Source of the DNA: Planctomycetota bacterium
Lineage (GTDB): Bacteria; Planctomycetota; UBA1135; GCA-002686595
Direction: 5' to 3'
NCBI GenBank assembly: GCA_020853575.1
Contig: JADYYP010000053.1
Coordinates: 186,001 to 250,000, forward strand
DNA: 64,000 bases
Position 1 is the first letter of the stretch, and each line of letters opens with the position of its first letter. Shown in pieces: positions 1-64,000 of this stretch. The translations under genes were made by a program, and so were the position numbers. The notes beneath the pieces were generated by a model. That model was not told the DNA's origin and searched no databases. It worked only from the letters and a program-made list of their open reading frames with translations.

Positions 1-1
1 C

Positions 2-757
2 CGCGATCCGCTCGGGTTGACACTGCGCATCGGCGGCTACTCATTCGAGGTCATCGGGGTGCTCGAGGACGAGCAGTTCGAGTCGCACACTCGCAAGGCG
101 CTGGCACTCGACGACCGCGCGCACGAGGTGTACGTGCCGTACTCGACCAGCATGCGCACGTTCGGGATAGCGACCTTCGTCCAACGCGCCGGCAGCGAGG
201 AGCGCTCTGTGGTGGAGCTCGACCAGCTGATCGTGATGGCCGCTTCACCCGACTTGGTGTACACCACCGCACGCATCCTCTCCGCTGCTCTGGCACGGGC
301 ACATCCGCGCAAGGACTACGAGATCGTGATCCCGCTCGAGCTCCTCGAGCAGAGCGAGAAGACACAAGCGGTGTTCAACGTCGTCATGGTGCTGATCGCG
401 GCCATCTCGTTGGTCGTCGGCGGAATCGGGATCGCCAACATCATGTTGGCCACGATCACCGAACGCACTCGGGAGATCGGTGTGCGCCGAGCCTTGGGCG
501 CGACGCGCTCGGACATCACCGTGCAGTTCCTGACCGAGACCGCGGCGATCGGGTTGATCGGCGGCATCTTCGGTTGTGCGTTCGGGTTCGCAGTGCTCCG
601 CATTCTTGTCGCCTTCACCGGCTGGACCGCGATCGTCGAGCCGCATTACTTCGCCATCTCGCTCGTCATCTCCGCCGGTGTGGCTGTGCTCAGTGGCATC
701 TACCCCGCTCGGCGCGCCGCGCGGCTCGACCCGATCACTTCACTGCGGTACGAATGA
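2..757 (+). CDS. ABC transporter permease, MacB/FtsX type (5' end outside window)
   Basis: This is the C-terminal 251 residues of an inner-membrane permease of the MacB/FtsX family. The frame is open from the first bases of the window, so the true start lies upstream; a TTG at 17 is internal. The visible part begins inside the periplasmic core domain (GGYSFEVIGVLED is the usual final strand) and is followed by three hydrophobic segments near residues 123-145, 175-200 and 212-235. The conserved cytoplasmic loop TERTREIGVRRALGA and the family-typical ending DPITSLRYE are present. MacB-type permeases pair with an ATPase to move lipoproteins, peptides or drugs using periplasmic force; the substrate cannot be read here. 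The partner ATPase must be upstream of the window. Confidence 0.9.
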   Translation, partial: RDPLGLTLRIGGYSFEVIGVLEDEQFESHTRKALALDDRAHEVYVPYSTSMRTFGIATFVQRAGSEERSVVELDQLIVMAASPDLVYTTARILSAALARAHPRKDYEIVIPLELLEQSEKTQAVFNVVMVLIAAISLVVGGIGIANIMLATITERTREIGVRRALGATRSDITVQFLTETAAIGLIGGIFGCAFGFAVLRILVAFTGWTAIVEPHYFAISLVISAGVAVLSGIYPARRAARLDPITSLRYE

Positions 758-951
758 CCCGGCGGGGCGGCGTCGAACCCGAGCGTGTCCCGAAACCGGG
801 TTCGGTTTCGAGCTCGAATCGGCCAGTGGATGTGTCGCCGACGAACGCCCGCGAGGGCCGGACCGAGACGACGGGAAAAGCCGAAACGACACTCCTGGAT
901 ACGCGAACGACTGACGGACTGACCTGAGAGAGCTTCTTCTTCCACTCCTGA

Positions 952-984
952 CTCGGACCCGATCCTCTGAAGGACGGGTCCGAG
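952..984 (+). terminator. long hairpin, possible terminator of the ABC permease transcript
   Basis: The arms at 952-961 and 975-984 are perfect 10-base complements. The stem continues inside as TCCT (963-966) with AGGA (971-974), leaving one bulged A and a four-base loop. No T run follows, so a factor-dependent terminator or an RNA processing/stability element is as likely as an intrinsic terminator. Confidence 0.4.
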
Positions 985-1004
985 GTCATTTCCGGCCCGC
1001 TCAT

Positions 1005-1037
1005 GGCAGGCAGTGGGCAGGCAGTGGGCAGGCGGCC
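1005..1037. repeat. tandem 11-base repeat
   Basis: GGCAGGCAGTG occurs at 1005-1015 and again at 1016-1026, followed by a partial third copy from 1027. It lies in non-coding DNA and may be simple slippage sequence. Confidence 0.6.
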
Positions 1038-1059
1038 CCAAAAAACCTCGGAGAATATT

Positions 1060-1178
1060 GGTTCGGTCGAGCACCTGGCGCGGCTGCTTGAGCCGCAGCC
1101 AAAAAGCTGCGCTGGGGATCCTAACTCTTCTCGATGCCGCAAGCCCGTCGACCCTCAAGGTCGGCGGGCTTGTGTTTT
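1060..1178 (+). ncRNA. possible small structured RNA
   Basis: Three hairpins follow one another: GCGGCT/AGCCGC near 1080-1096, GCAGC/GCTGC near 1095-1111, and the strong terminator stem ending near 1175 with a TTTT run. The gene upstream ends 300 bases earlier and has its own hairpin at 952-984. The terminator could therefore close a short independent transcript. I recognise no known RNA family (not tRNA, SRP RNA, RNase P RNA or tmRNA), and no clear promoter was found. Confidence 0.25.
1137..1178 (+). terminator. rho-independent terminator
   Basis: AAGCCCG (1141-1147) pairs with CGGGCTT (1165-1171) and CGACC (1149-1153) with GGTCG (1159-1163). A T-G pair joins them and the loop is five bases. 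The stem can extend outward by a few pairs. It is followed by GTGTTTT, the classic layout. It ends transcription between the ABC permease and the epimerase gene. Confidence 0.75.
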
Positions 1179-1197
1179 GGGGACCTGGGCGACGCAT

Positions 1198-1257
1198 CAC
1201 CAGCTGAGCTCGGCTGGGCTGAGCTGGCCTGGGTTGAGCTCGCCTGGGTTGACCTCG
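1198..1257. repeat. four imperfect 15-base tandem repeats
   Basis: Units at 1198-1212, 1213-1227, 1228-1242 and 1243-1257 share the pattern CCTGGGTTGAGCTCG with substitutions; the last two differ at one base. It sits just before the epimerase promoter and looks like a small minisatellite. Confidence 0.6.
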
Positions 1258-1310
1258 CCCGCCTGGCCTGGCCCGCCACGCGACGCCGCTCGCACCCGTG
1301 ATCCGGTGGG

Positions 1311-1317
1311 GTAGCAT
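1311..1317 (+). promoter_or_regulatory. putative -10 element of the epimerase gene
   Basis: GTAGCAT lies 12 bases before the ATG at 1330, with no Shine-Dalgarno site between. It matches a heptamer seen before several other genes in the window. No convincing -35 element is visible. Confidence 0.35.
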
Positions 1318-1329
1318 TCGCCCCCGAGC

Positions 1330-2301
1330 ATGGCCCTCTATCTCGTCACCGGCGGCGCGGGCTTCATCGGGTCGCATATCAGCACAGGCTTGTTCGAGCG
1401 CGGCGACCGCGTTCGGGTCTTCGACGACCTCTCCACCGGCAGGCGCGAGAACTTGGCCCACCTCCCGGTCGGGGACCGGGGCAGCGGTCGTCCGGTCGAG
1501 CTGTGGATCGGCGAGCTCGCGGACCCAGAAGCCCTGCACGCGGCCTGCGCGGGGGTGGATGGCGTGTTCCACGAGGCAGCCCAGGTTTCCGTGCCCCAGA
1601 GCGTGGCCCAACCCCTTCGCTCCTACGAAACCAATGCGCTAGCGACGCTTCGGCTGCTCGAGGCATGCCGCGCACACGGCGTCCGTCGACTGGTGTTTGC
1701 GGCCTCCTCAGCGGCCTACGGTGAGACCGAGGTCTTGCCCAAGGTCGAGTCCATGGCACCCGCGCCGCTTTCCCCGTACGCAGCGGGCAAGGTCGCAGCG
1801 GAGCATCTGCTCGCGGTCTATGGCCACATCCACGGCATGCGCACCGTGTCGCTGCGTTACTTCAACATCTTCGGTCCGCGCCAGTTGGACGACAGTCCCT
1901 ACACAGGCGTCATCGCGATCTTCGCCAAGGCGCTCCTCGAAGGACGTCGCGTCCAGATCTTCGGAGACGGCGAGCAAACACGCGACTTCACGTTCGTCGA
2001 CAACGTGGTGCGCGCCAACCTGCTCGCCATGGATCGGGACGTACCAGCTGGGGCCGTGGTCAACGTTGGCGGCGGTCGTTCGATCTCGATCAACCAGCTC
2101 TACCGCGAGATGGCGCGCTTGCTCGGCTGCGACCTCGCACCCATCTATCAGCCGGCGCGGGCAGGCGACGTGCGCGATTCGCTCGCCTCACTGGAGCGTG
2201 CGCAAGCGTGGCTTGGCTATGAGCCGGTGGTCGACTGGCGAGCGGGACTCGAGCAAACCGTGGCCTGGTACAAGGCACGACACGCGCGGCGTTCGAAATA
2301 G
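1330..2301 (+). CDS. NAD-dependent sugar-nucleotide epimerase (UDP-glucose/UDP-GlcNAc 4-epimerase-like)
   Basis: This 323-residue protein is an extended short-chain dehydrogenase/reductase. The NAD-binding glycine motif VTGGAGFIGSH is at residues 6-16, a serine-rich active-site strand FAASSAAYGE is near 125-134, and the catalytic YAAGK (Tyr-x-x-x-Lys) follows near 152. The segment HEAAQVSVPQSVAQP resembles the GalE/WbpP branch, which inverts C4 of UDP-hexoses or UDP-N-acetylhexosamines for cell-surface polysaccharide synthesis. The exact substrate cannot be decided from sequence. ATG at 1330 is the only start that keeps the glycine motif at its usual distance from the N terminus. It stands alone, with a terminator upstream and a convergent neighbour downstream. 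Confidence 0.88.
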   Translation: MALYLVTGGAGFIGSHISTGLFERGDRVRVFDDLSTGRRENLAHLPVGDRGSGRPVELWIGELADPEALHAACAGVDGVFHEAAQVSVPQSVAQPLRSYETNALATLRLLEACRAHGVRRLVFAASSAAYGETEVLPKVESMAPAPLSPYAAGKVAAEHLLAVYGHIHGMRTVSLRYFNIFGPRQLDDSPYTGVIAIFAKALLEGRRVQIFGDGEQTRDFTFVDNVVRANLLAMDRDVPAGAVVNVGGGRSISINQLYREMARLLGCDLAPIYQPARAGDVRDSLASLERAQAWLGYEPVVDWRAGLEQTVAWYKARHARRSK

Positions 2302-2320
2302 TACGAGCGGACAGGCGGCG

Positions 2321-2341
2321 TTCCGAGGTTCGCGCTCGGAA
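2321..2341. terminator. hairpin between convergent genes
   Basis: TTCCGAG (2321-2327) and CTCGGAA (2335-2341) are perfect complements around a seven-base loop, between the ends of the epimerase and zinc-ribbon genes. It could serve both directions. No T run is present. Confidence 0.35.
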
Positions 2342-2399
2342 GTGCCAGGCCTGCGGCTCCCCGATCGCAGGACGCTGCCTACATCGAGCTCGAGCTTGC

Positions 2400-2612
2400 T
2401 CAGCTGGCGGCGCGTGTGAAGCGGAACAGATCCGGCCAGCTCCACTTGCGCGCCGAGAAGCTCTCGCGCTCGGTCAGCACGAGAACGTAATCGCAATAGG
2501 GTTCCGGGCAGGCCATCAGCGCCGCGCGCGACGGGTCTTCGCCGACCTCCGTGACTTGGAGCGGCTGGTAGCAACGCGGGCAGAGGTGCTGGCTCTCGAG
2601 CTTCGAATCCAT
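2400..2612 (-). CDS. small zinc-ribbon protein (70 aa)
   Basis: This short gene encodes 70 residues with a clear zinc-ribbon pattern: CPRC at residues 11-14 and CPEPYC at 35-40, so Cys11, Cys14, Cys35 and Cys40 could bind one zinc ion. The C-terminal third is basic and aromatic (SARKWSWPDLFRF). I do not recognise the family and assign no function; such proteins often bind nucleic acid or a protein partner. ATG at 2612 places the first CxxC near the N terminus. The minus frame stays open far upstream, but residues beyond this methionine look like the mirror image of the opposite-strand gene pckA. The gene converges on the epimerase gene and diverges from pckA. Confidence 0.65.
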   Translation of the reverse strand: MDSKLESQHLCPRCYQPLQVTEVGEDPSRAALMACPEPYCDYVLVLTERESFSARKWSWPDLFRFTRAAS

Positions 2613-2951
2613 GACAGGTCGGCGGCGGGCTGGAGTCCGGGGCGCAGGGCTCGAACCGATCGCGCGGTGCGCGAACGCGGTGCGACGCCGGTGCAGCGCT
2701 CCCGTGGACAACCGCCGCTTCGGCATGCTCGGCGCACTCCCTGAAGCTCTTTTCAAGACCGCGAGAATCCCGCTCCAAAGCTGAGTCGACGCGCTGTCGA
2801 GCTCACCAGCGACGCGCGCCGTCGCTTGGCCGGGGCCGACGCTGGAAGGGGGGCTGGCTGGACGGCGCCGGCGCGCTACCCTGTTGCGCTTCACGAACCA
2901 ACCGCAGATCGGAATCCACCGGTCCGGCACAGCCCCTTTTCCAAGTACGCC
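2613..2951. other. divergent intergenic region upstream of pckA
   Basis: These 339 bases separate the zinc-ribbon gene (minus) from pckA (plus). A -10-like CTACCCT is at 2876-2882, about 70 bases before the pckA ATG. No operator, riboswitch or small gene was seen. Confidence 0.45.
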
Positions 2952-4631
2952 ATGACGACCACGACCCAGGCTCCGCAGGCCGACTACAAGGCCGAGCTCG
3001 AGAAGCTCTTCGGACTGAAGAGCGTCTCCTACAAATACAACCTGTCCAAGGACGAGCTCTTCCACGAAGCGATTGCCAACGATCGCGGGCGTGTGAAGAA
3101 GGACGGGCCGAGCAACGCCCAGAAGGCGTTCGCCACCAAGCTCGGCCTGAAGGGTCCGCTGGTGTACTACACCGACCCCGATTGCACGGGTCGGCGTGTC
3201 AAGGACACCTATGCAGTGTGTTGGCCGGAGCTCGCCGACGAGATCTGGTGGAAGGACGACGTCCAGCGCTACGACCCGGCCAAGTACGAGGGCCTGCTCC
3301 AACGCGTGGTCGCGCACCTCAACGAGAAGAAGGCGAGCCTGTACGTCAAGGACGTCTTCATGGGTGCGGACCCCGAGTTTGCCGTGCCCTACCGCTTCGT
3401 CGGCGAGTACGCGACCCACGCGATGTTCGCCCACAACATGTTCCCCAAGGATCTCGCGGCCGTGAAGGACATCGCCGCGCGCCGCTGGACGATGCTCAAC
3501 GTGCCGTCCTTCGTGTGCGTTCCGGAGCGTGACGGCTGCCGCGCAGAATGCGCGGTGATCATCGACATCAAGAACAAGATCTGCCTCGTCGCCGGCCGCA
3601 TGGATTACTGCGGCGTCGTGAAGAAGACCATCTTCACCGTCGGCAACTACCTCCTGCCGAAGCAGGGACGGCTGTCGATGCACTGCTCGGCCAACGTCGG
3701 CCCGCGCGGCGACGGAGCCGTCCTGTTCGGACTTTCGGGCACGGGCAAGACGACGCTCTCGGCGGATCCCGACCGGCGGCTGATCGGCGACGACGAGACG
3801 ATCTGGAGCGACAGCGGCTTGTGCAACCTCGAGGACGGCTGCTACGCCAAGCTGATCGACCTCTCCAAGGAGGCCGAGCCCGTGATCGCGGCCGCGCTCT
3901 CCAAGCCGGGGACGATCATCGAGAACGTGCCGCCGCTGCCGGGCAAGACGATGGCCGAGTGCGATCCCCAGGAGCTCGACTTGACCGACAAGTCGATCAC
4001 GGAGAACACGCGCTTCAGCTACCCGCTGACCGCCAACCCCAACGTGATGCCCAAGGCCCAGGGGCCGCACCCGGAGACGATCGTGCTGCTCACAGCCGAC
4101 GCCTTCGGGGTGTTGCCGCCGGTCGCGATCCTCGACGCCGAGCAGGTCATGTACCACTTCGTGTCGGGCTTCACCGCCAAGTTGGCGGGGACCGAGGTCG
4201 GTGTCACCGAGCCCAAGGCGGCGTTCTCGGCCTGCTTCGGCGCGCCGTTCATGGCCCACAAGCCTTCGGTCTACGCCAAGCTGCTCGGCGAGAAGATGCA
4301 GAAGCACAAGGCGCGCTGCATCCTGCTCAACACCGGCTGGAGCGGTGGCGCCTTCGGCGTCGGCAAGCGCATCTCGATCAAGCACACCCGCGCGCTGCTC
4401 AACGCCGCGCTGTCCGGGGCGCTGGACAAGGTCGAGTGCGAGCTGCACCCGACCTTCAACCTCAAGATGCCCAAGAGCTGCCCGGGCGTGCCGGCGGAGA
4501 TCCTCAACCCGCGCAACACCTGGACGGACAAGGCGGCCTACGACGCCGCCGCCACCAAGCTGCGCGACATGTTCCGCAAGAACTTCGACGACAAGGGCTT
4601 CGGCAAGCTCGGCATCAAGGCCGGGATGTAG
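2952..4631 (+). CDS. pckA: phosphoenolpyruvate carboxykinase (ATP)
   Basis: The enzyme converts oxaloacetate and ATP to phosphoenolpyruvate, CO2 and ADP, the entry step of gluconeogenesis, in the cytoplasm. It is 559 residues, slightly longer than the usual 530-540. The kinase P-loop GLSGTGKTTLSADP is near residues 259-272, followed by the metal-binding LIGDDE, as in ATP-dependent (not GTP-dependent) enzymes. The start was set at ATG 2952 (MTTTTQAPQADY) because the open frame upstream (from 2826) is low in family similarity and runs through the promoter region. No Shine-Dalgarno site precedes this ATG. A strong terminator follows directly at 4658, so it is probably monocistronic. Confidence 0.96.
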   Translation: MTTTTQAPQADYKAELEKLFGLKSVSYKYNLSKDELFHEAIANDRGRVKKDGPSNAQKAFATKLGLKGPLVYYTDPDCTGRRVKDTYAVCWPELADEIWWKDDVQRYDPAKYEGLLQRVVAHLNEKKASLYVKDVFMGADPEFAVPYRFVGEYATHAMFAHNMFPKDLAAVKDIAARRWTMLNVPSFVCVPERDGCRAECAVIIDIKNKICLVAGRMDYCGVVKKTIFTVGNYLLPKQGRLSMHCSANVGPRGDGAVLFGLSGTGKTTLSADPDRRLIGDDETIWSDSGLCNLEDGCYAKLIDLSKEAEPVIAAALSKPGTIIENVPPLPGKTMAECDPQELDLTDKSITENTRFSYPLTANPNVMPKAQGPHPETIVLLTADAFGVLPPVAILDAEQVMYHFVSGFTAKLAGTEVGVTEPKAAFSACFGAPFMAHKPSVYAKLLGEKMQKHKARCILLNTGWSGGAFGVGKRISIKHTRALLNAALSGALDKVECELHPTFNLKMPKSCPGVPAEILNPRNTWTDKAAYDAAATKLRDMFRKNFDDKGFGKLGIKAGM

Positions 4632-4657
4632 CTGCCGTAGCTGCGGAGCAGCGAACT

Positions 4658-4697
4658 GCGGGGAGCGTGGCCCGTCGGGCGCGCTCCCCGCATTCTT
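4658..4697 (+). terminator. terminator of pckA
   Basis: The arms GCGGGGAGCG (4658-4667) and CGCTCCCCGC (4682-4691) are perfect complements. An inner GCCC/GGGC stem (4670-4673 with 4677-4680) closes a three-base loop, and ATTCTT follows. It lies 27 bases after the pckA stop. Confidence 0.75.
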
Positions 4698-4725
4698 GCG
4701 CAGACCACGAGCCGCGGTGGCGCTG

Positions 4726-4732
4726 CTAGACT
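4726..4732 (+). promoter_or_regulatory. putative -10 element of the TPR gene
   Basis: CTAGACT ends 10 bases before the ATG at 4743; transcription from it would begin almost at the start codon. The leader has no Shine-Dalgarno site. Confidence 0.35.
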
Positions 4733-4742
4733 CGGCTGCACC

Positions 4743-5123
4743 ATGGCGGACGCCAAGACCCACTACCTCGCCGGCCTGAAGCTCTTCGGGCAGAACAAGT
4801 TCGAGGACGCGATCGCGGAGTACCGACTCGCGTTGGTCGAGCAGCCAGATTGGGCCGAGGTGATCCACGCGCTGGCGACGGCGCAGTCCAAGCTCGGTCA
4901 GCATGAGCAGGCGATCGCCACGCTCCAGCGCGTGATCGAGCTCACGCCTCAGGATTCCTTTGCCTTCACCAGCCTGTCGATCTTCTTGCAGCGCGCGGGG
5001 AAGATCGCGGACGCGGAGACTGCGGCGGCCAAGGCGCGCATGCTGGCGTGGAAGGAAGAGCTCAAGAAGAACCCCAACGCGCCGCCGCCCCAGGCCCTCG
5101 GTGGCATGAACGTCGTGCAATAG
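4743..5123 (+). CDS. tetratricopeptide-repeat protein (126 aa)
   Basis: A small soluble protein made almost entirely of TPR helices: about three repeats cover residues 4-105, each with the small/large residue pattern of the family (for example LGQHEQAIATLQRVIELTP near 49-67). The tail (residues 106-126) is proline- and glycine-rich. There is no signal peptide or membrane segment, so it is cytoplasmic. TPR proteins act as protein-binding scaffolds, and nothing here names the partner. It stands between pckA (which has its own terminator) and a histidine kinase 163 bases downstream, so it may be its own transcription unit. Confidence 0.85.
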   Translation: MADAKTHYLAGLKLFGQNKFEDAIAEYRLALVEQPDWAEVIHALATAQSKLGQHEQAIATLQRVIELTPQDSFAFTSLSIFLQRAGKIADAETAAAKARMLAWKEELKKNPNAPPPQALGGMNVVQ

Positions 5124-5286
5124 TTCGCGCTCTCGGCACCGCCGAACCCGGCTCGCGGAGCAAGTGGGCGCGAAAATGCCCCCGGCGTAGCGGAGAAATA
5201 CGCAGTAGTACGGTTCGACCTGCTCCCTGCGCGCCATACCGGCCTGCGCTCGAGCCGCCGACCATGGCGCGCGAAGCACTGTCGCC

Positions 5287-6546
5287 ATGTCGTGTGACTA
5301 TTTGAGCCATCTCGATGCCGCATCTTCGCGCTGTTGCGGCGAGGGGGATCCGCTGGAGGTCCTGCGCGCGCGCATGGCCTCGTGCCCGGGTATCGCGACC
5401 ACCACGGCGCTGGCTCCGTTCGAGGAGCAGATTCGCCGCGCACAGAAGATGGAGACCGTGTCCACGCTGGCGGCGGGAATTTCGCACCACTTCAACAACC
5501 TCTTGATGGGCATTTTGGGCGCCAGCCGTTTGGCGGCCCGGCAACTCGACGACGAGCACCCGGCGCTGCCGTACCTGGCGGAGATCGCCGCCGCCGCGGA
5601 CCGCGGCGCCGAGTTGACGCGCAAGCTGGTCGACTTCGGGCGCCCCAGGCAGCCTCAGTTGCGCCCGATGCGCGTCGTCGATGCCATCGAAGGTGCGCGC
5701 GGAGTGCTGCGCGACCTGCTTCCGGAGGATGTGCGTCTGAGCGTCATCCTCGGGGCTCCCGAAGCGCGGGTCATCGCCGACCCCGAGCAGCTGGAGCAGA
5801 TCCTGGTCAACCTCACTCTCAACGCGCGCGACGCACTGCCGTCGGGGGGCGAGGTGTCGATTGCCGCCTGCGCGCTGGAGCTCGGAGAGGCCTCCCCGCA
5901 CTTGTTGGCGCGGATGAAGCCCGGCAGCTACGTCGAGATTTCGGTCCGCGACACGGGTTGCGGAATGGACGAGGCCACTCGGGCCCGCATCTTCGAGCCA
6001 TTCTTCACCACCAAGCCCGAGGGAACCGGCCTGGGCCTGTACATCGTGTACGGGGTCCTGGCGTCGCTCGGCGGGCGTATCGAGGTCGATAGCCAACTTG
6101 GCGCGGGCACCACCTTTCGCCTGCTGCTCCCTGCCTACCAACCGCCACCTGCGCCGGCCGTGGCACCCGACCGCAAGCCCCGCATCCTGGTCGTCGAAGA
6201 CGAGCGCCTGATCCGCATCACCTTGCGCCACACGCTGCAACGCGAGGGGTTCGAAGTGCTGTGCGCCGGCGACGCCGTGGAAGCACGGGCGGTGCTGCGG
6301 GATGTGGGCTATCCCGATGTGCTGCTCTCCGACATGATCCTGCCGGGGGCCAGTGGGACGGACCTGGCCCAAGAGGTCGTGCTGGCCAACCCCGCCACGC
6401 GCGTGGTGTTCATGTCGGCCTACCCGCGGGACGTGTTGCTCGCCCAGGGTCGGATCGACGCCTCCGCGCGGACGCTCGAGAAGCCCTTCGGCGAAGACAC
6501 GTTGCTCGCCGTGCTGCGCGATTCGCTGATCGGCGCGAGCAACTGA
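5287..6546 (+). CDS. soluble hybrid histidine kinase with receiver domain
   Basis: This 419-residue signalling protein has, in order, a short N-terminal region without a recognisable sensor (1-50), a dimerisation/phosphoacceptor helix with GISHHFNNLL near 63-72, an ATP-binding domain with the N box (NLTLNARDAL), G1 (DTGCGMD), F (FEPFFTTK) and G2 (GTGLGLYIVYG), and a C-terminal receiver domain from about residue 298. The receiver has the acidic start VVEDE, the phosphoacceptor Asp in LLSDMILPG and the Lys in LEKPF. There is no transmembrane segment, so it is cytoplasmic and its input must come from another protein or a small molecule. No DNA-binding output domain or dedicated partner gene is adjacent. 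Confidence 0.93.
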   Translation: MSCDYLSHLDAASSRCCGEGDPLEVLRARMASCPGIATTTALAPFEEQIRRAQKMETVSTLAAGISHHFNNLLMGILGASRLAARQLDDEHPALPYLAEIAAAADRGAELTRKLVDFGRPRQPQLRPMRVVDAIEGARGVLRDLLPEDVRLSVILGAPEARVIADPEQLEQILVNLTLNARDALPSGGEVSIAACALELGEASPHLLARMKPGSYVEISVRDTGCGMDEATRARIFEPFFTTKPEGTGLGLYIVYGVLASLGGRIEVDSQLGAGTTFRLLLPAYQPPPAPAVAPDRKPRILVVEDERLIRITLRHTLQREGFEVLCAGDAVEARAVLRDVGYPDVLLSDMILPGASGTDLAQEVVLANPATRVVFMSAYPRDVLLAQGRIDASARTLEKPFGEDTLLAVLRDSLIGASN

Positions 6547-6598
6547 CCGCAGGCGCGCGCTCTAGCTCGCGAGTGTGCGCCACACGCGCAAGCTGCGG
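6547..6598 (+). terminator. possible terminator after the hybrid kinase
   Basis: CCGCAG (6547-6552) and GCGCG (6553-6557) pair with CGCGC (6585-6589) and CTGCGG (6593-6598), with a three-base bulge and a long loop. It lies directly after the stop codon. No T run is present. Confidence 0.3.
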
Positions 6599-6694
6599 AG
6601 CGCGTCCGTACGGCGTACCCGCGGTCGACGTGCGATTGCGGCCGTATGGAGCGCGAGCCTCGCGCGCCCATGCTTCACCCTGGAGGTGACTGCC

Positions 6695-7132
6695 ATGACG
6701 ATCGCCCGGATCTGTCAGCGAGATGTCGACAGTGCCATGGCCTCGGAATCTGTGCGCACCGCCGCCCAGCGCATGTCTTCGCGCAGCGTGGGCACGCTCC
6801 TGGTGCTCGACGCCCAACGCCGCCCGATCGGCATCCTGACCGACCGCGACCTGGCGCTGCGGGTCGTCAGCGAGGGACGTGTTCCCGCGACCACCAGTGT
6901 CGAGGACGTGATGACTCGCGGTCTGGTCACTCTCAGCGACACGGCCTCGATCGATGACGCATTGGCGCTGATGCGCGCGAAGGCTGTACGCCGGCTGCCG
7001 GTCGTCGGAGGGGATGGGCGGGTCGTTGGCTTGGTGTCGATGGACGACATCCTGGCCTTGATGGCCCACGAAATGTGGCAGCTGGGGCGCCTGATCGCGC
7101 GCTCGTCGCCGTCCGCTCTGGCGGAGGCGTGA
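6695..7132 (+). CDS. CBS-pair domain protein (145 aa)
   Basis: A cytoplasmic protein consisting of two CBS motifs (about residues 10-60 and 75-130), the fold that binds adenine nucleotides such as AMP, ATP or S-adenosylmethionine to report energy status. Characteristic strings are GILTDRDLALRVV and GLVSMDDILALM. ATG at 6695 was chosen because a good Shine-Dalgarno site (GGAGGT, 6682-6687) lies seven bases before it; an open extension to 6575 has no CBS-like content. Stand-alone CBS pairs usually regulate a partner enzyme or channel, which is not evident here. It converges on the SufT-like gene with a 42-base gap. Confidence 0.9.
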   Translation: MTIARICQRDVDSAMASESVRTAAQRMSSRSVGTLLVLDAQRRPIGILTDRDLALRVVSEGRVPATTSVEDVMTRGLVTLSDTASIDDALALMRAKAVRRLPVVGGDGRVVGLVSMDDILALMAHEMWQLGRLIARSSPSALAEA

Positions 7133-7174
7133 GAGCGGATCGCTCGCCGCGAGAGCCCGGCCGGATCGCGCGCC

Positions 7175-7498
7175 CTACTCGGCCTCGGGCTCTTCGTCGA
7201 TGCCGAGCAGCTTGCGGCCCTCCGCGGAGATGCGTTGGGGAGTCCACTGCGGCTCCCAAACCACCTTGACCTCGGTCGTCTTGACTCCCTGGACCGTATT
7301 GCAGCGCCGCATCACGACGTCCGGGATGGTCTTGGCTTCCGGGCACGACTGGGAGGTCAGTGTCATCGTTACCGTGCACCTGTCGCCGTCGACGTGGACG
7401 TCATAGATCAGCCCCAGATCCACGATGTTGACCGGGATCTCGGGGTCGTAGACCTGGCGGAGTTGGGTGAAGACTGATTCGGTGAGCGTCGTGGTCAT
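7175..7498 (-). CDS. iron-sulfur assembly protein, MIP18/DUF59 (SufT/PaaD-like)
   Basis: The 107-residue protein has the full DUF59 core: YDPEIPVNIVDLGLIYDV near residues 17-34 and the conserved cysteine loop TSQSCPEAKTIPDVV (Cys52). Members such as SufT and YitW help mature or target Fe-S clusters; PaaD and CIA2 are relatives. It is short, with no Mrp/NBP35 fusion, so a SufT-like role is the best guess. No suf genes are adjacent. On its own strand GTAGACT lies 25 bases upstream and is a candidate -10 element. Confidence 0.88.
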   Translation of the reverse strand: MTTTLTESVFTQLRQVYDPEIPVNIVDLGLIYDVHVDGDRCTVTMTLTSQSCPEAKTIPDVVMRRCNTVQGVKTTEVKVVWEPQWTPQRISAEGRKLLGIDEEPEAE

Positions 7499-7523
7499 GG
7501 GCAGCGTGCAGGTAGGCGCACAG

Positions 7524-7530
7524 AGTCTAC
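7524..7530 (-). promoter_or_regulatory. putative -10 element of the SufT-like gene
   Basis: GTAGACT read on the minus strand, 25 bases before the ATG at 7498. The hexamer TAGACT is identical to that before the TPR gene at 4743. Confidence 0.35.
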
Positions 7531-7645
7531 CGGCCCCGATGTCGCGAGCCGAAGGATTCTCCCGTGGACGTGAGTCTCAGCGGGTCCGACCCGGGCCTCC
7601 GGATTTGGCGTCGACACTTGGGCCAACCCGGCGTCTTGGACCGCA

Positions 7646-7679
7646 CGCCCCCGACGCGCTTCTTGCGGAGCCGGGGGCG
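7646..7679. other. strong hairpin upstream of the candidate selenoprotein gene
   Basis: CGCCCCCG (7646-7653) and CGGGGGCG (7672-7679) are perfect 8-base complements, with a nested CGC/GCG pair in the loop. It lies in the 270-base divergent region between the SufT-like gene and the secreted protein. A small palindrome, CCCTA-tcg-TAGGG (7697-7709), follows it and overlaps a -10-like CTATCGT. Confidence 0.35.
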
Positions 7680-7768
7680 CGGTATCGAGAACCAGTCCCT
7701 ATCGTAGGGCGAGCCCGTCCGTGTCGGTCGTCATCACCGTCCCCTGGTCGCGTTTGGAGTCGCTTCCG

Positions 7769-8803
7769 ATGCAGCCTTCGTTGCTTGCCGCGTGCCTCGC
7801 GTTTCCGGCCGTGTCCAGTTCGAGCCCGATGCCGCCGGGCGAGACCGTCGCGCTCGAGTCGCGCCCCGTCCGTTCGTGGCAGGTGGTCATGCCGGCCGAG
7901 CGCTCGATTCCGGTCGGCTCCGGGATTGCCTTCGCACACGCGGGCGGCCCGCGCTTCATCGCGCACAGCGAGGGGGAACGCCTGCGCGTCGACGTCGACG
8001 GCGACGGCACTTTGGATGCGTTGGTCGAGGGCGAGGAGGGCTTCGTCACGCTCACTCAAACCGCGGCCGACGGCCGCGTCACGCAGTACTCGGCGCGGCT
8101 GACGCGCACGGCCGGACAGCCTTGGCACTACACCTTCGGCAGCGTGCGCACGGGCGAGTTCCGCGGGACCAAGCTCCAACTCGTCGACCAGAACCTCAAT
8201 GGACGGTTCGACGACTTCGGTGAGGACGCACTCGTGGTCGGTCGCGACGTGGCGGCCAGTTTCCTCTCGCGAGTGGTTTCGATCGAGGGCCAGCTCTACG
8301 AGCTCGAGGTCGCCAGCGACGGCACGAGCTGCACGCTCTCACCCCATCTCGGCGAGTCCGGCGTGCTCGATCTCGGGGGCGCCTTCCGCAGCCAAGCGAA
8401 GCTGCACGCCGCGATCGTCGTCAGCGACGACGGCCGGAACTCCTTCAGCGTTGCTCGAGCCACAGGTGGTCTGCGGGTCCCCGCGGGGGCCTATCGACTG
8501 CACAGCGGCCAAATCGTGCTCTCCGATGCGCACGCGACGATCAAGGGCGGCTCTCGCAGTCGCTTCGAGGTCGCCTCCGGCGCGATCGTGCGCCCCGAGT
8601 GGGGTGGACCGGTGCGCGCGGAGTTCGCGGTGCAGCGCGACGGCGACCAGCTCGGATTCACGCCCTGGGACATCTGGTACTACGGAGCGTTGGGCGAGGA
8701 GTACTCGAACTTCATGCCGCTGGGGACCAGCCCGGAGTTCACCATCCGAGAGCGCCAGAGCGGCGACGTGCTGGTGTACACGCGCTTCCCAGGCAACTGC
8801 TGA
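7769..8803 (+). CDS. secreted beta-rich protein; frame interrupted by UGA (candidate selenoprotein, part before UGA)
   Basis: The ATG at 7769 follows GGAGT with an eight-base spacer. It gives a short signal peptide (MQPSLLAACLAFPAVSSSS) and 344 residues up to a TGA at 8801-8803. Two EF-hand/dockerin-like calcium loops are visible, DVDGDGTLD near residue 73 and DQNLNGRFDDFGED near 143. The rest is polar beta-type sequence, probably exported. I do not recognise the family. The protein stops abruptly in the middle of a strand-like region at PGNC, and the same frame continues with excellent coding character after the TGA (see 8804-8968). Read this entry together with that one: either the real stop is here, or the UGA is decoded and the protein has 399 residues. 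Confidence 0.8.
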   Translation: MQPSLLAACLAFPAVSSSSPMPPGETVALESRPVRSWQVVMPAERSIPVGSGIAFAHAGGPRFIAHSEGERLRVDVDGDGTLDALVEGEEGFVTLTQTAADGRVTQYSARLTRTAGQPWHYTFGSVRTGEFRGTKLQLVDQNLNGRFDDFGEDALVVGRDVAASFLSRVVSIEGQLYELEVASDGTSCTLSPHLGESGVLDLGGAFRSQAKLHAAIVVSDDGRNSFSVARATGGLRVPAGAYRLHSGQIVLSDAHATIKGGSRSRFEVASGAIVRPEWGGPVRAEFAVQRDGDQLGFTPWDIWYYGALGEEYSNFMPLGTSPEFTIRERQSGDVLVYTRFPGNC

Positions 8804-8968
8804 GGCTTCGGTTTCAAGCCGGTCGCCGTGAGCGTGCCGGCCAACGCGGAGATCTCGGTCGAGATGAAGGCGGACAACTGGGGCTTCGGTCGGGTCCAGG
8901 GAACTCCGCGCGACGCCAAGCTCTCCGCGCGGCCCGCAGGCTCGGACAAGCCCACCCAAGGCATCTGA
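8804..8968 (+). other. in-frame continuation after UGA (candidate selenocysteine read-through)
   Basis: After the TGA the same frame stays open for 54 codons to a second TGA at 8966-8968. Of these codons 48 end in G or C, as in the genes around it. The peptide (starting GFGFKPVAVSVPANAEI) reads as the natural end of the preceding beta domain, with alternating strand residues and a closing NWGFGRVQG motif. The join would be Cys-Sec (PGNC-U-GFGF). What is seen is continuity of frame and coding character. Selenocysteine is inferred; a nonsense mutation, a sequencing error or ordinary stop are alternatives. No selA, selB, selC or selD gene lies in this window. Confidence 0.5.
8818..8841 (+). promoter_or_regulatory. 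candidate bacterial SECIS-like hairpin
   Basis: GCCGG (8818-8822) pairs with CCGGC (8837-8841), followed inward by a U-G pair, one bulge and CGC/GCG (8824-8826 with 8832-8834). The apical loop CGUGA (8827-8831) starts 24 bases after the UGA and has a G in its first two positions. These features match the general description of bacterial SECIS elements. The upper stem is short, so support is moderate. Confidence 0.35.
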
Positions 8969-9047
8969 TCCTCCTTCGACGTCCTCGATCGCCCTCCTCC
9001 CGTCGCGCCGCCGCGTCCGGCGCACTCGATCCGCTCTCCTGCCCACC

Positions 9048-11336
9048 TTGACGTTGCTCCAGATCTCAACGCCTTGGTCGCGCGCGTGTGCGCTCGCGAT
9101 CGCCCTGTCGCCTTGGTCCGCGGCGCAAGCCAGCGTCGCTCGCATTCCCGTGCGCATCGTCGATGGCCGACTGGTCGTCGCCTGTCAGATCTCGGCCGGC
9201 AAGCGCATCGCCGCGAACTTGTTCGTCGATTACGCCGCGCCGGTCGGCCTGACGCTGCACAACCGCGCGGCCCAGGGCATCGAGGCCGAGGCCGACGATG
9301 GTTCGACGCGCCCGATCACGGTGCACTTGCCCGATCTCAACATCGTCGTCGAGCAGCGCGGCATCGGCGACGACAAGGCGCTCGAGCGCTTCACCAAGTG
9401 GTACAGCAAGGAACTCGGCGAGAGTCCAGTCGTCGGCTCGCTGGGCGCGACCGTGCTCTGCAACTACCACGCGGTGTTCGACCTCGGCGCCGGGTTCCTC
9501 GAGCTCTCGGCGCCGCGTGCCGCGTCCGACGAGCGTCCGAGCGCCGGGGAAGGTTCCGTGCTCGTTCCGCTGACGATTTTCAACGACATCGTGTGGGTTC
9601 CTGTCGGATTCGGCCGCGGGCGATCCGCGGCGCTGGCCTTGAGCTCGTCGCGCTACGAGACGTGGATCGACGCCCAGCTCGCCGCGGAGCTCGGCGCGCC
9701 AGCGGGTGATCTCGCCCCGGTCATGCTCGGTGGTTTCGACATCGCGCGCTACGTTCCGCTGCGACCCGAGGACACGCGACAGACGCATCCCGACGGAGTG
9801 TTCGGGCGCACGGGTCTCGATCTGCTCGAGCACTTCCGCGTCGAGGTCGACCGCGTGAACCGCTGGTCGCGTTGGACCGAGACCCGCGCCGCCGACCTCG
9901 CCACGGCGGAGACCGAGTTCTACCGCGCGCGACTCGCGGAGGATCCGAACGCGACCGAGCGTTGGCTCGACGCGCATCCAGGGCAACGCCTGGTGCCGGA
10001 AGCAGCCGCGCTGCTGCTCGATCAGCGCTTGGCCGAGCACTGCGACGCGGAGTCGATGAAACGCGCGTTGGGTCACGTGCACGGTTCGCGACCGGCCGAC
10101 CTGAAGGCTACGGGCGCGCTCGAGTTGCTCCAGAAGCTGCGCCAGGCGGCCGAGCCGCAGTACGCGCTCGCGGCAGGCGATCTCGGGCTGTCCAGTGGTC
10201 GCGAGGACCGCTATCCGGACGCGGTGCACAAGCTGCACGCGGCCATGGGCTCGATCCAACTCGAGGCCGGCCAGCGCCGCGACGCGTGGAAGCACCTGTT
10301 GTCCGCGGCCTTCGGGCTGCCCGACGACGGGCCGCTCAATCTCGACCTGGCGCGCTGCTACGAAGAGGACGGACGCTACTCGCGCGCTTTCTCGCGCTAC
10401 CTGCAGGCGTTGCTTTCGCCGGACAGCGGCGCCGCGGCGATCGCGGGGCTCGAGCGCGTTCAACCCCAGATCGAGGACGTCGAGGACTTCTCGGTCGAGT
10501 CGATCGAAAAGCTGATCGAGGGCAAGGTCGAGGGCTTCGGCGCAGCGACCAAGTACTCGCCCGAGGAAGGCGCCGCCACGACGCGCGTCGTGGCGCTCGA
10601 GTACTACACCAACGCTCACTTCGAGCCCGAGATCGGCGTCACGCTGGCGCGCGATGGACTGCGCGATCACTTCGGTCGCGCCTTCACCACGCAGATCACC
10701 TATGCAGTGCCCGAGCCCGAGCTCGACCCGCTGGTCAACCCGCTGTCGCTGTACATGAGCCGCACCTACGGCGGCGCTCAGATCGTGCACCTGGCCGACG
10801 GCGTCGCGGAGTTGCCCCCCGGCGCGCGCTCGCGCTTCAAGCAGGAGGTCTACGACGCCTGCCGCGCCGCTGTGCTGCAGCGCCTCGAGATCCCGACCGA
10901 GCACGAGATCGAGATCGAGGCCCACGCCGATCGCGAGCACGTCCACGGGAGCGTGGTGTTCCGCGGGCCGGAAGACGATCTGATCGCCCAGGTGCTGCTC
11001 GTCGAGCGCGGCGTTCTGTTCCCGGGCAAGAGCAAGGTCGTGATCCACCGCAACGTCGCGCGCGCGGCGTTGACGGACGAGCTCGAGGGCCTCGACTATC
11101 TGCCGAAGCTGGAGACGATGCAGGTCGACTTCGATCGCTCTTTTGCCGAAATCGTCGAGGAAAACACGCGCTTCTTGGACGAGCGCGAGGCCGCGGGCGA
11201 AGGCCACGTATCGCGTGTCGCGGTGCGCATCGATCCGCGCCAAGCGAGTGTGGTCGCGCTCCTGCGCCGCCGCGACACCGGCGAGGTCGTGCAGAGCGCG
11301 GTCGTCGACGCCGTGTTGCCGGAGGAGTGGCGGTGA
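9048..11336 (+). CDS. exported protein, degenerate retropepsin-like N-terminus plus repeat region (762 aa)
   Basis: First gene of a seven-gene operon. The TTG start at 9048 is the only one giving a signal peptide (cleavage near residues 26-28, AAQA-S). Residues 30-270 look like a degenerate retropepsin-type aspartic protease fold: LFVDYAAPVGL stands where an active enzyme has a D-T/S-G motif, so activity is unlikely. Residues 330-480 are TPR-like helices; 500-762 is an alpha/beta region I do not recognise. The start codon of the next gene overlaps its stop (GTGA at 11333-11336), so the two are translationally coupled. Its place before the MoxR/VWA genes suggests a periplasmic or envelope role, but no function can be assigned. 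Confidence 0.8.
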   Translation: MTLLQISTPWSRACALAIALSPWSAAQASVARIPVRIVDGRLVVACQISAGKRIAANLFVDYAAPVGLTLHNRAAQGIEAEADDGSTRPITVHLPDLNIVVEQRGIGDDKALERFTKWYSKELGESPVVGSLGATVLCNYHAVFDLGAGFLELSAPRAASDERPSAGEGSVLVPLTIFNDIVWVPVGFGRGRSAALALSSSRYETWIDAQLAAELGAPAGDLAPVMLGGFDIARYVPLRPEDTRQTHPDGVFGRTGLDLLEHFRVEVDRVNRWSRWTETRAADLATAETEFYRARLAEDPNATERWLDAHPGQRLVPEAAALLLDQRLAEHCDAESMKRALGHVHGSRPADLKATGALELLQKLRQAAEPQYALAAGDLGLSSGREDRYPDAVHKLHAAMGSIQLEAGQRRDAWKHLLSAAFGLPDDGPLNLDLARCYEEDGRYSRAFSRYLQALLSPDSGAAAIAGLERVQPQIEDVEDFSVESIEKLIEGKVEGFGAATKYSPEEGAATTRVVALEYYTNAHFEPEIGVTLARDGLRDHFGRAFTTQITYAVPEPELDPLVNPLSLYMSRTYGGAQIVHLADGVAELPPGARSRFKQEVYDACRAAVLQRLEIPTEHEIEIEAHADREHVHGSVVFRGPEDDLIAQVLLVERGVLFPGKSKVVIHRNVARAALTDELEGLDYLPKLETMQVDFDRSFAEIVEENTRFLDEREAAGEGHVSRVAVRIDPRQASVVALLRRRDTGEVVQSAVVDAVLPEEWR

Positions 11337-12823
11337 GCACCTGGGAGAGCTCACAACCGCTGCGCGACCTCGAGCACCTCGGCCGGGGCGTCGCGCGCGA
11401 GCTGCGAGCTCGGCGTGCGCGATCGCGCGCTTCCGAGCGTTGGGCCTCGTTGGGCTGGTTCATGCTCGGCGTGCCTGCGGTGGCCATCGTCCAGCGCCTC
11501 TTCGATCGCGAAACGGACGGTGGCTGGGTGCTGAGCGCGGTGATCGCGGGCGTCGCGCTGGGCGTGCCGCTGGTCGCGACGTTGCTCGCTCGCGTGCTCG
11601 CGGGTCGGACAGCGATCGATGCGCGCGATGGGCTGGCGCGGTTGGACCACGAGCTCGGCGCCGAGGGGCGCTTGCAGGCCGCGCACGAATTCCTCGGAGC
11701 GGCCGAGCGTTCGACGTTCATGGCTGCGGCCATCGACGACGCGTTGCCGTTCCTCGCCCGTGCGCGCACGCACGAGCTCACGCCTGCGCCGGCGCAGCAA
11801 GCAGCGCGCTCCTCGTGGCTCGCACCGCTCCTGGCACTCGCTCTGTGCGCGGTGATCGCGTTCGTGCCATCGTTGAGGCGCGCCTCCGAGGCCGCGGTCG
11901 AAACGCCTGTGGCGCTGGCCACAGTTCCCGACGTGCAGCGCTCCAAACGCGAGCGCGACGCGCGCACCGGGGACGAGCTGCGCGTCGAGCCGCCGGCGCT
12001 CGAACGCGAGCAGAAACAGCGCGAAGCAGGCTCGAACTCGAAGTCGGACGAGCGGGCTGCCTCGCGCGAGCCCGAGCGCGAAGCGAAGGAAAGCACCGGC
12101 AAGACCGGCGGCGGACGTTCGGCCGAGGCGACACCGACGAGCTCGACCAGCGACTCGCGCGGCTTCCAATCGTCGCAATCCCAACCGTCGCAGCCCGCCG
12201 AGCAGAGCAAGAGCCCGCCGAAGAAGCCCAAGCCGCCGAAGACGCGCGAGCCCGATGCCAGCGCCAAGAAGAAGCTCGACCAACAGTCGGGCTCGACCGC
12301 GGGCAAGGGCGTGGGGTCGGGCTCGAGCAAGAATCCGGGCTCGACCGAGTGGGAGAGCAAGGACCAGGTTTCGAGCGACGAGGAAGAGCCGCTCGACGAC
12401 GACCAGGACGTCGACGACGAGTCCGACGAATCCGAGGCGCGCGGCGGATTGCAGCCCAGCCTGCGTGATCGGCGACCGGCGGTGAATCGCGACCTGACGA
12501 TCGGCTTCGGCAATCAAGTCAACCCCGACGCCAACGGTCGCGGTGGTCCCAGCGAGCAGAAGAAGTCGCGCGGCGTCGCCTCGCTGGTGCTGGGCGTGCC
12601 GATCCCCGACCACGTCAAGGGCCAGCCCAATCCGGGCAAGACCAAGATCACACAGGAGCGCGTCGAACCGCGCGCGGAGAACGCCGAGCCGCTCTCTGCT
12701 GCGCCGCGCACGCCGCGCGCCGATGCGCTCGGACGACTGACGCGCCGCGAGCTCTCGCCCTGGATGCGCGAGCTGGTGCGCGACTATTTCCTTTCGATGG
12801 CCAAGCCGAACGAGAACCCGTGA
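11333..12823 (+). CDS. membrane protein with long charged low-complexity region (496 aa)
   Basis: GTG at 11333 overlaps the previous stop codon. Three hydrophobic segments are visible near residues 43-58, 65-92 and 162-180; the long remainder (185-496) is charged and repetitive, rich in Lys, Glu, Ser, Pro and Asp, including an acidic cluster (EEEPLDDDQDVDDESDESE). Such a layout resembles the poorly conserved DUF4175-like membrane proteins found beside MoxR/DUF58 genes in other phyla, but I cannot confirm membership. Its stop overlaps the moxR start by one base (TGATG, 12821-12825). It may anchor the complex formed by the following gene products. Confidence 0.78.
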   Translation: MSTWESSQPLRDLEHLGRGVARELRARRARSRASERWASLGWFMLGVPAVAIVQRLFDRETDGGWVLSAVIAGVALGVPLVATLLARVLAGRTAIDARDGLARLDHELGAEGRLQAAHEFLGAAERSTFMAAAIDDALPFLARARTHELTPAPAQQAARSSWLAPLLALALCAVIAFVPSLRRASEAAVETPVALATVPDVQRSKRERDARTGDELRVEPPALEREQKQREAGSNSKSDERAASREPEREAKESTGKTGGGRSAEATPTSSTSDSRGFQSSQSQPSQPAEQSKSPPKKPKPPKTREPDASAKKKLDQQSGSTAGKGVGSGSSKNPGSTEWESKDQVSSDEEEPLDDDQDVDDESDESEARGGLQPSLRDRRPAVNRDLTIGFGNQVNPDANGRGGPSEQKKSRGVASLVLGVPIPDHVKGQPNPGKTKITQERVEPRAENAEPLSAAPRTPRADALGRLTRRELSPWMRELVRDYFLSMAKPNENP

Positions 12824-13839
12824 TGTCGACCCAAGGATCCGTCGCCGATGCCGGCGCCGCGCGCGAACAAGCCCAACGTTTCCGAGCGACCTACGCCAAG
12901 ATCCGCGACGAGGTCGGCCGCGCGATGGTCGGCCAAGACGAGATCGTCGAGGGCGTGCTCTCGGCCTTGTTCGCCGGCGGCCACGTGTTGCTCGAGGGCG
13001 TGCCGGGCTTGGGCAAGACATTGCTCGTGCGCACCTTGGGCAACGCGGTCGACCTGGCGTTCTCGCGCGTGCAGTTCACGCCCGACATGATGCCCGCGGA
13101 CATCCAAGGCACGATGATCCTGGTCGAGACCGAGGGTGGCGGTCACAAGCTCGAGTTCCAGGAGGGACCGTTGGTCGCGAACCTCGTGCTCGCCGACGAG
13201 ATCAACCGCGCGACGCCCAAGACGCAGTCGGCACTGCTCGAAGCGATGCAGGAGAAGCAGATTTCCGTGGGGCGGCGCACGCTTCCGTTGCCCGAGCCTT
13301 TCTGCGTGATGGCGACGCAGAACCCCGTCGAGCAAGAAGGCACGTACCCGTTGCCCGAGGCGCAGCTCGACCGCTTCCTGTTCAAGCTCGTCGTCGGCTA
13401 TCCGCAAGAGCGCGAGTACCACGAGATCCTCAATCGCACGACCAGTGACAGCGACACGCAAGTGCGCAAGGTCTCGAGCGCCGCCGAGGTGCTCGCGCTG
13501 CGCCACGTCGTGCGCTCCGTGCCGGTCCCGGAGAATGCGCAGAACTACGCCGTGCGCTTGGTCATGGGCACGCAGCCCAAGTCCGAGTACTCCACGAAGC
13601 TGGTCAACGAGATGGTGGCGCTCGGATCGTCGCCGCGCGGTGCGCAGGCGTTGCTGCTGGGCGGCAAGGTCAAGGCGCTGCTCGCGGGTCGCTTCGCGGT
13701 CTCGAGCGAGGACATCGCCGCGGTCGCGCCGGCCGTGCTGCGCCACCGCGTGATGGTCAACTTCCGCGCGCACTCCGAGGGCATCGGGGCCGAGCAAGTC
13801 GTCAACGACGTGCTTTCCAACGTGCAGGCCGCGCGCTGA
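12823..13839 (+). CDS. moxR: MoxR-family AAA+ ATPase
   Basis: A 338-residue cytoplasmic AAA+ chaperone-like ATPase. The Walker A motif GVPGLGKT is at residues 59-66, the Walker B/sensor string LADEINRATPKTQSALLEAM starts near 124, and the conserved MATQNPVEQEGTYPLPEAQL follows. MoxR ATPases act with von Willebrand factor A proteins encoded beside them to mature or remodel protein complexes. ATG at 12823 was preferred to the GTG at 12820 because it gives the common TGATG overlap. The next gene begins seven bases after its stop. Confidence 0.95.
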   Translation: MSTQGSVADAGAAREQAQRFRATYAKIRDEVGRAMVGQDEIVEGVLSALFAGGHVLLEGVPGLGKTLLVRTLGNAVDLAFSRVQFTPDMMPADIQGTMILVETEGGGHKLEFQEGPLVANLVLADEINRATPKTQSALLEAMQEKQISVGRRTLPLPEPFCVMATQNPVEQEGTYPLPEAQLDRFLFKLVVGYPQEREYHEILNRTTSDSDTQVRKVSSAAEVLALRHVVRSVPVPENAQNYAVRLVMGTQPKSEYSTKLVNEMVALGSSPRGAQALLLGGKVKALLAGRFAVSSEDIAAVAPAVLRHRVMVNFRAHSEGIGAEQVVNDVLSNVQAAR

Positions 13840-13846
13840 ATCGTCG

Positions 13847-14746
13847 ATGGCCGTGCAGCGTATTCCGGCAGACGAGCTGTGTGACGCGCGCTTCTTGGCG
13901 TCGCTCGAGCACCTGCGTGTCGTCGCCAAGCGCGTCGCTCCGCGCGGTCGTTTCGCCGAGCAACGCTCGCGCGACAAGGGCAGCGGCATCGAGTTCAAGG
14001 ACTACCGTCCGTACTCGGCGGGCGACGACTTGCGCGGCATCGACTGGAACGTGTACCGGCGCTTGGGGCGCGTGTTCCTGCGCTTGTTCGAGGAGCTCGA
14101 GGACCTACCGCTGTACGTCCTGCCGGACATCTCGCGCAGCGCGTACCTCGAAACTCCGCCGCGCGCGCGCGCGGGATTGCGCTGCGCGCTGGCGATGGCC
14201 GCGATCAGTCTCGGTCAGCACGATCGCGTCGGCGTGTTTCCGTTCGCCGATGACTTGAGCGTCCTGCTGCGGCCGACCGGCGGCAAGGGACGCGTGCTCG
14301 AGCTCGCGCGGCGCTTGGGTGAGATCGAGCCCGGGGGCGAGACGGACTTCGAGCGCTCGCTGGCCACGTTCCGCGGCTTGCGGCTGCGCGAGGGCCTGGT
14401 GTGCGTGGTCTCCGACTTCTTCGACCCGCGCGGAATCGAGGCCGTGACCAGCGCGCTCGGCAAGTTGCAGCACCGACTACTGCTCGTGCGACTGGTGCGC
14501 CAGAGCGATGCGCGACCGGAGCTCGCGGGCGACGTGCGTTTGGTCGACTGCGAGAGCGGCGACGTCTCCGATGTCTCGATCACCTCGGAGGTGCTCGCGC
14601 GTTATCGAGCCGCCTACGCGCAGTTCGTCGAGCACCTCGCGAACTTCGCTCGCTCGCGCGGAGCGGGTCTGCTCGATCTCGACGTCGAGCGCGATGTGAT
14701 CGCGCAGCTGGAGCGTTTGTTCGCCTCGGGAGCCTACACCGCATGA
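13847..14746 (+). CDS. DUF58 protein
   Basis: The 299-residue protein shows the DUF58 signature FKDYRPYSAGDDLRGIDWNV near residues 46-65, preceded by the RGRFAEQRS region. DUF58 proteins have a von Willebrand-like fold, lack a well-defined enzyme activity and almost always stand directly after moxR. No membrane segment is seen. The stop codon overlaps the next start (ATGA, 14743-14746), so it is coupled to the BatA-like gene. Its most likely role is as the adaptor between MoxR and the membrane VWA proteins. Confidence 0.93.
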   Translation: MAVQRIPADELCDARFLASLEHLRVVAKRVAPRGRFAEQRSRDKGSGIEFKDYRPYSAGDDLRGIDWNVYRRLGRVFLRLFEELEDLPLYVLPDISRSAYLETPPRARAGLRCALAMAAISLGQHDRVGVFPFADDLSVLLRPTGGKGRVLELARRLGEIEPGGETDFERSLATFRGLRLREGLVCVVSDFFDPRGIEAVTSALGKLQHRLLLVRLVRQSDARPELAGDVRLVDCESGDVSDVSITSEVLARYRAAYAQFVEHLANFARSRGAGLLDLDVERDVIAQLERLFASGAYTA

Positions 14747-16449
14747 GCTTGACGTGGCTTTCGGGCGCGGTGTTCGCGGCGGGGCTCGCGGCGCTCGCCG
14801 CGTTGCTGTTCGCGATGCAACGACTGCGCGTGCGGCACCGTGACGTCGAGGTGGTGACCACGTTGTTCTGGAAGGCCGCCGTGAAGGACACCCGGGCGCG
14901 CGTGTTCGTGCAGCGCTTTCGCCACCCGCTGGCCTACGCGTTGATCCTGGCGAGCGCGTCGCTCGTGTGGTGGGCCGTCGCGGGGCCGCGACTGGCGTCC
15001 CGGTCGGAGGTCGAGCACGTGCTCGTCGTCGACGGTTCCGCGGGCATGGGTTGGGGATCGCGCCTGCGCGACGCACTGGCCGCCACAACCGAACGCGCGC
15101 GAGCGTTGCCCCGCGAGTCGACGCGTGTCGTGCTCGCCGGCGCGCGGCTCGAGACAATGCTCGATTTCGGCGAGGAACTGCCGCTGTTCGAGCGCCGCGC
15201 CGCCGCACTCGAGGTCGCGCCGTGTCCTTCGACCGTCCAGCGCGCGTTGCTGGCGCTGTGCGCCACCGCGGCCCCTTCCGGTGGGCGGCGGATCGAGATC
15301 TTCGGTGACGGGCCGATCGACCCGGCGGTTGCGGACTTGTTGCCTCCGGGCACGACGATCGCGCGCGCCGAGCCCGTCGCCGCGTCACGCGCGGGCAATG
15401 CCGGAATCGTCTCGCTCGGGATCGAAGAGGCCGCTTCGGGAGCCTGGGATCGAGTCGACGTGCTCGTGCGGGTCGGCGGAGAACTCGCGTCGACCTGCGA
15501 GCTGTCGCTGACGCTCGATGGCACACCGCTCGCCAACGTGCAGCGCGACCAGGGATCCGACGGAGTCGAGTGGCTGGCGCGCGATGTCGCGGCGCTCGGC
15601 GGGACCTTGGATGCGCGCGTGCTCGGTGCCGATGCGCTCGCCGCGGACGACGGCGCGACGCTGGTGCTGCCCGTGCGACCGCGCATTCGCGTGCAAGTCG
15701 GCGCGGGCGTTCCGAGCAGAGTCGACAGCGCGCTGCGCTTCGATCCCGGAGTCGAGCTCGTCGAGGCCGATCCCGACGTGCTCGTGCGCGGAGCCGGCGA
15801 CGCGCAGCTCGCTGGCGTCCCCACGCTCGAGCTCACCGACGCCACCGAGGGCACGAGCGCTTTCGTCGTGCGCCGAGCGGACGTCGACGATCCCGATGCG
15901 CGGTTGCGCGAGGCCTTCGCCGCGCTCGGATTGGGCGAGATCGATTCGACGGCACTCGCCGATCAAGCCGGCCGCGAGATCGAGCTCACGCTGGAGCCCG
16001 CCGCGACGCCGAGCATCTCGATGTGGGGCGCGCTCGCTGGCCCCGACTACGATTTCGCTCGTTCACGTGCATTCCCGCTGTTCCTCGCGCGCGCCGTGCG
16101 CGTGCTCGCAGGCGTCGAGGAGCTTGCGTTCGAGGCCGCGGCGGGGCGCGCGGCCGATGTGCAGCTCGCTCCGCTCCAAGGGGACGGCGCGCGCCGAGCC
16201 CTCGACTCTCTCGGCGCGGAGTTCCGCTGGCCGCGCGCGCAATCGTGGAGCTCGAGCTCGGGAGCTCGCGTCCAAGCCGCACTTCTCGATCCGCAGGCGA
16301 CCCATGCGCTGGAGTCGAGCACGGTCCCGCCGCGCGAGTCGGCCTCGCCAGGCGCATCGTCGGCCGAGCTCCTGCCCTGGATCGTGCTCGCCGCGCTGGG
16401 CTTGCTGGCGCTCGAGTGGTGGCTGGTCCGAACGGAGCGCATGCCGTGA
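14743..16449 (+). CDS. BatA-like membrane protein with degenerate VWA domain (568 aa)
   Basis: Two N-terminal hydrophobic segments (about 5-25 and 63-82) with the family-typical LRVRHRDVEVVTTLFWK between them match the N-terminal region of BatA/aerotolerance-type proteins. A von Willebrand-like domain follows from about residue 90, but the metal-binding motif reads DGSAG instead of DxSxS, so metal binding is doubtful. A final membrane segment lies near 544-562. The topology suggests a large periplasmic part. Start and stop overlap both neighbours (ATGA upstream, GTGA downstream), so it is made in fixed proportion with DUF58 and the next VWA protein. Confidence 0.87.
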   Translation: MSLTWLSGAVFAAGLAALAALLFAMQRLRVRHRDVEVVTTLFWKAAVKDTRARVFVQRFRHPLAYALILASASLVWWAVAGPRLASRSEVEHVLVVDGSAGMGWGSRLRDALAATTERARALPRESTRVVLAGARLETMLDFGEELPLFERRAAALEVAPCPSTVQRALLALCATAAPSGGRRIEIFGDGPIDPAVADLLPPGTTIARAEPVAASRAGNAGIVSLGIEEAASGAWDRVDVLVRVGGELASTCELSLTLDGTPLANVQRDQGSDGVEWLARDVAALGGTLDARVLGADALAADDGATLVLPVRPRIRVQVGAGVPSRVDSALRFDPGVELVEADPDVLVRGAGDAQLAGVPTLELTDATEGTSAFVVRRADVDDPDARLREAFAALGLGEIDSTALADQAGREIELTLEPAATPSISMWGALAGPDYDFARSRAFPLFLARAVRVLAGVEELAFEAAAGRAADVQLAPLQGDGARRALDSLGAEFRWPRAQSWSSSSGARVQAALLDPQATHALESSTVPPRESASPGASSAELLPWIVLAALGLLALEWWLVRTERMP

Positions 16450-18920
16450 GCGTCACGTTCCTCGCGCCGCATTGGTTGTGGCTGCTCTCGGCCGTTCCGC
16501 TCTTGTTGCTGGTTCGGCCGCGCGCGCGCATTCCGGGTCACGCGCTGCTGCGGGCCATCGTGTTCGTGGCATTGGTGACCGCTTTGGCGCGGCCCGTCGT
16601 GTGGACCTCGGATGCGTCCGAGCGCGCGGTGTTCGTCGTCGATGCGAGCGCGAGCTCCGCCAGCGACGAGCGCGAGCTGGCGTCCAGGCTCCAGTCGACC
16701 GTCCAAGGCTTGCCGCGCGGCGCTCGCGCGTCGTTGGTCCTCGTGGGCGGCGAGCCCGCGCGCTGGAGCACGTTGTTCGATCACGTTTCCCAGGTCGCCG
16801 GCCCGCGCTCGTCGCTGTCCGCGGCGCTCGACGCGGCCCTGCTCGAGATTCCCGCCGGAGCGCGCGGCTCGGTCACGCTGCTCACCGACGCTCGTGCGAC
16901 CGATCGGCGCTTCGGGGATGCGCTGATCGCGTTCGAGGAGCGTGGAATCCCGCTGCACGTCGCTGCCTTGCCGGCGCGGACGCGCGCGGCGCACGTCAGC
17001 GAGCTTCGAGTTCCGCGCCTGACTCGCGTTGGGCATTCGAGCTCGCTCGAGATCACGCTGGTCGGTGATGAGGGTTCGACGCGCGTGACGCTGTCTGGCC
17101 CCGAGGGGGAGATCGGCGCCAGCGATGCCGTGTTCTTGGACGGGCGGGCGACGCTGCACTTCGATTGGGAGCCGCGCAGCGCGGGCTTCGTCGCGCTCGA
17201 AGCGCGCGCCGGCGAGCATTCGCTGCGGCGGCTGATCGCCGTGCAGGAGCCATTGAACGTGCTGTACCTGGGTCAGCGCGTGCAGGGCGGCGCCGCGCGG
17301 CTCGCGGACCTGGTCGGGCCCGGACTGCGCCTCGAGGGCTGGGCGCCGTCCGACTCCGGCCAACCGCCGGAGCTGGAGCGCTTCGATCTGGTGATCGTCG
17401 ACGACATGCCCGCGGAGACACTCGGAGCCGAGCTGCAGCGCGCGCTCGTCGCGGCCATCCGCGATCGCGGCCTGGGCCTGCTCGCCAGCGGTGGTGAGGC
17501 GGCCTTCGGGCCCGGCGGATACCACGATTCGCTGCTCGCGGAGGCGCTCCCGGTCGAGGCCGTGCAGAAGGAAGAGAAGCGCGATCCGAGCACCACCTTG
17601 GTGCTGATCATCGACACCTCGGGCTCGATGGTCGGCGAGCGCATCCAGCTCGCCAAGGAAGTCGCGCGATTGGCGATGTCGCGTCTCTTGCCGCACGACA
17701 AGGTCGGCATCGTCGAGTTCTACGGCGCGAAGCGCTGGGCCGCGCCGATCCAGCCGGCCTCGAACTCGATCGATCTCGCGCGCGCCATCAACCGCATGGA
17801 CGCCGGCGGTGGAACGGTGATCTTGCCGGCCATCGAAGAGGCCTTCTACGGCCTGCAGAACGTGCAGACGCGCTACAAGCACGTGCTCGTGATCACCGAC
17901 GGCGGCGTCGAGAGCGGAGCCTTCGAGCCGCTGCTGCGCCGCATGGCGGACGAGGGCATCAACGTCTCCACGGTGCTGACCGGACCGGAAGCGCACAGTG
18001 AGTTCCTCGTCAACATCGCCAACTGGGGCAAGGGTCGCTTCTACTCCGTGCCCGACCGTTTCAACTTGCCCGAGGTGCTGCTGAAGCAGCCGACGAGCTC
18101 GCGCCTGCCGAGCTACAAGCCCGGACGCTTCGCGCTCGACGCGCGCGGCGGCAGCGGATGGTGGGGCGGAGTGGAGCGCGCGCAGGTGCCCGAGGTCGCG
18201 GGCTACGTCGAGACCAGCGCGCGCCCCGGAGCGGAAGTGTTGTTGGAGGTGCGCGGGGAACGCGACCCGTTGCTCGCGACGTGGCGCTACGGTCTGGGTC
18301 GAGTGACGACCTTCGCCAGCGAGCCCGTCGGGCCCGGGACCGAGCCCTGGCGTTCGTGGAGCGGCTACGGAGCACTGTTGGCGCGCGTGTTGTCGCGCAC
18401 GGCGGACGACGGCCGCGCGAAGTTCGCGTTTCGCATCGAGCGCCGCGGCCACGAGCTCGAGTTGCTGGCCTTGCGCCGGCCGGGGATCGACGACCAGCCC
18501 GCGGCGCGCACGGTCGATGCCGATGGCGCGACGCTGCGCGAGCTGCGCTTCGAGCACCGTGCCCCGAACGTCTTCGTGGCGCGCTGGATCGCGGGTGCCG
18601 AACGCGAGGTGCGCGTCCTCGCGAGCAGCGCCGACGATCCGCGCGAGCCACTGCAACGCTTGGCGGCGAGTGCGCGCGACGACGAAGTCGACGAACTGGC
18701 CGTCGATCCCCGACGCGTGTTCGACCTCGCGCGCGCCGCGGCCGTCACCGGAGGCGAGCTCACGCCCCTGGAAGGCCTGGAGCGCTTCCAACCGCGTGCC
18801 GGTGGCCCCGAGCGCGCCGATCGCCTGCGCGAGCTCGCTCCCTGGCTGTGCGCCGTGGCGCTCGCTGTCTATCTGTTCGACGTGTTCCACCGCCGCCGCG
18901 ACCGTCGCCGAATGGCCTGA
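16446..18920 (+). CDS. membrane VWA-domain protein (824 aa)
   Basis: GTG at 16446 overlaps the preceding stop. The N terminus has BatA-like hydrophobic segments (LWLLSAVPLLLLV; LLRAIVFVALVTALA). Residues 45-180 form a degenerate VWA-like domain, 250-360 a glutamine-amidotransferase-like domain ending GGEAAFGPGGY, and from about 385 an intact VWA domain with the metal site DTSGSM near 390 and the later ITDGG. A membrane helix closes the protein (about 800-818). This is the architecture of the large Bat-operon proteins often annotated as GATase1-like VWA proteins. It is probably the main metal-dependent binding partner that MoxR and DUF58 serve. The next gene starts three bases after its stop. 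Confidence 0.9.
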   Translation: MSVTFLAPHWLWLLSAVPLLLLVRPRARIPGHALLRAIVFVALVTALARPVVWTSDASERAVFVVDASASSASDERELASRLQSTVQGLPRGARASLVLVGGEPARWSTLFDHVSQVAGPRSSLSAALDAALLEIPAGARGSVTLLTDARATDRRFGDALIAFEERGIPLHVAALPARTRAAHVSELRVPRLTRVGHSSSLEITLVGDEGSTRVTLSGPEGEIGASDAVFLDGRATLHFDWEPRSAGFVALEARAGEHSLRRLIAVQEPLNVLYLGQRVQGGAARLADLVGPGLRLEGWAPSDSGQPPELERFDLVIVDDMPAETLGAELQRALVAAIRDRGLGLLASGGEAAFGPGGYHDSLLAEALPVEAVQKEEKRDPSTTLVLIIDTSGSMVGERIQLAKEVARLAMSRLLPHDKVGIVEFYGAKRWAAPIQPASNSIDLARAINRMDAGGGTVILPAIEEAFYGLQNVQTRYKHVLVITDGGVESGAFEPLLRRMADEGINVSTVLTGPEAHSEFLVNIANWGKGRFYSVPDRFNLPEVLLKQPTSSRLPSYKPGRFALDARGGSGWWGGVERAQVPEVAGYVETSARPGAEVLLEVRGERDPLLATWRYGLGRVTTFASEPVGPGTEPWRSWSGYGALLARVLSRTADDGRAKFAFRIERRGHELELLALRRPGIDDQPAARTVDADGATLRELRFEHRAPNVFVARWIAGAEREVRVLASSADDPREPLQRLAASARDDEVDELAVDPRRVFDLARAAAVTGGELTPLEGLERFQPRAGGPERADRLRELAPWLCAVALAVYLFDVFHRRRDRRRMA

Positions 18921-18923
18921 AGC

Positions 18924-21900
18924 ATGCGTTTCCTTCGACATTTCGCGCTGTTGCTCGCACTGCTCGGCGTTTCGTTGCCCGCACCGGCGCAGCGCAAGCC
19001 CGCGACCGAGACCGAGCTCTCCGCGCGCGCCGTCGAAGAGCTCGAGCGGTTGATCCACGAGCCTCAGCCGAGCTTCGAGGACTGGGAAGGCGTGCAGCGA
19101 GCCGCACTCGCGGCGCACGGCGAGTCGACGTTGCTGGTCAAAGCGCTGGAGCAACGCATCGAGTCCGCGTCGACGGACGATGCCACGCGCCGCGAGCTGC
19201 TGCGCGGTCTGACGCACGTCCTGCATCGCGAGGGCCGTCTCGAGGAGGCGCTGGCCAAGGTCGATGCCGCGCTCGCGCTGGGGAAGAGCGCCGACCTGTT
19301 GCTGCGGCGCGCGCAGTTGCTCGACGCGCTCGCCAAGGTCGACGATGCGTTGGCCGCCTACGAGGAGTTGCGGGCGAGCTCGACCGACGGCGCGCTAATC
19401 GGACGCATCGAGTTGCGCATGGCACTACTCGAAGCGACCAAGAGCGACACGGCGACGGCTTCGAAAGCCGGCGACGGCCCGCGCGCGGTCGCTGGCTTGG
19501 TGGCCTTGCGCCCGGCGAGCGGTTCGGCCGTGATCGCCCGGGCCGGTGCGCTCGGCGCGGCGGACGCGGGCCTCTCCGAAGGCGAGCCCATCGGCGAGGA
19601 AGGCCCGGAATCCCCGCTATATCGCTATGCCAAGCAGCCGGGGCGCGAGCGCGAGCTGGTCAATCGCGCCGCGGTCGTGCTCGCCATGCTCGGCCGCCCG
19701 AACGAGGCGCTCGCGCTGTTCCAGACCTCCGGCGAGGGTTCGGAGCTGTTCCGCCAGGAGATTCGGCTCGCCGAATGGGCGCTGGCCGCCAAGGCGCCGA
19801 CGCAAGCGCAGGAGCATGCCTGGAAGGCGCGCGGCGCTGCGACGCTCAAGCGCGACCGGCTGTACGCGCTGGCGGTCTTGGTCGAGGCCCATCGCGCCGA
19901 CGAGAGCCTGCCCGCGCTGATCGACAAGCTCGCGCGGACGCCCGACTTGGACGCGGACTCGCGCAGCGTGTGGATCGACCTGCTGCGCGAGACCGCGCGC
20001 GTCGACGAGGCCTTGCGGCTGTTCCGTGAAGGCGCGGAGCAGGGCTTCACCGCGGAGATGCGCCGTGAATTGCTCGAGATGTGCCGCGAGGCAGGGCGCG
20101 ACCAGGAGCTGATCGCGACCTACGGCGAGCTGATCGAGGCCGAGCCGCGGGTCATCGAATGGCGCGAAGGTCTCTCGCGTTATTGGCTGGAGCGCGGCCA
20201 GCGGACGGACGCGGAAGCGGTGTGGACCTCGCTGTTCGAGCTCGAGCTCGACGTGCCCCACACGCTCGAGGCGGCGCGCGCGGCACGCGACCTCGGACTC
20301 GAGAGCATCGCGCGCCGTGCCGCGGAGCGCTGCTTCGGTGACACCACGGGCGGCCTCGAGGCGCGCATGTTCTTGTTCGAGCTCGAGGTGCGCGCTGGAC
20401 GCGTCGAGAAGGCTCTGGAGGAGCTGGAGGCCTTCGATCGTGCCGCGGACGCCTCGTCTCCGTTGCGCCTCCAGCTCGCCGAGGCCTTCGAGCGCATCGG
20501 GCAGAAGCGGCGCGCGGTGGACGTGCTCGAAGCGATCCGCCAGCGCCGCGGGGCGGACGAGGCCGAGGAAGACCTCGAAATGCGCTTGGCTTGGCTGCTC
20601 TCCGAAGTCGGCGACGAGCGCACCGCGCTCGAGCGCTGGCGCAACTTGTGGCGGCGTGTTTCCTCGCTATCGCGGCGCCGGCAGGTCGAGGATCGCTTGC
20701 TGGCGGTCGCCTCGCGACTGGGCAACATCTCGGACATCGCGGTCGAGCTCGAGGAGAAGCTCGCCGACGGTCGCGCCGATGACCGCGACGCCGCGTTGCT
20801 GATCCGCTTGTACATGAAGGTCGGCGACCCCGTGTCCGCCGCCGAGATCGTCGACGAGCACATGAAGCAGAAGGGTGGCGACCCGCTCGCGACGTTGCAG
20901 GAGAAGGCGCGCGTCTATTTGGGCGGCAAGGACTACTACCACTTCGAGAAGACCGTCCGAAAGCTGATCGACGTCGACCCGGAGAACAAGGGCGACCACC
21001 TGCGACAGCTGGCGATGAGCAATCTCGAGCGCGGCAAGCCGCAGGAAGCGCGCGCGGTGCTCGAGCAACTCGCGCGCGACGAGAGTCCCAGCGACGCCGC
21101 CGAGTTCGAGGCCGGGGTGCTCACGCTCGCCGGACTGCACGAAGACGCCGCGCGCACCTACCGGCGCGGACTCGCCGCGCACCCCGAGCGCATCGATTCG
21201 AATCTGCTCTTGGCGAACACGATGCGCACGTTGCGCCAGACCGAGCGCGCGATCGGCATGTTCCAGTACCTGGCCGAGAACGCGGACAAGGACGACCTGT
21301 TCACGGTCGCGATCGACGGTTTGCTCAACATGCGCGCGCGCGAGCCGCATCTGCGCTGGGCATTGCGCGTCACGCTCGAGCGCTTGGCTGCGCGCCACGA
21401 CAAGATGTATCTGTACCAGCTGGTTGCGGACCTGTGCGACGAGCTGAAGGACAACGCCGGCCGCATGCGCGCGCTCGAGGGCTCGCTGGCGATCGCTGCC
21501 GAGCAACGCGCGCAAGTGCTGCGCGAGCTGATGGACGTCAGCCAGGGCGATGCCACGAACTCGTACACGGTGGTCAACGGAGTGCTCGTACAGAGGCGCA
21601 CGGGCGGCGACGATCAACGCCGCTTGGCCTACGGCCGGCGCTTGATCGGACTCGACGACGTGGTCCCGCCGCAGGTGTATCTCGAGCTGGGCGAGTCGTT
21701 CCTGCGCGGCGGTGAGATCTCGAACGCCTCGAAGACCTTCTCGATGGCGCGCGACGTGCCGGACTATGCCGCATTCCAGCGCCAGGTGGCGCAGTCCTTC
21801 GAGAACGAGCAGTTCATCGAGCACGCCCTGGGCATCTACGAGCGCTCGATGGCGAGCCAAGGCGTCGATGTCGGCTTGCTGCTGAAGACCGGCGAGCTGC

Positions 21901-24900
21901 ACGAGCAACTCGGGCGCGACGAGCGCGCCGCGGAGCTGTACCTGCGCGGCATCGACGTGTTGATCTCGCGCCACCCACTCGCGACGGCGAGCGCTGCCAA
22001 GAAGAAGGAGCAGGACGAGGACGACTACTGGGGCTGGAATGCGCAGAACGTGGGCGAGTTCGAGCGCTATTTGCCGGCGCTGCGCTCGGGCTTCATCGCC
22101 TCGGCGAGCAGCGAGCTCGTCGCACGGACGTTCGCCGACCAGCGCGCGAGCTTGGAGGCCGACCTGCGCGCCGCCATGGCCGAGCCCAAGAGCGCGGACC
22201 CCGCGCCCGTGCTCGAGTCCTTCCCGCGCTTGCTGCATCGCGCGGACTTGCTGCGACAACTCGCGCTGCGCTTCGGCCTGTACGACGAGATCGACGCGCT
22301 GGATCTGGAGCTCTTGCGCGCGTTCGAAGGCGACACCAGCCTGCTCGAGCGCACCGCGCGCGAACGGGCCAAGCTGGGATTCACGGAGCGCGCCCAGCGG
22401 CTGGTCGAGGCCAGCGGGCGGCCGGAAGCCGAGCGCAAGACGGTGCTGGCGGGCTTGGGCATCGCGGGCGGCACGACGGAACGCGCGGGGCTCGCGCTCG
22501 CCGACGTCGTCGGGCGTTTGCTCCCGACCTTGGTCGAGGGCGATCGCGACAAGGCCAGCACCTTGCTGCGCAGCGTGCGCCTGGGCGACACCACCAAGGA
22601 CGACCTGCCACAGCTCCAGCTGCTGGTCTCCGCGGCGCTGTTCCTCGACGACGACGGCGCGATCGTGCAGCTCGGTCGACACACGGTGCGCGCACTCGTG
22701 CAGCACGGCCAGGGCTACGAGAGCCGCGAGCAGGTCGAGGCCATCCTCAAGCGCGCCAAGGGCGCCGTCGACGCCGAGTCGTACGGGCTGGTGGTCGACG
22801 CCTTGGTCGAGGCGCTCAACGCGAAGAAGGAAGCGTTCCCGGCCTTTTCCTACACGCTGCGCCGCTTTCAGCGCGAGCTCGGACGGCCCTTGTTCACGCT
22901 CGAGCAGATCGAGAAGCAGATCGAGGACTGCCTGCCCGACAAGACCTGGCTGGCTTCGAGCTTGATCGAGCTCTGCCCGCCCGAGGCGCGCCTCGACTTG
23001 GTGCAACGCATCTGGTCGAAGGTGCCGGCGACGGCCAAGGCCGACATGGCGCTCGACGTGCTGACGGCCTCGGCCGGTGAAGTGTCGAACGCCCTGGCCG
23101 AGTTCGTCGTCGGTGGTTTCCAGGAAGGGCTGGAGAAGACCGACGATCCGCAGATGTTGACCTACGGCGTGCGCAACGCCTTCGAGACAGCGCGCGAGAA
23201 CCTGGGACTGGTCGAGCGCATCGCCGCCATCGCCGCCAAGAAGTTCCCCACCGAAGTGACCTTCGCGGCGACGCTGGCCGCCGCGCGGGCGAAGCTCGGT
23301 CGCGATGCCGAGGCGTTGACCGCGATGCGCGCGACGTTGCCGCTGATCGCGGAGGCCGAGGAGGAGTGGGACGCGCGCGAGGCGAGCGAGGCTCTGGTCG
23401 CGGGCTTCGTGCCCCGGCATACCGAGGAGCTCTCCAAGGAAATCGAGGCGCTCGAGGCCAAGTCCTCGAACACGGCGCGCTTCGCCGAGCTGCGCACGCA
23501 GATCTACGAGAAGCTCGGCGACGAACAGGCGGCGTTCGCGGTGCTCGAGCAAGCCTACGCGAAACGGCCGGATGACCTGGAGGCGATCCGCGCGCTGTAC
23601 CACGCCGTCAGCGCTGGCGACGACGAGCCACGCCGCTTGGCGTTGCTCGAGAAGATCGTCGCCAAGGAGAAGAGCGCGACCTGGTGGCGCAGCGCGCTGG
23701 TCTCGAGCTGGCAGGCGGCACGCAATCCACTGCGCGCGCTCGAGGTCAAGCGCAAGGGCGAGGGTGCGCCGGAGGAGAAGCACGACGAAGGCGCGCGCAA
23801 GCTCGGCGAGGCGACGCTCGAAGAGGTCTCCAAGGCGATCGACGCCGGCCAAGCCGAGGACGCGCGCGCGACCTATCGGCGCACCTGGCGGCGTTATGGA
23901 CAGACTGGCGAGTCGCGCTTCGCTTTCTACGGCTTCAGCGGATCGCGCGAGCTCGTTTGGCCCAGCAAGGAGCGGCGCGCGACGGAGCGCACGCGCGGCG
24001 GGCTCGACGACTTGAAGCTCGACCAACCGCTGGAGAAGGAAGAGCGGAAGTCACGCGACGCCTACGAGGTCCTGGCCGAGCAGGGCTTCGGCTTGGGCGA
24101 GCTGCGCCGGCAAGTGCGCTCGCTCGGCGAGAGCGAGCTGCAAAGCTCGCGCGGGTTGTTGCGCGGCCTGCAACGCGCGGAAGTGGCCACCAGCGGCGGT
24201 GAGCGAGCTCTCGCGACCTGGGTCGACGCCACGCGCCGCGGCGACGCTGGCACCGTCGAGCGCGCGCTGCTCCTGAGCTACTTCGAGGACCACATCGACT
24301 CGCTCGGGCCCGACGATCGCGCGCTGGTGGCGCAGCTCACGCCCGCGGTGCATCCGCTCGACGGCGCGCAGTTGCGTGCGCTGGCACGCTTGCAGGCCAA
24401 GCTCGGCGACTCCGCGCGCACCTCGCGCATCTATCAATGGTGCGCCACGCTGGCGACCAGCAGCCGCTGGGGCGCGCAGGGCCGCGGGTCGATCTCCGCG
24501 CACGAATTGCTCGAGGAAGTCCCCAAGTACCTGCAAGGCCAGGAACTGCTCGATGCCGTGGGCGCGATCCTCTCGCGCTGCGATCCCGGCGGCTACACCT
24601 GGGAGCGCGACGGCTACTTCCAGCTCGTCCTCCAGACCTGGCTCGACATCGGTGGCCCCGCGAAGGCGCGCGAGCGTTGCGCGAAGGAACTCGAGACCGT
24701 GCTCGACCTGCAGCGCGGACTGATGCGCGAGCCCGCACAGGTCGCGGCCAAGCTGCTCGCGCGCTCCGGCGACTTCGAGCGAGGCGTGCGAGCGCTGGAG
24801 ATCGCACTGTGTCGGTTCGACGCTTCGCAAGTGGTCGTCGACCCCGAGGACGTCTATTCGCTGCAATGGAAGCTGCAGCCGCAGTCCCTCGGATCGAACG

Positions 24901-25448
24901 AGGTGCGCGAGCTGTTCCCGGTGCAACTGGGCTCGGGACTCGACGATGCCCGGTGGATCGAGCTCGTCGCGCGTGCTGCACTGCGTTGGCACGCCGAGAA
25001 GCGGTTGCAGACGCAAGCGGCGGAGCTGTTGTTCAGCGCGCTGGCGGTGCGCGCGCGCGCGTTGCAGCTGGACGTGGCGAGCGAGCTGGTCGACCGCGTA
25101 GCGGAGCTGGGCGCCAACCCCGACTCGGACCAGCATCTGGTGCTCGACCTGCAGCGCCTGGTGGGGCGCGAAGCCCAAGCACGGGCGATCGAGGACGACT
25201 TGCTCGCGCGTCAGTGCATCAATCCCCAGCGACTGCCGGAGCTGTGGGACCGCGTTCGCCCCGAAGTCGGCCCCGAACGTACCTACGAGCTGTTCGCGCA
25301 CGCCGCGGAATTCGCTCCGCACCCCGAGATCGTCGCGCGCTTGATCTCGACCGCGCGCGAATTGGGCCGCGCCGAGGACGTCGCTCGCCTCGAACAGTTG
25401 CGCGAGGCCTCGCTGGCGGCGGCCAAGGAGCTGGAAGTCGAGTGGTGA
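18924..25448 (+). CDS. giant exported tetratricopeptide-repeat protein (2174 aa)
   Basis: The last and largest gene of the operon encodes 2174 residues with a signal peptide (MRFLRHFALLLALLGVSLPAPAQ, residues 1-23) and no further membrane segment. Nearly all of it is helical repeat of TPR type with recurrent pairs such as ALAKVDAALALGKSADLLLRRAQLL. No enzyme motif is recognised. The position after the MoxR/DUF58/VWA genes parallels BatB/BatE-type TPR proteins but at many times their length, which suggests a very long periplasmic scaffold. Its stop codon abuts the stop codon of the convergent DMT transporter with no base between them, so the two transcripts must overlap. Confidence 0.88.
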   Translation: MRFLRHFALLLALLGVSLPAPAQRKPATETELSARAVEELERLIHEPQPSFEDWEGVQRAALAAHGESTLLVKALEQRIESASTDDATRRELLRGLTHVLHREGRLEEALAKVDAALALGKSADLLLRRAQLLDALAKVDDALAAYEELRASSTDGALIGRIELRMALLEATKSDTATASKAGDGPRAVAGLVALRPASGSAVIARAGALGAADAGLSEGEPIGEEGPESPLYRYAKQPGRERELVNRAAVVLAMLGRPNEALALFQTSGEGSELFRQEIRLAEWALAAKAPTQAQEHAWKARGAATLKRDRLYALAVLVEAHRADESLPALIDKLARTPDLDADSRSVWIDLLRETARVDEALRLFREGAEQGFTAEMRRELLEMCREAGRDQELIATYGELIEAEPRVIEWREGLSRYWLERGQRTDAEAVWTSLFELELDVPHTLEAARAARDLGLESIARRAAERCFGDTTGGLEARMFLFELEVRAGRVEKALEELEAFDRAADASSPLRLQLAEAFERIGQKRRAVDVLEAIRQRRGADEAEEDLEMRLAWLLSEVGDERTALERWRNLWRRVSSLSRRRQVEDRLLAVASRLGNISDIAVELEEKLADGRADDRDAALLIRLYMKVGDPVSAAEIVDEHMKQKGGDPLATLQEKARVYLGGKDYYHFEKTVRKLIDVDPENKGDHLRQLAMSNLERGKPQEARAVLEQLARDESPSDAAEFEAGVLTLAGLHEDAARTYRRGLAAHPERIDSNLLLANTMRTLRQTERAIGMFQYLAENADKDDLFTVAIDGLLNMRAREPHLRWALRVTLERLAARHDKMYLYQLVADLCDELKDNAGRMRALEGSLAIAAEQRAQVLRELMDVSQGDATNSYTVVNGVLVQRRTGGDDQRRLAYGRRLIGLDDVVPPQVYLELGESFLRGGEISNASKTFSMARDVPDYAAFQRQVAQSFENEQFIEHALGIYERSMASQGVDVGLLLKTGELHEQLGRDERAAELYLRGIDVLISRHPLATASAAKKKEQDEDDYWGWNAQNVGEFERYLPALRSGFIASASSELVARTFADQRASLEADLRAAMAEPKSADPAPVLESFPRLLHRADLLRQLALRFGLYDEIDALDLELLRAFEGDTSLLERTARERAKLGFTERAQRLVEASGRPEAERKTVLAGLGIAGGTTERAGLALADVVGRLLPTLVEGDRDKASTLLRSVRLGDTTKDDLPQLQLLVSAALFLDDDGAIVQLGRHTVRALVQHGQGYESREQVEAILKRAKGAVDAESYGLVVDALVEALNAKKEAFPAFSYTLRRFQRELGRPLFTLEQIEKQIEDCLPDKTWLASSLIELCPPEARLDLVQRIWSKVPATAKADMALDVLTASAGEVSNALAEFVVGGFQEGLEKTDDPQMLTYGVRNAFETARENLGLVERIAAIAAKKFPTEVTFAATLAAARAKLGRDAEALTAMRATLPLIAEAEEEWDAREASEALVAGFVPRHTEELSKEIEALEAKSSNTARFAELRTQIYEKLGDEQAAFAVLEQAYAKRPDDLEAIRALYHAVSAGDDEPRRLALLEKIVAKEKSATWWRSALVSSWQAARNPLRALEVKRKGEGAPEEKHDEGARKLGEATLEEVSKAIDAGQAEDARATYRRTWRRYGQTGESRFAFYGFSGSRELVWPSKERRATERTRGGLDDLKLDQPLEKEERKSRDAYEVLAEQGFGLGELRRQVRSLGESELQSSRGLLRGLQRAEVATSGGERALATWVDATRRGDAGTVERALLLSYFEDHIDSLGPDDRALVAQLTPAVHPLDGAQLRALARLQAKLGDSARTSRIYQWCATLATSSRWGAQGRGSISAHELLEEVPKYLQGQELLDAVGAILSRCDPGGYTWERDGYFQLVLQTWLDIGGPAKARERCAKELETVLDLQRGLMREPAQVAAKLLARSGDFERGVRALEIALCRFDASQVVVDPEDVYSLQWKLQPQSLGSNEVRELFPVQLGSGLDDARWIELVARAALRWHAEKRLQTQAAELLFSALAVRARALQLDVASELVDRVAELGANPDSDQHLVLDLQRLVGREAQARAIEDDLLARQCINPQRLPELWDRVRPEVGPERTYELFAHAAEFAPHPEIVARLISTARELGRAEDVARLEQLREASLAAAKELEVEW

Positions 25449-26450
25449 TCAGCGCGCGCCGCGGCGCTGCATCCACAGCGGAACGAGTTCGGCGATCAGG
25501 TTCCCCGCGAGCAGCGCCGAGCCCCCGACCCACAGCCAGTGGGTCGGATGCTCGTAACCCAGCGCGATGCCGACGAGCGAGGCCCACACGGGCTCGATCG
25601 CATACACGATCGCGGCGCGCACCGGATCGAGGTCGCGCTGGAACAGGTTCATCAACGACAACGCCAACACGGTCGCGAGCGACGACGAGAGCAGGAGTGG
25701 CAGCCAGAATCCGCGCTCGGCGAGCAGCGCCCAGAGCGTCGCTCCCGGTGCGAGCGAGGTGTTCCAACGCGCGAGCGCGAGAGTCAGCGCCCCACCGATC
25801 GCGACCACGACGAACTGGGTGAACGTCACCGGCAGCGGCTTCTCGCGCTTGGTCCAAGCATCGGTCACGAGGATGTGCACGGCGAAAACGAACGCGCAGC
25901 CGATGGTGAGCCACTCCGCGCGCCCGAAGCCGGCCGCGTCGCTGCTCGAGCCAGCGCCGAACCAGCGTGTGACCTGCGGCGGGGGCCCGCCGATGAAGCC
26001 CGCGCCGAAAGTCGCGAGGAGTGCGCCCAGCATCAGCGCCGCGTGCGGCGGCTTGCGTTCACGCAAGGCGTTGAGCAGCGCCGTGAACAGCACGTAGAGA
26101 CTGGTGAGGAACGCGCTCACGGCCGGGGAAACGCCCGTGAGACCGAACATCTGGAGCAGGAAGCCTCCGAGCAGCGCCAGTCCGATCCACAGTCCGCCGC
26201 GCCAGGCTCCCGGAGTCAGGTCCGCGCGCACCGCCGGCAATGCCAGCATCGCCAACGCCGCCAGTCCGAAGCGCAGGGTCATGAACAGCCCGATGCCGCA
26301 CGCGACGCCTTCGGGGCCGAGCACAGCGCGCGTCGTGTCGAGCGCCTGCTTCATCCACACGAACGTCCAGCCCCACAGCACGGTGACGCACAGCAGCGCC
26401 AGGACGGCGCGCGAGCGGCGCGGAGTTGCGCGGGCGGAAGTCGAGGTCAT
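25449..26450 (-). CDS. DMT-superfamily (EamA) transporter
   Basis: A 333-residue inner-membrane protein with about ten hydrophobic helices in two EamA repeats, for example VLALLCVTVLWGWTFVWMKQ in the first helix and VYAIEPVWASLVGIALGYE near the end; the latter is the most conserved EamA string. Members export amino acids, nucleotides or other metabolites, and the substrate cannot be inferred. ATG at 26450 (MTSTSARAT) was chosen over 26501 because the longer N terminus is not membrane-like. On its strand CTACCCT ends 10 bases before this ATG, which would give an almost leaderless message. Confidence 0.92.
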   Translation of the reverse strand: MTSTSARATPRRSRAVLALLCVTVLWGWTFVWMKQALDTTRAVLGPEGVACGIGLFMTLRFGLAALAMLALPAVRADLTPGAWRGGLWIGLALLGGFLLQMFGLTGVSPAVSAFLTSLYVLFTALLNALRERKPPHAALMLGALLATFGAGFIGGPPPQVTRWFGAGSSSDAAGFGRAEWLTIGCAFVFAVHILVTDAWTKREKPLPVTFTQFVVVAIGGALTLALARWNTSLAPGATLWALLAERGFWLPLLLSSSLATVLALSLMNLFQRDLDPVRAAIVYAIEPVWASLVGIALGYEHPTHWLWVGGSALLAGNLIAELVPLWMQRRGAR

Positions 26451-26460
26451 GGGGGCGGGG

Positions 26461-26467
26461 AGGGTAG
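26461..26467 (-). promoter_or_regulatory. putative -10 element of the DMT transporter gene
   Basis: CTACCCT on the minus strand, 10 bases before the ATG at 26450; identical to the heptamer 70 bases before pckA. Confidence 0.3.
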
Positions 26468-26600
26468 CGGCAAGGTGCACTGATCGAAAGCGCGGGTGCA
26501 CTCACGCCTCAGACGCGCGGGGTGTGCAAAGCCGCGCGCGGCGTGCAGAATGCGCGCCCGTTCGTTCCCGCCTGCCACCCTACCCCGAACAGGTGAGCGC

Positions 26601-28526
26601 ATGATCCCCACGCTCGTCCGCGGCGCACTGCGCGCCGCGAGCGCGGCACTGTTCGTCGCGAGCTCCAGCCTCGCGGCGCAGAACGCCGCCCCAGAGCCTT
26701 CGCTGTACGTCGTCGACGACGTACGTTTGCTCGACCAAGCCGATGCTCCGCACGTGCGACTCGTGCTGCGCGATGGACGCATCGAGCGCGTGCTCGACGC
26801 CGGCGCCGAGCTCCCCGCCGGAGCGCGCGTCGTCGACGGCAAGGGCATGCTCGCGCTGCCCGCGCTGATCGACGCTTACACGCTCGGGGGGTGCGAGACG
26901 CCGACGCCCGTCGCGCAGCAAGACGCACCGCCCTCCGAGGCCAGCGACGTCTACGTCGACATGCGCCAAGCCAATCGCAAGGGCATCCAGCCCGCGTTCC
27001 GAGCGGCGGGTGTGTTCAGCCTGCCGAAGGACAAGTCGAAGCCTTGGCGCGAGAGCGGTTTCGGCGCGCTGCTCTCCGCACCGGCGGGTCAGCTGCTCGC
27101 GGGAACGAGCGCTCTGTGCACGACCCGCGACGCGGCCGTGCGCGACGTGATGCTCGACGCCGAGGTCTTCGCGCACGCGGCGTTTCGCGCCAGCGGACCG
27201 GGCTATCCGTCGACCCTGATGGGCTACCACGCGCAGTTGCGACAGTTCTTCATGGACGTGCGGCGCCAACTCGAGCTGCGCGCGCGTTACGACGCCGGAC
27301 GTCCGGGACCGCGGCCTGCATTCGACGCCGAGCTCGAGGCCGGCGCGTTGCTCGCGGCGAAGCAGCGTCGCGTGATGTGCGAGGCCGAGAGCGCGCAGGA
27401 CATTCGGCGTTGGATCGATTTCGCCGACGAGCTGGGGCTCGAGATCGGCATCGTCGGAGGGCGCGAGGCTTGGAAGGTCGCGGGCGAGCTCGCGGCGCGA
27501 GCGATTCCGGTGGTGTTGACGCTGGAATGGGGCGACGAGCCGAAGGACCCGCACGAAAAGGACAAGCAGTCAAAATCCGCGGCTGCGCCCAAGGAGCAGC
27601 CGAAGAAGGCCGAAGCCGAGACGCAGGGGGCCAACGCGACCACGGATGCGCCGGCGGCGGAGAGCCGAGCGAGCGCCGAGCAGGCGCCCAAGGCGGACGA
27701 GCAGGCCACGGAGGCCAAGGCGGATCCGAAGGCCGAAGCAAAGAAGTGGGAGTACCAGGAACCGCTCGGCGTGCGCGAGTTCAAGCGCAAGCAGTGGGAG
27801 GAAGGGCGTGACTGCGCGAAGAAGCTGCACGAGGCGCGCGTGGTGTTCGCCTTCGGATCAGGCAGCGGGAACGGCGCGGACCTGCTGAAGAAGGCGCGCA
27901 CCACGGTGGAGCACGGACTGCCGGCGGAGGTCGCGCTCGCGGCGCTGACGACGCAGGCTTCCAAGCTGCTCGGTGCGGACGGGCACATCGGCAGCGTGCG
28001 CGTTGGCGCGGATGCGACGCTGGCGCTGTGGACGGCGAACCCGCTGACCAAGGACGCCAAGCTCGCGTGGCTGTTCGTCGACGGCTTCGCGCACGAGTTC
28101 GAGATCAAGGACGAGCCGCAAGCGACCGGCAAGCCCGACGAGGGCGTGGACGCCAGCGGCACGTGGGACCTCGAGATCAAGAGCGAGCGCGGCACGAGCA
28201 AGGGCACGCTCGAGCTCACCATGGAGCCCGATGGCGACGTCACGGGCAAGCTCACCACGACCTCGCAAGGCGGCAACGAGCGCACGCTCGATGTGCGCGG
28301 CCACGTCGGCGGCAAGACCATGACCCTGAGTGGGACGTTCACCATGCGCGACGCCGAGGCGACGCAGGCGTTGAAGCTCGAGCTCGACGGGGACGCGCTT
28401 TCGGGCAGCTCGTCCACGCGTGCCGCGTTCGGTGAGTTCACCAGCGAAGTCAGCGGGACGCGCCGTCCCCGTCACCAGGCCGAAGAAGTGCGGCACGAAG
28501 GAGGTTGTGGCGATGAGCACCCGTGA
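26601..28526 (+). CDS. exported amidohydrolase-like protein lacking the metal-binding HxH (641 aa)
   Basis: ATG at 26601 gives a signal peptide (residues 1-26, SSSLAAQ). The N-terminal part is the beta sandwich and first strand of an imidazolonepropionase/dihydroorotase-like amidohydrolase. Where active enzymes have P-G-x-I-D-x-H-x-H, this one reads PALIDAYTLGG (87-97), so both metal-binding histidines are gone. Residues 311-382 are an Ala/Lys/Glu/Pro-rich low-complexity insertion. The C-terminal amidohydrolase strand GSVRVGADATLALW follows, then a separate beta domain of about 100 residues. It is probably not catalytic and may act as a subunit of the next protein, whose start it overlaps by 14 bases. 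Confidence 0.85.
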   Translation: MIPTLVRGALRAASAALFVASSSLAAQNAAPEPSLYVVDDVRLLDQADAPHVRLVLRDGRIERVLDAGAELPAGARVVDGKGMLALPALIDAYTLGGCETPTPVAQQDAPPSEASDVYVDMRQANRKGIQPAFRAAGVFSLPKDKSKPWRESGFGALLSAPAGQLLAGTSALCTTRDAAVRDVMLDAEVFAHAAFRASGPGYPSTLMGYHAQLRQFFMDVRRQLELRARYDAGRPGPRPAFDAELEAGALLAAKQRRVMCEAESAQDIRRWIDFADELGLEIGIVGGREAWKVAGELAARAIPVVLTLEWGDEPKDPHEKDKQSKSAAAPKEQPKKAEAETQGANATTDAPAAESRASAEQAPKADEQATEAKADPKAEAKKWEYQEPLGVREFKRKQWEEGRDCAKKLHEARVVFAFGSGSGNGADLLKKARTTVEHGLPAEVALAALTTQASKLLGADGHIGSVRVGADATLALWTANPLTKDAKLAWLFVDGFAHEFEIKDEPQATGKPDEGVDASGTWDLEIKSERGTSKGTLELTMEPDGDVTGKLTTTSQGGNERTLDVRGHVGGKTMTLSGTFTMRDAEATQALKLELDGDALSGSSSTRAAFGEFTSEVSGTRRPRHQAEEVRHEGGCGDEHP

Positions 28527-31089
28527 TTGGTTCGGACGTGTCGCGCTGGCCGCGACGATCGTGTGCCGCGCGGCATCGGCCGGCGAGCATCCCTTCGAGA
28601 CCGACGAGCTGCGCAAGCCTGCGTTCCGCACCGGCGGCAATTGCGTGATCCGCGACGTCGTGATCCACACCGGCGTCGGACCGACCGTGCGCGGCGACGT
28701 GCTCGTCAAGGACGGCGACATCGCCGGCGTGGGGCAGGTGTCCGCCCCCGCGGGGACGTTCGAGATCGACGGACGCGGACTGCACCTCTCGCCCGGAGTG
28801 ATCGACTGTCACTCGCACATGGCGATCTCGCGCGGCGTCAACGAAGGCACGTACTCGATCACGGGAGAGTGCGACATCAGCGATGCCGTCGACGCCGACG
28901 ACGTCTCGTTGTGGCGCGCGCTCGGAGGCGGCGTGACCAGCGCACGCCTGCTGCACGGCTCCGCCAACACCATCGGCGGACGCCACGAGGTCATCAAGCT
29001 GAAGTACGGGCGCTCGTTCGACGAGCTGATCAATCGCAACGCGAAGGAAGGCATCAAGTTCGCGTTGGGCGAGAACGTCAAGCGCTCCAACGGCGGCGGC
29101 AACAGCTCGCGTTTCCCGGCGACACGCATGGGAGTCGAAGCCCTGCTCGTGCGCGCCTTCACTCGGGCGCTCGAGTACAAGGCCGAGTGGAACGAGTTCG
29201 AGGCCGCCAAGGCGCGCGGCGAGGACCCGGCGCCGCCGCGCAAGGACCTGCGCCTCGACACCCTGGTCGGGATCCTCGAGCAGCGCATCGACGTGCACTC
29301 CCACTGCTACCGCGCGGACGAGATCCTGATGTTGCTGCGGGTCGCGGAGCGCTACGGCTTCCGCGTCAAGACGCTGCAGCACGTGCTCGAGGGCTACAAG
29401 ATCGCGCACGAGATCGTGCAACACGGCGCCGGCCCGTCGACGTTCAGTGACTGGTGGGCGTACAAGGTCGAGGCCTACGACGCGACGCCGTTCAACGCGG
29501 CGCTGCTGACCGAGGCGGGTGCGCTGACCACGATCAACAGCGACTCGGACGAGCTCGTGCGGCACCTGTTCAGCGACGCGGGCAAGTCGCAACGCTATGG
29601 CGGGCTCGACCCGCTGCGCGCGCTGCAATTGGTGACGCTCAATCCCGCCAAGCAACTGGCGATCGAGCGCTGGACGGGTTCGATCGAGGTCGGGAAGGAC
29701 GCGGACTTGGCGCTGCACACCGGTGATCCGTTGAGCCCCTATTCGCGGGTCGAGTGGACCATGGTCGACGGCGAGATCGAGTTCACGCGGCGTGACGCCT
29801 TCGAGCTCGACACCAAGCCCGCTCCGACGACGCCGATCAGCGAGCCGCGCACGGAAGCCGGCGTTGCATGGCGCCCCGACGGCGGGCCGACGATCGCGAT
29901 CGTCGGCGGCACGTTGCATCCAGTGACGTCCCCCGAGGTCGAGCGGGGCACGCTCGTGATGCAGGGCGGTCGCATCGTCGCGCTGGGCTCCGGTGTCGCG
30001 ATCCCCGCGAACGCACGCGTGATCGACGCCACGGGCAAGCACGTTTGGCCTGGCATGATCGCGCTCGACACGTCGCTCGGCCTGTACGAGATCGGATCGG
30101 TGCAAGCGACCGTCGACAGCTCCGAGATCGGCGGCAACCAGCCCGACGTGCGCTCGTCGGCCTCGATCTCGGCGGAGTCCGCGCACATTCCGGTGACGCG
30201 CTTCAATGGCGTGACGCGCGCTCAGACATCGCCGCAAGGGGGTGGTCCGTTGATGGGGCAGTCGTGCGTGATCCGCTTGAGCGGCGACACGTGGGAGGAG
30301 CTCCTGCAAGTCGACCGCGACATGCTGCACGTCGAATTCCCCTCGACCAGCAACCTCTCGAAGGACAAGAAAGAGCTCGAGTCGGTCAAGGAGCTCAAGC
30401 GTCTGCTCGCCGAGGCGCGCGAGTACGCGCGCTTGCTCGACGAGGCCGCGAGCAAGGGCTCGGCCAAGCCGGCCTACGATCCGCGGCTCGAAGCGCTGGC
30501 GCCGTTCGCCACTGCCCAACGCAAAGTGGCATTGCACGCCAACAACGCTCAGACCTTGCTGTTCGCGCTGGAGTTCATCGCAGACCAGAAGCTCGACGCC
30601 GTGCTCGTCGGCGCGAGTGAAGGCTGGAAGGTCGCCAACGAGCTGGCCGAGGCGAAAGTGCCGGTGATCGTCGGCGGGACTTTGCTCTTGCCGTCGAGCG
30701 ACTACGACCCCTACGACGCGGCCTACGCGAATCCGGCCGTGTTGCATCGCGCGGGCGTGCCCTTCGCGATCGGGCCCGGCAACGACGAGAATCCGCGCAA
30801 CGTCGGATTCCACGCCTCGATGGCCGCGGCTTTCGGCCTGCCGCGAGAGGAAGCGCTGCGCAGCGTCACGATCTACGCGGCGCGCATGCTCGGGCTCGAG
30901 CGCGAGCTCGGCAGCCTGGCGCCGGGCAAGTTGGCCGATGTCGTCGTCACCAATGGCGACCTGCTCGACACGCGCACCCAAGTCGACTACGTGTTCGTCG
31001 ACGGCGTGCAGCAGAGCATGGAGAATCGCCAAACCGAGCTGTACGAGAAGTACGGCGCGCGCTTGGCGCGCTTGCGCTCGAAGAAGTGA
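28513..31089 (+). CDS. exported tandem amidohydrolase, first domain active-type, second degenerate (858 aa)
   Basis: ATG at 28513 follows a strong Shine-Dalgarno site (AAGGAGGT, 28498-28505) located inside the previous gene, so the pair is co-transcribed. A signal peptide covers about residues 1-23. Domain 1 (about 40-470) has the intact metal motif SPGVIDCHSH (His100, His102), a later VHSHCYRADE near 258 and the final NPAKQLAIERWTGSIEVGKDADL. Domain 2 (about 480-858) repeats the fold but reads WPGMIALDTSLG near 510 in place of the HxH motif; its C-terminal LGSLAPGKLADVVV is kept. This family includes cyclic amidases and peptidases. The substrate is not evident. An active domain joined to a dead one, beside another dead paralogue, suggests a structural role for the inactive copies. 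Confidence 0.9.
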   Translation: MSTRDWFGRVALAATIVCRAASAGEHPFETDELRKPAFRTGGNCVIRDVVIHTGVGPTVRGDVLVKDGDIAGVGQVSAPAGTFEIDGRGLHLSPGVIDCHSHMAISRGVNEGTYSITGECDISDAVDADDVSLWRALGGGVTSARLLHGSANTIGGRHEVIKLKYGRSFDELINRNAKEGIKFALGENVKRSNGGGNSSRFPATRMGVEALLVRAFTRALEYKAEWNEFEAAKARGEDPAPPRKDLRLDTLVGILEQRIDVHSHCYRADEILMLLRVAERYGFRVKTLQHVLEGYKIAHEIVQHGAGPSTFSDWWAYKVEAYDATPFNAALLTEAGALTTINSDSDELVRHLFSDAGKSQRYGGLDPLRALQLVTLNPAKQLAIERWTGSIEVGKDADLALHTGDPLSPYSRVEWTMVDGEIEFTRRDAFELDTKPAPTTPISEPRTEAGVAWRPDGGPTIAIVGGTLHPVTSPEVERGTLVMQGGRIVALGSGVAIPANARVIDATGKHVWPGMIALDTSLGLYEIGSVQATVDSSEIGGNQPDVRSSASISAESAHIPVTRFNGVTRAQTSPQGGGPLMGQSCVIRLSGDTWEELLQVDRDMLHVEFPSTSNLSKDKKELESVKELKRLLAEAREYARLLDEAASKGSAKPAYDPRLEALAPFATAQRKVALHANNAQTLLFALEFIADQKLDAVLVGASEGWKVANELAEAKVPVIVGGTLLLPSSDYDPYDAAYANPAVLHRAGVPFAIGPGNDENPRNVGFHASMAAAFGLPREEALRSVTIYAARMLGLERELGSLAPGKLADVVVTNGDLLDTRTQVDYVFVDGVQQSMENRQTELYEKYGARLARLRSKK

Positions 31090-31110
31090 CGCGCTCGGCC
31101 CGCGACGAAC

Positions 31111-31133
31111 GTGGGCGGCCTCGCGCCGCCCAC
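31111..31133. terminator. bidirectional hairpin terminator
   Basis: GTGGGCGGC (31111-31119) and GCCGCCCAC (31125-31133) are perfect complements around a five-base loop. They lie in the 73-base gap between the convergent amidohydrolase and lipoprotein genes. No long T run on either side. Confidence 0.5.
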
Positions 31134-31162
31134 CTCCAAGACACGCCCGTTTCGCGCGAGCT

Positions 31163-32968
31163 TCAGTCGACCACGGCGACGATCAACGTGGCCGTCAAGC
31201 GGTTGTCGACGTCGTCGTAGTCCCCGAGCGCGCCGAAGGTCGAGAGGCGTCCGGCGGAGGAGAGCGCGACACCCAGCGCGCTCGAGAAGTCGTCGAACTC
31301 GGAGTAGAGCTGCACGGCGCCGGTGTCCTTGTCGTGCAGGATGCACAGCACGGCGGTCGTGTTGGGCTCGACCGAGGGCGTCGGCGAGGTGGGCAAGGCC
31401 AGCTGCCCCGCGAGCCCCTTGTCGATCACCGCGATCTCGCCCGCGACCGCGATGCCAGAGATGTCGAACGCGAGCGAGCCCGCGTTGGTGGTGACGTCGA
31501 CGAACAGACCCGCGAAGCGATCGCGGATCAGCATGTACGAGGGTGCGTCGTCGCGATTGGCCAGCGCGCTGGCGACGAAATCGGCTCCGTTGTCGTCGAT
31601 GGCCGGGAACGTGCCGATGGCCTCGACCGCGGTGCCGTTTACGATGTCCAGCGCTCCGCCGAGCACGCCGACATCGAGCACGAACTGGGTCGGATCGGGC
31701 GCGCTGGAGCCGCCCTCGCTCCAGGTGAAGTCGCTCTCCGGCCGCAGCCCGACTCGATTGAGGTCGATCTCGAGCAAGCCGCCCGCGGGCGCCGCATTGG
31801 CATAGCCGAAGATGCGCGTCGGCTGCAGCCGGACCACGCCGCTCGCCGTGCTCGCGTCGAGATCCGTGCCGCCCAGCGAGCCGAAGACGCGCACCATCTG
31901 ACCGACGTTGACGTCGTCGAGGTCGAAGGCCGTCGCGGAGCCGCGCTCGAGCACCTTGGTGTTCGCGAAGCTCGCATCGATGGTGAACAGCGTGTCGTAG
32001 AGGAACTGCGTGTGCGCCGCGTTCTGGCTCCGACCGAGCACTTGGAGCAGCGCATCGGCGCCCGCGCCGCCGTTGCGGCCGACGACGAAGCCCTCGACGA
32101 TGTCCTGTCCGCCGTTGAACGTGCCCGCGCCGGCCTCGACGTACAGCGCTTGGAAATTCCGGTCCAGGACCGTGGTCGCGCCATAGGCCTGCACCCAACT
32201 GTGCGCGGGCAGCGCGGCGAGCGCGGCCAGTCCGGCGGAGCCCACGAAAGGCACGCCGTCGACTTGGTACACGGTGTTGAGGTCCGCCTCGTAGAGCACG
32301 TCGCCGAGCTCGGCGCCGCCGAGCGTCTGCAGCTCGAGCGCGATGGTGTTGGCGTTGGTGTCGACGCTGGTGAGCTCGCCGAAGGCCACGAATTCCTTGG
32401 GATCGGCGCGGTTCACGCGCAGCACGACGATCGGATCGACGACCACGACGTTGTTCAGCGCGTCGACCGAGACCGACTGATCGAGATCGAAATCGAACTC
32501 GAGCACACGGTGGCGTCCGCTGAACAGGTTCATGCCCGTGCCCGCGAAGGCGATCGGCAGCGTCAGCGTCCCGCTGAGAGCTGCGCCGCTGGTGTCCTCG
32601 ATCGCGGCCGGTGTGGTCTCGCCGACCAGCACGCAGACCGCATTGGTGAAGTCGAGCGTGAGCTCCGCTTCTCGGTAGCGACCATCGGCGATCACGAGGT
32701 GCCCGATCAACTGACTGACGTCCGTGAGCTGCGCCAAATCGACCTCGACCGGCGTCGCCAGAGTGTCGAACACCGTGCCGTCGAGATCGGTCACCGTGAT
32801 TTGCTCGACCTCGACGCGGAAGCTCTGGATCTCGTCCGAGGGCGCATCGGTGATCGCGAACGACATCTTGCCGGTCTGGAGATCGCCGGTCGTGCTGCCG
32901 CCGCCGCAGGCTGCGAAAGACGCCAGAGCAACGACACCGCACAACCTGAAATGTGTCTTCATGTTCAT
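31163..32968 (-). CDS. lipoprotein with DUF4382 and DUF5666-like repeats (601 aa)
   Basis: The protein starts MNMKTHFRLCGVVALASFAAC with a lipobox-like FAAC, so Cys21 is probably acylated and the protein anchored in a membrane. Residues 30-190 match DUF4382 (GKMSFAITDAPSDEI and VEVEQITVTDLDG), a beta-rich domain of envelope lipoproteins. The remainder consists of repeats of about 80 residues beginning like FGELTSVDTNANTIALEL, as in DUF5666. No enzyme motif is seen. ATG at 32962 is an alternative start. The open frame continues upstream to 33475, but that part overlaps hemY and lacks lipoprotein features. It lies 173 bases downstream of hemY on the same strand and may or may not share its transcript. 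Confidence 0.85.
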   Translation of the reverse strand: MNMKTHFRLCGVVALASFAACGGGSTTGDLQTGKMSFAITDAPSDEIQSFRVEVEQITVTDLDGTVFDTLATPVEVDLAQLTDVSQLIGHLVIADGRYREAELTLDFTNAVCVLVGETTPAAIEDTSGAALSGTLTLPIAFAGTGMNLFSGRHRVLEFDFDLDQSVSVDALNNVVVVDPIVVLRVNRADPKEFVAFGELTSVDTNANTIALELQTLGGAELGDVLYEADLNTVYQVDGVPFVGSAGLAALAALPAHSWVQAYGATTVLDRNFQALYVEAGAGTFNGGQDIVEGFVVGRNGGAGADALLQVLGRSQNAAHTQFLYDTLFTIDASFANTKVLERGSATAFDLDDVNVGQMVRVFGSLGGTDLDASTASGVVRLQPTRIFGYANAAPAGGLLEIDLNRVGLRPESDFTWSEGGSSAPDPTQFVLDVGVLGGALDIVNGTAVEAIGTFPAIDDNGADFVASALANRDDAPSYMLIRDRFAGLFVDVTTNAGSLAFDISGIAVAGEIAVIDKGLAGQLALPTSPTPSVEPNTTAVLCILHDKDTGAVQLYSEFDDFSSALGVALSSAGRLSTFGALGDYDDVDNRLTATLIVAVVD

Positions 32969-33141
32969 GGAGAGCTCGTCCGAGCCCCGCTTCGTCGACC
33001 AGAATGCCGCCCGAGGCAGCGCCTCGAAACCCACATTCTCGCAAGCGGTTCCGTGGCGTGCGTGGAGCTGCCGCCAGTGCGCGGGAACGGCGCCTGGAGG
33101 CTGCCGCCGAGCTCGGAAAACGCTGCGCGTGGCGTGCGAGC

Positions 33142-34470
33142 TCAGGCCGTGCGCGCGACGGCGTGTGCGCGCTCGCGCGCGTGGGCCACGAGGTGGTTGA
33201 CGCCGATGCCGTAGAGCCAGTTCCCCAGGAGCTCCAGGCCCGGCGGCTGGGCGCGCTCGATGGCGCGCAGGCGCTCGGGATGCGCCAAGTCGAAGCGCGG
33301 CAGCGTGGCGCGCCAGCGCTGCACCACCACGCACTCGGGCTCTCCGCGCAACTCGAGCATCGGGCCGACCTCGCGGCGCACGATCTCGGCCAGATCGCCC
33401 TCGCTGGCGTCGATCAGCTCGCTCTTGCGCGCGCCGCCGAGCAACGTGCGCAGCACGACGTGGGATCGCGGACACGCGTCAGGCGCGATCGACGAGCTGA
33501 ACAACGTGCCGAGGTGATTCATCTTCTCGCGCGATGCGACCAGATATCCGAAGCCGTCGAGCCGGTGCCCGACGCGCTCGCGCGGCCAAACGTGCGTGTA
33601 CGACACGACGTTGTCCGACTGGATCGAGCCGATGGCGCGCGCCAGCTCGGGCGCAACGGTCGCGAGCAAGCGCGCCGCCGCCTGGCACGAGACCGCCAAC
33701 ACCAGCCGCCGCGCCTCGAGCACGCCGCGCGAGCTGTGCACGCGCCACGTCGTGCCGTCGAACTCGAGCGCGCTGACGCTCGTCGACAGGCGCAGCTTGT
33801 CCCCCAAGCGCGTGGCGAGCGCGTCGGTAACCGCTTGGCAGCCGCCCTCGGGCTTCATCACGCTCGGTGCCGGATCGCCGCGCGTCTTGAACAGCGCCTT
33901 GAACAGTCCGCCGTGCGTCTCGACCAGCTCGACCAGCCGCGGGAAGCAGGCGCGCATCGAGAGTTGCTCGGGATCGCCGGCGTGGATGCCGCTGACCAGC
34001 GGGTCGAGCAGCGCCGCGAGGCCCTCGCGGCCGATGCGGTGGCGCACGAAGTCCGCGACCGAGCCGTCGTTCCCGACCTTGGGGTCCTGGAACGGCTCGG
34101 CGAGCAGGCGCAGCTTGCCCGCGAAGCTGATCATGGGCGTGGTGATCATCCTCGGGCCGAGCGGTGCAGGGTGCAGCTTGGCGCGGTACACGAGGAAGCG
34201 TTGGGCCGCGTCGCCCGGTGGCTTGTGGGCGGCGAGCTGGAGCTCCGCCAGCATGTCGGTCAGCCCGCCCTTGATCTCGAAGCGCAGCGACTCCGGACCG
34301 AGCTCGTAGCGGAACTGGCGCGCGGTGCCCGTGCGCTCCGTGCGCACCAGGCCGCCCGCCTGCCGCTCCGCATCGAGCACCACCAGGTCGGCGCTGGGCC
34401 CGCGCGCGTGCGCATAGGCCAGGCCGGAAACCCCCGCACCGACCACGAGCGTGTCGTGAATTGGGCTCAT
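33142..34470 (-). CDS. hemY: protoporphyrinogen oxidase
   Basis: The 442-residue flavoprotein has an N-terminal FAD-binding motif VVGAGVSGLAYA (residues 9-20) and the long substrate domain typical of HemY-type oxidases, including DPLVSGIHAGDPEQLSM and the C-terminal second FAD contact GNWLYGIGVNHLV. It oxidises protoporphyrinogen IX to protoporphyrin IX, using oxygen or another acceptor. With the HemN-type coproporphyrinogen oxidase upstream, the protoporphyrin-dependent reading is preferred over the coproporphyrin-dependent one, though the two oxidase types are hard to separate by sequence alone. ATG at 34470 overlaps the hemN stop (ATGA, 34467-34470). Confidence 0.93.
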   Translation of the reverse strand: MSPIHDTLVVGAGVSGLAYAHARGPSADLVVLDAERQAGGLVRTERTGTARQFRYELGPESLRFEIKGGLTDMLAELQLAAHKPPGDAAQRFLVYRAKLHPAPLGPRMITTPMISFAGKLRLLAEPFQDPKVGNDGSVADFVRHRIGREGLAALLDPLVSGIHAGDPEQLSMRACFPRLVELVETHGGLFKALFKTRGDPAPSVMKPEGGCQAVTDALATRLGDKLRLSTSVSALEFDGTTWRVHSSRGVLEARRLVLAVSCQAAARLLATVAPELARAIGSIQSDNVVSYTHVWPRERVGHRLDGFGYLVASREKMNHLGTLFSSSIAPDACPRSHVVLRTLLGGARKSELIDASEGDLAEIVRREVGPMLELRGEPECVVVQRWRATLPRFDLAHPERLRAIERAQPPGLELLGNWLYGIGVNHLVAHARERAHAVARTA

Positions 34471-35855
34471 ATCGTCTTGCTGAAGCGCGGGCCGTCGGCC
34501 TTCTTCTGGCGCAGGTACTCGTCGAACACCATCGCGAGGTGGCGCAGGAACAGGCGGCCCTTGGGGAGTACGGTGACGACGTCGCGCTCGATCGAGCAGA
34601 AGCCCTCGTCGGCGAGCGGACGCAACTCTTGGAGCTCGCGCGCGAAATGCTGAGCGAGGTCCCTGCGGCCAAAACGCGCTTCGAGCGCGCGCAGGTCGAG
34701 CTTCATGCCGCACATCAGGGCCTGGATCGCCGCGCGCCGCAGGTCGTCCTCGGCGCTGCGCACCAGGCCCTTGATCGCCGAGAAGCGCCCGGCCCCGATG
34801 GCGGCCTCGTACTCGCGCGTGTCGTGGTTGTTCTGCACGAACGCACCACCGATGTCGGCGATCGAGCTCATGCCGAAGGCCAGCATTTCCTCGGCGGGAT
34901 GCGTGGTGTAGCCCATGAAGTTGCGGTGCAGCGTGCCAGCCTCCAGCGCGCGGTGGAGCGCGTCACTGCGCAACGCGAAGTGGTCGAGGCCGATCACCTC
35001 GTAGCCGCTCTTCGAGAGCTGCTCGATCGCCACGAAGAACAACCGCGCGCGCTGGGGCGGCGTCGGCAGCGCATAGCGCTCGAGCGCGGTCTGATGCCGC
35101 TTGAGCCACGGGACGTGCGCGTAGGCGTACACCGCGAGCCGGTCGGGGCGGATGCGCGCGATGGTGTCGAGCGTCGCGGCGAAGGTCGCTTCGGTTTGCT
35201 CGGGCAGGCCGTACATCAGGTCGACGTTGACGCCGCCGATGCCGCGCTTGCGGCAGTAGGCCACCAGGTTCTCGGTCTCCTCGGTCGTCTGATCGCGGTG
35301 GATGATCTCCTGCACGTGCGGATCGAGGTCCTGCACGCCCATCGAGATGCGGTTGAAGCCGAGCTCGACCAACGTGTCGATCTGCTCGAAGGTCGTGACG
35401 TGCGGGTGCACCTCGATCGAGATCTCGGCCTGCGGCTCGATCTCGAAGCGTGAGCGCAGGATTTCGAACAGCCGGCGCAACTCGGCGGGCGCGAGGTGGG
35501 TCGGGGTGCCGCCGCCCCAGTGGATCTGGGCGATCTTGCGGCGCGGCCCGAGCAGCGCACGCGTCATGTCGACCTCGCGCTCGATCGCGGCCAGGTAGCT
35601 GTGCACCTTGCCGCTGCGGCGCGTGATCTCGACCGTGCAGCCGCAGTACAGGCACATGCGCGCGCAGAACGGCACGTGCACGTACAGGCACATCGGCTCG
35701 TCGGACTTGGCAGCGGCGCGTGTCAGCGCGGCGCGCGCGTCGGCGTCGCCGAACTCGCGCCACTCCGGGACCGTGGGGTAGGAGGTGTAGCGCGGCCCCG
35801 CGCCCGACATCTTGAGCAACAGCTCCTCGTCGACGTGGAGCTCGGCGGTGTTCAC
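34467..35855 (-). CDS. hemN: oxygen-independent coproporphyrinogen III oxidase
   Basis: A 462-residue radical SAM enzyme that decarboxylates coproporphyrinogen III to protoporphyrinogen IX without oxygen. The HemN hallmark GPRYTSYPT is at residues 20-28 and the 4Fe-4S/SAM motif PFCARMCLYCGC supplies Cys64, Cys68 and Cys71, with Cys73 next in line. The GGGTPTHL loop and a full C-terminal HemN domain are present, which separates it from HemW-like heme chaperones. GTG at 35855 overlaps the hemE stop (GTGA). Its anaerobic chemistry together with the oxidase HemY downstream suggests heme is made over a range of oxygen levels. Confidence 0.96.
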   Translation of the reverse strand: MNTAELHVDEELLLKMSGAGPRYTSYPTVPEWREFGDADARAALTRAAAKSDEPMCLYVHVPFCARMCLYCGCTVEITRRSGKVHSYLAAIEREVDMTRALLGPRRKIAQIHWGGGTPTHLAPAELRRLFEILRSRFEIEPQAEISIEVHPHVTTFEQIDTLVELGFNRISMGVQDLDPHVQEIIHRDQTTEETENLVAYCRKRGIGGVNVDLMYGLPEQTEATFAATLDTIARIRPDRLAVYAYAHVPWLKRHQTALERYALPTPPQRARLFFVAIEQLSKSGYEVIGLDHFALRSDALHRALEAGTLHRNFMGYTTHPAEEMLAFGMSSIADIGGAFVQNNHDTREYEAAIGAGRFSAIKGLVRSAEDDLRRAAIQALMCGMKLDLRALEARFGRRDLAQHFARELQELRPLADEGFCSIERDVVTVLPKGRLFLRHLAMVFDEYLRQKKADGPRFSKTI

Positions 35856-36883
35856 GACACACGCTCCTTCGCCGCGCGCACGAACGCTCCGACGCACTCG
35901 GGATCGGTGTCCTTCATCACACCGTGACCGAGGTTCAGCACGTGACCGGGGCGCCCCGCGACCTCGTCGAGCAGCGCGTGCGTGCGGCGCTGCACTTCCT
36001 CGGGCGAGGCGAACAGGCAGGCTGGGTCGAAGTTGCCTTGCAGCGCGACGCGGCCCTTGGAGCGCTCGAAGGCGCGGCCGATCGAGGTGCGGTGATCGAG
36101 CGCGACGCCATCGGCTCCCATCTCGAACAAGTCGTCCAGGAAGTGGTCGGACTCGCCCGCGAAGATCACGCGCGGCGCGACGCCGGCCAGGTCGCGCACG
36201 ACGCGCCGCGTCCAGGGCGCGGCATAGCGCAAGTAGTCGGTGCGCGTCAGTGATCCCGCCCAGGTGTCGAACAGCACGACCGCGTCCGCTCCGCATTCCA
36301 CCTGGTAGCGCATGTGGCTCGTGACCTGCGCGGCGAGCTTGTCCATCAGCAGCGCGAAGCTCTCGAAGTCGCGGTACATCAACTTGCGCAGATAGCTGAA
36401 CTGCTTCGACGTCCCGCCTTCGATCGCGTAGCTCGCCAGCGTGAACGGTGCGCCGCAGAAGCCGAGCAGCGCGGTCTCGTCCGGCAGGCCGGCGCGCGTC
36501 AGGCGCAGCGCCTCGCCGACGAAGGGCATCGTCGCCTGCGGATCGACCACCGCCAGCGCGTCGATCGCCGAGCGCTGGCGCAGCGGCTCGGGCAGCGACG
36601 GACCATGGTCGTCGAACAGCAGCTTCATCCCCATGGCCTCGAGCGGCACGAGGATGTCGCTGAACAGGATCGCCGCGTCCATGCCGTAGCGCCGGATGGG
36701 CTGGATGGTGACCTCGGCCGCGAAACGCGGCTCGCGGATCATCTCCATGAAGCCCCCGGCCTCGGCGCGCACCGCGCGGTACTCGGGCAGATAGCGGCCT
36801 GCTTGGCGCATCAGCCAAACCGGGGCTCGTTCGGTCTTCTCGCGGCGCAGCGCGCGCAGCAGCAGTCGGTCTTCGCGTTTCAT
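35852..36883 (-). CDS. hemE: uroporphyrinogen decarboxylase
   Basis: The 343-residue enzyme removes four carboxyl groups from uroporphyrinogen III to give coproporphyrinogen III. Its signature near the N terminus, APVWLMRQAGRYLPEYR, is intact, as are FSDILVPLEAMG and the C-terminal LNLGHGVMKDTDPE. ATG at 36883 was chosen because it gives the usual length and overlaps the stop of the response regulator gene (ATGA, 36880-36883). Translation is therefore coupled to the two-component system upstream and to hemN downstream. Confidence 0.96.
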   Translation of the reverse strand: MKREDRLLLRALRREKTERAPVWLMRQAGRYLPEYRAVRAEAGGFMEMIREPRFAAEVTIQPIRRYGMDAAILFSDILVPLEAMGMKLLFDDHGPSLPEPLRQRSAIDALAVVDPQATMPFVGEALRLTRAGLPDETALLGFCGAPFTLASYAIEGGTSKQFSYLRKLMYRDFESFALLMDKLAAQVTSHMRYQVECGADAVVLFDTWAGSLTRTDYLRYAAPWTRRVVRDLAGVAPRVIFAGESDHFLDDLFEMGADGVALDHRTSIGRAFERSKGRVALQGNFDPACLFASPEEVQRRTHALLDEVAGRPGHVLNLGHGVMKDTDPECVGAFVRAAKERVS

Positions 36884-37575
36884 GGTGTGAGTCGGTAGCC
36901 GGTGCCGCGCACGGTGTGGATGTAGCGCGGGGATTGAGGATCGGGCTCGAGCAGTCGCCGCAGGCGCACGATGAAGTTGTCGATCGTGCGCTCGGTCGGA
37001 AACGCGTCGTAGCCCCACACGCGATCGAGGATCTCCGCGCGGGCGATGACCTCGCCGGGCTTCTCGGCCAAGCAGCGCAGGATCATCGTCTCCTTCTGGG
37101 AGAGCTGGATTTCACGACCGTCGACGGTCGCGACGTAGCGCTTGAAGTCGATGCGCGATGCACCGAGCGCGAGCACGTCACCCGCCGGCGAAGGTCCGTT
37201 GTACCAATGCGAGCGCTTGAGGATGGCGCGTACGCGCAGCATCAGCTCGCGCAGGTCGAAGGGCTTGCCGAGGAAGTCGTCGCCGCCGATCTCCAGCCCG
37301 CGCACGCGGTCGTCGAGCCCGCTGCGCGCGGTCAAGAACAGGATCGGCATGTCGCGGCCCTCCTTGCGCAGCGTGTCGCAGATCGTGAAGCCGTCCATTC
37401 CGGGCAGCATCACGTCGAGCAGCACCAAGGCCGGCTTCTCGCCGCGCAGCCGCTCCAAGGCCTGGAGCCCGTTGCCGATGACTTCGACCGCGTAGCCCTC
37501 GAGCTCGAGGTTGTCCGCGATCACCTCGGCGAGGTGCTCTTCGTCTTCGACGACGACCAGTTTTTCTCCGCTCAC
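36880..37575 (-). CDS. OmpR/PhoB-family response regulator
   Basis: The 231-residue protein has an N-terminal receiver domain (acidic pair VVEDEE, phosphoacceptor Asp in LVLLDVMLPGMDG near residue 53, Lys in LGKPFD) and a C-terminal winged-helix DNA-binding domain ending RRLLEPDPQSPRYIHTVRGTGYRLTP-like, of which the closing RYIHTVRGTGYRL is the family hallmark. GTG at 37575 begins one base after the stop of the kinase gene and is preceded by GGAAGGAAG. It is therefore the partner of that kinase. Its position inside the heme operon suggests it responds to heme, porphyrin, iron or redox state, or controls the operon itself; this is inference. Confidence 0.94.
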   Translation of the reverse strand: MSGEKLVVVEDEEHLAEVIADNLELEGYAVEVIGNGLQALERLRGEKPALVLLDVMLPGMDGFTICDTLRKEGRDMPILFLTARSGLDDRVRGLEIGGDDFLGKPFDLRELMLRVRAILKRSHWYNGPSPAGDVLALGASRIDFKRYVATVDGREIQLSQKETMILRCLAEKPGEVIARAEILDRVWGYDAFPTERTIDNFIVRLRRLLEPDPQSPRYIHTVRGTGYRLTP

Positions 37576-37576
37576 G

Positions 37577-38551
37577 TCAGCTTCCTTCCGTGTTCGCGGG
37601 CAAGGTGATCTCGACGCCGAAACCGCCGCCGTCGAGCTTGTCGAGCGCGCGCGCGTCGCCGCCCTGCGCGCGGGCCAGCTCCGACACGAGGAACAAGCCC
37701 AGTCCGACGCCCGGCCGCGTGCGGACGTTCTCGTCACCACCGCGAACGAAGGCCTCGAAGATGCGGCGCGGATCGGCACCGTTCAATCCCGGACCCCAGT
37801 CGCGAACCAAGATGCGCGCCTGGGCGCCGCTGCGCGCGAGCTCGATCCGCACCCTGGGCTCCGGACCGGCGTACTTGACGGCGTTCGAGAGCAGGTTGCG
37901 GTAGATCGTGCGCAGGGCCGAGGCATCGGCTCGCGCGTGCAGGGCCGCGGGTGCGACCAGCTCGACCTTGGCCGCGGTGGTTTGCGGATCGCGCGTGAGC
38001 TCGTCGACGATCTCACGCGTCTGCGCGACGAGATCCAACGGCTTGACCACCACGTCGGGACCGGTGGTTGTCATGCGCGCCGTCTGCAACAGGCTCTCCA
38101 CCATGTGCTGCAGGCGATTGAGGTCTTGGTGCGCGTGCTTGAGGTAGCGCTCGCGCTTCTCGCCTTCCGCGCGCCCGAGTTGCAGGCTCTCGACGTACAG
38201 CTTGGCCGACGCGATCGGGCTCTTCAGCTCGTGCGTGACGGCCGAGAGGAAGTTGCGCTGCTGGCGGTGCATGGCGAGCTCGCGCTGTAGCGAGCGCACC
38301 ACCAAGGCGATGCTCGCGAGCAGCAGCAAGCCCAGGAATGCGCCCTCGAAGATGAACATGCGCATGCTGTCGTCGGTGGCGCTGCGCAGCGCCTGCTCGA
38401 CCTCGGGGGCCAGCTCGGTTCCCTGATTCGCCAGTCGGCGCAGCAGGAACTCGCTCTGGTGCGCGAAGAAGAACATCCACCAGCCGAAGACGAGCACGTA
38501 CACCGCGACGACCGCGATGTACGAGTACAGCTTGCGACGGGTGGGATCCAC
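37577..38551 (-). CDS. membrane sensor histidine kinase
   Basis: The 324-residue kinase starts at a GTG 10 bases after the hemL stop. A first membrane helix (about residues 10-30) and a second (about 66-86) enclose only about 35 residues of periplasmic sequence, too small for a typical sensor domain, so it may sense within the membrane. The phosphoacceptor region is FLSAVTHELKSPIASAKLYV near 101-120. The ATP-binding domain has NLLSNAVKYA, DWGPGLNG and GVGLGLFLVSELA. It pairs with the adjacent OmpR-type regulator. Such a kinase between hemL and hemE is unusual. Confidence 0.94.
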   Translation of the reverse strand: MDPTRRKLYSYIAVVAVYVLVFGWWMFFFAHQSEFLLRRLANQGTELAPEVEQALRSATDDSMRMFIFEGAFLGLLLLASIALVVRSLQRELAMHRQQRNFLSAVTHELKSPIASAKLYVESLQLGRAEGEKRERYLKHAHQDLNRLQHMVESLLQTARMTTTGPDVVVKPLDLVAQTREIVDELTRDPQTTAAKVELVAPAALHARADASALRTIYRNLLSNAVKYAGPEPRVRIELARSGAQARILVRDWGPGLNGADPRRIFEAFVRGGDENVRTRPGVGLGLFLVSELARAQGGDARALDKLDGGGFGVEITLPANTEGS

Positions 38552-38561
38552 GCCTGGCCTG

Positions 38562-39839
38562 CTAGCGCCGCAGCGCCTCCAGCGAGCGCTCGAAGGCGCG
38601 CGTCGCGGCCTCGATGTGCTCGGGGCCGTGCGCCAGCGACACGAACGCGACCTCGAAGGCCGACGGCGCCATCCACAGGCCGTTCAACATCGCGTTGCGG
38701 TGGATCTGGCCGTAGATCTGCGCGCCACTCGGATCGACCTGATGCCAAGCGCGCGGCGGCGGGCCCTTCTGCAGGCTCAGCCACAGCACGGAACCCACGC
38801 GCGCCACCGAGCCCGTGACCTCGTAGCGCTCGAGCGCGCGCTCGAATCCGCGCTGCAGCATCGCGCCGCGCGCGTCGAGCTCGCGGTACACGTTGCGGTC
38901 TTCGAGCAAGCGCAGCGTCGCCAGCCCCGCGGCCATCGCCACCGGATTGCCCGAGAGCGTGCCGGCCTGGTACACAGGCCCGAGCGGGGCCACGCGCGTC
39001 ATCAGCTCGTCCTTGGCGAGGTAGGCGCCGACCGGCATGCCGCCGCCGACGATCTTGCCCAGCGTGACGATGTCGGGGTCGAGCCCGGTGATTTCGGTCA
39101 TCCCGCCCGCGGCGACGCGCAGTCCGCTGATGACCTCGTCGAAGATCAACAGCGCGCCGTGCTGCCGCGTGAGCTTGCGCAGGTGCGCCAAGAACGAGTG
39201 GCGCTGCACCAGCAGGCCGGAGTTGGCCGGCATGGGCTCGATGATCACGCAGGCGATCTCCCGGCCCTTGGCCGCGAACAGCTCGTCGGCCGCCTTCTCG
39301 TCGTCGAGCGGCAGCACCTCGGTCAACTCGGCGAGCGCCTTGGGCACGCCCGCGCTCGACGGGATGCCGAGCGTCGCCAGTCCCGAGCCGCCCTTGACCA
39401 GCATGCTGTCCGCGTGACCGTGATAGCAGGCCTCGAACTTGACGACGCGGTCGCGTCCGGTCGCCCCGCGAGCCAAGCGCACGGCGCTCATCACCGCTTC
39501 GGTGCCGGTCGACACGAAGCGCACCTTGTCGGCCCACGGGAAGCGCGACAGCACGGCCTCCGCGAGCAGCACTTCGCGCTCGCAGGTCGCTCCGAAGGAC
39601 AGGCCGTCGCGCACCGCGCGCTCGATGGCTTCGACCACTTCGGGATGCGAGTGACCGAGGATCATCGGTCCCCACGAGCCCACCAAGTCGACGTAGGTCT
39701 TGCCGTCGACGTCGGTGATCTCCGCGCCCTTGGCGCGCGCGACGATGGGCGGTTCACCGCCGACCGCGAGGAACGCGCGCACCGGGCTGGACACGCCGCC
39801 GGGCATCACCTTCTTCGCTCGCTCGAGCAGCGGATGCAT
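38562..39839 (-). CDS. hemL: glutamate-1-semialdehyde 2,1-aminomutase
   Basis: The 425-residue PLP enzyme converts glutamate-1-semialdehyde to 5-aminolevulinate, the last step of the C5 route. The GSA-specific start MPGGVSSPVRAF is at residues 12-23, STGTEAVMSAVRLAR marks the phosphate-binding loop, and Lys262 in TLGKIVGGGMPVGAY should hold the cofactor. ATG at 39839 begins two bases after the hemB stop. With hemA in the same operon, the tRNA-dependent route to 5-aminolevulinate is complete here. Confidence 0.96.
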   Translation of the reverse strand: MHPLLERAKKVMPGGVSSPVRAFLAVGGEPPIVARAKGAEITDVDGKTYVDLVGSWGPMILGHSHPEVVEAIERAVRDGLSFGATCEREVLLAEAVLSRFPWADKVRFVSTGTEAVMSAVRLARGATGRDRVVKFEACYHGHADSMLVKGGSGLATLGIPSSAGVPKALAELTEVLPLDDEKAADELFAAKGREIACVIIEPMPANSGLLVQRHSFLAHLRKLTRQHGALLIFDEVISGLRVAAGGMTEITGLDPDIVTLGKIVGGGMPVGAYLAKDELMTRVAPLGPVYQAGTLSGNPVAMAAGLATLRLLEDRNVYRELDARGAMLQRGFERALERYEVTGSVARVGSVLWLSLQKGPPPRAWHQVDPSGAQIYGQIHRNAMLNGLWMAPSAFEVAFVSLAHGPEHIEAATRAFERSLEALRR

Positions 39840-39841
39840 CG

Positions 39842-40810
39842 CTACAGCCAACCCTTCTCGCGCGCTTCGCGACCGTGGTAGGTGATCAGCAGATCCGCGC
39901 CGGCACGGTGGATCGAGTTGAGGATCTCGCGCACCACCAGCTTCTCGTCGACCCAACCGCGCGCGGCCGCGGCCTTGACCATCGAGTACTCGCCCGAGAC
40001 GTTGTAGGCGGCCAGCGGCACGAGCGTGCGCTCCTTGATGGTCTTGATCACGTCGAGGTAGGAAAGCGCCGGCTTGACCATCAGCATGTCCGCGCCTTCG
40101 GCCTCGTCGAGCAGGCTCTCGCGCAGCGCTTCGCGCGCGTTGCGGTGGTCCATCTGATAGCTCTTGCGATCGCCGGACTTGGGCGCGCTGTCCGCGGCCT
40201 CGCGGAACGGACCGTAGAAGGCCGAGGCGAACTTGGTCGAGTACGAGAGCAGTGCGGTGTCGCTGTAGCCGCTGCGGTCGAGCTCCTCGCGGATGGCCGT
40301 CACGCGTCCGTCCATCATGTCGCTGGGCGCGACGATGTCGGCTCCGGCCTTGGCGTGCGCCAGGGCCATCGCCGCCAGGATCGGCAGCGTCTCGTCGTTC
40401 AACACCTTGCCGTCCTTGAGAACCCCGCAGTGGCCGTGGTCCATCGAGCCGCACAAGCACACGTCGGTGGCGATGATCAGCTTGTCGCCGAAGCGTTCGC
40501 GCAATGCGCGCACCGCGCGCGGGATCAGGCCCTTGGGATCGGTCGAGCTCGAGCCACGCGCGTCCTTGTGCTCGGTCAGCCCGAACAGCAGCACGCTGGT
40601 CAGACCCAGGTCGAGGTCCAGCCCGACGCGCTCGACGAGCTTCTTGATGCCCATGCGCGCGATGCCGGGCATGGCGTCGATCGGCTGCACGCCGTTCTCG
40701 TCCTCGATCACGAAGTGCGGCTGGATCAGTTGGTTCGTGCGGAAGTGCGTCTCGGCGACGGACTCACGCAAGACGGCCGTGGTACGCAGGCGGCGGGGAC
40801 GGATCTTCAT
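39842..40810 (-). CDS. hemB: delta-aminolevulinic acid dehydratase (porphobilinogen synthase)
   Basis: The 322-residue enzyme condenses two 5-aminolevulinate molecules to porphobilinogen. The catalytic lysines are visible: Lys193 in LSYSTKFASAFYGPFR and the Schiff-base Lys246 in MLMVKPALSYLD. Cys118, Cys120 and Cys128 in DVCLCGSMDHGHCG form the zinc site, so this is a zinc-type rather than magnesium-type enzyme. ATG at 40810 overlaps the stop of the hemC-hemD fusion (ATGA, 40807-40810). Confidence 0.97.
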   Translation of the reverse strand: MKIRPRRLRTTAVLRESVAETHFRTNQLIQPHFVIEDENGVQPIDAMPGIARMGIKKLVERVGLDLDLGLTSVLLFGLTEHKDARGSSSTDPKGLIPRAVRALRERFGDKLIIATDVCLCGSMDHGHCGVLKDGKVLNDETLPILAAMALAHAKAGADIVAPSDMMDGRVTAIREELDRSGYSDTALLSYSTKFASAFYGPFREAADSAPKSGDRKSYQMDHRNAREALRESLLDEAEGADMLMVKPALSYLDVIKTIKERTLVPLAAYNVSGEYSMVKAAAARGWVDEKLVVREILNSIHRAGADLLITYHGREAREKGWL

Positions 40811-42465
40811 CGGAGTTGTTCGTGGGGCTGGGACTTGGTCGAGAGATTGCGGAGCTCGCGCACGAGCTCCTCGGTGATCGGGCCATCGACGCAGCGCGGG
40901 CGGCGCGCTTCGAGCGCGTGCCGATCGCACGCCGTGGCGGTCGAGTTGCCGAGGGCGAAACGCAGGGTGGCGCGACCCGGATGGGCACGCTCCCATGCGA
41001 TCGAAGCGTCGACCGCCGACGGGCTCATGTACACGCGCACCGCGACGTCGCGCGCGAGCTGCACGCCGCTGGCGAGCTTGGTGTGGTAGAGCGCGAGCCG
41101 CTCGACCGGAATCGAGCGCGCCCGCAGGCCGTCCTCGAGCTCCAACACGGCGTCCTGCGCGCACGGCCAGAACACGCGGCCCTGGGGCGCGACCGCGATC
41201 AGCTGTGCGAGCTCGCGACCGCCGCCCTCGCCGATCCAACTGGCTTCGAAACCGCTTTCGGCCAGCGTGCGCGCGCAGGCCTTGCCGACCGCCGCGAACT
41301 TGACGCCCGCCGCGACCTTGGCGCCGTGCAGCATGCGCGCCGCTTGGCGGCTCGAGAGCGCCACGACGTCGCCGGCCTTGGCGCGCGCCAGGAACCCCGC
41401 GAGGTCGACGCCCGGCAGAGGCTCGAGCTCGATCACGCGCTCCTGCACGACGTCCGCGCCGAGCGCCGCCAAGCGCTCGCCCAGCACGGATCCGTCGCTC
41501 GCCGAACCGGTCAGGGCGACACGCATGCCCCCGAGCGGTCCGGTCTTGGTCGCGCGACCGCCCGCCAATTGCGCGAGCGCCGCATCGATCGCTTGCTGCG
41601 GCGCGTCCCCGTCCGCCACACACCAGCGCGCGAACGTCGAGCCCTCCGGGTGTCCAGCCCCGAGGAACGCGTAGGCCGTGAAGCGCGGCGCGCCCGGACG
41701 TTTGCCGACGGCAGCTGCCAGCGGGAGGCTGCAACCTCCGCCGGCGCTGACGAGCAGCGAGCGTTCGGCCGCGATGGCGCGTTCCGTCTCGGCGTCGTGC
41801 AGTTGTGTGTGGCACAGATCGAACACGGCGCGATCGTCCGAGCGGACTTGGATCGCGAGCGCACCTTGGGCCGGCGCGGGAACGAACAGGGCGATGTCGA
41901 GGTCGACCGCGACCAGCCCCTCGGTCGAGAGCTGCAGCCGGTCCAGCCCGGCCGCCGCGAGCACCACCGCGTCGTACACGCCTTCGCGCGCCTTGCGCAC
42001 GCGCGTCGGCACGTTGCCGCGCAGATCGAGCACCTCGAGGTCCGGGCGCAGCGTCTTGAGCTGCTCGAGGCGCCGCGGCGCGCTCGTGCCGACCTTCGCG
42101 CCCAGCTTGAGCGGCAGGAAGGCCGCGTGCTCGTCGTAGGCGTCGGGCCGCACCAGCAGACGCTCGTTGTGCGTCGCGCGCGGCGGAACGGCCGCGATCA
42201 CCAGGCCCGGAGTCATCTCCGTCGGCAGATCCTTGTGGCTGTGCACGGCGACGTCGACCTCGCGGTCGAGCAGCGCGCGCTCGATTTCCGCCGTGAAGAA
42301 GGCCTTGCCCTCGACTTTCGACAGCGGGACGTTGTCGATCATGTCCCCCTTGGTCTTGAGCACGATGATCTCGCTCTCCACGCCGCAGGCCTTGAACAGC
42401 GAGGCGACGTGGTGAGCTTGCCACAGCGCGAGCTCCGACCCGCGCGTTCCGATTCGTACCTTCAC
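40807..42465 (-). CDS. hemCD: hydroxymethylbilane synthase fused to uroporphyrinogen-III synthase
   Basis: One 552-residue protein carries two consecutive heme enzymes. Residues 1-305 are porphobilinogen deaminase (HemC): IGTRGSELALWQ near the start, VHSHKDLPTE near 74-83, and Cys245 in SAGGGCSLPL for the dipyrromethane cofactor. Residues 314-552 begin MRVALTGSASDG and continue as a HemD-type uroporphyrinogen-III synthase with ALSSRQAARML and a final region around CVDGPITEELV. Hydroxymethylbilane made by the first domain cyclises spontaneously to the wrong isomer, so fusion favours direct handover. GTG at 42465 overlaps the hemA stop (GTGA). No separate hemD is present in the window. Confidence 0.92.
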   Translation of the reverse strand: MKVRIGTRGSELALWQAHHVASLFKACGVESEIIVLKTKGDMIDNVPLSKVEGKAFFTAEIERALLDREVDVAVHSHKDLPTEMTPGLVIAAVPPRATHNERLLVRPDAYDEHAAFLPLKLGAKVGTSAPRRLEQLKTLRPDLEVLDLRGNVPTRVRKAREGVYDAVVLAAAGLDRLQLSTEGLVAVDLDIALFVPAPAQGALAIQVRSDDRAVFDLCHTQLHDAETERAIAAERSLLVSAGGGCSLPLAAAVGKRPGAPRFTAYAFLGAGHPEGSTFARWCVADGDAPQQAIDAALAQLAGGRATKTGPLGGMRVALTGSASDGSVLGERLAALGADVVQERVIELEPLPGVDLAGFLARAKAGDVVALSSRQAARMLHGAKVAAGVKFAAVGKACARTLAESGFEASWIGEGGGRELAQLIAVAPQGRVFWPCAQDAVLELEDGLRARSIPVERLALYHTKLASGVQLARDVAVRVYMSPSAVDASIAWERAHPGRATLRFALGNSTATACDRHALEARRPRCVDGPITEELVRELRNLSTKSQPHEQLR

Positions 42466-43721
42466 GCTGCACCCTCCGCGTTGTTCGCGGGTCCAAACAG
42501 GGATCGATCGTTCGCCAGCCGCTTGATCGCGCTGATCGGCACGTGCGACACGCGGCCGAAGGCCGTGCGCGCCCAGTGCTCGATCGCGCGGCGATCGTCG
42601 GGCGGAATGTGCGCCAACTTGCCGGTGAAGAGCTGCGCCAGCTCCTTCTCGAAGACCGTCTCGGTCTCGCTGCGCATGTCGGCGATGGTCTCGTTGATCG
42701 CGGCCTGCGCGGCGCGGCGCGTGAAGCTGTCGAGCTTGCGCTCGACGATCGCTTCGGCCTGGGCGGCGGCGGCGGCCCGCAAGGCGCGATTGGTGTCGGC
42801 GGAGGCGCGCAGCTTCTCCATGTCGACCACCTCGACCGTGGGCGCGTCGATGGGCTCGATGTCGCGCGGCACCGCCAGGTCGACCGCCAGGAACGCGCGC
42901 CCCAGCGGGGTCTGCGCGCCGAAGCGCAGCAAAGCCGCGCGGTCGAACACGTAGCCCGGCATCGAGGTCGCGGTCAGCACCACGTCGAATTGGCCGGGCT
43001 GTGCGAGCAATTCCGGTATGGTCGAGGCCTCGGCGCCGCACTTGGCGGCCAGGCGCTCGGCCTTCGACAGCGTGCGGTTGGCCACGCGCGCGATCTTCAC
43101 GCCGTGCTCGGCCGCGTTCACGACCACGAGCTCGGCCATCTCACCCGCGCCGACCAAGGCGACCTTGGGCGTCTGTCCCTCGAAACGCTTGGCGATCTCC
43201 TCCAAGCCCAGGCTGACCACCGACACCGGGATGCGCGAGAGCTCGGTCTCGGTGCGCACTTGCTTGCCGACCTGGAAGGTGTGCTCGAACAGCGTGCCGA
43301 GCAAGCGACCGACCAAACCGGCGCGCTCGCACTTGGCGTAGGCATCGCGCGTCTGGGCCAGGATCTGGTCCTCGCCCAGCACCACCGAATCGAGCGAGCA
43401 CGCGACGCGGAACAGATAACGCACGGCCTCGCGGCCGGTGTGCAGGTGCAGTCGCGCGCGCAGGACGTCGTTCTCGGCCAGGCCGAGCTTGGCCGCGGCC
43501 AGCGCCCGGTCTTGCTCGGTCGGCAGGTGCCCGAGCTCGCGCGCGAAGATCACCTCGACGCGGTTGCAGGTGTTGAGCAGCACCAGCTCGCTGGCGGCGA
43601 GCTCGTCCGCCAACTGGCGCGCGAAAGCCTCGAAGTACTCGGGGCTCGGTCGCGAGAGCTTCTCCAGCCCGCCGACGTCCGTGTCGTGCAACGACAAGCC
43701 TGCGATCCCGATTCGTTCCAT
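42462..43721 (-). CDS. hemA: glutamyl-tRNA reductase
   Basis: First gene of the heme operon. The 419-residue enzyme reduces glutamyl-tRNA to glutamate-1-semialdehyde with NADPH and usually sets the rate of heme synthesis. The catalytic Cys52 lies in LLNTCNRVEV; GEDQILAQTRDAY and the NADPH-binding VALVGAGEMAELVV follow; the C terminus has the dimerisation helix. On its strand CTATCCT ends 10 bases before the ATG at 43721, the best promoter candidate for the whole operon, with a near-leaderless start. It diverges from hemH across 157 bases. Confidence 0.96.
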   Translation of the reverse strand: MERIGIAGLSLHDTDVGGLEKLSRPSPEYFEAFARQLADELAASELVLLNTCNRVEVIFARELGHLPTEQDRALAAAKLGLAENDVLRARLHLHTGREAVRYLFRVACSLDSVVLGEDQILAQTRDAYAKCERAGLVGRLLGTLFEHTFQVGKQVRTETELSRIPVSVVSLGLEEIAKRFEGQTPKVALVGAGEMAELVVVNAAEHGVKIARVANRTLSKAERLAAKCGAEASTIPELLAQPGQFDVVLTATSMPGYVFDRAALLRFGAQTPLGRAFLAVDLAVPRDIEPIDAPTVEVVDMEKLRASADTNRALRAAAAAQAEAIVERKLDSFTRRAAQAAINETIADMRSETETVFEKELAQLFTGKLAHIPPDDRRAIEHWARTAFGRVSHVPISAIKRLANDRSLFGPANNAEGAA

Positions 43722-43878
43722 GGCGCTCTCGAGGATAGGGCGATCGACCAGGGCACTGTCATGGCCCTGTCACGGGCCGAAAAAACCGTTCGCCGGCCTC
43801 CGATCGGCTCTTCGGCGTCCTGCGAACCGTGCACAAATCCCTGGCACCGCGCGCCGTTGGCCGCACAATCCTCCGCCC
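43722..43878. promoter_or_regulatory. divergent hemA/hemH promoter region
   Basis: For hemA (minus), CTATCCT is at 43738-43732. For hemH (plus), CACAAT is at 43864-43869 with CTGGCA 17 bases upstream at 43841-43846, an acceptable sigma70-type pair. Joint control of both heme units from this segment is likely; no clear operator palindrome was seen. Confidence 0.4.
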
Positions 43879-44841
43879 GTGCCTCCGATTGGCGTGCTCC
43901 TGGTCAACGTCGGTTCACCCGACGAACCCACGGCTCCGGCCGTGCGCCGCTATTTGAACGAGTTCCTGGGCGACCCCGCCGTGGTGCGCCTGCCGCGCGC
44001 GCTGTGGTTGCCGCTCCTGCGCGGAGTGATCCTGCCGCTGCGCGGACCCAAGAGTGCGGCGCTGTACCGCAAGGTCTGGACGGCTGAAGGCTCGCCGCTG
44101 ATCGCGCTCTCGCGTGCGCAGGCCAAGGCGCTCGCGGCCGAGCTCGGTCCGCGCTTCGTGGTCGAGTTGGGCATGCGTTACGGCAACCCGGGCTACGCGG
44201 CGGCGCTGCACGACTTGGAGCGCGCCGGATGCCGCGACGTCGTGCTGGTCCCGATGTTCCCGCAGTACAGCGGCACCACCAGCGGCACGGTGATCGACGC
44301 GGTGCGCGCGCGACTGCCGCGGGGCATGACGCTGCGCATCGTCAGCGCCTTCTTCGACGACCCGGAGTACCTCTCCAGCTTGGCGGCCAGCGTGCGGGCC
44401 CACGTCGCCGACGACGCCGTCGATCACTACGTGTTCAGCTTCCACGGCATTCCGCTGCGCTACGTGCGCCAAGGCGATCCGTACCAGGTGCACTGCGAGC
44501 GCACCGCCGCGGCGCTCGCCAAGGAGCTCGAGCTCGCTCCCGAGCGCTGGACGCAGGTCTATCAGTCGCGCTTCGGCCGCGAGCCGTGGCTCGAGCCGTA
44601 CGCCGTCGAGCGCGTGCCGCAGCTCGCGAAACGGCACGCGCGAGTGGCCGTCGTGTGTCCGGCGTTCACCACCGATTGCCTGGAGACGCTCGAGGAAGTG
44701 CGCTTGCAGTTGGGCGAGCTGTTCCGCGAGTCCGGCGGCCGCGAGTGGAGCGTCGTTCCGTGTCTGAACGCGGACGCGCGCTGGATCCGTGCGCTCGCAG
44801 CCATCGTGCGCCGACGCGCGCACGTGCCGGCCGGCGCCTGA
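43879..44841 (+). CDS. hemH: ferrochelatase
   Basis: The 320-residue enzyme inserts Fe2+ into protoporphyrin IX, the final step of protoheme synthesis. Conserved strings are LLVNVGSPDEP at the start, MRYGNPGYAAAL near 99, the metal-binding His189 in FSFHGIPLRY, YQSRFGREPWLEPY and CPAFTTDCLETLEE near the end. GTG at 43879 was chosen because it begins the first core strand at the normal position; the frame is open back to 43438 but that part overlaps hemA. It stands divergent from hemA and completes the pathway encoded by the facing operon. Confidence 0.95.
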   Translation: MPPIGVLLVNVGSPDEPTAPAVRRYLNEFLGDPAVVRLPRALWLPLLRGVILPLRGPKSAALYRKVWTAEGSPLIALSRAQAKALAAELGPRFVVELGMRYGNPGYAAALHDLERAGCRDVVLVPMFPQYSGTTSGTVIDAVRARLPRGMTLRIVSAFFDDPEYLSSLAASVRAHVADDAVDHYVFSFHGIPLRYVRQGDPYQVHCERTAAALAKELELAPERWTQVYQSRFGREPWLEPYAVERVPQLAKRHARVAVVCPAFTTDCLETLEEVRLQLGELFRESGGREWSVVPCLNADARWIRALAAIVRRRAHVPAGA

Positions 44842-44869
44842 CGCTGCGCCGGGCTCGGTCGGCTCGAAA

Positions 44870-44884
44870 GCGCTCGCCGAGCGC
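44870..44884 (+). terminator. short hairpin after hemH
   Basis: GCGCTC (44870-44875) and GAGCGC (44879-44884) form a six-pair stem with a three-base loop shortly after the hemH stop. No T run follows. Confidence 0.3.
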
Positions 44885-44913
44885 GAGCTGCGCGTCGGTT
44901 GACGCGAGCGGCA

Positions 44914-44920
44914 GTAGGAT
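44914..44920 (+). promoter_or_regulatory. putative -10 element
   Basis: GTAGGAT lies 48 bases before the ATG at 44969. A TTGACG at 44899-44904 is too close (10-base spacer) to be its -35 element. Confidence 0.3.
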
Positions 44921-44968
44921 GGGGGCGCGTCGCGCGCGGAATTCGCGGGCGCGGGAGCCCTGGTCAAG

Positions 44969-45463
44969 ATGCACTCGAAGATGCGTTGGATGCTCGCGCT
45001 GGTGGGGTTGGCAGCGCTTCCTGCGTTGCTCGCGCTCGCCGGCCCAGGTTGTGGCGTCGCGCCCGCGCTCAGCACCGTCGGCGGCGGAAGCGCGGGCTTT
45101 TTCGGAGCGCCGCGGCTCGCGGGGCTCGGGCTCCCCGAGCTCTCGACCCCCGGGTCGTTCGCCTTTCGGATCACCGGCGGCGTGCCCCACGCACCCGGCG
45201 TGTTGATCCTCGCCCGCCGTGAGCAGCCACTGTTCTCCGCGGCCTTCCAGACCACCATCTACAGCGGCTCGAGCGGCGTCAGCCTGCCCTTCGTGCTCGA
45301 CAGCTCGGGTGCCGTGGTTTTGGCGCCAGGACCGACCTCGCACCCGCTGTCCGAGCTCTGCGGACTCGATCTGATCGCCCAGGCGGTGGTGTTCGACTTC
45401 ACGGCCCTGGGCGGCGGCGCCTGGACCAACGGCCTGCGCTTCCGCTTCGGCACGACGCCCTGA
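44969..45463 (+). CDS. small secreted protein with planctomycete-type C-terminal domain (164 aa)
   Basis: A signal peptide covers about residues 1-27 (MRWMLALVGLAALPALLALA). The rest is a single small beta domain: FRITGGVPHAPGVLILARREQ near 69, then SLPFVLDSSGAVVLAPG, and an ending in FRFGTTP. I associate this pattern, from memory, with the terminal domain of many large exported proteins of certain planctomycetes; here it stands almost alone. No catalytic residues are seen. ATG at 44981 is an alternative start. Confidence 0.8.
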   Translation: MHSKMRWMLALVGLAALPALLALAGPGCGVAPALSTVGGGSAGFFGAPRLAGLGLPELSTPGSFAFRITGGVPHAPGVLILARREQPLFSAAFQTTIYSGSSGVSLPFVLDSSGAVVLAPGPTSHPLSELCGLDLIAQAVVFDFTALGGGAWTNGLRFRFGTTP

Positions 45464-45594
45464 ACGCCGGGTGCCGAGGGTCGCGCTGCGAACTTCGCTC
45501 GCCGCATGCGCGTCGAACTCGTCCTTGGGTTGCGCGACTCGCTTGGGCCATGAGAGGCTCCGGTCTACGGAATTCGGCTCGTCCGAGGTTCACC

Positions 45595-46191
45595 ATGATC
45601 CTGCGCCCGCTCTCGTTCGTGCTCGCGTGTATCGCCCTGTTCACGTCTGGCTGCGCGACCTGGTACGACGCCCGCTTCGTGCCCGCGCCGTTGGAGATGC
45701 GACTCTCCGACAGCGCGACGCCTGAGCTCGAGGGCCGCGCGCTGATCTCGGTGGTCGGCGTGCGGCGCCCGGACGGCCAGGCCGGGACTCCGGCGCAGTT
45801 CGAGCTCGCCCTGCGGCTCGAGAATCTCGGCCAGCTGCCTTTCCGGATCGACGCCGCGGCCTTCGAGTTGGTCACGGCCGACCTCGAGTCCTTGAGCGGC
45901 GCGCGGCTGCGGCCCGACCCGCTGCCCGAGCTCGCGCCCGGCGGGTCGGCGCAACTCGAGTTGGTGTTCCCGCTTCCCGAGGGGCGCAAGATCGGCGAGT
46001 ACGACCTTTCAGGCCTGAACTTGCGTTGGGCGCTGCTCTACGGCGAGCGCCGCATGGTGATGGGGGCGAGCTTCCAGCGCGACCTGCCGCTGCGCTACCA
46101 CTGGGGCTACTACGACCCCTTCTACGATGCCTGCGGTTGGCGCACCCACGTGGGCCTGGGGGTGCACGTCGGCCGCTTCCACGCGTACTGA
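45595..46191 (+). CDS. lipoprotein, LEA14/DUF-like beta domain (198 aa)
   Basis: ATG at 45595 gives a lipoprotein signal with the lipobox FTSGC (Cys20) after LSFVLACIALF. The mature part is one beta-sandwich-like domain rich in paired strands (FELALRLENLGQLPFRIDAAAFEL) that resembles the general pattern of late-embryogenesis-type (LEA14) domains, followed by a histidine/tyrosine-rich tail (RYHWGYYDPFYDACGW). Function unknown. The earlier ATG at 45550 would place 15 charged residues before the signal and was rejected. A GAGG before 45595 may serve as ribosome site. Confidence 0.78.
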   Translation: MILRPLSFVLACIALFTSGCATWYDARFVPAPLEMRLSDSATPELEGRALISVVGVRRPDGQAGTPAQFELALRLENLGQLPFRIDAAAFELVTADLESLSGARLRPDPLPELAPGGSAQLELVFPLPEGRKIGEYDLSGLNLRWALLYGERRMVMGASFQRDLPLRYHWGYYDPFYDACGWRTHVGLGVHVGRFHAY

Positions 46192-46266
46192 TCGCGGTTC
46201 CCCGCTCGTCTTTGCCGCGGCAGGACCCAGCGCCCGCCCAAACCACCTCCCCAAGACCGCTCACCA

Positions 46267-46315
46267 GGGGCCCGCAGAACCACGGGGCTCGCAGAACCAG
46301 GGGCCCGCATAACCA
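46267..46315. repeat. three imperfect 16-base tandem repeats
   Basis: Units at 46267-46283, 46284-46299 and 46300-46315 follow the pattern GGGGCCCGCAGAACCA. They lie between the lipoprotein gene and a small membrane protein gene, in a 171-base stretch with no gene. Confidence 0.65.
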
Positions 46316-46362
46316 TGGGCGCCAGGGACAGGCCGCCCGCGCGCTCGACCTTCCGCGGTGTT

Positions 46363-46524
46363 TCAGAGGCTGGTCACCACCAAGACGACGCCCAGCGCGA
46401 TCCACAAGATCAGTCCGACGGCGCGCTCGGTCCGCGCGACGTGCTGCGCGTAACCTCCGACAGCCGGACCGGCGGTGCGAGGGCCGCGCAGTTCGAGGTC
46501 TTGAATCCAGGGGCGGGTTTGCAT
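46363..46524 (-). CDS. small single-pass membrane protein (53 aa)
   Basis: This very short gene starts at ATG 46524 and encodes 53 residues: a polar N-terminal half (MQTRPWIQDLELRGPRTAGP) followed by a conserved-looking hydrophobic helix AVGLILWIALGVVLVV (about residues 35-50) that ends the protein. The arrangement fits a tail-anchored or small type I/II membrane peptide. It explains most of a region that otherwise appears empty. No Shine-Dalgarno site is seen. Function unknown. The 221 bases upstream, up to the divergent zinc-ribbon gene, probably hold both promoters. Confidence 0.5.
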   Translation of the reverse strand: MQTRPWIQDLELRGPRTAGPAVGGYAQHVARTERAVGLILWIALGVVLVVTSL

Positions 46525-46745
46525 GGTGGCGACGTGGGGGAAGAGCGTCGGGGATGCGGAGTGCGCATTGGGGTGCGCGCTCGGACGAGTTAGGCGCGTG
46601 CGCTTACGTTGTTACAGTCGGAGTCAGGGCACTTGGGGTTGCTTTTTTCTTCGACTTTTCGCGGTCTTCTGGGCTTCGATGCAGGCGAGTAGGCCCTCGA
46701 CTGCGCGCCCGAGCCGCTCTCTTGCATGTCCCGAAGAACGTCGAA

Positions 46746-47036
46746 ATGGACTCAAAACAACTAGAAATCTCGTGTCCGTGCTGTGCGACGCGCCTGACGA
46801 TCGACGTGCGCACCGAATCTGTTTTGCGCGCGCGGCGCGCGGAGGAAACCGACGCCACGGGCAAACCCAAAGTCGGCGAGAAGGACTGGTCGGAAGCGCT
46901 CGGCCGCGTTCAGAAGCGCACGGCGGACGCCCCGAGCAAGCTCGATGAAGCGCTGCAGAAGGAGCGCGACAAGCGCTCGCGGCTCGACGATCTGTTCAGC
47001 CAGGCCAACGAGAAACTGAAACGCAACGAGGACTGA
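46746..47036 (+). CDS. small CPCC zinc-ribbon-like protein (96 aa)
   Basis: ATG at 46746 begins MDSKQLEISCPCCATRLTID: a CPCC motif at residues 10-13 in a short beta hairpin, then a long charged helical tail (residues 40-96), probably coiled coil. Only one cysteine pair region is present, so metal binding would need a dimer or partner. I recall small proteins with this start in several environmental phyla but know no function. The frame is open far upstream, but that part has no protein-like character. The next gene starts six bases after its stop, so the two are probably co-transcribed. Confidence 0.75.
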   Translation: MDSKQLEISCPCCATRLTIDVRTESVLRARRAEETDATGKPKVGEKDWSEALGRVQKRTADAPSKLDEALQKERDKRSRLDDLFSQANEKLKRNED

Positions 47037-47042
47037 CCCAGC

Positions 47043-48380
47043 GTGGCTTCAGCTTTCGGAGTGCTCCTCGGCGTTCTCGCACGACCGCACCTGGGCCTGG
47101 CGCTGTGTTCCGCGGCGCTGGCGCTGACGAGCTGGGCGTGGCGCGCGGAACCGCGCGGTCAGGAGGCGCCCTTGCCCGTAGTGTCCGTGCAGTCGGCGAA
47201 CGCGATGTTCGCGGCCGAGATCCGCAAGGCACCCGGGCAGGAACAGGTGCCCGATGCGCTCGCCCGCTGGCGCTTGTCGGTCTACGAGCATCCGCGGCCG
47301 GCGCGCGCCGAGGTGCTGTGGAGCTGCGCCTTTCCGCACCGCGCCGGAGCGCGTGCTTATCTCTTGGCCGACGACGGGCGCTCGCTGGTCGCGGTCGAGA
47401 GCGAGTACAGCGAGGCGCGCGCGCTCGTGCGGCGCTGGCGCGGCGACGAGGAGCTGGTGGAGCTGTCCGCGACCGAGCTCGACATCGACCGCAGTCGCTT
47501 CCCCAAAGACACTCCGAAGGCGTGGCTCGCGGCGACGCCCGCGGCGCTCGCGCTGGAGTGGAGCGAGCTGCCGCGCGGGCCCGGGCTCGCGCTGCACGTG
47601 ACCACGTCCTACGGCGAGAGCCGCTACTTCGACCTGGAGAGCGGCGCGGTGACGCGCGCGCCGGCCTCGTCGACGGAGCCGCTGGTCGAGCCACCTGCGT
47701 CGCGCGTCGAGAAGCCCGGGCTGCGCCTGGCGCTCGCGCGCAAGTTCCAGGCTCCGGCGCTGGCGTACTGGGGCGAGGTGCTCGAGGTCGAGGTTTCCGG
47801 CGACCACCCGACACCCAATTGGATGTTCGTGGGATTCGAGCTGGCCCTGCGCGAAGGGGGGCAGCTCGTGCTCTCGCCGATCTCGGCGCCACCTCCGCGC
47901 AACAGCGTCCAAGCCCAAGTGATCCAGCGCTTCGATGCCAAGGCGCGCATCCAGGGCCTGATGCCGGGCCGCTACACCCTGCGCGTCGAGGGCTGCCCCG
48001 ACGACCTGCAACAGCCGCTGGCCCTCGAAGTGCGCCCGGCGCGCGCCTTCCTCGAGCTCTCGCGCCGGGGTGGATTCGCCGGGCTCGACCAGAGCTTCCG
48101 CGTCTATCCCAGCGGAGTCGCCGTGGTGGGTTCGGTTCGGCCGGCGCGGCCCACCGAGTTCCGCGTGCTGCGGCGCTCGACGATGCAGCGGCTCGTGGAC
48201 GCCGCGGCGCAGTTGAAGAGCGATCTGCGCGCCCGACCGGGCTCGATCGTGGCCGACGGGTTCGAGTTCCGGCTGGCGATCTGGGACGGAGTTCGCGCAC
48301 GTCAGCTCGAATTCCAGGACCAGGGCTCGGTAGGCGCGCTGCACGAGATCGTCGAGCTCTTGACCTCCGGCGCGCTCTGA
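47043..48380 (+). CDS. exported or membrane-anchored protein of unknown function (445 aa)
   Basis: GTG at 47043 follows the zinc-ribbon gene by six bases. The N terminus (VLARPHLGLALCSAALALTSWAW) is a signal peptide or single anchor. Two beta-rich parts follow, about residues 40-210 and 225-340 (a carboxypeptidase-regulatory or Ig-like segment, VTGRYTLRVEG-type strands: MPGRYTLRVEGCPD), then an alpha/beta end part (360-445). I do not recognise a family and see no active-site motif. It is not related to its neighbours. Confidence 0.72.
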   Translation: MASAFGVLLGVLARPHLGLALCSAALALTSWAWRAEPRGQEAPLPVVSVQSANAMFAAEIRKAPGQEQVPDALARWRLSVYEHPRPARAEVLWSCAFPHRAGARAYLLADDGRSLVAVESEYSEARALVRRWRGDEELVELSATELDIDRSRFPKDTPKAWLAATPAALALEWSELPRGPGLALHVTTSYGESRYFDLESGAVTRAPASSTEPLVEPPASRVEKPGLRLALARKFQAPALAYWGEVLEVEVSGDHPTPNWMFVGFELALREGGQLVLSPISAPPPRNSVQAQVIQRFDAKARIQGLMPGRYTLRVEGCPDDLQQPLALEVRPARAFLELSRRGGFAGLDQSFRVYPSGVAVVGSVRPARPTEFRVLRRSTMQRLVDAAAQLKSDLRARPGSIVADGFEFRLAIWDGVRARQLEFQDQGSVGALHEIVELLTSGAL

Positions 48381-48432
48381 GCGCGCGCGACGCTCTCGCA
48401 CAGCACGGGTTCCGCCGCCGCGCCGGACCGCG

Positions 48433-48439
48433 CTAGCAT
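48433..48439 (+). promoter_or_regulatory. putative -10 element of the AIM24-like gene
   Basis: CTAGCAT, 15 bases before the ATG at 48455; same hexamer TAGCAT as before the epimerase gene. Confidence 0.35.
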
Positions 48440-48454
48440 GCGCGGCGAATCACG

Positions 48455-49186
48455 ATGAACACGACACTCGACTTCCAGATCGACGGGGACGACTTCCAGT
48501 ACATCCAGATCGCGCTCAAGCCGCGCGATGCGGTGCGCGCCGAGCCCGGTGCCTTCGTGTGGATGGAGCCGGGCATCGAGATGGAGACCTCGACCGGCGG
48601 CGGCCTGCTCTCGGGCCTCAAGCGCATGATCGGCGGCGAGAGCTTCTTCGTGACCACGTTCACCAACCAGCGCTCGGTGCCCTCGACCGTGGCCTTCGCG
48701 GCGCCCTATCCGGGCAAGATCCTGCCGATGGACTTGAGCCGCGGGGCGATCCTGTGCCAGCGCGACGCGTACTTGTGCTCGACGCTCGATGCACAGATCT
48801 CGCTGGCCTTCACGCGGCGCTTCGGCGCCGGCCTGTTCGGTGGCGAGGGTTTCGTCCTGCAGCGCATCGAAGGCAGCGGAGTGGCCTTCGTCCACGCCAG
48901 CGGCTCGGTGGTCGAGAAGCTGCTCGCTCCCGGCGAAGAGCTGCGTGTCGACACCGGCTGCATCGTCGCGATGGAGCAGGGCGTCGACTACGACATCCAA
49001 ATGGTGCGCGGCGTGAAGAGCCTGTTGTTCGGCGGCGAGGGACTGTTCTTCGCGTTGCTGCGCGGTCCGGGGCGGGTGTGGTTGCAGACACTGCCGTTCT
49101 CGCGCCTGGCCGGCCGCATGATGGCGGCCTCCGGCGGCGGTCGCGAGCAGGGCAGCATCCTCGGCGGGCTCGGACTCGGCGAGTAG
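48455..49186 (+). CDS. AIM24/TIGR00266 family protein
   Basis: The 243-residue protein matches the AIM24 (DUF124, TIGR00266) family: an N-terminal strand with FQYIQIALKPRDAVRAEPGA, the glycine-rich GGGLLSGLKRMIGGESFF near residues 48-65, and FTNQRSVPSTVAFAAPYPG, in a tandem beta-roll architecture. Members are cytoplasmic or mitochondrial; their biochemical role is not settled. It has no signal peptide. The gene ends nine bases before the stop of a convergent membrane protein gene. Confidence 0.9.
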   Translation: MNTTLDFQIDGDDFQYIQIALKPRDAVRAEPGAFVWMEPGIEMETSTGGGLLSGLKRMIGGESFFVTTFTNQRSVPSTVAFAAPYPGKILPMDLSRGAILCQRDAYLCSTLDAQISLAFTRRFGAGLFGGEGFVLQRIEGSGVAFVHASGSVVEKLLAPGEELRVDTGCIVAMEQGVDYDIQMVRGVKSLLFGGEGLFFALLRGPGRVWLQTLPFSRLAGRMMAASGGGREQGSILGGLGLGE

Positions 49187-49195
49187 TCGCGGCTC

Positions 49196-49648
49196 TCAGG
49201 CCCCGCTCTGGAAGCTCGCGCGCACGTCGGCGCGGTTGAGCACGATCAGGGCCCAAATGCCGATCGGCATGCCGATCAAGCAGCAGCACCCGCCACAGGG
49301 CAAGAGCGCAGCAATCGCGCCAGCCATGCAGATCCCATGGTCGCGCAGCTTGGGCATGCGCAGCCCCGCGTAGGTGATCAACCCGGCGAGCGCCAGCGCG
49401 AAGAAGTTGGAGAGCAGGTTGACCAGCAAGCCGGCGGCGCCGCCGGCCGCGCTGACGAACGAGGGGACGACCACGCCCTCCTTCTCCAGACGCTCGAACA
49501 TCCAGGCGTTGATGCTCGCCCCGAAGAACGAGCCGACGACACCGAGCAGCGCATTGGCGATGCCGATGATGCCGTAGACCAGGAGCGCGATCGCGGGCGC
49601 GCGCACGGCCTCGGCGATCTGATCCTGCGGCGCGGGTTGGTCGGTCAT
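49196..49648 (-). CDS. membrane protein of unknown function (150 aa)
   Basis: ATG at 49648 is preceded on its strand by GGAGAG at a good distance. After a polar start (MTDQPAPQDQIAEAVRAPA) there are about four hydrophobic segments: residues 20-45, 72-100, 110-125 and 128-143. The C-terminal part CGGCCCLIGMPIGIWALIVLN is a recurring ending of small bacterial membrane proteins in which GMPIGIWALIVL forms the last helix. No transporter or enzyme signature is present. It is the last gene before a convergent AIM24-like gene. Confidence 0.8.
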   Translation of the reverse strand: MTDQPAPQDQIAEAVRAPAIALLVYGIIGIANALLGVVGSFFGASINAWMFERLEKEGVVVPSFVSAAGGAAGLLVNLLSNFFALALAGLITYAGLRMPKLRDHGICMAGAIAALLPCGGCCCLIGMPIGIWALIVLNRADVRASFQSGA

Positions 49649-49953
49649 GTTCGAATCTCTCCGGTCGATCGTCGCCGCGGCCAGTGCGCGCGCGGGAACT
49701 AGGACGCTGCGTTGCCTCGGTCGGAGCGAGCCACGCACGCTGCGCGGTTCGCTCGACTTGCCAGGCGACATGCTACGCAGCGCGCGCGGCGCGGCGCTCG
49801 CCGTGGGGCCACGATTCCCGCTCGCGCAGCGCAATCGGGCTCGTCCCGCGATTCGAGAACGAACGCGCGCCGGTGTCGTCGAGGGACGGACCGGCGCGCG
49901 TGCAGGGTTGGAACGGCAGGTCCGCGGCGCTGGCGTCCGGGGACCGACCGGGA
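49649..49953. other. intergenic region with a long inverted repeat
   Basis: These 305 bases lie between two minus-strand genes. The only feature seen is the perfect 12-base inverted repeat at 49863-49901. The start of the membrane protein gene is preceded by a Shine-Dalgarno-like GGAGAG. No small gene was found. Confidence 0.5.
49863..49901 (-). terminator. perfect 12-base inverted repeat, probable terminator
   Basis: ACGCGCGCCGGT (49863-49874) and ACCGGCGCGCGT (49890-49901) are exact complements, with a GTC/GAC pair continuing inside. It lies 53 bases beyond the stop of the minus-strand lipoprotein gene. No strong T run follows. Confidence 0.5.
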
Positions 49954-50514
49954 TCAGTTCTGGGGGAGCTTGTCCTTCGGGGTCTGCGAGCCTTGCCGCG
50001 GCTCGAATTTCTTTTCGCCGCCGCCGGCATAGCCCAAGCCCTCGAGGCTCTTGATGTCGTCCTTCGAGGCCGTGGCCACGAACTGCGCGAAGACCTGACT
50101 GTGGATCGAGTCCAAGGCCACGCTATCGGGCCAGGCCTTGACCGTGTCGTTGAGCACCTCGAGCGCCTCCTTGAGCGCGCCTCCCTTGGCCAGCGACTGC
50201 GCGATGTTGCTGACCTTGGTCTCGCCCAACGCCTTGCCGTGCTCGTTGATCAGCGCGCCCGCCTCGCTCTTCGCGCGCGCCTTGTCGGTGTGCGCGAGGG
50301 CCTCGACGCGCCCGTTCGCGGCGCGCAGCCACGCGTCCTCGATCGGCTTCGAGGCCGCCATGCGTTCCTCGAAGAGCTTGATCGCCGTCGGGTAATCCTT
50401 GGCCTTCAGCGCCTCGTAGGGGTCATCGGTCCCGCCGCAGCTCGAAAGCGCGACCCCGATCCAAACCAGGCCCACGGCCGCCATACGCTTGCTCGAAAGG
50501 AAAGTCGTCCTCAT
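49954..50514 (-). CDS. small TPR-like lipoprotein (186 aa)
   Basis: The N terminus has a lipoprotein signal with lipobox LSSC (MAAVGLVWIGVALSSC), so Cys26 is the likely acylation site; ATG at 50484 is an alternative start. The mature part is helical with TPR-like pairs (DDPYEALKAKDYPTAIKLFEERM; GGALKEALEVLNDTVKAWPDS), and a basic, disordered tail closes it. Such lipoproteins bind other envelope proteins. No partner is evident; the neighbours are unrelated. Confidence 0.82.
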   Translation of the reverse strand: MRTTFLSSKRMAAVGLVWIGVALSSCGGTDDPYEALKAKDYPTAIKLFEERMAASKPIEDAWLRAANGRVEALAHTDKARAKSEAGALINEHGKALGETKVSNIAQSLAKGGALKEALEVLNDTVKAWPDSVALDSIHSQVFAQFVATASKDDIKSLEGLGYAGGGEKKFEPRQGSQTPKDKLPQN

Positions 50515-50611
50515 GCGGCGAATCCTACACCGCGCAGCGCCCTCGAGCGCCAGGACGGCGTCTTGGAGCGCTCCCTCGAAGCCACCGGGCCCACCACCCG
50601 TCGCGCGCGCC

Positions 50612-52045
50612 TCAGCGGTACAACGCCGGCGCCATCTTGTTGATCAGGAAGCCGCGCGCCGTGCCCTCCAGCGGCGGCGGTGAGACCAAATGCTCGCTGT
50701 GCTGGTGTTCGAGCGCCGGCGAGGGCCCGTTCGCGGTCCAGGACAGCTTGAACGGTGGAAGGCTCAATGCCCGCGCGAACTGCTGCTCGAGCTGCTGCGC
50801 CAGGGCGCCGAATTGCGCTGCGTCGCGCTCGGCCTCGGGCGCGGCGACCTTCACCATGCGCTCGAGGTGCGGATCGACGCGCACGCGCGAGCTGCGTGTG
50901 CGATCGACGTGCACGGTGAAGGGCGAGCTCTGCGTGGTGTTGTCGAAGACGCGGTGGACCACGAGGTACCCGTAGATGTCCTCGGGCCGGATTTCCGCCA
51001 CGGCATGCTCGGGGAAGCCCTTGGCCTTCGAGATCTTGAGCTGGGCGGCCTCGGTGAACATGCGCGCGCCGCGGTTGCTCGAGAGGTACACCGTCGTGCG
51101 CGTGACGATCCGGATACGGCGCTTGTGGTCCGCGGTCTCGACCACGCCCAAGTGCTCCAAGTTGCGGCGCACCTCTTCGGGGCTCCAGCTCCAGGGGTCG
51201 TCGCTCGGGAAGCGGTAGACGCGCGCTTCGTTGATCAGCGGGAAGCAGCAGGCGGCCTCGAAGCTGTGGGCCACGCTGATCGCGGTGAAGTAGTCGTTGT
51301 CGCGGTTCTTGTGCTTGCGATACCACAGGTTCGCGGCGATCTCCCGGCGGTGGAAGGGGTGCCAGGGCTGGGTCAGGTTCATGCTCTGGGCGAGGCTGGG
51401 GATGTCGACCATGCGTCGAGTCGCCTGCTCGAGGAGTTGCTCGGGCGCGCGCGCCTCGCCGCGCCAGTAGATCGCGGGACGGTCCGTCGAGCGCGAGAAC
51501 AGCGCGTCGGCCGCCGTGCGCGGCTCGCCCATGAACTCCTCCATGAAGGGCAGGTTGACCTGCGCCTCGGGCAGCGGGCCGATGAAGCGCCGCATGCCGA
51601 CGAAGCCCGCGCGCAAGAGTTGCTCGAGCGCTTCTCCGCGGTCGGCGTCGCTCGCCTCGCGCAAGCGATAGAAGTCGCGCAACCGAGCGCGGCCGAGCTC
51701 GAACTGGCCCACGGCGGGAATCGGGAAGCTGGTGCGCTCGACGAGCTTGCGCAACGCCGCGAGTAGGCACTCGTGGTCCGCCGCGGCGTTGCTTGGTGCG
51801 GCCTCGCCCCAGAAATAGTTCAACCAGTAGTGGAAGGTGAATTGGTCGAGGTCGGTGCGCTCGATCGGAACGCCCAGGCGCTGCCAGGGGTCTTCACCGC
51901 CCGAACGGAACAGCTTGAGATCGTGCTTGCCCAGCTCGAGCCCCAGCCGCTCGCGCTGCTCGGCGGTCAACTCGGCGGGCCACTGCGCGCGAGGCGTGTG
52001 GCGCCAATCGAAGGCCATGAACTGCGCTTCACTCAACTTGGCCAT
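50612..52045 (-). CDS. protein of unknown function (477 aa)
   Basis: ATG at 52045 has a strong Shine-Dalgarno site on its strand (GGAGAGGAG, six bases before). The 477 residues are soluble and globular, with no signal peptide or membrane helix: about 40 residues of charged N terminus, a middle with FTFHYWLNYFWGE and PFMEEFMGEPRTAADALFSR, and a C-terminal half with WHPFHRREIAANLWYRKHKN. The many aromatic and histidine residues are suggestive of an enzyme, but no known motif is found and I cannot place the family. It is flanked by a lipoprotein gene (97 bases away, same strand) and by the divergent sulfate-activation cluster. Confidence 0.78.
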   Translation of the reverse strand: MAKLSEAQFMAFDWRHTPRAQWPAELTAEQRERLGLELGKHDLKLFRSGGEDPWQRLGVPIERTDLDQFTFHYWLNYFWGEAAPSNAAADHECLLAALRKLVERTSFPIPAVGQFELGRARLRDFYRLREASDADRGEALEQLLRAGFVGMRRFIGPLPEAQVNLPFMEEFMGEPRTAADALFSRSTDRPAIYWRGEARAPEQLLEQATRRMVDIPSLAQSMNLTQPWHPFHRREIAANLWYRKHKNRDNDYFTAISVAHSFEAACCFPLINEARVYRFPSDDPWSWSPEEVRRNLEHLGVVETADHKRRIRIVTRTTVYLSSNRGARMFTEAAQLKISKAKGFPEHAVAEIRPEDIYGYLVVHRVFDNTTQSSPFTVHVDRTRSSRVRVDPHLERMVKVAAPEAERDAAQFGALAQQLEQQFARALSLPPFKLSWTANGPSPALEHQHSEHLVSPPPLEGTARGFLINKMAPALYR

Positions 52046-52203
52046 GGCAGGCTCCTCTCCGGCGCCGCGCGGGGGCGGAAGGGCGCGTGTGACCCTAGTC
52101 GCCACCCGACGACCGTCGAGGCTACGGGTTGGGGTCACCGCGGGCGCGCCTCGAACGGCGTAGGGCGGCCGGAACGTGGGCCGACTCCGACACCCGAGAT
52201 ATC

Positions 52204-52236
52204 GCCGTAAGCAGTGCTCTCCAAGACTGTTACGGC
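52204..52236 (+). other. first leader hairpin
   Basis: GCCGTAA-g-CAG (52204-52214) pairs with CTG-TTACGGC (52227-52236): ten pairs with one bulge and a 12-base loop. Confidence 0.45.
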
Positions 52237-52277
52237 CGCGGGAGGCGCGCCGGCCCGGTCGCCGCGGCGGGCTCGAC

Positions 52278-52311
52278 ACTCCAATCACACTCCGATTGGA
52301 GTATCGTTTTT
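52278..52311 (+). terminator. rho-independent terminator in the leader
   Basis: ACTCCAATC (52278-52286) and GATTGGAGT (52294-52302) form a perfect nine-pair stem with a seven-base loop, followed by ATCGTTTTT. It faces the sulfate-activation genes and has no gene before it on this strand. Confidence 0.7.
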
Positions 52312-52319
52312 CGCCCCAA

Positions 52320-52341
52320 ACCGGAGCCGTCGGGCTCCGGT
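52320..52341 (+). other. GC-rich hairpin downstream of the leader terminator
   Basis: ACCGGAGCC (52320-52328) pairs perfectly with GGCTCCGGT (52333-52341) around a GTCG tetraloop, followed by GTTCGTTC. It may be a second terminator or a structure near the start of the ribbon-helix-helix gene. Confidence 0.45.
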
Positions 52342-52380
52342 GTTCGTTCAGCCCGAGCCCCGAAACGTCGAAACGCTGCC

Positions 52381-52599
52381 GTGCGAGAGAGCAAGGTCAC
52401 CGTCAAGATCCCGCGCCCGCTGTACCGCAAGGTCCAGCAGGTGGTCGACGGCTCGGGCTTCAACTCGCCGACCGATTTCATCGTCTTCGTGCTGCGCGAC
52501 GTGCTCGGGGAGCACGGTCAGCAGGCCTCCAAGGAGCAGTACTCCGAGGCCGAGCTCGAGGACGTCAAGCGCAAGCTCAAGAACCTCGGATACCTCTGA
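52381..52599 (+). CDS. ribbon-helix-helix-type small protein (72 aa)
   Basis: GTG at 52381 starts a 72-residue protein whose first strand KVTVKIPRPLYRKVQQVV and helix FNSPTDFIVFVLRDVL match the ribbon-helix-helix fold used by CopG/Arc-type DNA-binding dimers. The C-terminal tail (EDVKRKLKNLGYL) is a conserved ending I have seen on small proteins next to sulfur-activation genes, though this is from memory. It lies 25 bases before sat and shares its transcript. A role as regulator of the cluster is inferred from fold and position only. Confidence 0.78.
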   Translation: MRESKVTVKIPRPLYRKVQQVVDGSGFNSPTDFIVFVLRDVLGEHGQQASKEQYSEAELEDVKRKLKNLGYL

Positions 52600-52624
52600 T
52601 TCCGACCCTCTCCACAGCCTCCTC

Positions 52625-53905
52625 ATGACCACTTCGACCACGAGCCCGATCTCGCCCGTTCACGGCGGCCTCCAGAAGCCCGTCAACCGCATCGAACCGC
52701 GCGAGCGCGTCAACTTCCCGGCCTGGCGCAAGCTGCCGGCGATCGACGTCAACGACAACGACCGCACCTCGCTGTACCGCATCGCCGACGGCACGCTCTC
52801 GCCCTTGACCGGCCCGATGTCCGCGGCCGACTACCGCAGCGCGCTCGACTCGCTGTACATCGAGCGCGACGGTTCCAAGTGGGCCTGGTCGATCCCGATC
52901 GTCCTGCCGGTGACCGACGAGGAAGCCGCCAAGTGCGTCGCTGGACAGGAAATCGCGCTGGCCTACCAAGGCGAGGTCTTCGGCAAGCTGCGCGTCAAGG
53001 ATGTCTACGACTGGAACAAGCAGGAGTTCGTCGAGAAGGTCTACGGCACCAAGCGCACCGATCACCCCGGCGCGCGCTTGTGGCTCGGCGACGCGCGCAC
53101 CAAGTGCGTCGGAGGCGAGATCACCCTGGCTTCCTTCGTCGACTCGCGTCCGTTCGCCAAGCGCGTGATGTCGCCGCTGCAGACGCGCGGCGTGATCGAG
53201 CGCAAGGGCTACGAGCAGACGGTGGCCTTCCAAACCCGCAATCCGTTGCATCGCGCGCACGAGTACGCGCTGGTGTTCGGCGCGGAGAAGATCCTGCGCG
53301 AGAGCGGCAAGAAGACCGGCGTGATCCTCAATCCGCTGGTCGGCCAGCTCAAGGGCGACGACGTGCCCGCCGACGTGCGCATGCAGACCTACGAGGCGCT
53401 CGTCGAGGGCCGCTTCCTGGGCATCGGCGACATGGACGAAGGCCTGTGGAAATCGAAGGGCCAGAACCTCAACGACCAGCTCGAGCTGATCGGGCTCGAC
53501 ATCCGCATGTACTACGGCGGACCGCGCGAAGCCGTGATGCACGCGATCTACCGTCAGAACTTGGGCTTCACGCACTTCATCATCGGCCGCAAGCACGCCG
53601 ACGCGCCCTACGACGACAAGACCGCGATCTGGGGCGATTTCGACGCGCAGACGATCTTCCAGAAGCTCGAGGGCAAGCTGGCGATCCGCACCGTCAACGT
53701 CGGGTTCGCCGCGTACTTCCAGGAGATCGGTCGCGTCGGCCTGGTCGAAGACAACCAAGGCAAGACGCAGGTCACGATCTCGGGCACCAAGATGCGTGAG
53801 ATCCTCGGCGCCGGCGAGATGCCTGACGAGCGCGTGATGCGCCCGTCGACGGCCAAGGTGCTCGCCGCCTACTACCAGGCCCAGGACAAGGTCGCGAAGG
53901 GCTGA
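52625..53905 (+). CDS. sat: sulfate adenylyltransferase (ATP sulfurylase)
   Basis: The 426-residue enzyme joins sulfate and ATP to adenosine 5'-phosphosulfate (APS) and pyrophosphate. The active-site motif QTRNPLHRAHEYAL is near residues 203-216, and the second motif appears as IGRKHADAP. It is the stand-alone bacterial Sat type, not the CysDN pair. ATG at 52625 fits the usual N terminus (HGGLQKPVNRI close to the start). The gene ends five bases before the sulfatase-fold gene, and APS kinase follows, so the cluster makes PAPS. No APS/PAPS reductase is present in the window. Confidence 0.95.
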   Translation: MTTSTTSPISPVHGGLQKPVNRIEPRERVNFPAWRKLPAIDVNDNDRTSLYRIADGTLSPLTGPMSAADYRSALDSLYIERDGSKWAWSIPIVLPVTDEEAAKCVAGQEIALAYQGEVFGKLRVKDVYDWNKQEFVEKVYGTKRTDHPGARLWLGDARTKCVGGEITLASFVDSRPFAKRVMSPLQTRGVIERKGYEQTVAFQTRNPLHRAHEYALVFGAEKILRESGKKTGVILNPLVGQLKGDDVPADVRMQTYEALVEGRFLGIGDMDEGLWKSKGQNLNDQLELIGLDIRMYYGGPREAVMHAIYRQNLGFTHFIIGRKHADAPYDDKTAIWGDFDAQTIFQKLEGKLAIRTVNVGFAAYFQEIGRVGLVEDNQGKTQVTISGTKMREILGAGEMPDERVMRPSTAKVLAAYYQAQDKVAKG

Positions 53906-53910
53906 GCGCC

Positions 53911-54873
53911 ATGGGACTCTTCGACTTCCTCAAGGCCAAGCCCGCGACGCCGCCGCCCAGCGCGCCGCGGCCGCCGCTCGTGCGACCGATGGGCGCGGGT
54001 CTCCCGCCGCACCCGACGCCGCAGGCCGAGAACAACTTCATCGTCATCACGCTCGACAGCTGCCGCTACGACTCGTTCATGGCGGCAGCGCCGAAGATCA
54101 TCCCCAAGCTGTCGGGCGGCAAGGTCGAGAAGCGCTACAGCTATGCCTCGTGGACGGCTCCGTCGCACTACAACTTGCTGACGGGTCTGCTGCCGCACAC
54201 GACGCCTCCGCACGTCTATGCCTCCGAGTACTACAAGGAGGATTTCTTCAACTACAACACACGCTTGGGAGCCAAGGGCGTCGACTTCGCCAAGATGGTC
54301 CCGGCGCTGTGGTTCCCGGGGCTGTTGCGCAACACGCTCGGCTACAAGACGCACGCGCGCGTGTCGCTACCGGTATTGAACCCGAAGACCGGGATCAACC
54401 GCGATTTCGACTCGTTCCAGCTGATGGACAAGCACAACGACATGGCGTCGATGCTGCCGACCATGCAATTCGGGACCGAGCGTCCGAGCTTCTACATGCT
54501 CAACGTCGGCGAGACGCACTACCCCTACGCCAAGCCCGACGAGGACAGCTCGATGTGGCCGCGCATCTCGGGCGTCAACGGGGTCTTCAAGAAGATGGGC
54601 GAGTCCGTCGACGCCCAGGGCAACCTGATCAAGGACGACACGGCGTTCTTCGACGACGAGAAGATGGAGCAGCTCCGTCAGCGTCAGATCGACACCGTGC
54701 GCTATCTCGATTCCGTGTTCGAGAAGCTCTACGACCTCTGCCCCAAGAACACGCACATCGTCGTCACGGCCGACCACGGCGAGTTGTTCGGCGAAATGGG
54801 CTATTTCGGACACGGCCCGATCATGCACGACAAGTGCTTCGAGGTTCCTTTCCTCGAGGGCAAGATTCGCTAG
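53911..54873 (+). CDS. alkaline phosphatase/sulfatase superfamily protein (320 aa)
   Basis: The fold is shown by the first metal strand VITLDSCRYDSF (Asp49) and the late ADHGELFGE near residue 284. The nucleophile region reads YASWTAPSHYNLLTG (Thr82/Ser85 region), so the formylglycine motif CxPSR of true sulfatases is absent, as in phosphatase or phosphotransferase branches using Thr or Ser. The protein starts with a Pro/Ala-rich segment and has no signal peptide, so it is cytoplasmic. Its position between ATP sulfurylase and APS kinase suggests work on sulfur-nucleotide or sulfated intermediates, but the substrate cannot be determined. The C-terminal end is short for the family. Confidence 0.82.
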   Translation: MGLFDFLKAKPATPPPSAPRPPLVRPMGAGLPPHPTPQAENNFIVITLDSCRYDSFMAAAPKIIPKLSGGKVEKRYSYASWTAPSHYNLLTGLLPHTTPPHVYASEYYKEDFFNYNTRLGAKGVDFAKMVPALWFPGLLRNTLGYKTHARVSLPVLNPKTGINRDFDSFQLMDKHNDMASMLPTMQFGTERPSFYMLNVGETHYPYAKPDEDSSMWPRISGVNGVFKKMGESVDAQGNLIKDDTAFFDDEKMEQLRQRQIDTVRYLDSVFEKLYDLCPKNTHIVVTADHGELFGEMGYFGHGPIMHDKCFEVPFLEGKIR

Positions 54874-54975
54874 CTCGAAGCTCTCGCGCACGCCGCGCGA
54901 GGCTCACGCGAAAACGCACATCACCCACACCACGAACTCACCCTTCTCTTTTCAACGAACGATTTCCTTTCAGCG

Positions 54976-55542
54976 ATGACCAACGTCAAAGACCAAGGCT
55001 GCATTCTCTGGTTCACCGGGCTTTCGGGCGCCGGCAAGTCGACCCTCGCCGAGTACTTGACGCCGATCCTCCGGGAGTGCGGCAAGAAGGTCGAGATCCT
55101 CGACGGCGACGAAGTGCGCGAGAACCTCTCGAAGGGTCTGGGCTTCTCCAAGGAAGACCGCGACACCAACATCCGGCGCATCGGCTTCGTCGCCGATCTG
55201 CTGGCGCGCAACGGCGTGATCGCGATCACGGCCGCGATCTCGCCCTACCGCGAGATCCGCGACGAGAACCGCAAGCGCTCGAAGGCGCCGTTCGTCGAGA
55301 TCTACGTCGAGGCGCCGCTGGCGGTCGTCGAGGAGCGCGACACCAAGGGGCTCTACAAGAAGGCGCGCGCCGGCATCATCAAGCAGTTCACCGGCATCAG
55401 CGATCCCTACGAGGAGCCGCTGCACCCCGAGGTCACCGTGCACACCGGCACGGAGTCGATCGAGGAGTCCGCCAAGAAGATCCTGGCGTACCTCGAGTCC
55501 AAGCACATCGTGCCCGCGGGCTCGGCCGCGAAGGCGCACTGA
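54976..55542 (+). CDS. cysC: adenylylsulfate kinase (APS kinase)
   Basis: The 188-residue enzyme phosphorylates APS to PAPS. The P-loop GLSGAGKS is at residues 15-22, [21 protein letters not shown] binds APS, and [17 protein letters not shown] and [12 protein letters not shown] are intact. The 102-base gap before it is unusually AT-rich for this region and ends TTTCCTTTCAGCG before the ATG, so the gene may have its own promoter or the leader may be regulatory. A terminator-like hairpin follows at 55569. Confidence 0.95.
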
Positions 55543-55568
55543 GCCGCCAGTCCGCGCTCGGACCAACG

Positions 55569-55598
55569 GAGCTCGCGGGGCCCGCGCCTCGCGAGCTC
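55569..55598 (+). terminator. terminator after the sulfate-activation cluster
   Basis: GAGCTCGCG (55569-55577) and CGCGAGCTC (55590-55598) are perfect nine-base complements, 26 bases after the cysC stop. No long T run follows. Confidence 0.55.
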
Positions 55599-55665
55599 TG
55601 CGCATTGGTGGGCCGATCTCGCGCGAGTCGGGCGACCGAGCGCTGCACGAATCCGCGCCGATCGC

Positions 55666-55672
55666 TTAGCCT
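55666..55672 (+). promoter_or_regulatory. putative -10 element
   Basis: TTAGCCT lies 24 bases before the ATG at 55697 and belongs to the heptamer set described in the findings. Confidence 0.35.
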
Positions 55673-55683
55673 CAGTGGCACCC

Positions 55684-55690
55684 AGGAGGT
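55684..55690 (+). promoter_or_regulatory. strong Shine-Dalgarno site
   Basis: AGGAGGT six bases before the ATG at 55697 fixes that start; such sites are rare in this window. Confidence 0.7.
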
Positions 55691-55696
55691 CTCCCC

Positions 55697-56656
55697 ATGC
55701 ATCGTCGTGCCGCTGTCGTCGTCGCCTGTCTGCTCGCGAGCATCGCCCGCGCGCAAGCGCCCTGCCACGCCGAGAACGATGGCCCCAACTTCGCCGACGG
55801 AGTCAGCGTCAGCGGCGCCTACATCGGCATCCAGTTCGTCGCGCCCGCCCATTTCAGCGCGACCGAGCTCGAGGTCTTCACGGGCGAGACCAACACGACG
55901 ATGGGGCTGCAGCTGCGCGCGCACGACGCCAACGCCAATCGCCCGGCGGCGATCCTCTCCGGTGGAACGATGGTCGTGGGCCAGGCCAACGGCTGGTATC
56001 GAGCGCAACTCGCGGCCGCCGTGCCCTTGCTCGCGGGTCAGACCTACTGGTTCGTGTGGAACACCGGCAGCGGCGGGCAGTCCTCGCTCGACACGCTCAA
56101 CAGCGGCCTGGGGCAGCCCTACACGCCCTCGTTCGACGGTGGGCAAACCTGGGGCAGCCTGTTCCAGTTTTCCGATCGCCACTGGAAGTTCCGCATCTTC
56201 GGGCTGTGCGCGGGCACGCCGGTCAACTTCTGCACGAGCGGCACGACCTCGGCCGGATGCACGGCGACGATCAGCGCCAGCGCGCAACCCAGCGTGAGCT
56301 TCGCCCAACCGTGCAGCCTGACGGTCAGCGGTGTCGAGGGCCAGAAGACGGGGATCATCTTCTACGGGCTGACGCAGCTCCCGCAGCCCTGGTGTGTGCT
56401 CGGCGGCGGATCGAGCTTCCTGTGCGTGAAGCCGCCGACGATGCGCAGCGCGCCGCAGAGCTCCGGCGGAACCGCCGGCGCCTGCAATGGACAGCTCACG
56501 CTCGACTGGAATCTCTTCCAGTCGGCCAATCCGGCGGCGCTGGGGGCTCCCTGGGTGGCCGGAGACAAGGCCTACGTCCAAGGCTGGTTCCGCGATCCGC
56601 CGGCCTGCAAGACGACCAGCCTTTCCGATGCCGTCGAGCTCACCTACGTGCCGTAA
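55697..56656 (+). CDS. secreted beta-domain protein (319 aa)
   Basis: A signal peptide (residues 1-20, CLLASIARAQA) leads into a jelly-roll-like domain (about 22-175) that recalls the carbohydrate-binding or choice-of-anchor modules of secreted proteins (FSATELEVFTGETNTTMGLQL; FVWNTGSGGQSSLD). From about 177 a second domain starts VNFCTSGTTSAGCTATISAS and contains six to eight cysteines in a spaced pattern. I associate this C-terminal domain, from memory, with many exported proteins of one planctomycete lineage; function unknown. Expression is probably high, given the strong ribosome site. Confidence 0.82.
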   Translation: MHRRAAVVVACLLASIARAQAPCHAENDGPNFADGVSVSGAYIGIQFVAPAHFSATELEVFTGETNTTMGLQLRAHDANANRPAAILSGGTMVVGQANGWYRAQLAAAVPLLAGQTYWFVWNTGSGGQSSLDTLNSGLGQPYTPSFDGGQTWGSLFQFSDRHWKFRIFGLCAGTPVNFCTSGTTSAGCTATISASAQPSVSFAQPCSLTVSGVEGQKTGIIFYGLTQLPQPWCVLGGGSSFLCVKPPTMRSAPQSSGGTAGACNGQLTLDWNLFQSANPAALGAPWVAGDKAYVQGWFRDPPACKTTSLSDAVELTYVP

Positions 56657-56686
56657 GGCGCGCGGCCGCTGAGGCAGGAATCCGCA

Positions 56687-56711
56687 TTCGAGCGCGGGCT
56701 CGGCCCTCGAA
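56687..56711 (+). terminator. hairpin after the secreted protein gene
   Basis: TTCGAG (56687-56692) and CTCGAA (56706-56711) are complementary, with a GGC/GCC pair in the loop. A second hairpin (CACACC/GGTGTG, 56714-56732) follows. Neither has a T run. Confidence 0.3.
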
Positions 56712-56823
56712 GGCACACCCCGGGTCGGTGTGAGACGCCCGCGGCGTGTCACTGCGGGGACCGAATCCGACTCGGAATCGAGAAGCGCTCAGGGCGCTCG
56801 CGGGAGCGGACGACGGACAGGGT

Positions 56824-56844
56824 GCCGGTTGTTTCCCAACCGGC
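56824..56844 (+). promoter_or_regulatory. hairpin directly before the start codon of the propeller kinase
   Basis: GCCGGTTG (56824-56831) and CAACCGGC (56837-56844) form a perfect eight-pair stem with a five-base loop, then a run of C and the ATG at 56852. It occupies the ribosome-binding region. Confidence 0.5.
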
Positions 56845-56851
56845 CCCCCCC

Positions 56852-59800
56852 ATGAAACTCGCAACGCGTCGTCTACTCCTGGCGTGCTCGATCCTCGCCT
56901 GCGGTGGACTTTCGGCACACGCGCTCGGCACGGGCGAGGGTGCCTTCGCGCGCGAGTTCCGCATGCGCCGTTGGGACGCCGGCTCCGGGCTCCCGGGCCT
57001 GTCCGCGCGCTCGCTCGCGCAGACCGCCGACGGCTACGTGTGGGTTGGGACCTTCGACGGCCTGGCGCGCGTGGACGGTCAGCGTGCGACCCCGGTGCGC
57101 GAGCTGGGCGGGGCGGTCGGTCGCGACCGCAGCATCGTTGCCCTGCACGTCGATCGCCGCGGCTGGCTGTGGGCCGGAACGATGGGCGCCGTCCTGTGCT
57201 ACGACGGCGCCGCCTGGCGACGTCTGGGGCTCGAGTCCAACTGGCCCGGCTCGACCGTGTTCTGGATCGCGGAGCTCCCCGACGGTCGCGTGCTGTTCTC
57301 GAGCGATCACGGCGTGTTCGCCTGCGATGGCCAGCTCTTCGAACCGTTCGCGCTGCCGCCGGAGTTCGACTCCGAGGTGCGTCACCCGCGGATCGCGGTC
57401 GACAGCGAAGGTCACCTGTGGGCCATGGGCGCATCCCAGCTTGCACGGTTCGACGGCACGCAGTGGACGAGCGTGGCGACGCGCGATGGGCTCGACCACT
57501 GGCGCGGTCTCACACCCGCGGCCGACGGCGGTGTGTGGGCTCTCGACGACTCCCAACTGTGGCGCGTGCGCGGCACCGAGCTCGAGTGCGTCGCGAGCGT
57601 CCCCGAGAGTTGCCGCGACAACGAAGCCGTGTTGCTCGAGGATCGCGAAGGCGGGCTGTGGGTCGGGCTGTATGCCGACGGCTTGCTGCACCTGAGCGCC
57701 ACGGGCGAGCTGCGTATCGTGCGCGAATCCCAAGGCCTGCCGAGCTCGCAGGTGGCTGCGCTACTCGCCGACCGCGAGGGCGGCGTTTGGGTCGGCACCG
57801 GCGGCGCCGGAGCCGTCCGGCTCGAGCGCCGACAGTTCCACCACGTGCACGGTGCGTCGCACATGGCGACCGAGAACACCATCACCGCGCTGGCAACCGC
57901 GGCTGACGGGCGCACGTGGCTCGGCACGCTCTCCGGAGACGTGATCGAGGTCGAGAACGACATCGAGACCGCGCTCGCCGAGCCCTTGGTGCCCTCCGAT
58001 CCGAGCGCCATCTCCGCGCTGCGCAGCGCGCCCGATGGAGCGCTGTGGATCGGGACGGACCGCGCCGGTTTGTGGCGTGCGCGCGACGGCGAGCTCGAGT
58101 GCGTGGTGCGCGAATCCGAGCTGCGCGGCGCGATCCGCGAGCTGAGGTGCGCGACGGACCTGCGCGTGTGGTTGGTCTCGGGCGACGCCCTGGGCCTGTT
58201 CGAGCGGGACAGTGTGCGCTGGATCGACTTGCAGGGTGCCGCGGTCAGCGCGCTCGAGAGCGCCTCCGATGGTGCCGCGTGGGTCGCCACTTCGCGCGGC
58301 ATGTTCGAAGCCCGCGACGCCGAGGCGAGCCCACGCCTGGTCCTCGATCTCCCCGGGCTGCACGCGCTGCACACCGACGCCCAGGGCACGCTCTACGGCC
58401 TCACCAACGAATGCGAGCTGCTGATCTACCGCGGCGCGACGGCGCGCTTGCTCGGCGCTCGCGACGGCTTCGAGCTCCCGCGTGCCACGGCGCTCTTCAG
58501 CGACACCCATCGCGACTTGTGGCTGGCCGATTCGACGCGGCTGGTGCGGATTCCCCGCGACAGCTTGGAGCTCGAGGGACTCGGTGCGCCGCGCGGAGCG
58601 CACGGAGTCGAGTTTGGCGAGCCCGACGGGCTCGTGATCGCGGTCCCGCGTCCGAGCGGCGTGTGCACGGCGAAGGGCGAGTTGTGGCTCACCACCGACC
58701 GCGGCGCGGCGCGCTTCGATCCCTCCGAGTTGGAATTCGAGCGCGCGGCGCCCCAGGTGATCTTCGAGTCGGCCGTCGTCGACAACCGCTCGTTCGAGCT
58801 CGTCGGCGACACGTTGGAGCTCCCCGCGGGTGTGCGCTGCGTCAGTCTGCAACTCGCGGCGCCACAGCACTCGCGTGCGGACGCCGTGCACTTCCAGCTC
58901 AAGCTCGACGATGCCCCAGAGTGGCACGCCTTGGGCGCGAGTCGCGCCCTGGAGCTGACCGAGCTCGGCGCGGGCGACTATCTCGTGCACGTGCGTGCGG
59001 CCAACGGCGATGGCCCGTTTGGTCCGACGCGCACTCTGCGCGCCACGGTCGAGCCGCTCCTCTGGCAGCGCACCGACGTGCGCGCCGCCGCCTGGCTCGT
59101 GGGGCTCACGGGTGTCTTCTCGATCGCCTCGCTGCTGCACCGCCGGCGCCTGCGGACGATCGCGGGCCGCAATGCGGAGCGGCTGCGTATCGCCAAGGAG
59201 CGCGCGCGCACGGCGGATACCCTGCGTCTGGTGACCGACGCCGTGCCGGCGCAGCTGTTCTACGTGAGCATCGAGTTGCGCTTGTTGTGGTGCAACCGCG
59301 CGTTCCGTGAAGCGCACGCCGCGGGACGCGAAGTGCGAGCCGGTGATCCTTGGGGAGTGCTGCTCGACGAGGCCACTTGCACGCGTTGGACGCCCTTGAT
59401 GGAGCGTGCCCTGCGCGGCGAGAGCGTGCAGGCGTCGAGCTTCTCGTACTTCTGCGATGCGGGCGAGCGCAGCCTCGAGGTCAGCTTCGTGCCACAGCTC
59501 GACGGCGCGGGTTCCGTCGTCGGCGTGTTCGGACTGTGCGTCGACATCAGCGAGCGCGTGGTGCTCGAGCGACGCTTGCGCCAGGCCCAGAAGCTCGAGG
59601 CCATGGGCACGTTCGCGGGTGGCATCGCGCACGACTTCAACAACATCCTCGCTGCGATCCTGGGCAGCACCGAGCTCGCGCTCAGTCATCTCGACGACCG
59701 TGAGCGCGCCCACCGTCAGCTCGCCGCCGTTGTCGCCTCGTGCGAACGCGCGCGCGACTTGGTCCAGCGCATCTTGACGTTCTCCAAGCGTGGGTCGACT

Positions 59801-60739
59801 CCGACGACGGCGCTGGATCTCGGATCGGAGGTCGAGCACTCGCTCGAGAGCATGCGACCCAGCCTGCCCGGCAACGTGGAGCTCGTCACGCGTCTGGAGC
59901 ACGGAGCCAACGTGCTCGCCGATCGCGTTCAAGTGCACCAGATCGTCACCAACTTGTGCGGCAACGCGGCCCAGGCGCTCGAAGGGCGTCGAGGCACTGT
60001 CGAGGTCACGCTTTCGAGCGCGGGCGATCCGGCGCGCGCGGTCCTGACCGTGCGCGACGACGGCTGCGGCATGACCCAGGCGGTCAAAGAGCGCGTCTTC
60101 GAGCCGTTTTTCTCGACCAAGCCCGCGGGGCGCGGCACCGGGCTGGGACTGCCGGTGGTCCACGGAGTCGTGCGCGAGCTCGGAGGCACGATCGACCTCG
60201 AGTCGGAACTCGGAGTGGGCACGACCTTCCGCGTGGAATTGCCGTTGGCGGCGACCGCTGTCGCGCGGGCCGTCGTTCCCACGCCGCAACCGGCGCTGCG
60301 CGCGCAGGGTGAGCGCGTCCTGATCGTCGAGGACGAGCCCGCCGTGCGCACGGTGTTCGGGATGCTGCTGGAACGCGGTGGGTATCGCGTCGAGAGCTTC
60401 GAGAGTGTCGAGGCCGCGCTCGCGGCATTCCGCGCTCGTCCCGGAGAGTTCGACCTGGTCTTCACCGATCTCGCGCTCGGCGACGGCGACGGGCAAGGGC
60501 TCGCCGCACAGGTGCACCGCGTGAGCCCGCGAACGCCCGTGGTGTTGGTCACCGGCAATGCTGGCGAGCTCGACGAGGCGCGCGCGCGGCGTGAGGGTTT
60601 CGCCGCACTGGTGCACAAGCCCTTCGAATCACGAGCCGTGCTGGCGCTCGCGCGCCGTCTGATTCAGGAGCGCCAAGGCGCGGAATCGAGCCGCAGCTTG
60701 GTCTCGACGGGCAGCGGCTCGTCGACACCCAGCTCCTGA
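56852..60739 (+). CDS. beta-propeller hybrid sensor histidine kinase (1295 aa)
   Basis: A large membrane sensor of the two-component regulator propeller family. ATG at 56852 gives a signal peptide (residues 1-24, LACSILACGGLSAHA); a GTG at 56822 lies inside the hairpin and adds no signal. Residues 30-640 contain a row of propeller repeats such as GYVWVGTFDGLARVDG and GGVWVGTGGAGAVRLE. A Y_Y_Y-type domain follows (about 655-735), then one membrane helix (VRAAAWLVGLTGVFSIASLL), a PAS domain (about 790-900), the phosphoacceptor GGIAHDFNNILAAI near 923, an ATP-binding domain (DDGCGMTQ, FEPFFSTKPAGRGTGLGL) and a C-terminal receiver (VLIVEDEPAVR; VHKPFE). Unlike the hybrid systems of Bacteroides it has no DNA-binding domain. 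The 3' end overlaps the convergent peptidase gene by 76 bases. Confidence 0.92.
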   Translation: MKLATRRLLLACSILACGGLSAHALGTGEGAFAREFRMRRWDAGSGLPGLSARSLAQTADGYVWVGTFDGLARVDGQRATPVRELGGAVGRDRSIVALHVDRRGWLWAGTMGAVLCYDGAAWRRLGLESNWPGSTVFWIAELPDGRVLFSSDHGVFACDGQLFEPFALPPEFDSEVRHPRIAVDSEGHLWAMGASQLARFDGTQWTSVATRDGLDHWRGLTPAADGGVWALDDSQLWRVRGTELECVASVPESCRDNEAVLLEDREGGLWVGLYADGLLHLSATGELRIVRESQGLPSSQVAALLADREGGVWVGTGGAGAVRLERRQFHHVHGASHMATENTITALATAADGRTWLGTLSGDVIEVENDIETALAEPLVPSDPSAISALRSAPDGALWIGTDRAGLWRARDGELECVVRESELRGAIRELRCATDLRVWLVSGDALGLFERDSVRWIDLQGAAVSALESASDGAAWVATSRGMFEARDAEASPRLVLDLPGLHALHTDAQGTLYGLTNECELLIYRGATARLLGARDGFELPRATALFSDTHRDLWLADSTRLVRIPRDSLELEGLGAPRGAHGVEFGEPDGLVIAVPRPSGVCTAKGELWLTTDRGAARFDPSELEFERAAPQVIFESAVVDNRSFELVGDTLELPAGVRCVSLQLAAPQHSRADAVHFQLKLDDAPEWHALGASRALELTELGAGDYLVHVRAANGDGPFGPTRTLRATVEPLLWQRTDVRAAAWLVGLTGVFSIASLLHRRRLRTIAGRNAERLRIAKERARTADTLRLVTDAVPAQLFYVSIELRLLWCNRAFREAHAAGREVRAGDPWGVLLDEATCTRWTPLMERALRGESVQASSFSYFCDAGERSLEVSFVPQLDGAGSVVGVFGLCVDISERVVLERRLRQAQKLEAMGTFAGGIAHDFNNILAAILGSTELALSHLDDRERAHRQLAAVVASCERARDLVQRILTFSKRGSTPTTALDLGSEVEHSLESMRPSLPGNVELVTRLEHGANVLADRVQVHQIVTNLCGNAAQALEGRRGTVEVTLSSAGDPARAVLTVRDDGCGMTQAVKERVFEPFFSTKPAGRGTGLGLPVVHGVVRELGGTIDLESELGVGTTFRVELPLAATAVARAVVPTPQPALRAQGERVLIVEDEPAVRTVFGMLLERGGYRVESFESVEAALAAFRARPGEFDLVFTDLALGDGDGQGLAAQVHRVSPRTPVVLVTGNAGELDEARARREGFAALVHKPFESRAVLALARRLIQERQGAESSRSLVSTGSGSSTPSS

Positions 60740-62310
60740 GCGCCGCGGCGCCAACGCAAACGCACGCGCCCCTCGAGCGGAGTGGCGAACGCGCGGTGGA
60801 TCGTCGCCGCGTCGATGGCCCGCACGCCATTGACCTCGAGCAGCTCGTCGCCCGCGCGCAAGCCCAGGCGTGCTCCCAGCGACTGCGGGTCGAGATCGAC
60901 GATGCGCGCACCCTCGAGATTGGCGCGCAGCTCTGCCTTCGCCGGAGCGCTGGTGCGCTCGACCTTGCAGCCCAGCTCGCTCCAAGCGCGCACGAAGTCG
61001 ACCGGCTCGGTGCTCGTGACGAGTGAACGCGTGCGGGTCGCTGCCGCTGGACCCAGGCGTTTCTCGACGAGCGCGAGGAAGTCATCGAGCGTCGGTGTGC
61101 GGCCACCGCGCTCCCAGCGCGCGTCGTTGTTGAACTCCCTCAGCCACGCGGCCAGGTCCGTGCGCGGCTCTCTCGCGCGCAGCGCCAGATCCATCCACGC
61201 CGCCAGCGCCAGGCCGCCGCTGTAGATCTGGTCATAGGCCTCGCGCGACGTGAAAAATGGCTCGCCGCCGGCGCCGACCAACGACGCTCGCGTGGACCGC
61301 GCCGCCTCTTCGTAGGTGAGCACGCGCCGCGCGAGGCTCTCCGCGAATTCCTCCCAACCGCCGGCGCCGGTTTGCGCGACGACCAAGTGCGCGAAGTAGT
61401 CGGTGAAGCCCTCGTTGAGGAAGCGCAACTCGTCCGGTGCGTCGTAGCGCGAGCTCGCCCAGGTGTGGAAGAACTCGTGGGCGCACAGGTGTGCGATGTT
61501 GGGCGCGGCGGCGCTCGCGGGAAGCCCGTGCATCACGCTCAAGACCAAGGCGCCTTGCTTGGCCGAGCCGGCGAAACCGCGCGTGTTCGAAGGCGTGAAC
61601 AGGAACAGGAAGTGCTCGAACGGCCGCACGCCGAAGAGCTCGAGCTCCGCGCGCGCGATGTCCTCGATCAGCGGCGCGGCCAAGGGCTCGAACTCGAGCT
61701 CGCTGGGCGCGAACAGCGTCTCGACGCGCGCGCCACCGACCTCGACCGTGCGCGACTTCCACGCGCCGAACGCGACGATCGAATCCTCGAGCGCGTGCCG
61801 ATTCGCGGGCTCGAACTCACCCGGCGCGGTGGCGTGCCAGGGCGCGAACACCGGCCAGGCGTCGGGCAGCGAGAAGCGCACGCGCAGCTGTTTGGGGTCG
61901 TCGAGCAGCGCGAACACCGCGCCCGTCGTCAGCATCCCATGGTCGGCCTCGATGTAGGGGTGCTCGTAGGCGTCGCGCTCGGCGACTTCGGGCACGTCGC
62001 GGTGCGTCAGCGCGATGCCGTACGAGAGCTCGACCTCGCGCGCATCGCCCTTGATCAACCTCCACTCGTACGGGTCCGTGCGGTCGATCTCGATCTCGCG
62101 CCCTCCAGCGCGCGCCTGCGGCACGCGCGAAAAACGCGGCCCGGGCAAGGCCACGAAGGCGTATTGGCGCGGCATGCGGACCACGAGCTCGCCGGGCGGG
62201 AGTTGGCGCAGCTGCGCGACGACGTCGACGCGCCGCTCCGACGGAGGCGCGACGGTCACCGCGTACTCAGCCTGCTGGGGAAGTGCAACGAGCGCTAGGA
62301 GCATGGGCAT
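60664..62310 (-). CDS. M61-like metallopeptidase with PDZ domain (548 aa)
   Basis: The zinc motif AHEFFHTW (HExxH plus Trp) near residue 278 and the downstream glutamate in FLNEGFTDYFAHL are those of M61 glycyl aminopeptidases. The N-terminal beta domain (about 15-160) fits the family, and a C-terminal PDZ domain begins near 455 (ARIVDLDPQSLGARLGLRAGDELLEVNG). The start MPMLLALVALPQQA gives only a short hydrophobic segment, so export is likely but not certain; ATG at 62304 is an alternative and a stop codon lies four codons upstream. The gene converges on, and overlaps, the propeller kinase gene. Confidence 0.87.
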   Translation of the reverse strand: MPMLLALVALPQQAEYAVTVAPPSERRVDVVAQLRQLPPGELVVRMPRQYAFVALPGPRFSRVPQARAGGREIEIDRTDPYEWRLIKGDAREVELSYGIALTHRDVPEVAERDAYEHPYIEADHGMLTTGAVFALLDDPKQLRVRFSLPDAWPVFAPWHATAPGEFEPANRHALEDSIVAFGAWKSRTVEVGGARVETLFAPSELEFEPLAAPLIEDIARAELELFGVRPFEHFLFLFTPSNTRGFAGSAKQGALVLSVMHGLPASAAAPNIAHLCAHEFFHTWASSRYDAPDELRFLNEGFTDYFAHLVVAQTGAGGWEEFAESLARRVLTYEEAARSTRASLVGAGGEPFFTSREAYDQIYSGGLALAAWMDLALRAREPRTDLAAWLREFNNDARWERGGRTPTLDDFLALVEKRLGPAAATRTRSLVTSTEPVDFVRAWSELGCKVERTSAPAKAELRANLEGARIVDLDPQSLGARLGLRAGDELLEVNGVRAIDAATIHRAFATPLEGRVRLRWRRGAQELGVDEPLPVETKLRLDSAPWRS

Positions 62311-62374
62311 GGCGCTGCGCTACGACGTGTCCTTGGGGATGTTGGTCGGACTGTGCGGGTGCGCGAATGTGCGG

Positions 62375-62407
62375 CGAGGCCGCGCGACACGTCGTCGCAC
62401 GGCCTCG
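62375..62407 (-). terminator. large hairpin terminator of the secreted protein gene
   Basis: CGAGGCCG (62375-62382) pairs with CGGCCTCG (62400-62407), and inside it GCGAC (62384-62388) with GTCGC (62394-62398), leaving a five-base loop. It lies 33 bases beyond the stop of the minus-strand gene at 62440. Confidence 0.55.
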
Positions 62408-62439
62408 TCTCGGAGTCTGAGCGCCGACTGCGCCGCCCG

Positions 62440-63741
62440 TCACGGACAGAACGTCACGGCGATCGCATCGCTGGTGTTGAACGTCAGCGGTCCGCCGATC
62501 GGGTCGCGGAACACGAGCTGGAAGTTCCACGTCGAGCCCGGCGTGATCAGGCTCGAGGGCTGGGACGGGTCACCGAAGTCCAGCTGATACAGAGCCGTCC
62601 CGCCGAGGTCCGAGAACACCACCGGCAAGCGCCGGAAGGTTCCCGCGACGCACAGATTGCCGTCGCCGAAGGGCGTGAAGGCCTGCTTGGAGCCCATGCA
62701 GAAGCGACCCGCGTGCTGCGGCGGAACGCCGTGCGCCATCAGGCCGAAGCCGTTGAGGAACAGTGATGTGGAGCCCAGCGACATCACCTGCGCGCCGCTC
62801 GAGTAGGTGTTGGGCGTCGCCGAGCAGTAGCTGACCGATTCGCACACGGTCGTGCCGCTCGCGCTCCAATCGAGGTCGACCAGCGAGTCGAACACGAGCT
62901 CGCCGATCGTCAGGTCGAGCAACAGGTGCGCGGTGTTCCCCGGGGGCAGGATCGTCGGCACGTCCAACACGTAGTCGTCGATCGTCTGTCCCGGCGCCGG
63001 ATCGGGGATGGTCTGCGTGTTCTTCTGATCGACCGTCAACGTGAACACCGGGAGCGCTCCACGGACGTCGAGTGAACCGACCATGGGCAGCGGGAAGGGC
63101 ACCGGGCCGACCGCGCTCTGGTTGCCGAGCACGTCGATGTCGAAGGACAGCGAGGTCGGAACCAGCGCCGTGAAGTCGAACACGCCGGGCACCGCGCTGG
63201 CGACCAGCGCACCGGGCACTGGGCCGCCGCTCTGCGCGAGGACGATGTCGTCGACGGTGATTTGGCCGAGCGGCAGCGGCAAGGTGAAGCCGCCGACGAA
63301 CAGCGAGTTGGGCTGTTGCGTGCGGAAGGTCTGATAGAGCAACTCGAGCGTGATGTCGCCGACGCCCGGGTCCTTGCCCAGCGCGGACACCGCCAGGTTC
63401 GAGATCAACGCGAGCCCGTTCTGCAGGTCGACCGAGGCCGTGAAGCCTCCGCTGGGAGCTCCGACGAAGTCGGTGTCGCCGACCAACGCCGCGTCCATGT
63501 CGAACGCCGTGTTGGGGCAGGCTCCGAACAAGTTGGTGCAGGTGAGCGTGCCCGTGGGGTTGTTGACGGCGTCGTGGTTGCCGATCGCCGAGCCGGGCAG
63601 TTCCAGGCGCAGGCTGGAGGCGATCGAGGTCGTGCTCAGGTTCGGATCGAGCGCGAATTGGTAGTTCTGGGCGGGGCACAGCGAAGCCAGCGTCGCCACT
63701 GTCAGCGACCAGGCCAGGGGGCGGAGTGTGGGGGAGTGCAT
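62440..63741 (-). CDS. secreted protein with planctomycete-type C-terminal domain (433 aa)
   Basis: A signal peptide covers residues 1-24 (LTVATLASLCPAQ). Residues 25-300 form beta-rich domains resembling cadherin- or choice-of-anchor-type modules. The last 130 residues begin near SYCSATPNTYSSGAQ and include GRFCMGSKQAFTPFGDGNLCV, FQLVFRDPIGGPLTFNTSDA and a final VTFCP. I associate this domain, from memory, with the C terminus of dozens of exported proteins per genome in one planctomycete lineage, which suggests a sorting or surface-anchoring signal; that role is inference. It has its own terminator-like hairpin. Confidence 0.85.
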   Translation of the reverse strand: MHSPTLRPLAWSLTVATLASLCPAQNYQFALDPNLSTTSIASSLRLELPGSAIGNHDAVNNPTGTLTCTNLFGACPNTAFDMDAALVGDTDFVGAPSGGFTASVDLQNGLALISNLAVSALGKDPGVGDITLELLYQTFRTQQPNSLFVGGFTLPLPLGQITVDDIVLAQSGGPVPGALVASAVPGVFDFTALVPTSLSFDIDVLGNQSAVGPVPFPLPMVGSLDVRGALPVFTLTVDQKNTQTIPDPAPGQTIDDYVLDVPTILPPGNTAHLLLDLTIGELVFDSLVDLDWSASGTTVCESVSYCSATPNTYSSGAQVMSLGSTSLFLNGFGLMAHGVPPQHAGRFCMGSKQAFTPFGDGNLCVAGTFRRLPVVFSDLGGTALYQLDFGDPSQPSSLITPGSTWNFQLVFRDPIGGPLTFNTSDAIAVTFCP

Positions 63742-63873
63742 GCGGGGAGCGGGTGCGCGCGCGGCGCCTGGAATCTGGGGGCTGTGGGATAGGAGGTTGC
63801 AATCCTCGCCGAGCGCGCGCGCCGCGGCAAGTGCGGGAGGACGCGGGCTCCCGGGGGCGCTCGCGAGCGGCGC

Positions 63874-64000
63874 TCAGCGCGGCGGGTGCTCGAGATGGAA
63901 AGCGGTCGCCTCTTGCCAAGCCTCGGCCAGGGCGACCAGGCGCGCTTCTGCAAACAGCTGACCACTGAAGGCCACGCCGCGCAGCGCGCCGCGCGGCGCG
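63874..64000 (-). CDS. probable amidase, C-terminal fragment (5' end outside window)
   Basis: Only the last 41 residues are inside the window, in a frame that enters from the right edge and stops at 63874-63876. The sequence LRGVAFSGQLFAEARL followed by ALAEAWQEATAFHLEHPPR matches the usual end of amidase-signature enzymes (the GatA-like family), where a strand with G-V-x-F-x-G is followed by a helix and a short H-x-x-x-PP tail. The catalytic Ser-Ser-Lys triad lies outside the window, so substrate and activity cannot be judged. Confidence 0.6.
   Translation of the reverse strand, partial: APRGALRGVAFSGQLFAEARLVALAEAWQEATAFHLEHPPR

Follow-up and report, generated by a model that had tools for sequence, protein, structure and literature searches.

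The DNA analysed here (the window) is a stretch of 64,000 nucleotides within contig 53 of a 6.17 Mb Planctomycetota assembly. It carries a forward-strand gene whose frame, open from 7769 to 8965, is interrupted only by a single UGA codon, and which heads a run of genes resembling the Bacteroides aerotolerance (Bat) operons (Table 1). A GTG at 7721 is an alternative start for this gene. The Bat-type run ends with an open reading frame of 2174 residues (18924-25448) that has a signal-like N-terminus and apparently contains repeats.

Table 1. Features of the putative selenoprotein gene and the genes that follow it, in window coordinates.
Feature	Position	Strand	Remarks
Putative ribosome-binding site, GGAG	7756-7759	+	9 nt upstream of ATG 7769; read from the sequence
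Putative selenoprotein gene, read through the UGA	7769-8965	+	399 aa; Sec would be residue 345, Cys is residue 344; stop 8966-8968
Hydrophobic N-terminus, putative export signal	7769-7840	+	Inferred; charge weak in the window protein
Conserved acidic loop DVDGDG..D, calcium-loop-like	7991-8008	+	Residues about 75-80; from the alignment; weak EF-hand/FG-GAP matches
Second conserved acidic loop, DQNLNGRFDDFGEDA	8186-8230	+	Residues about 140-154; D140, G145 and D153 invariant; from the alignment
C-terminal Ig/FnIII-like beta-sandwich domain (predicted), Sec in an inter-strand loop	8621-8938	+	
Vicinal Cys-Sec pair (Sec inferred), TGC TGA	8798-8803	+	
54-codon coding tail	8804-8965	+	Completes the domain
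Putative bacterial SECIS hairpin	8818-8841	+	Arms 8818-8826 and 8832-8841; loop CGTGA 8827-8831; bulged U 8835
Downstream operon gene 1, TPR-like	9048-11336	+	About 760 aa; conserved in the group; no Pfam family above cut-off
Downstream operon gene 2, membrane/charged linker	11333-12823	+	No Pfam family
MoxR-type AAA ATPase	12820-13839	+	AAA_3, E 1e-61
DUF58 protein	13847-14746	+	E 7e-30
VWA-domain protein, Bat-type operon	15570-18920	+	Frame listed from 15570; true start probably later

The UGA lies at 8801-8803, directly after the residues PGNC and in the frame of a presumed secreted protein, exactly where the first-pass annotation had placed it. That annotation read the codon as selenocysteine (Sec) and described the open tail beyond it correctly: 48 of its 54 codons have G or C as the third base (GC3 is 0.87 in the body of the gene), and its terminal stop is a second TGA. 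A standard gene finder would stop at 8803, and the locus could then be taken for a pseudogene, or for the result of a frameshift or sequencing error, with the gene ending at that codon. Against this, the tail shows amino-acid constraint (pN < pS) in most close pairs of homologues. Synonymous change in the tail is also below that just upstream of the UGA in most of these pairs, as expected for an RNA element that overlaps the code.

Searches covered 81 genomes of the same family, and then 392 genomes of the phylum. Around 50 matches in the 81 genomes extend into the tail, most of them with an in-frame TGA that falls in the column of window residue 345, within the motif FPGxC-U-GxGF.PV.VSVP or GGC-U-GGGF. 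The wider search recovered homologues in many other families of Planctomycetota, and even very divergent members have the TGA at this position. The site is UGA in 73 homologues, and two further genes have UGA one codon upstream. The homologues do not all end there, which would have told against recoding: coding runs on for 36-84 codons (mostly 36-55) through a conserved domain. The same UGA, followed by a conserved tail, in about 75 homologues from many families excludes a sequencing error and refutes the pseudogene and frameshift readings, which can hardly be entertained. No homologue was found on a plasmid, and a pattern-based contig scan reaching beyond Planctomycetota matched one locus only (L047). 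There are also remote relatives of about 700 aa (G000:C45:177229-177891 and many genomes), in which the similarity is confined to the central portion of the protein (residues about 115-313) and the matched stretch does not include the Sec domain.

Most sequences have Sec at the aligned site. Among 77 sequences, the pair of residues formed by the site and its predecessor is CU in 52, UU in seven, CC in five, SU in four, GU in three, and TU, SC and UC in two each (U denoting UGA). Alignment thus places Cys at the site in seven relatives that have no stop there, either as CC (L048-L052) or as SC (L053 and L089). The UC genes are L058 and L059. On a maximum-likelihood tree with midpoint rooting, most of which is Sec, the site must have switched between Sec and Cys independently at least twice. 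Tandem UGA-UGA codons occur in L043, L056, L057, L062, L064, L066 and L067; these predict two adjacent selenocysteines, apparently decoded with one hairpin.

None of the homologues has UAA or UAG at the recoding site, and their terminal stop varies freely among TAA, TAG and TGA. Reassignment of UGA across the whole genome, for example to Trp or Gly, would equally produce an in-frame UGA, but it is less credible even than an error: UGA serves as the terminal stop in the window gene and many relatives, stop-free relatives have Cys rather than Trp or Gly at the site, and the tRNA with a UCA anticodon is tRNA-Sec.

The hairpin at 8818-8841 is real and, as had been claimed for it, has a G in the first two positions of its loop, which begins at the 24th base after the UGA. 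It also meets the published model of bacterial SECIS elements (bSECIS), which specifies a loop of 3-9 nt that lies 16-37 nt from the UGA and has a G among its first two bases, a stem of 4-16 bp and a minimum free energy of at most -7.5 (PMC13188914); the window hairpin has -14.7 kcal/mol and its loop follows after 23 nt. Taken alone, the window hairpin is no better than chance, being equalled in 19% of synonymous-codon resamplings. A single hairpin of this kind is unremarkable, and the case therefore had to be settled by comparison.

Across the 75 homologues, the hairpin goes far beyond chance. A hairpin with all six pairs (6/6) and a five-base loop CG[U/G]GN is present in 73 of the 75 UGA genes, as against 0.9% of random positions at the same loci. 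The commonest loops are CGUGA, CGUGC, CGGGC and CGGGA. Two architectures occur: one has an unbroken six-pair stem (GUACUC/GAGUAC, CUACUC/GAGUAG, GUACAC/GUGUAC, GUACGC/GCGUAC and others), while the other, to which the window hairpin belongs, has a bulged U (GGUCGC/GCG-U-GCC). In the unbroken type, 100% of cells are paired, three pairs have changed on both sides, and the covariation score was reached in none of 500 shuffles; pair 5-13, for example, is UA in eight sequences, AU in six and GC in four. The score of the bulged type likewise lies above all shuffles. A synonymous-codon control over all genes gave 4.27 +/- 0.15 against 6.19 observed, although, the genes being related, the spread of this control is narrower than it should be and gives no valid probability.

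The position of the hairpin is equally constrained. In 49 of the 52 CU genes, 23 nt separate the first Sec codon from the start of the loop, and the same holds for the SU, TU and UC genes and most UU genes. Since the distance remains 23 nt in the UC genes, where the Sec codon lies one codon upstream, the hairpin tracks the UGA and not the alignment column. At the corresponding place in six Cys paralogues, five have at most four of the six pairs and one has five. The SC gene L089 (G255:C885), whose codon at the site is TGC, retains a complete SECIS hairpin and is probably a recent change from Sec to Cys. As a counterpoint, it shows that coding sequence alone can leave a hairpin in place.

The machinery for Sec insertion, whose absence would have refuted the proposal, is encoded in the window's genome. 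Matches to selA (509 bits), selB (336 bits), selD (312 bits) and tRNA-Sec with a TCA anticodon (71 bits) all lie on one contig (C81), and all exceed the curated cut-offs. An Rfam scan of the selB locus found no tRNA-Sec, which is about 75 kb distant; at the UGA site itself, Rfam gave chance matches only. The selD gene of this genome (L073, G000:C81:107012-107956) also contains a TGA in frame (context AGUAGK), and its product is probably a selenoprotein itself. Within the family, the presence of selB does not discriminate, as 73 of the 81 genomes carry it with or without a homologue. For selA the contrast is only mild: it was matched in 39 of 42 genomes with UGA forms and in 20 of 30 without a full-length member. 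Among genomes with UGA forms, G249 and G336 gave no selA match and G252 only a truncated one; these are plausibly incomplete assemblies.

Linkage between the family and the machinery is seen in divergent lineages. In four divergent genomes (G384, G141, G251 and G388), a homologue adjoins sel genes on the same strand. The order is homologue-selD-selA-selB at two of these loci (L129 and L130), homologue-selD-selA with selB further on at a third (L128), and homologue-selA-selD at the fourth (L127). On a more speculative reading, this position suggests that these bacteria maintain Sec decoding partly for the sake of this family.

A single gene with a UGA and a coding tail would look the same if the UGA were a site of near-cognate readthrough, or a regulated stop yielding two isoforms, with Sec not the point. 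Such an explanation is very improbable in view of the exclusive use of UGA at the site, the Cys of stop-free relatives in the same column, SECIS covariation at fixed spacing, the tandem UGA codons, the linkage to sel operons and the presence of the machinery; some regulation by selenium supply remains possible. The Sec reading is, by comparison, strongly supported by the machinery, the UGA homologues, the replacement by Cys and the covariation of the hairpin. Judged from comparative sequence data and without experiment, it is near-certain that the UGA is recoded with the hairpin as its signal, and there is very little doubt that recoding at 8801-8803 would be to Sec. The identity of the residue remains inferred, in the absence of peptide, 75Se or activity data.

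The AlphaFold model of the protein is confident and all-beta (pLDDT 90.8, pTM 0.87). It bears out the earlier suggestion that the C-terminal domain would break off at the UGA, as strands 352-355, 362-370 and 374-380 all come after it. Sec is predicted to sit in a loop flanked by strands 334-339 and 352-355, among the less certain parts of this domain. Taken alone, the domain has Ig/FnIII sandwich neighbours at TM about 0.5; neither the whole-chain nor the domain fold search gave a significant E-value, and profile matches to an Ig light chain indicate the fold type at most. A thioredoxin fold with a UxxC or CxxU motif was also considered and is not met by the all-beta model with its Ig/FnIII-like neighbours.

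Export and calcium binding, both part of the first-pass description, are only partly borne out. Inspection by eye finds typical signal peptides with KK or RR in homologues L021, L045 and L046, and the export of the family is inferred from these; the N-terminus of the window protein itself is weak in charge. The calcium-loop assignment is backed by the conserved motifs DxDGDGxxD and DQNGNGRFxDxGxDA, with nothing beyond these and a weak EF-hand match. The same description set the exported Cys-Sec pair apart from the usual cytoplasmic selenoenzymes. Exported selenoproteins such as NiFeSe hydrogenase and FdnG are already known, so it was an overstatement to set export itself apart; what is unusual is the fold, along with the vicinal pair and the tandem UGA.

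The family appears to be new, together with its fold and its tandem-UGA members, while bacterial selenoproteins as a kind are known. Like these in general, it combines a UGA and a hairpin further downstream, whose loop lies 16-37 nt away and has G among its first two bases, with Cys homologues and SelA/B/C/D machinery in the genome. It differs in having an Ig/FnIII-like rather than the common thioredoxin fold, in being probably exported, and in the tandem UGA of one subgroup. Vicinal Cys-Sec pairs are known elsewhere. Mammalian-type thioredoxin reductase has a C-terminal GCUG motif, with Cys-Cys forms in other species. The resemblance, a vicinal Cys-Sec followed by Gly, is one of chemistry only: the new family has no flavoprotein domain and no sequence relation to the reductase, and its pair lies in a beta-sandwich loop rather than at the C-terminus. 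Adjacent Cys and Sec are also shared with the CU-motif selenoproteins HgcA, SaoL, SaoC, SaoB, MbdU, KCU-star and Csac_0668, whose domains are unrelated and whose NCBIfam families are matched by none of 39 members searched. None of these 39 matched any NCBIfam or Pfam family above its curated cut-off (best E 0.02 in NCBIfam and 0.004 for Pfam EF-hand). A halocyanin/cupredoxin profile matched weakly (E 0.045-0.064), and no family match was found in the PDB. Nothing comparable is listed among the 119 prokaryotic selenoprotein families catalogued in May 2026, and Planctomycetota go unmentioned in the accompanying review (PMC13188914). Selenoproteins have been reported from two planctomycete isolates (PMC4807772); no report of this family was found in the literature, in a comparison that did not extend to the candidate table (S9) of that paper.

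Gene neighbourhood gives a hint of function. In the window's group, the selenoprotein gene is followed by genes for the TPR-like protein, the membrane protein, MoxR, DUF58, a BatA-like protein and a VWA protein. This run was present in 11 of 22 regions compared, a sample biased towards near relatives. The Bat-type cluster (MoxR, DUF58, BatA/VWA) is a neighbour in the closest group only, and divergent members sit outside Bat operons. According to one proposal, Bat proteins send reducing power out into the periplasm, although Leptospira bat mutants had no oxidative phenotype and Bat function itself is unproven; the available part of that account describes no selenoprotein in Bat operons (PMC3557215).

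In the mechanism proposed here, SelB and tRNA-Sec(UCA) would decode the UGA as Sec, directed by the hairpin, and the exported protein would display the vicinal Cys-Sec in a loop of its predicted beta-sandwich. The pair would most likely cycle between a selenol/thiol and a selenylsulfide. In the cell envelope it may act as a reductant of disulfides, peroxides or oxidised proteins and exchange electrons with partners encoded in the MoxR-DUF58-BatA/VWA operon; targets and partners alike are inferred. In many members, the pair holds the only Cys of the protein, and is thus the sole possible intramolecular redox couple there. The Cys at -1 is not universal, being replaced by S, T or G in some members, and the mechanism therefore cannot depend on a strict vicinal selenylsulfide throughout the family. 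Some of these have a Cys at -3 or +2 instead; a movable resolving thiol would fit this pattern, which at the same time cautions against a rigid vicinal mechanism.

The main rival as to function is metal binding: the protein would be exported to handle metals, and its Sec-Cys pair would be a ligand for soft metals (e.g. mercury, arsenic or copper), not an electron-transfer couple. A loop carrying a UU or CU pair would have an affinity for soft metals, and most catalogued CU-motif selenoproteins are related to metals or organometals (HgcA, SaoL, SaoC, SaoB, MbdU; PMC13188914). This role is rather unlikely, given the tolerance of S, T and G at -1, the lack of any sequence relation to those families, and the absence of recognised metal-resistance neighbours in the compared regions, where few genes are annotated. 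As a whole, the redox reading, an exported selenoprotein whose Cys-Sec pair acts as a redox couple with Bat-operon partners, is highly probable. Of its inferred parts, a redox function in the envelope is favoured with modest confidence, and the partnership with the Bat operon is tentative, at slightly less than even chances.

These findings add a widespread selenoprotein family, with a fold unusual for Sec, to a phylum whose selenoproteome is little studied. Standard annotation ends such genes at the UGA, at the cost of the active-site residue and of part of the domain around it. The natural series of CC, CU, UC and UU at one site makes the advantage of Sec over Cys testable. It is conceivable, if speculative, that this is a phylum-wide, uncatalogued family of exported proteins, with Sec (often as CU or UU) in an Ig-like sandwich, that provides a Bat-type redox system of the envelope with its terminal selenothiol and would supply the proposed but undemonstrated reducing arm. 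The family also provides a specific candidate for the chemistry not yet accounted for in Bat-type operons.
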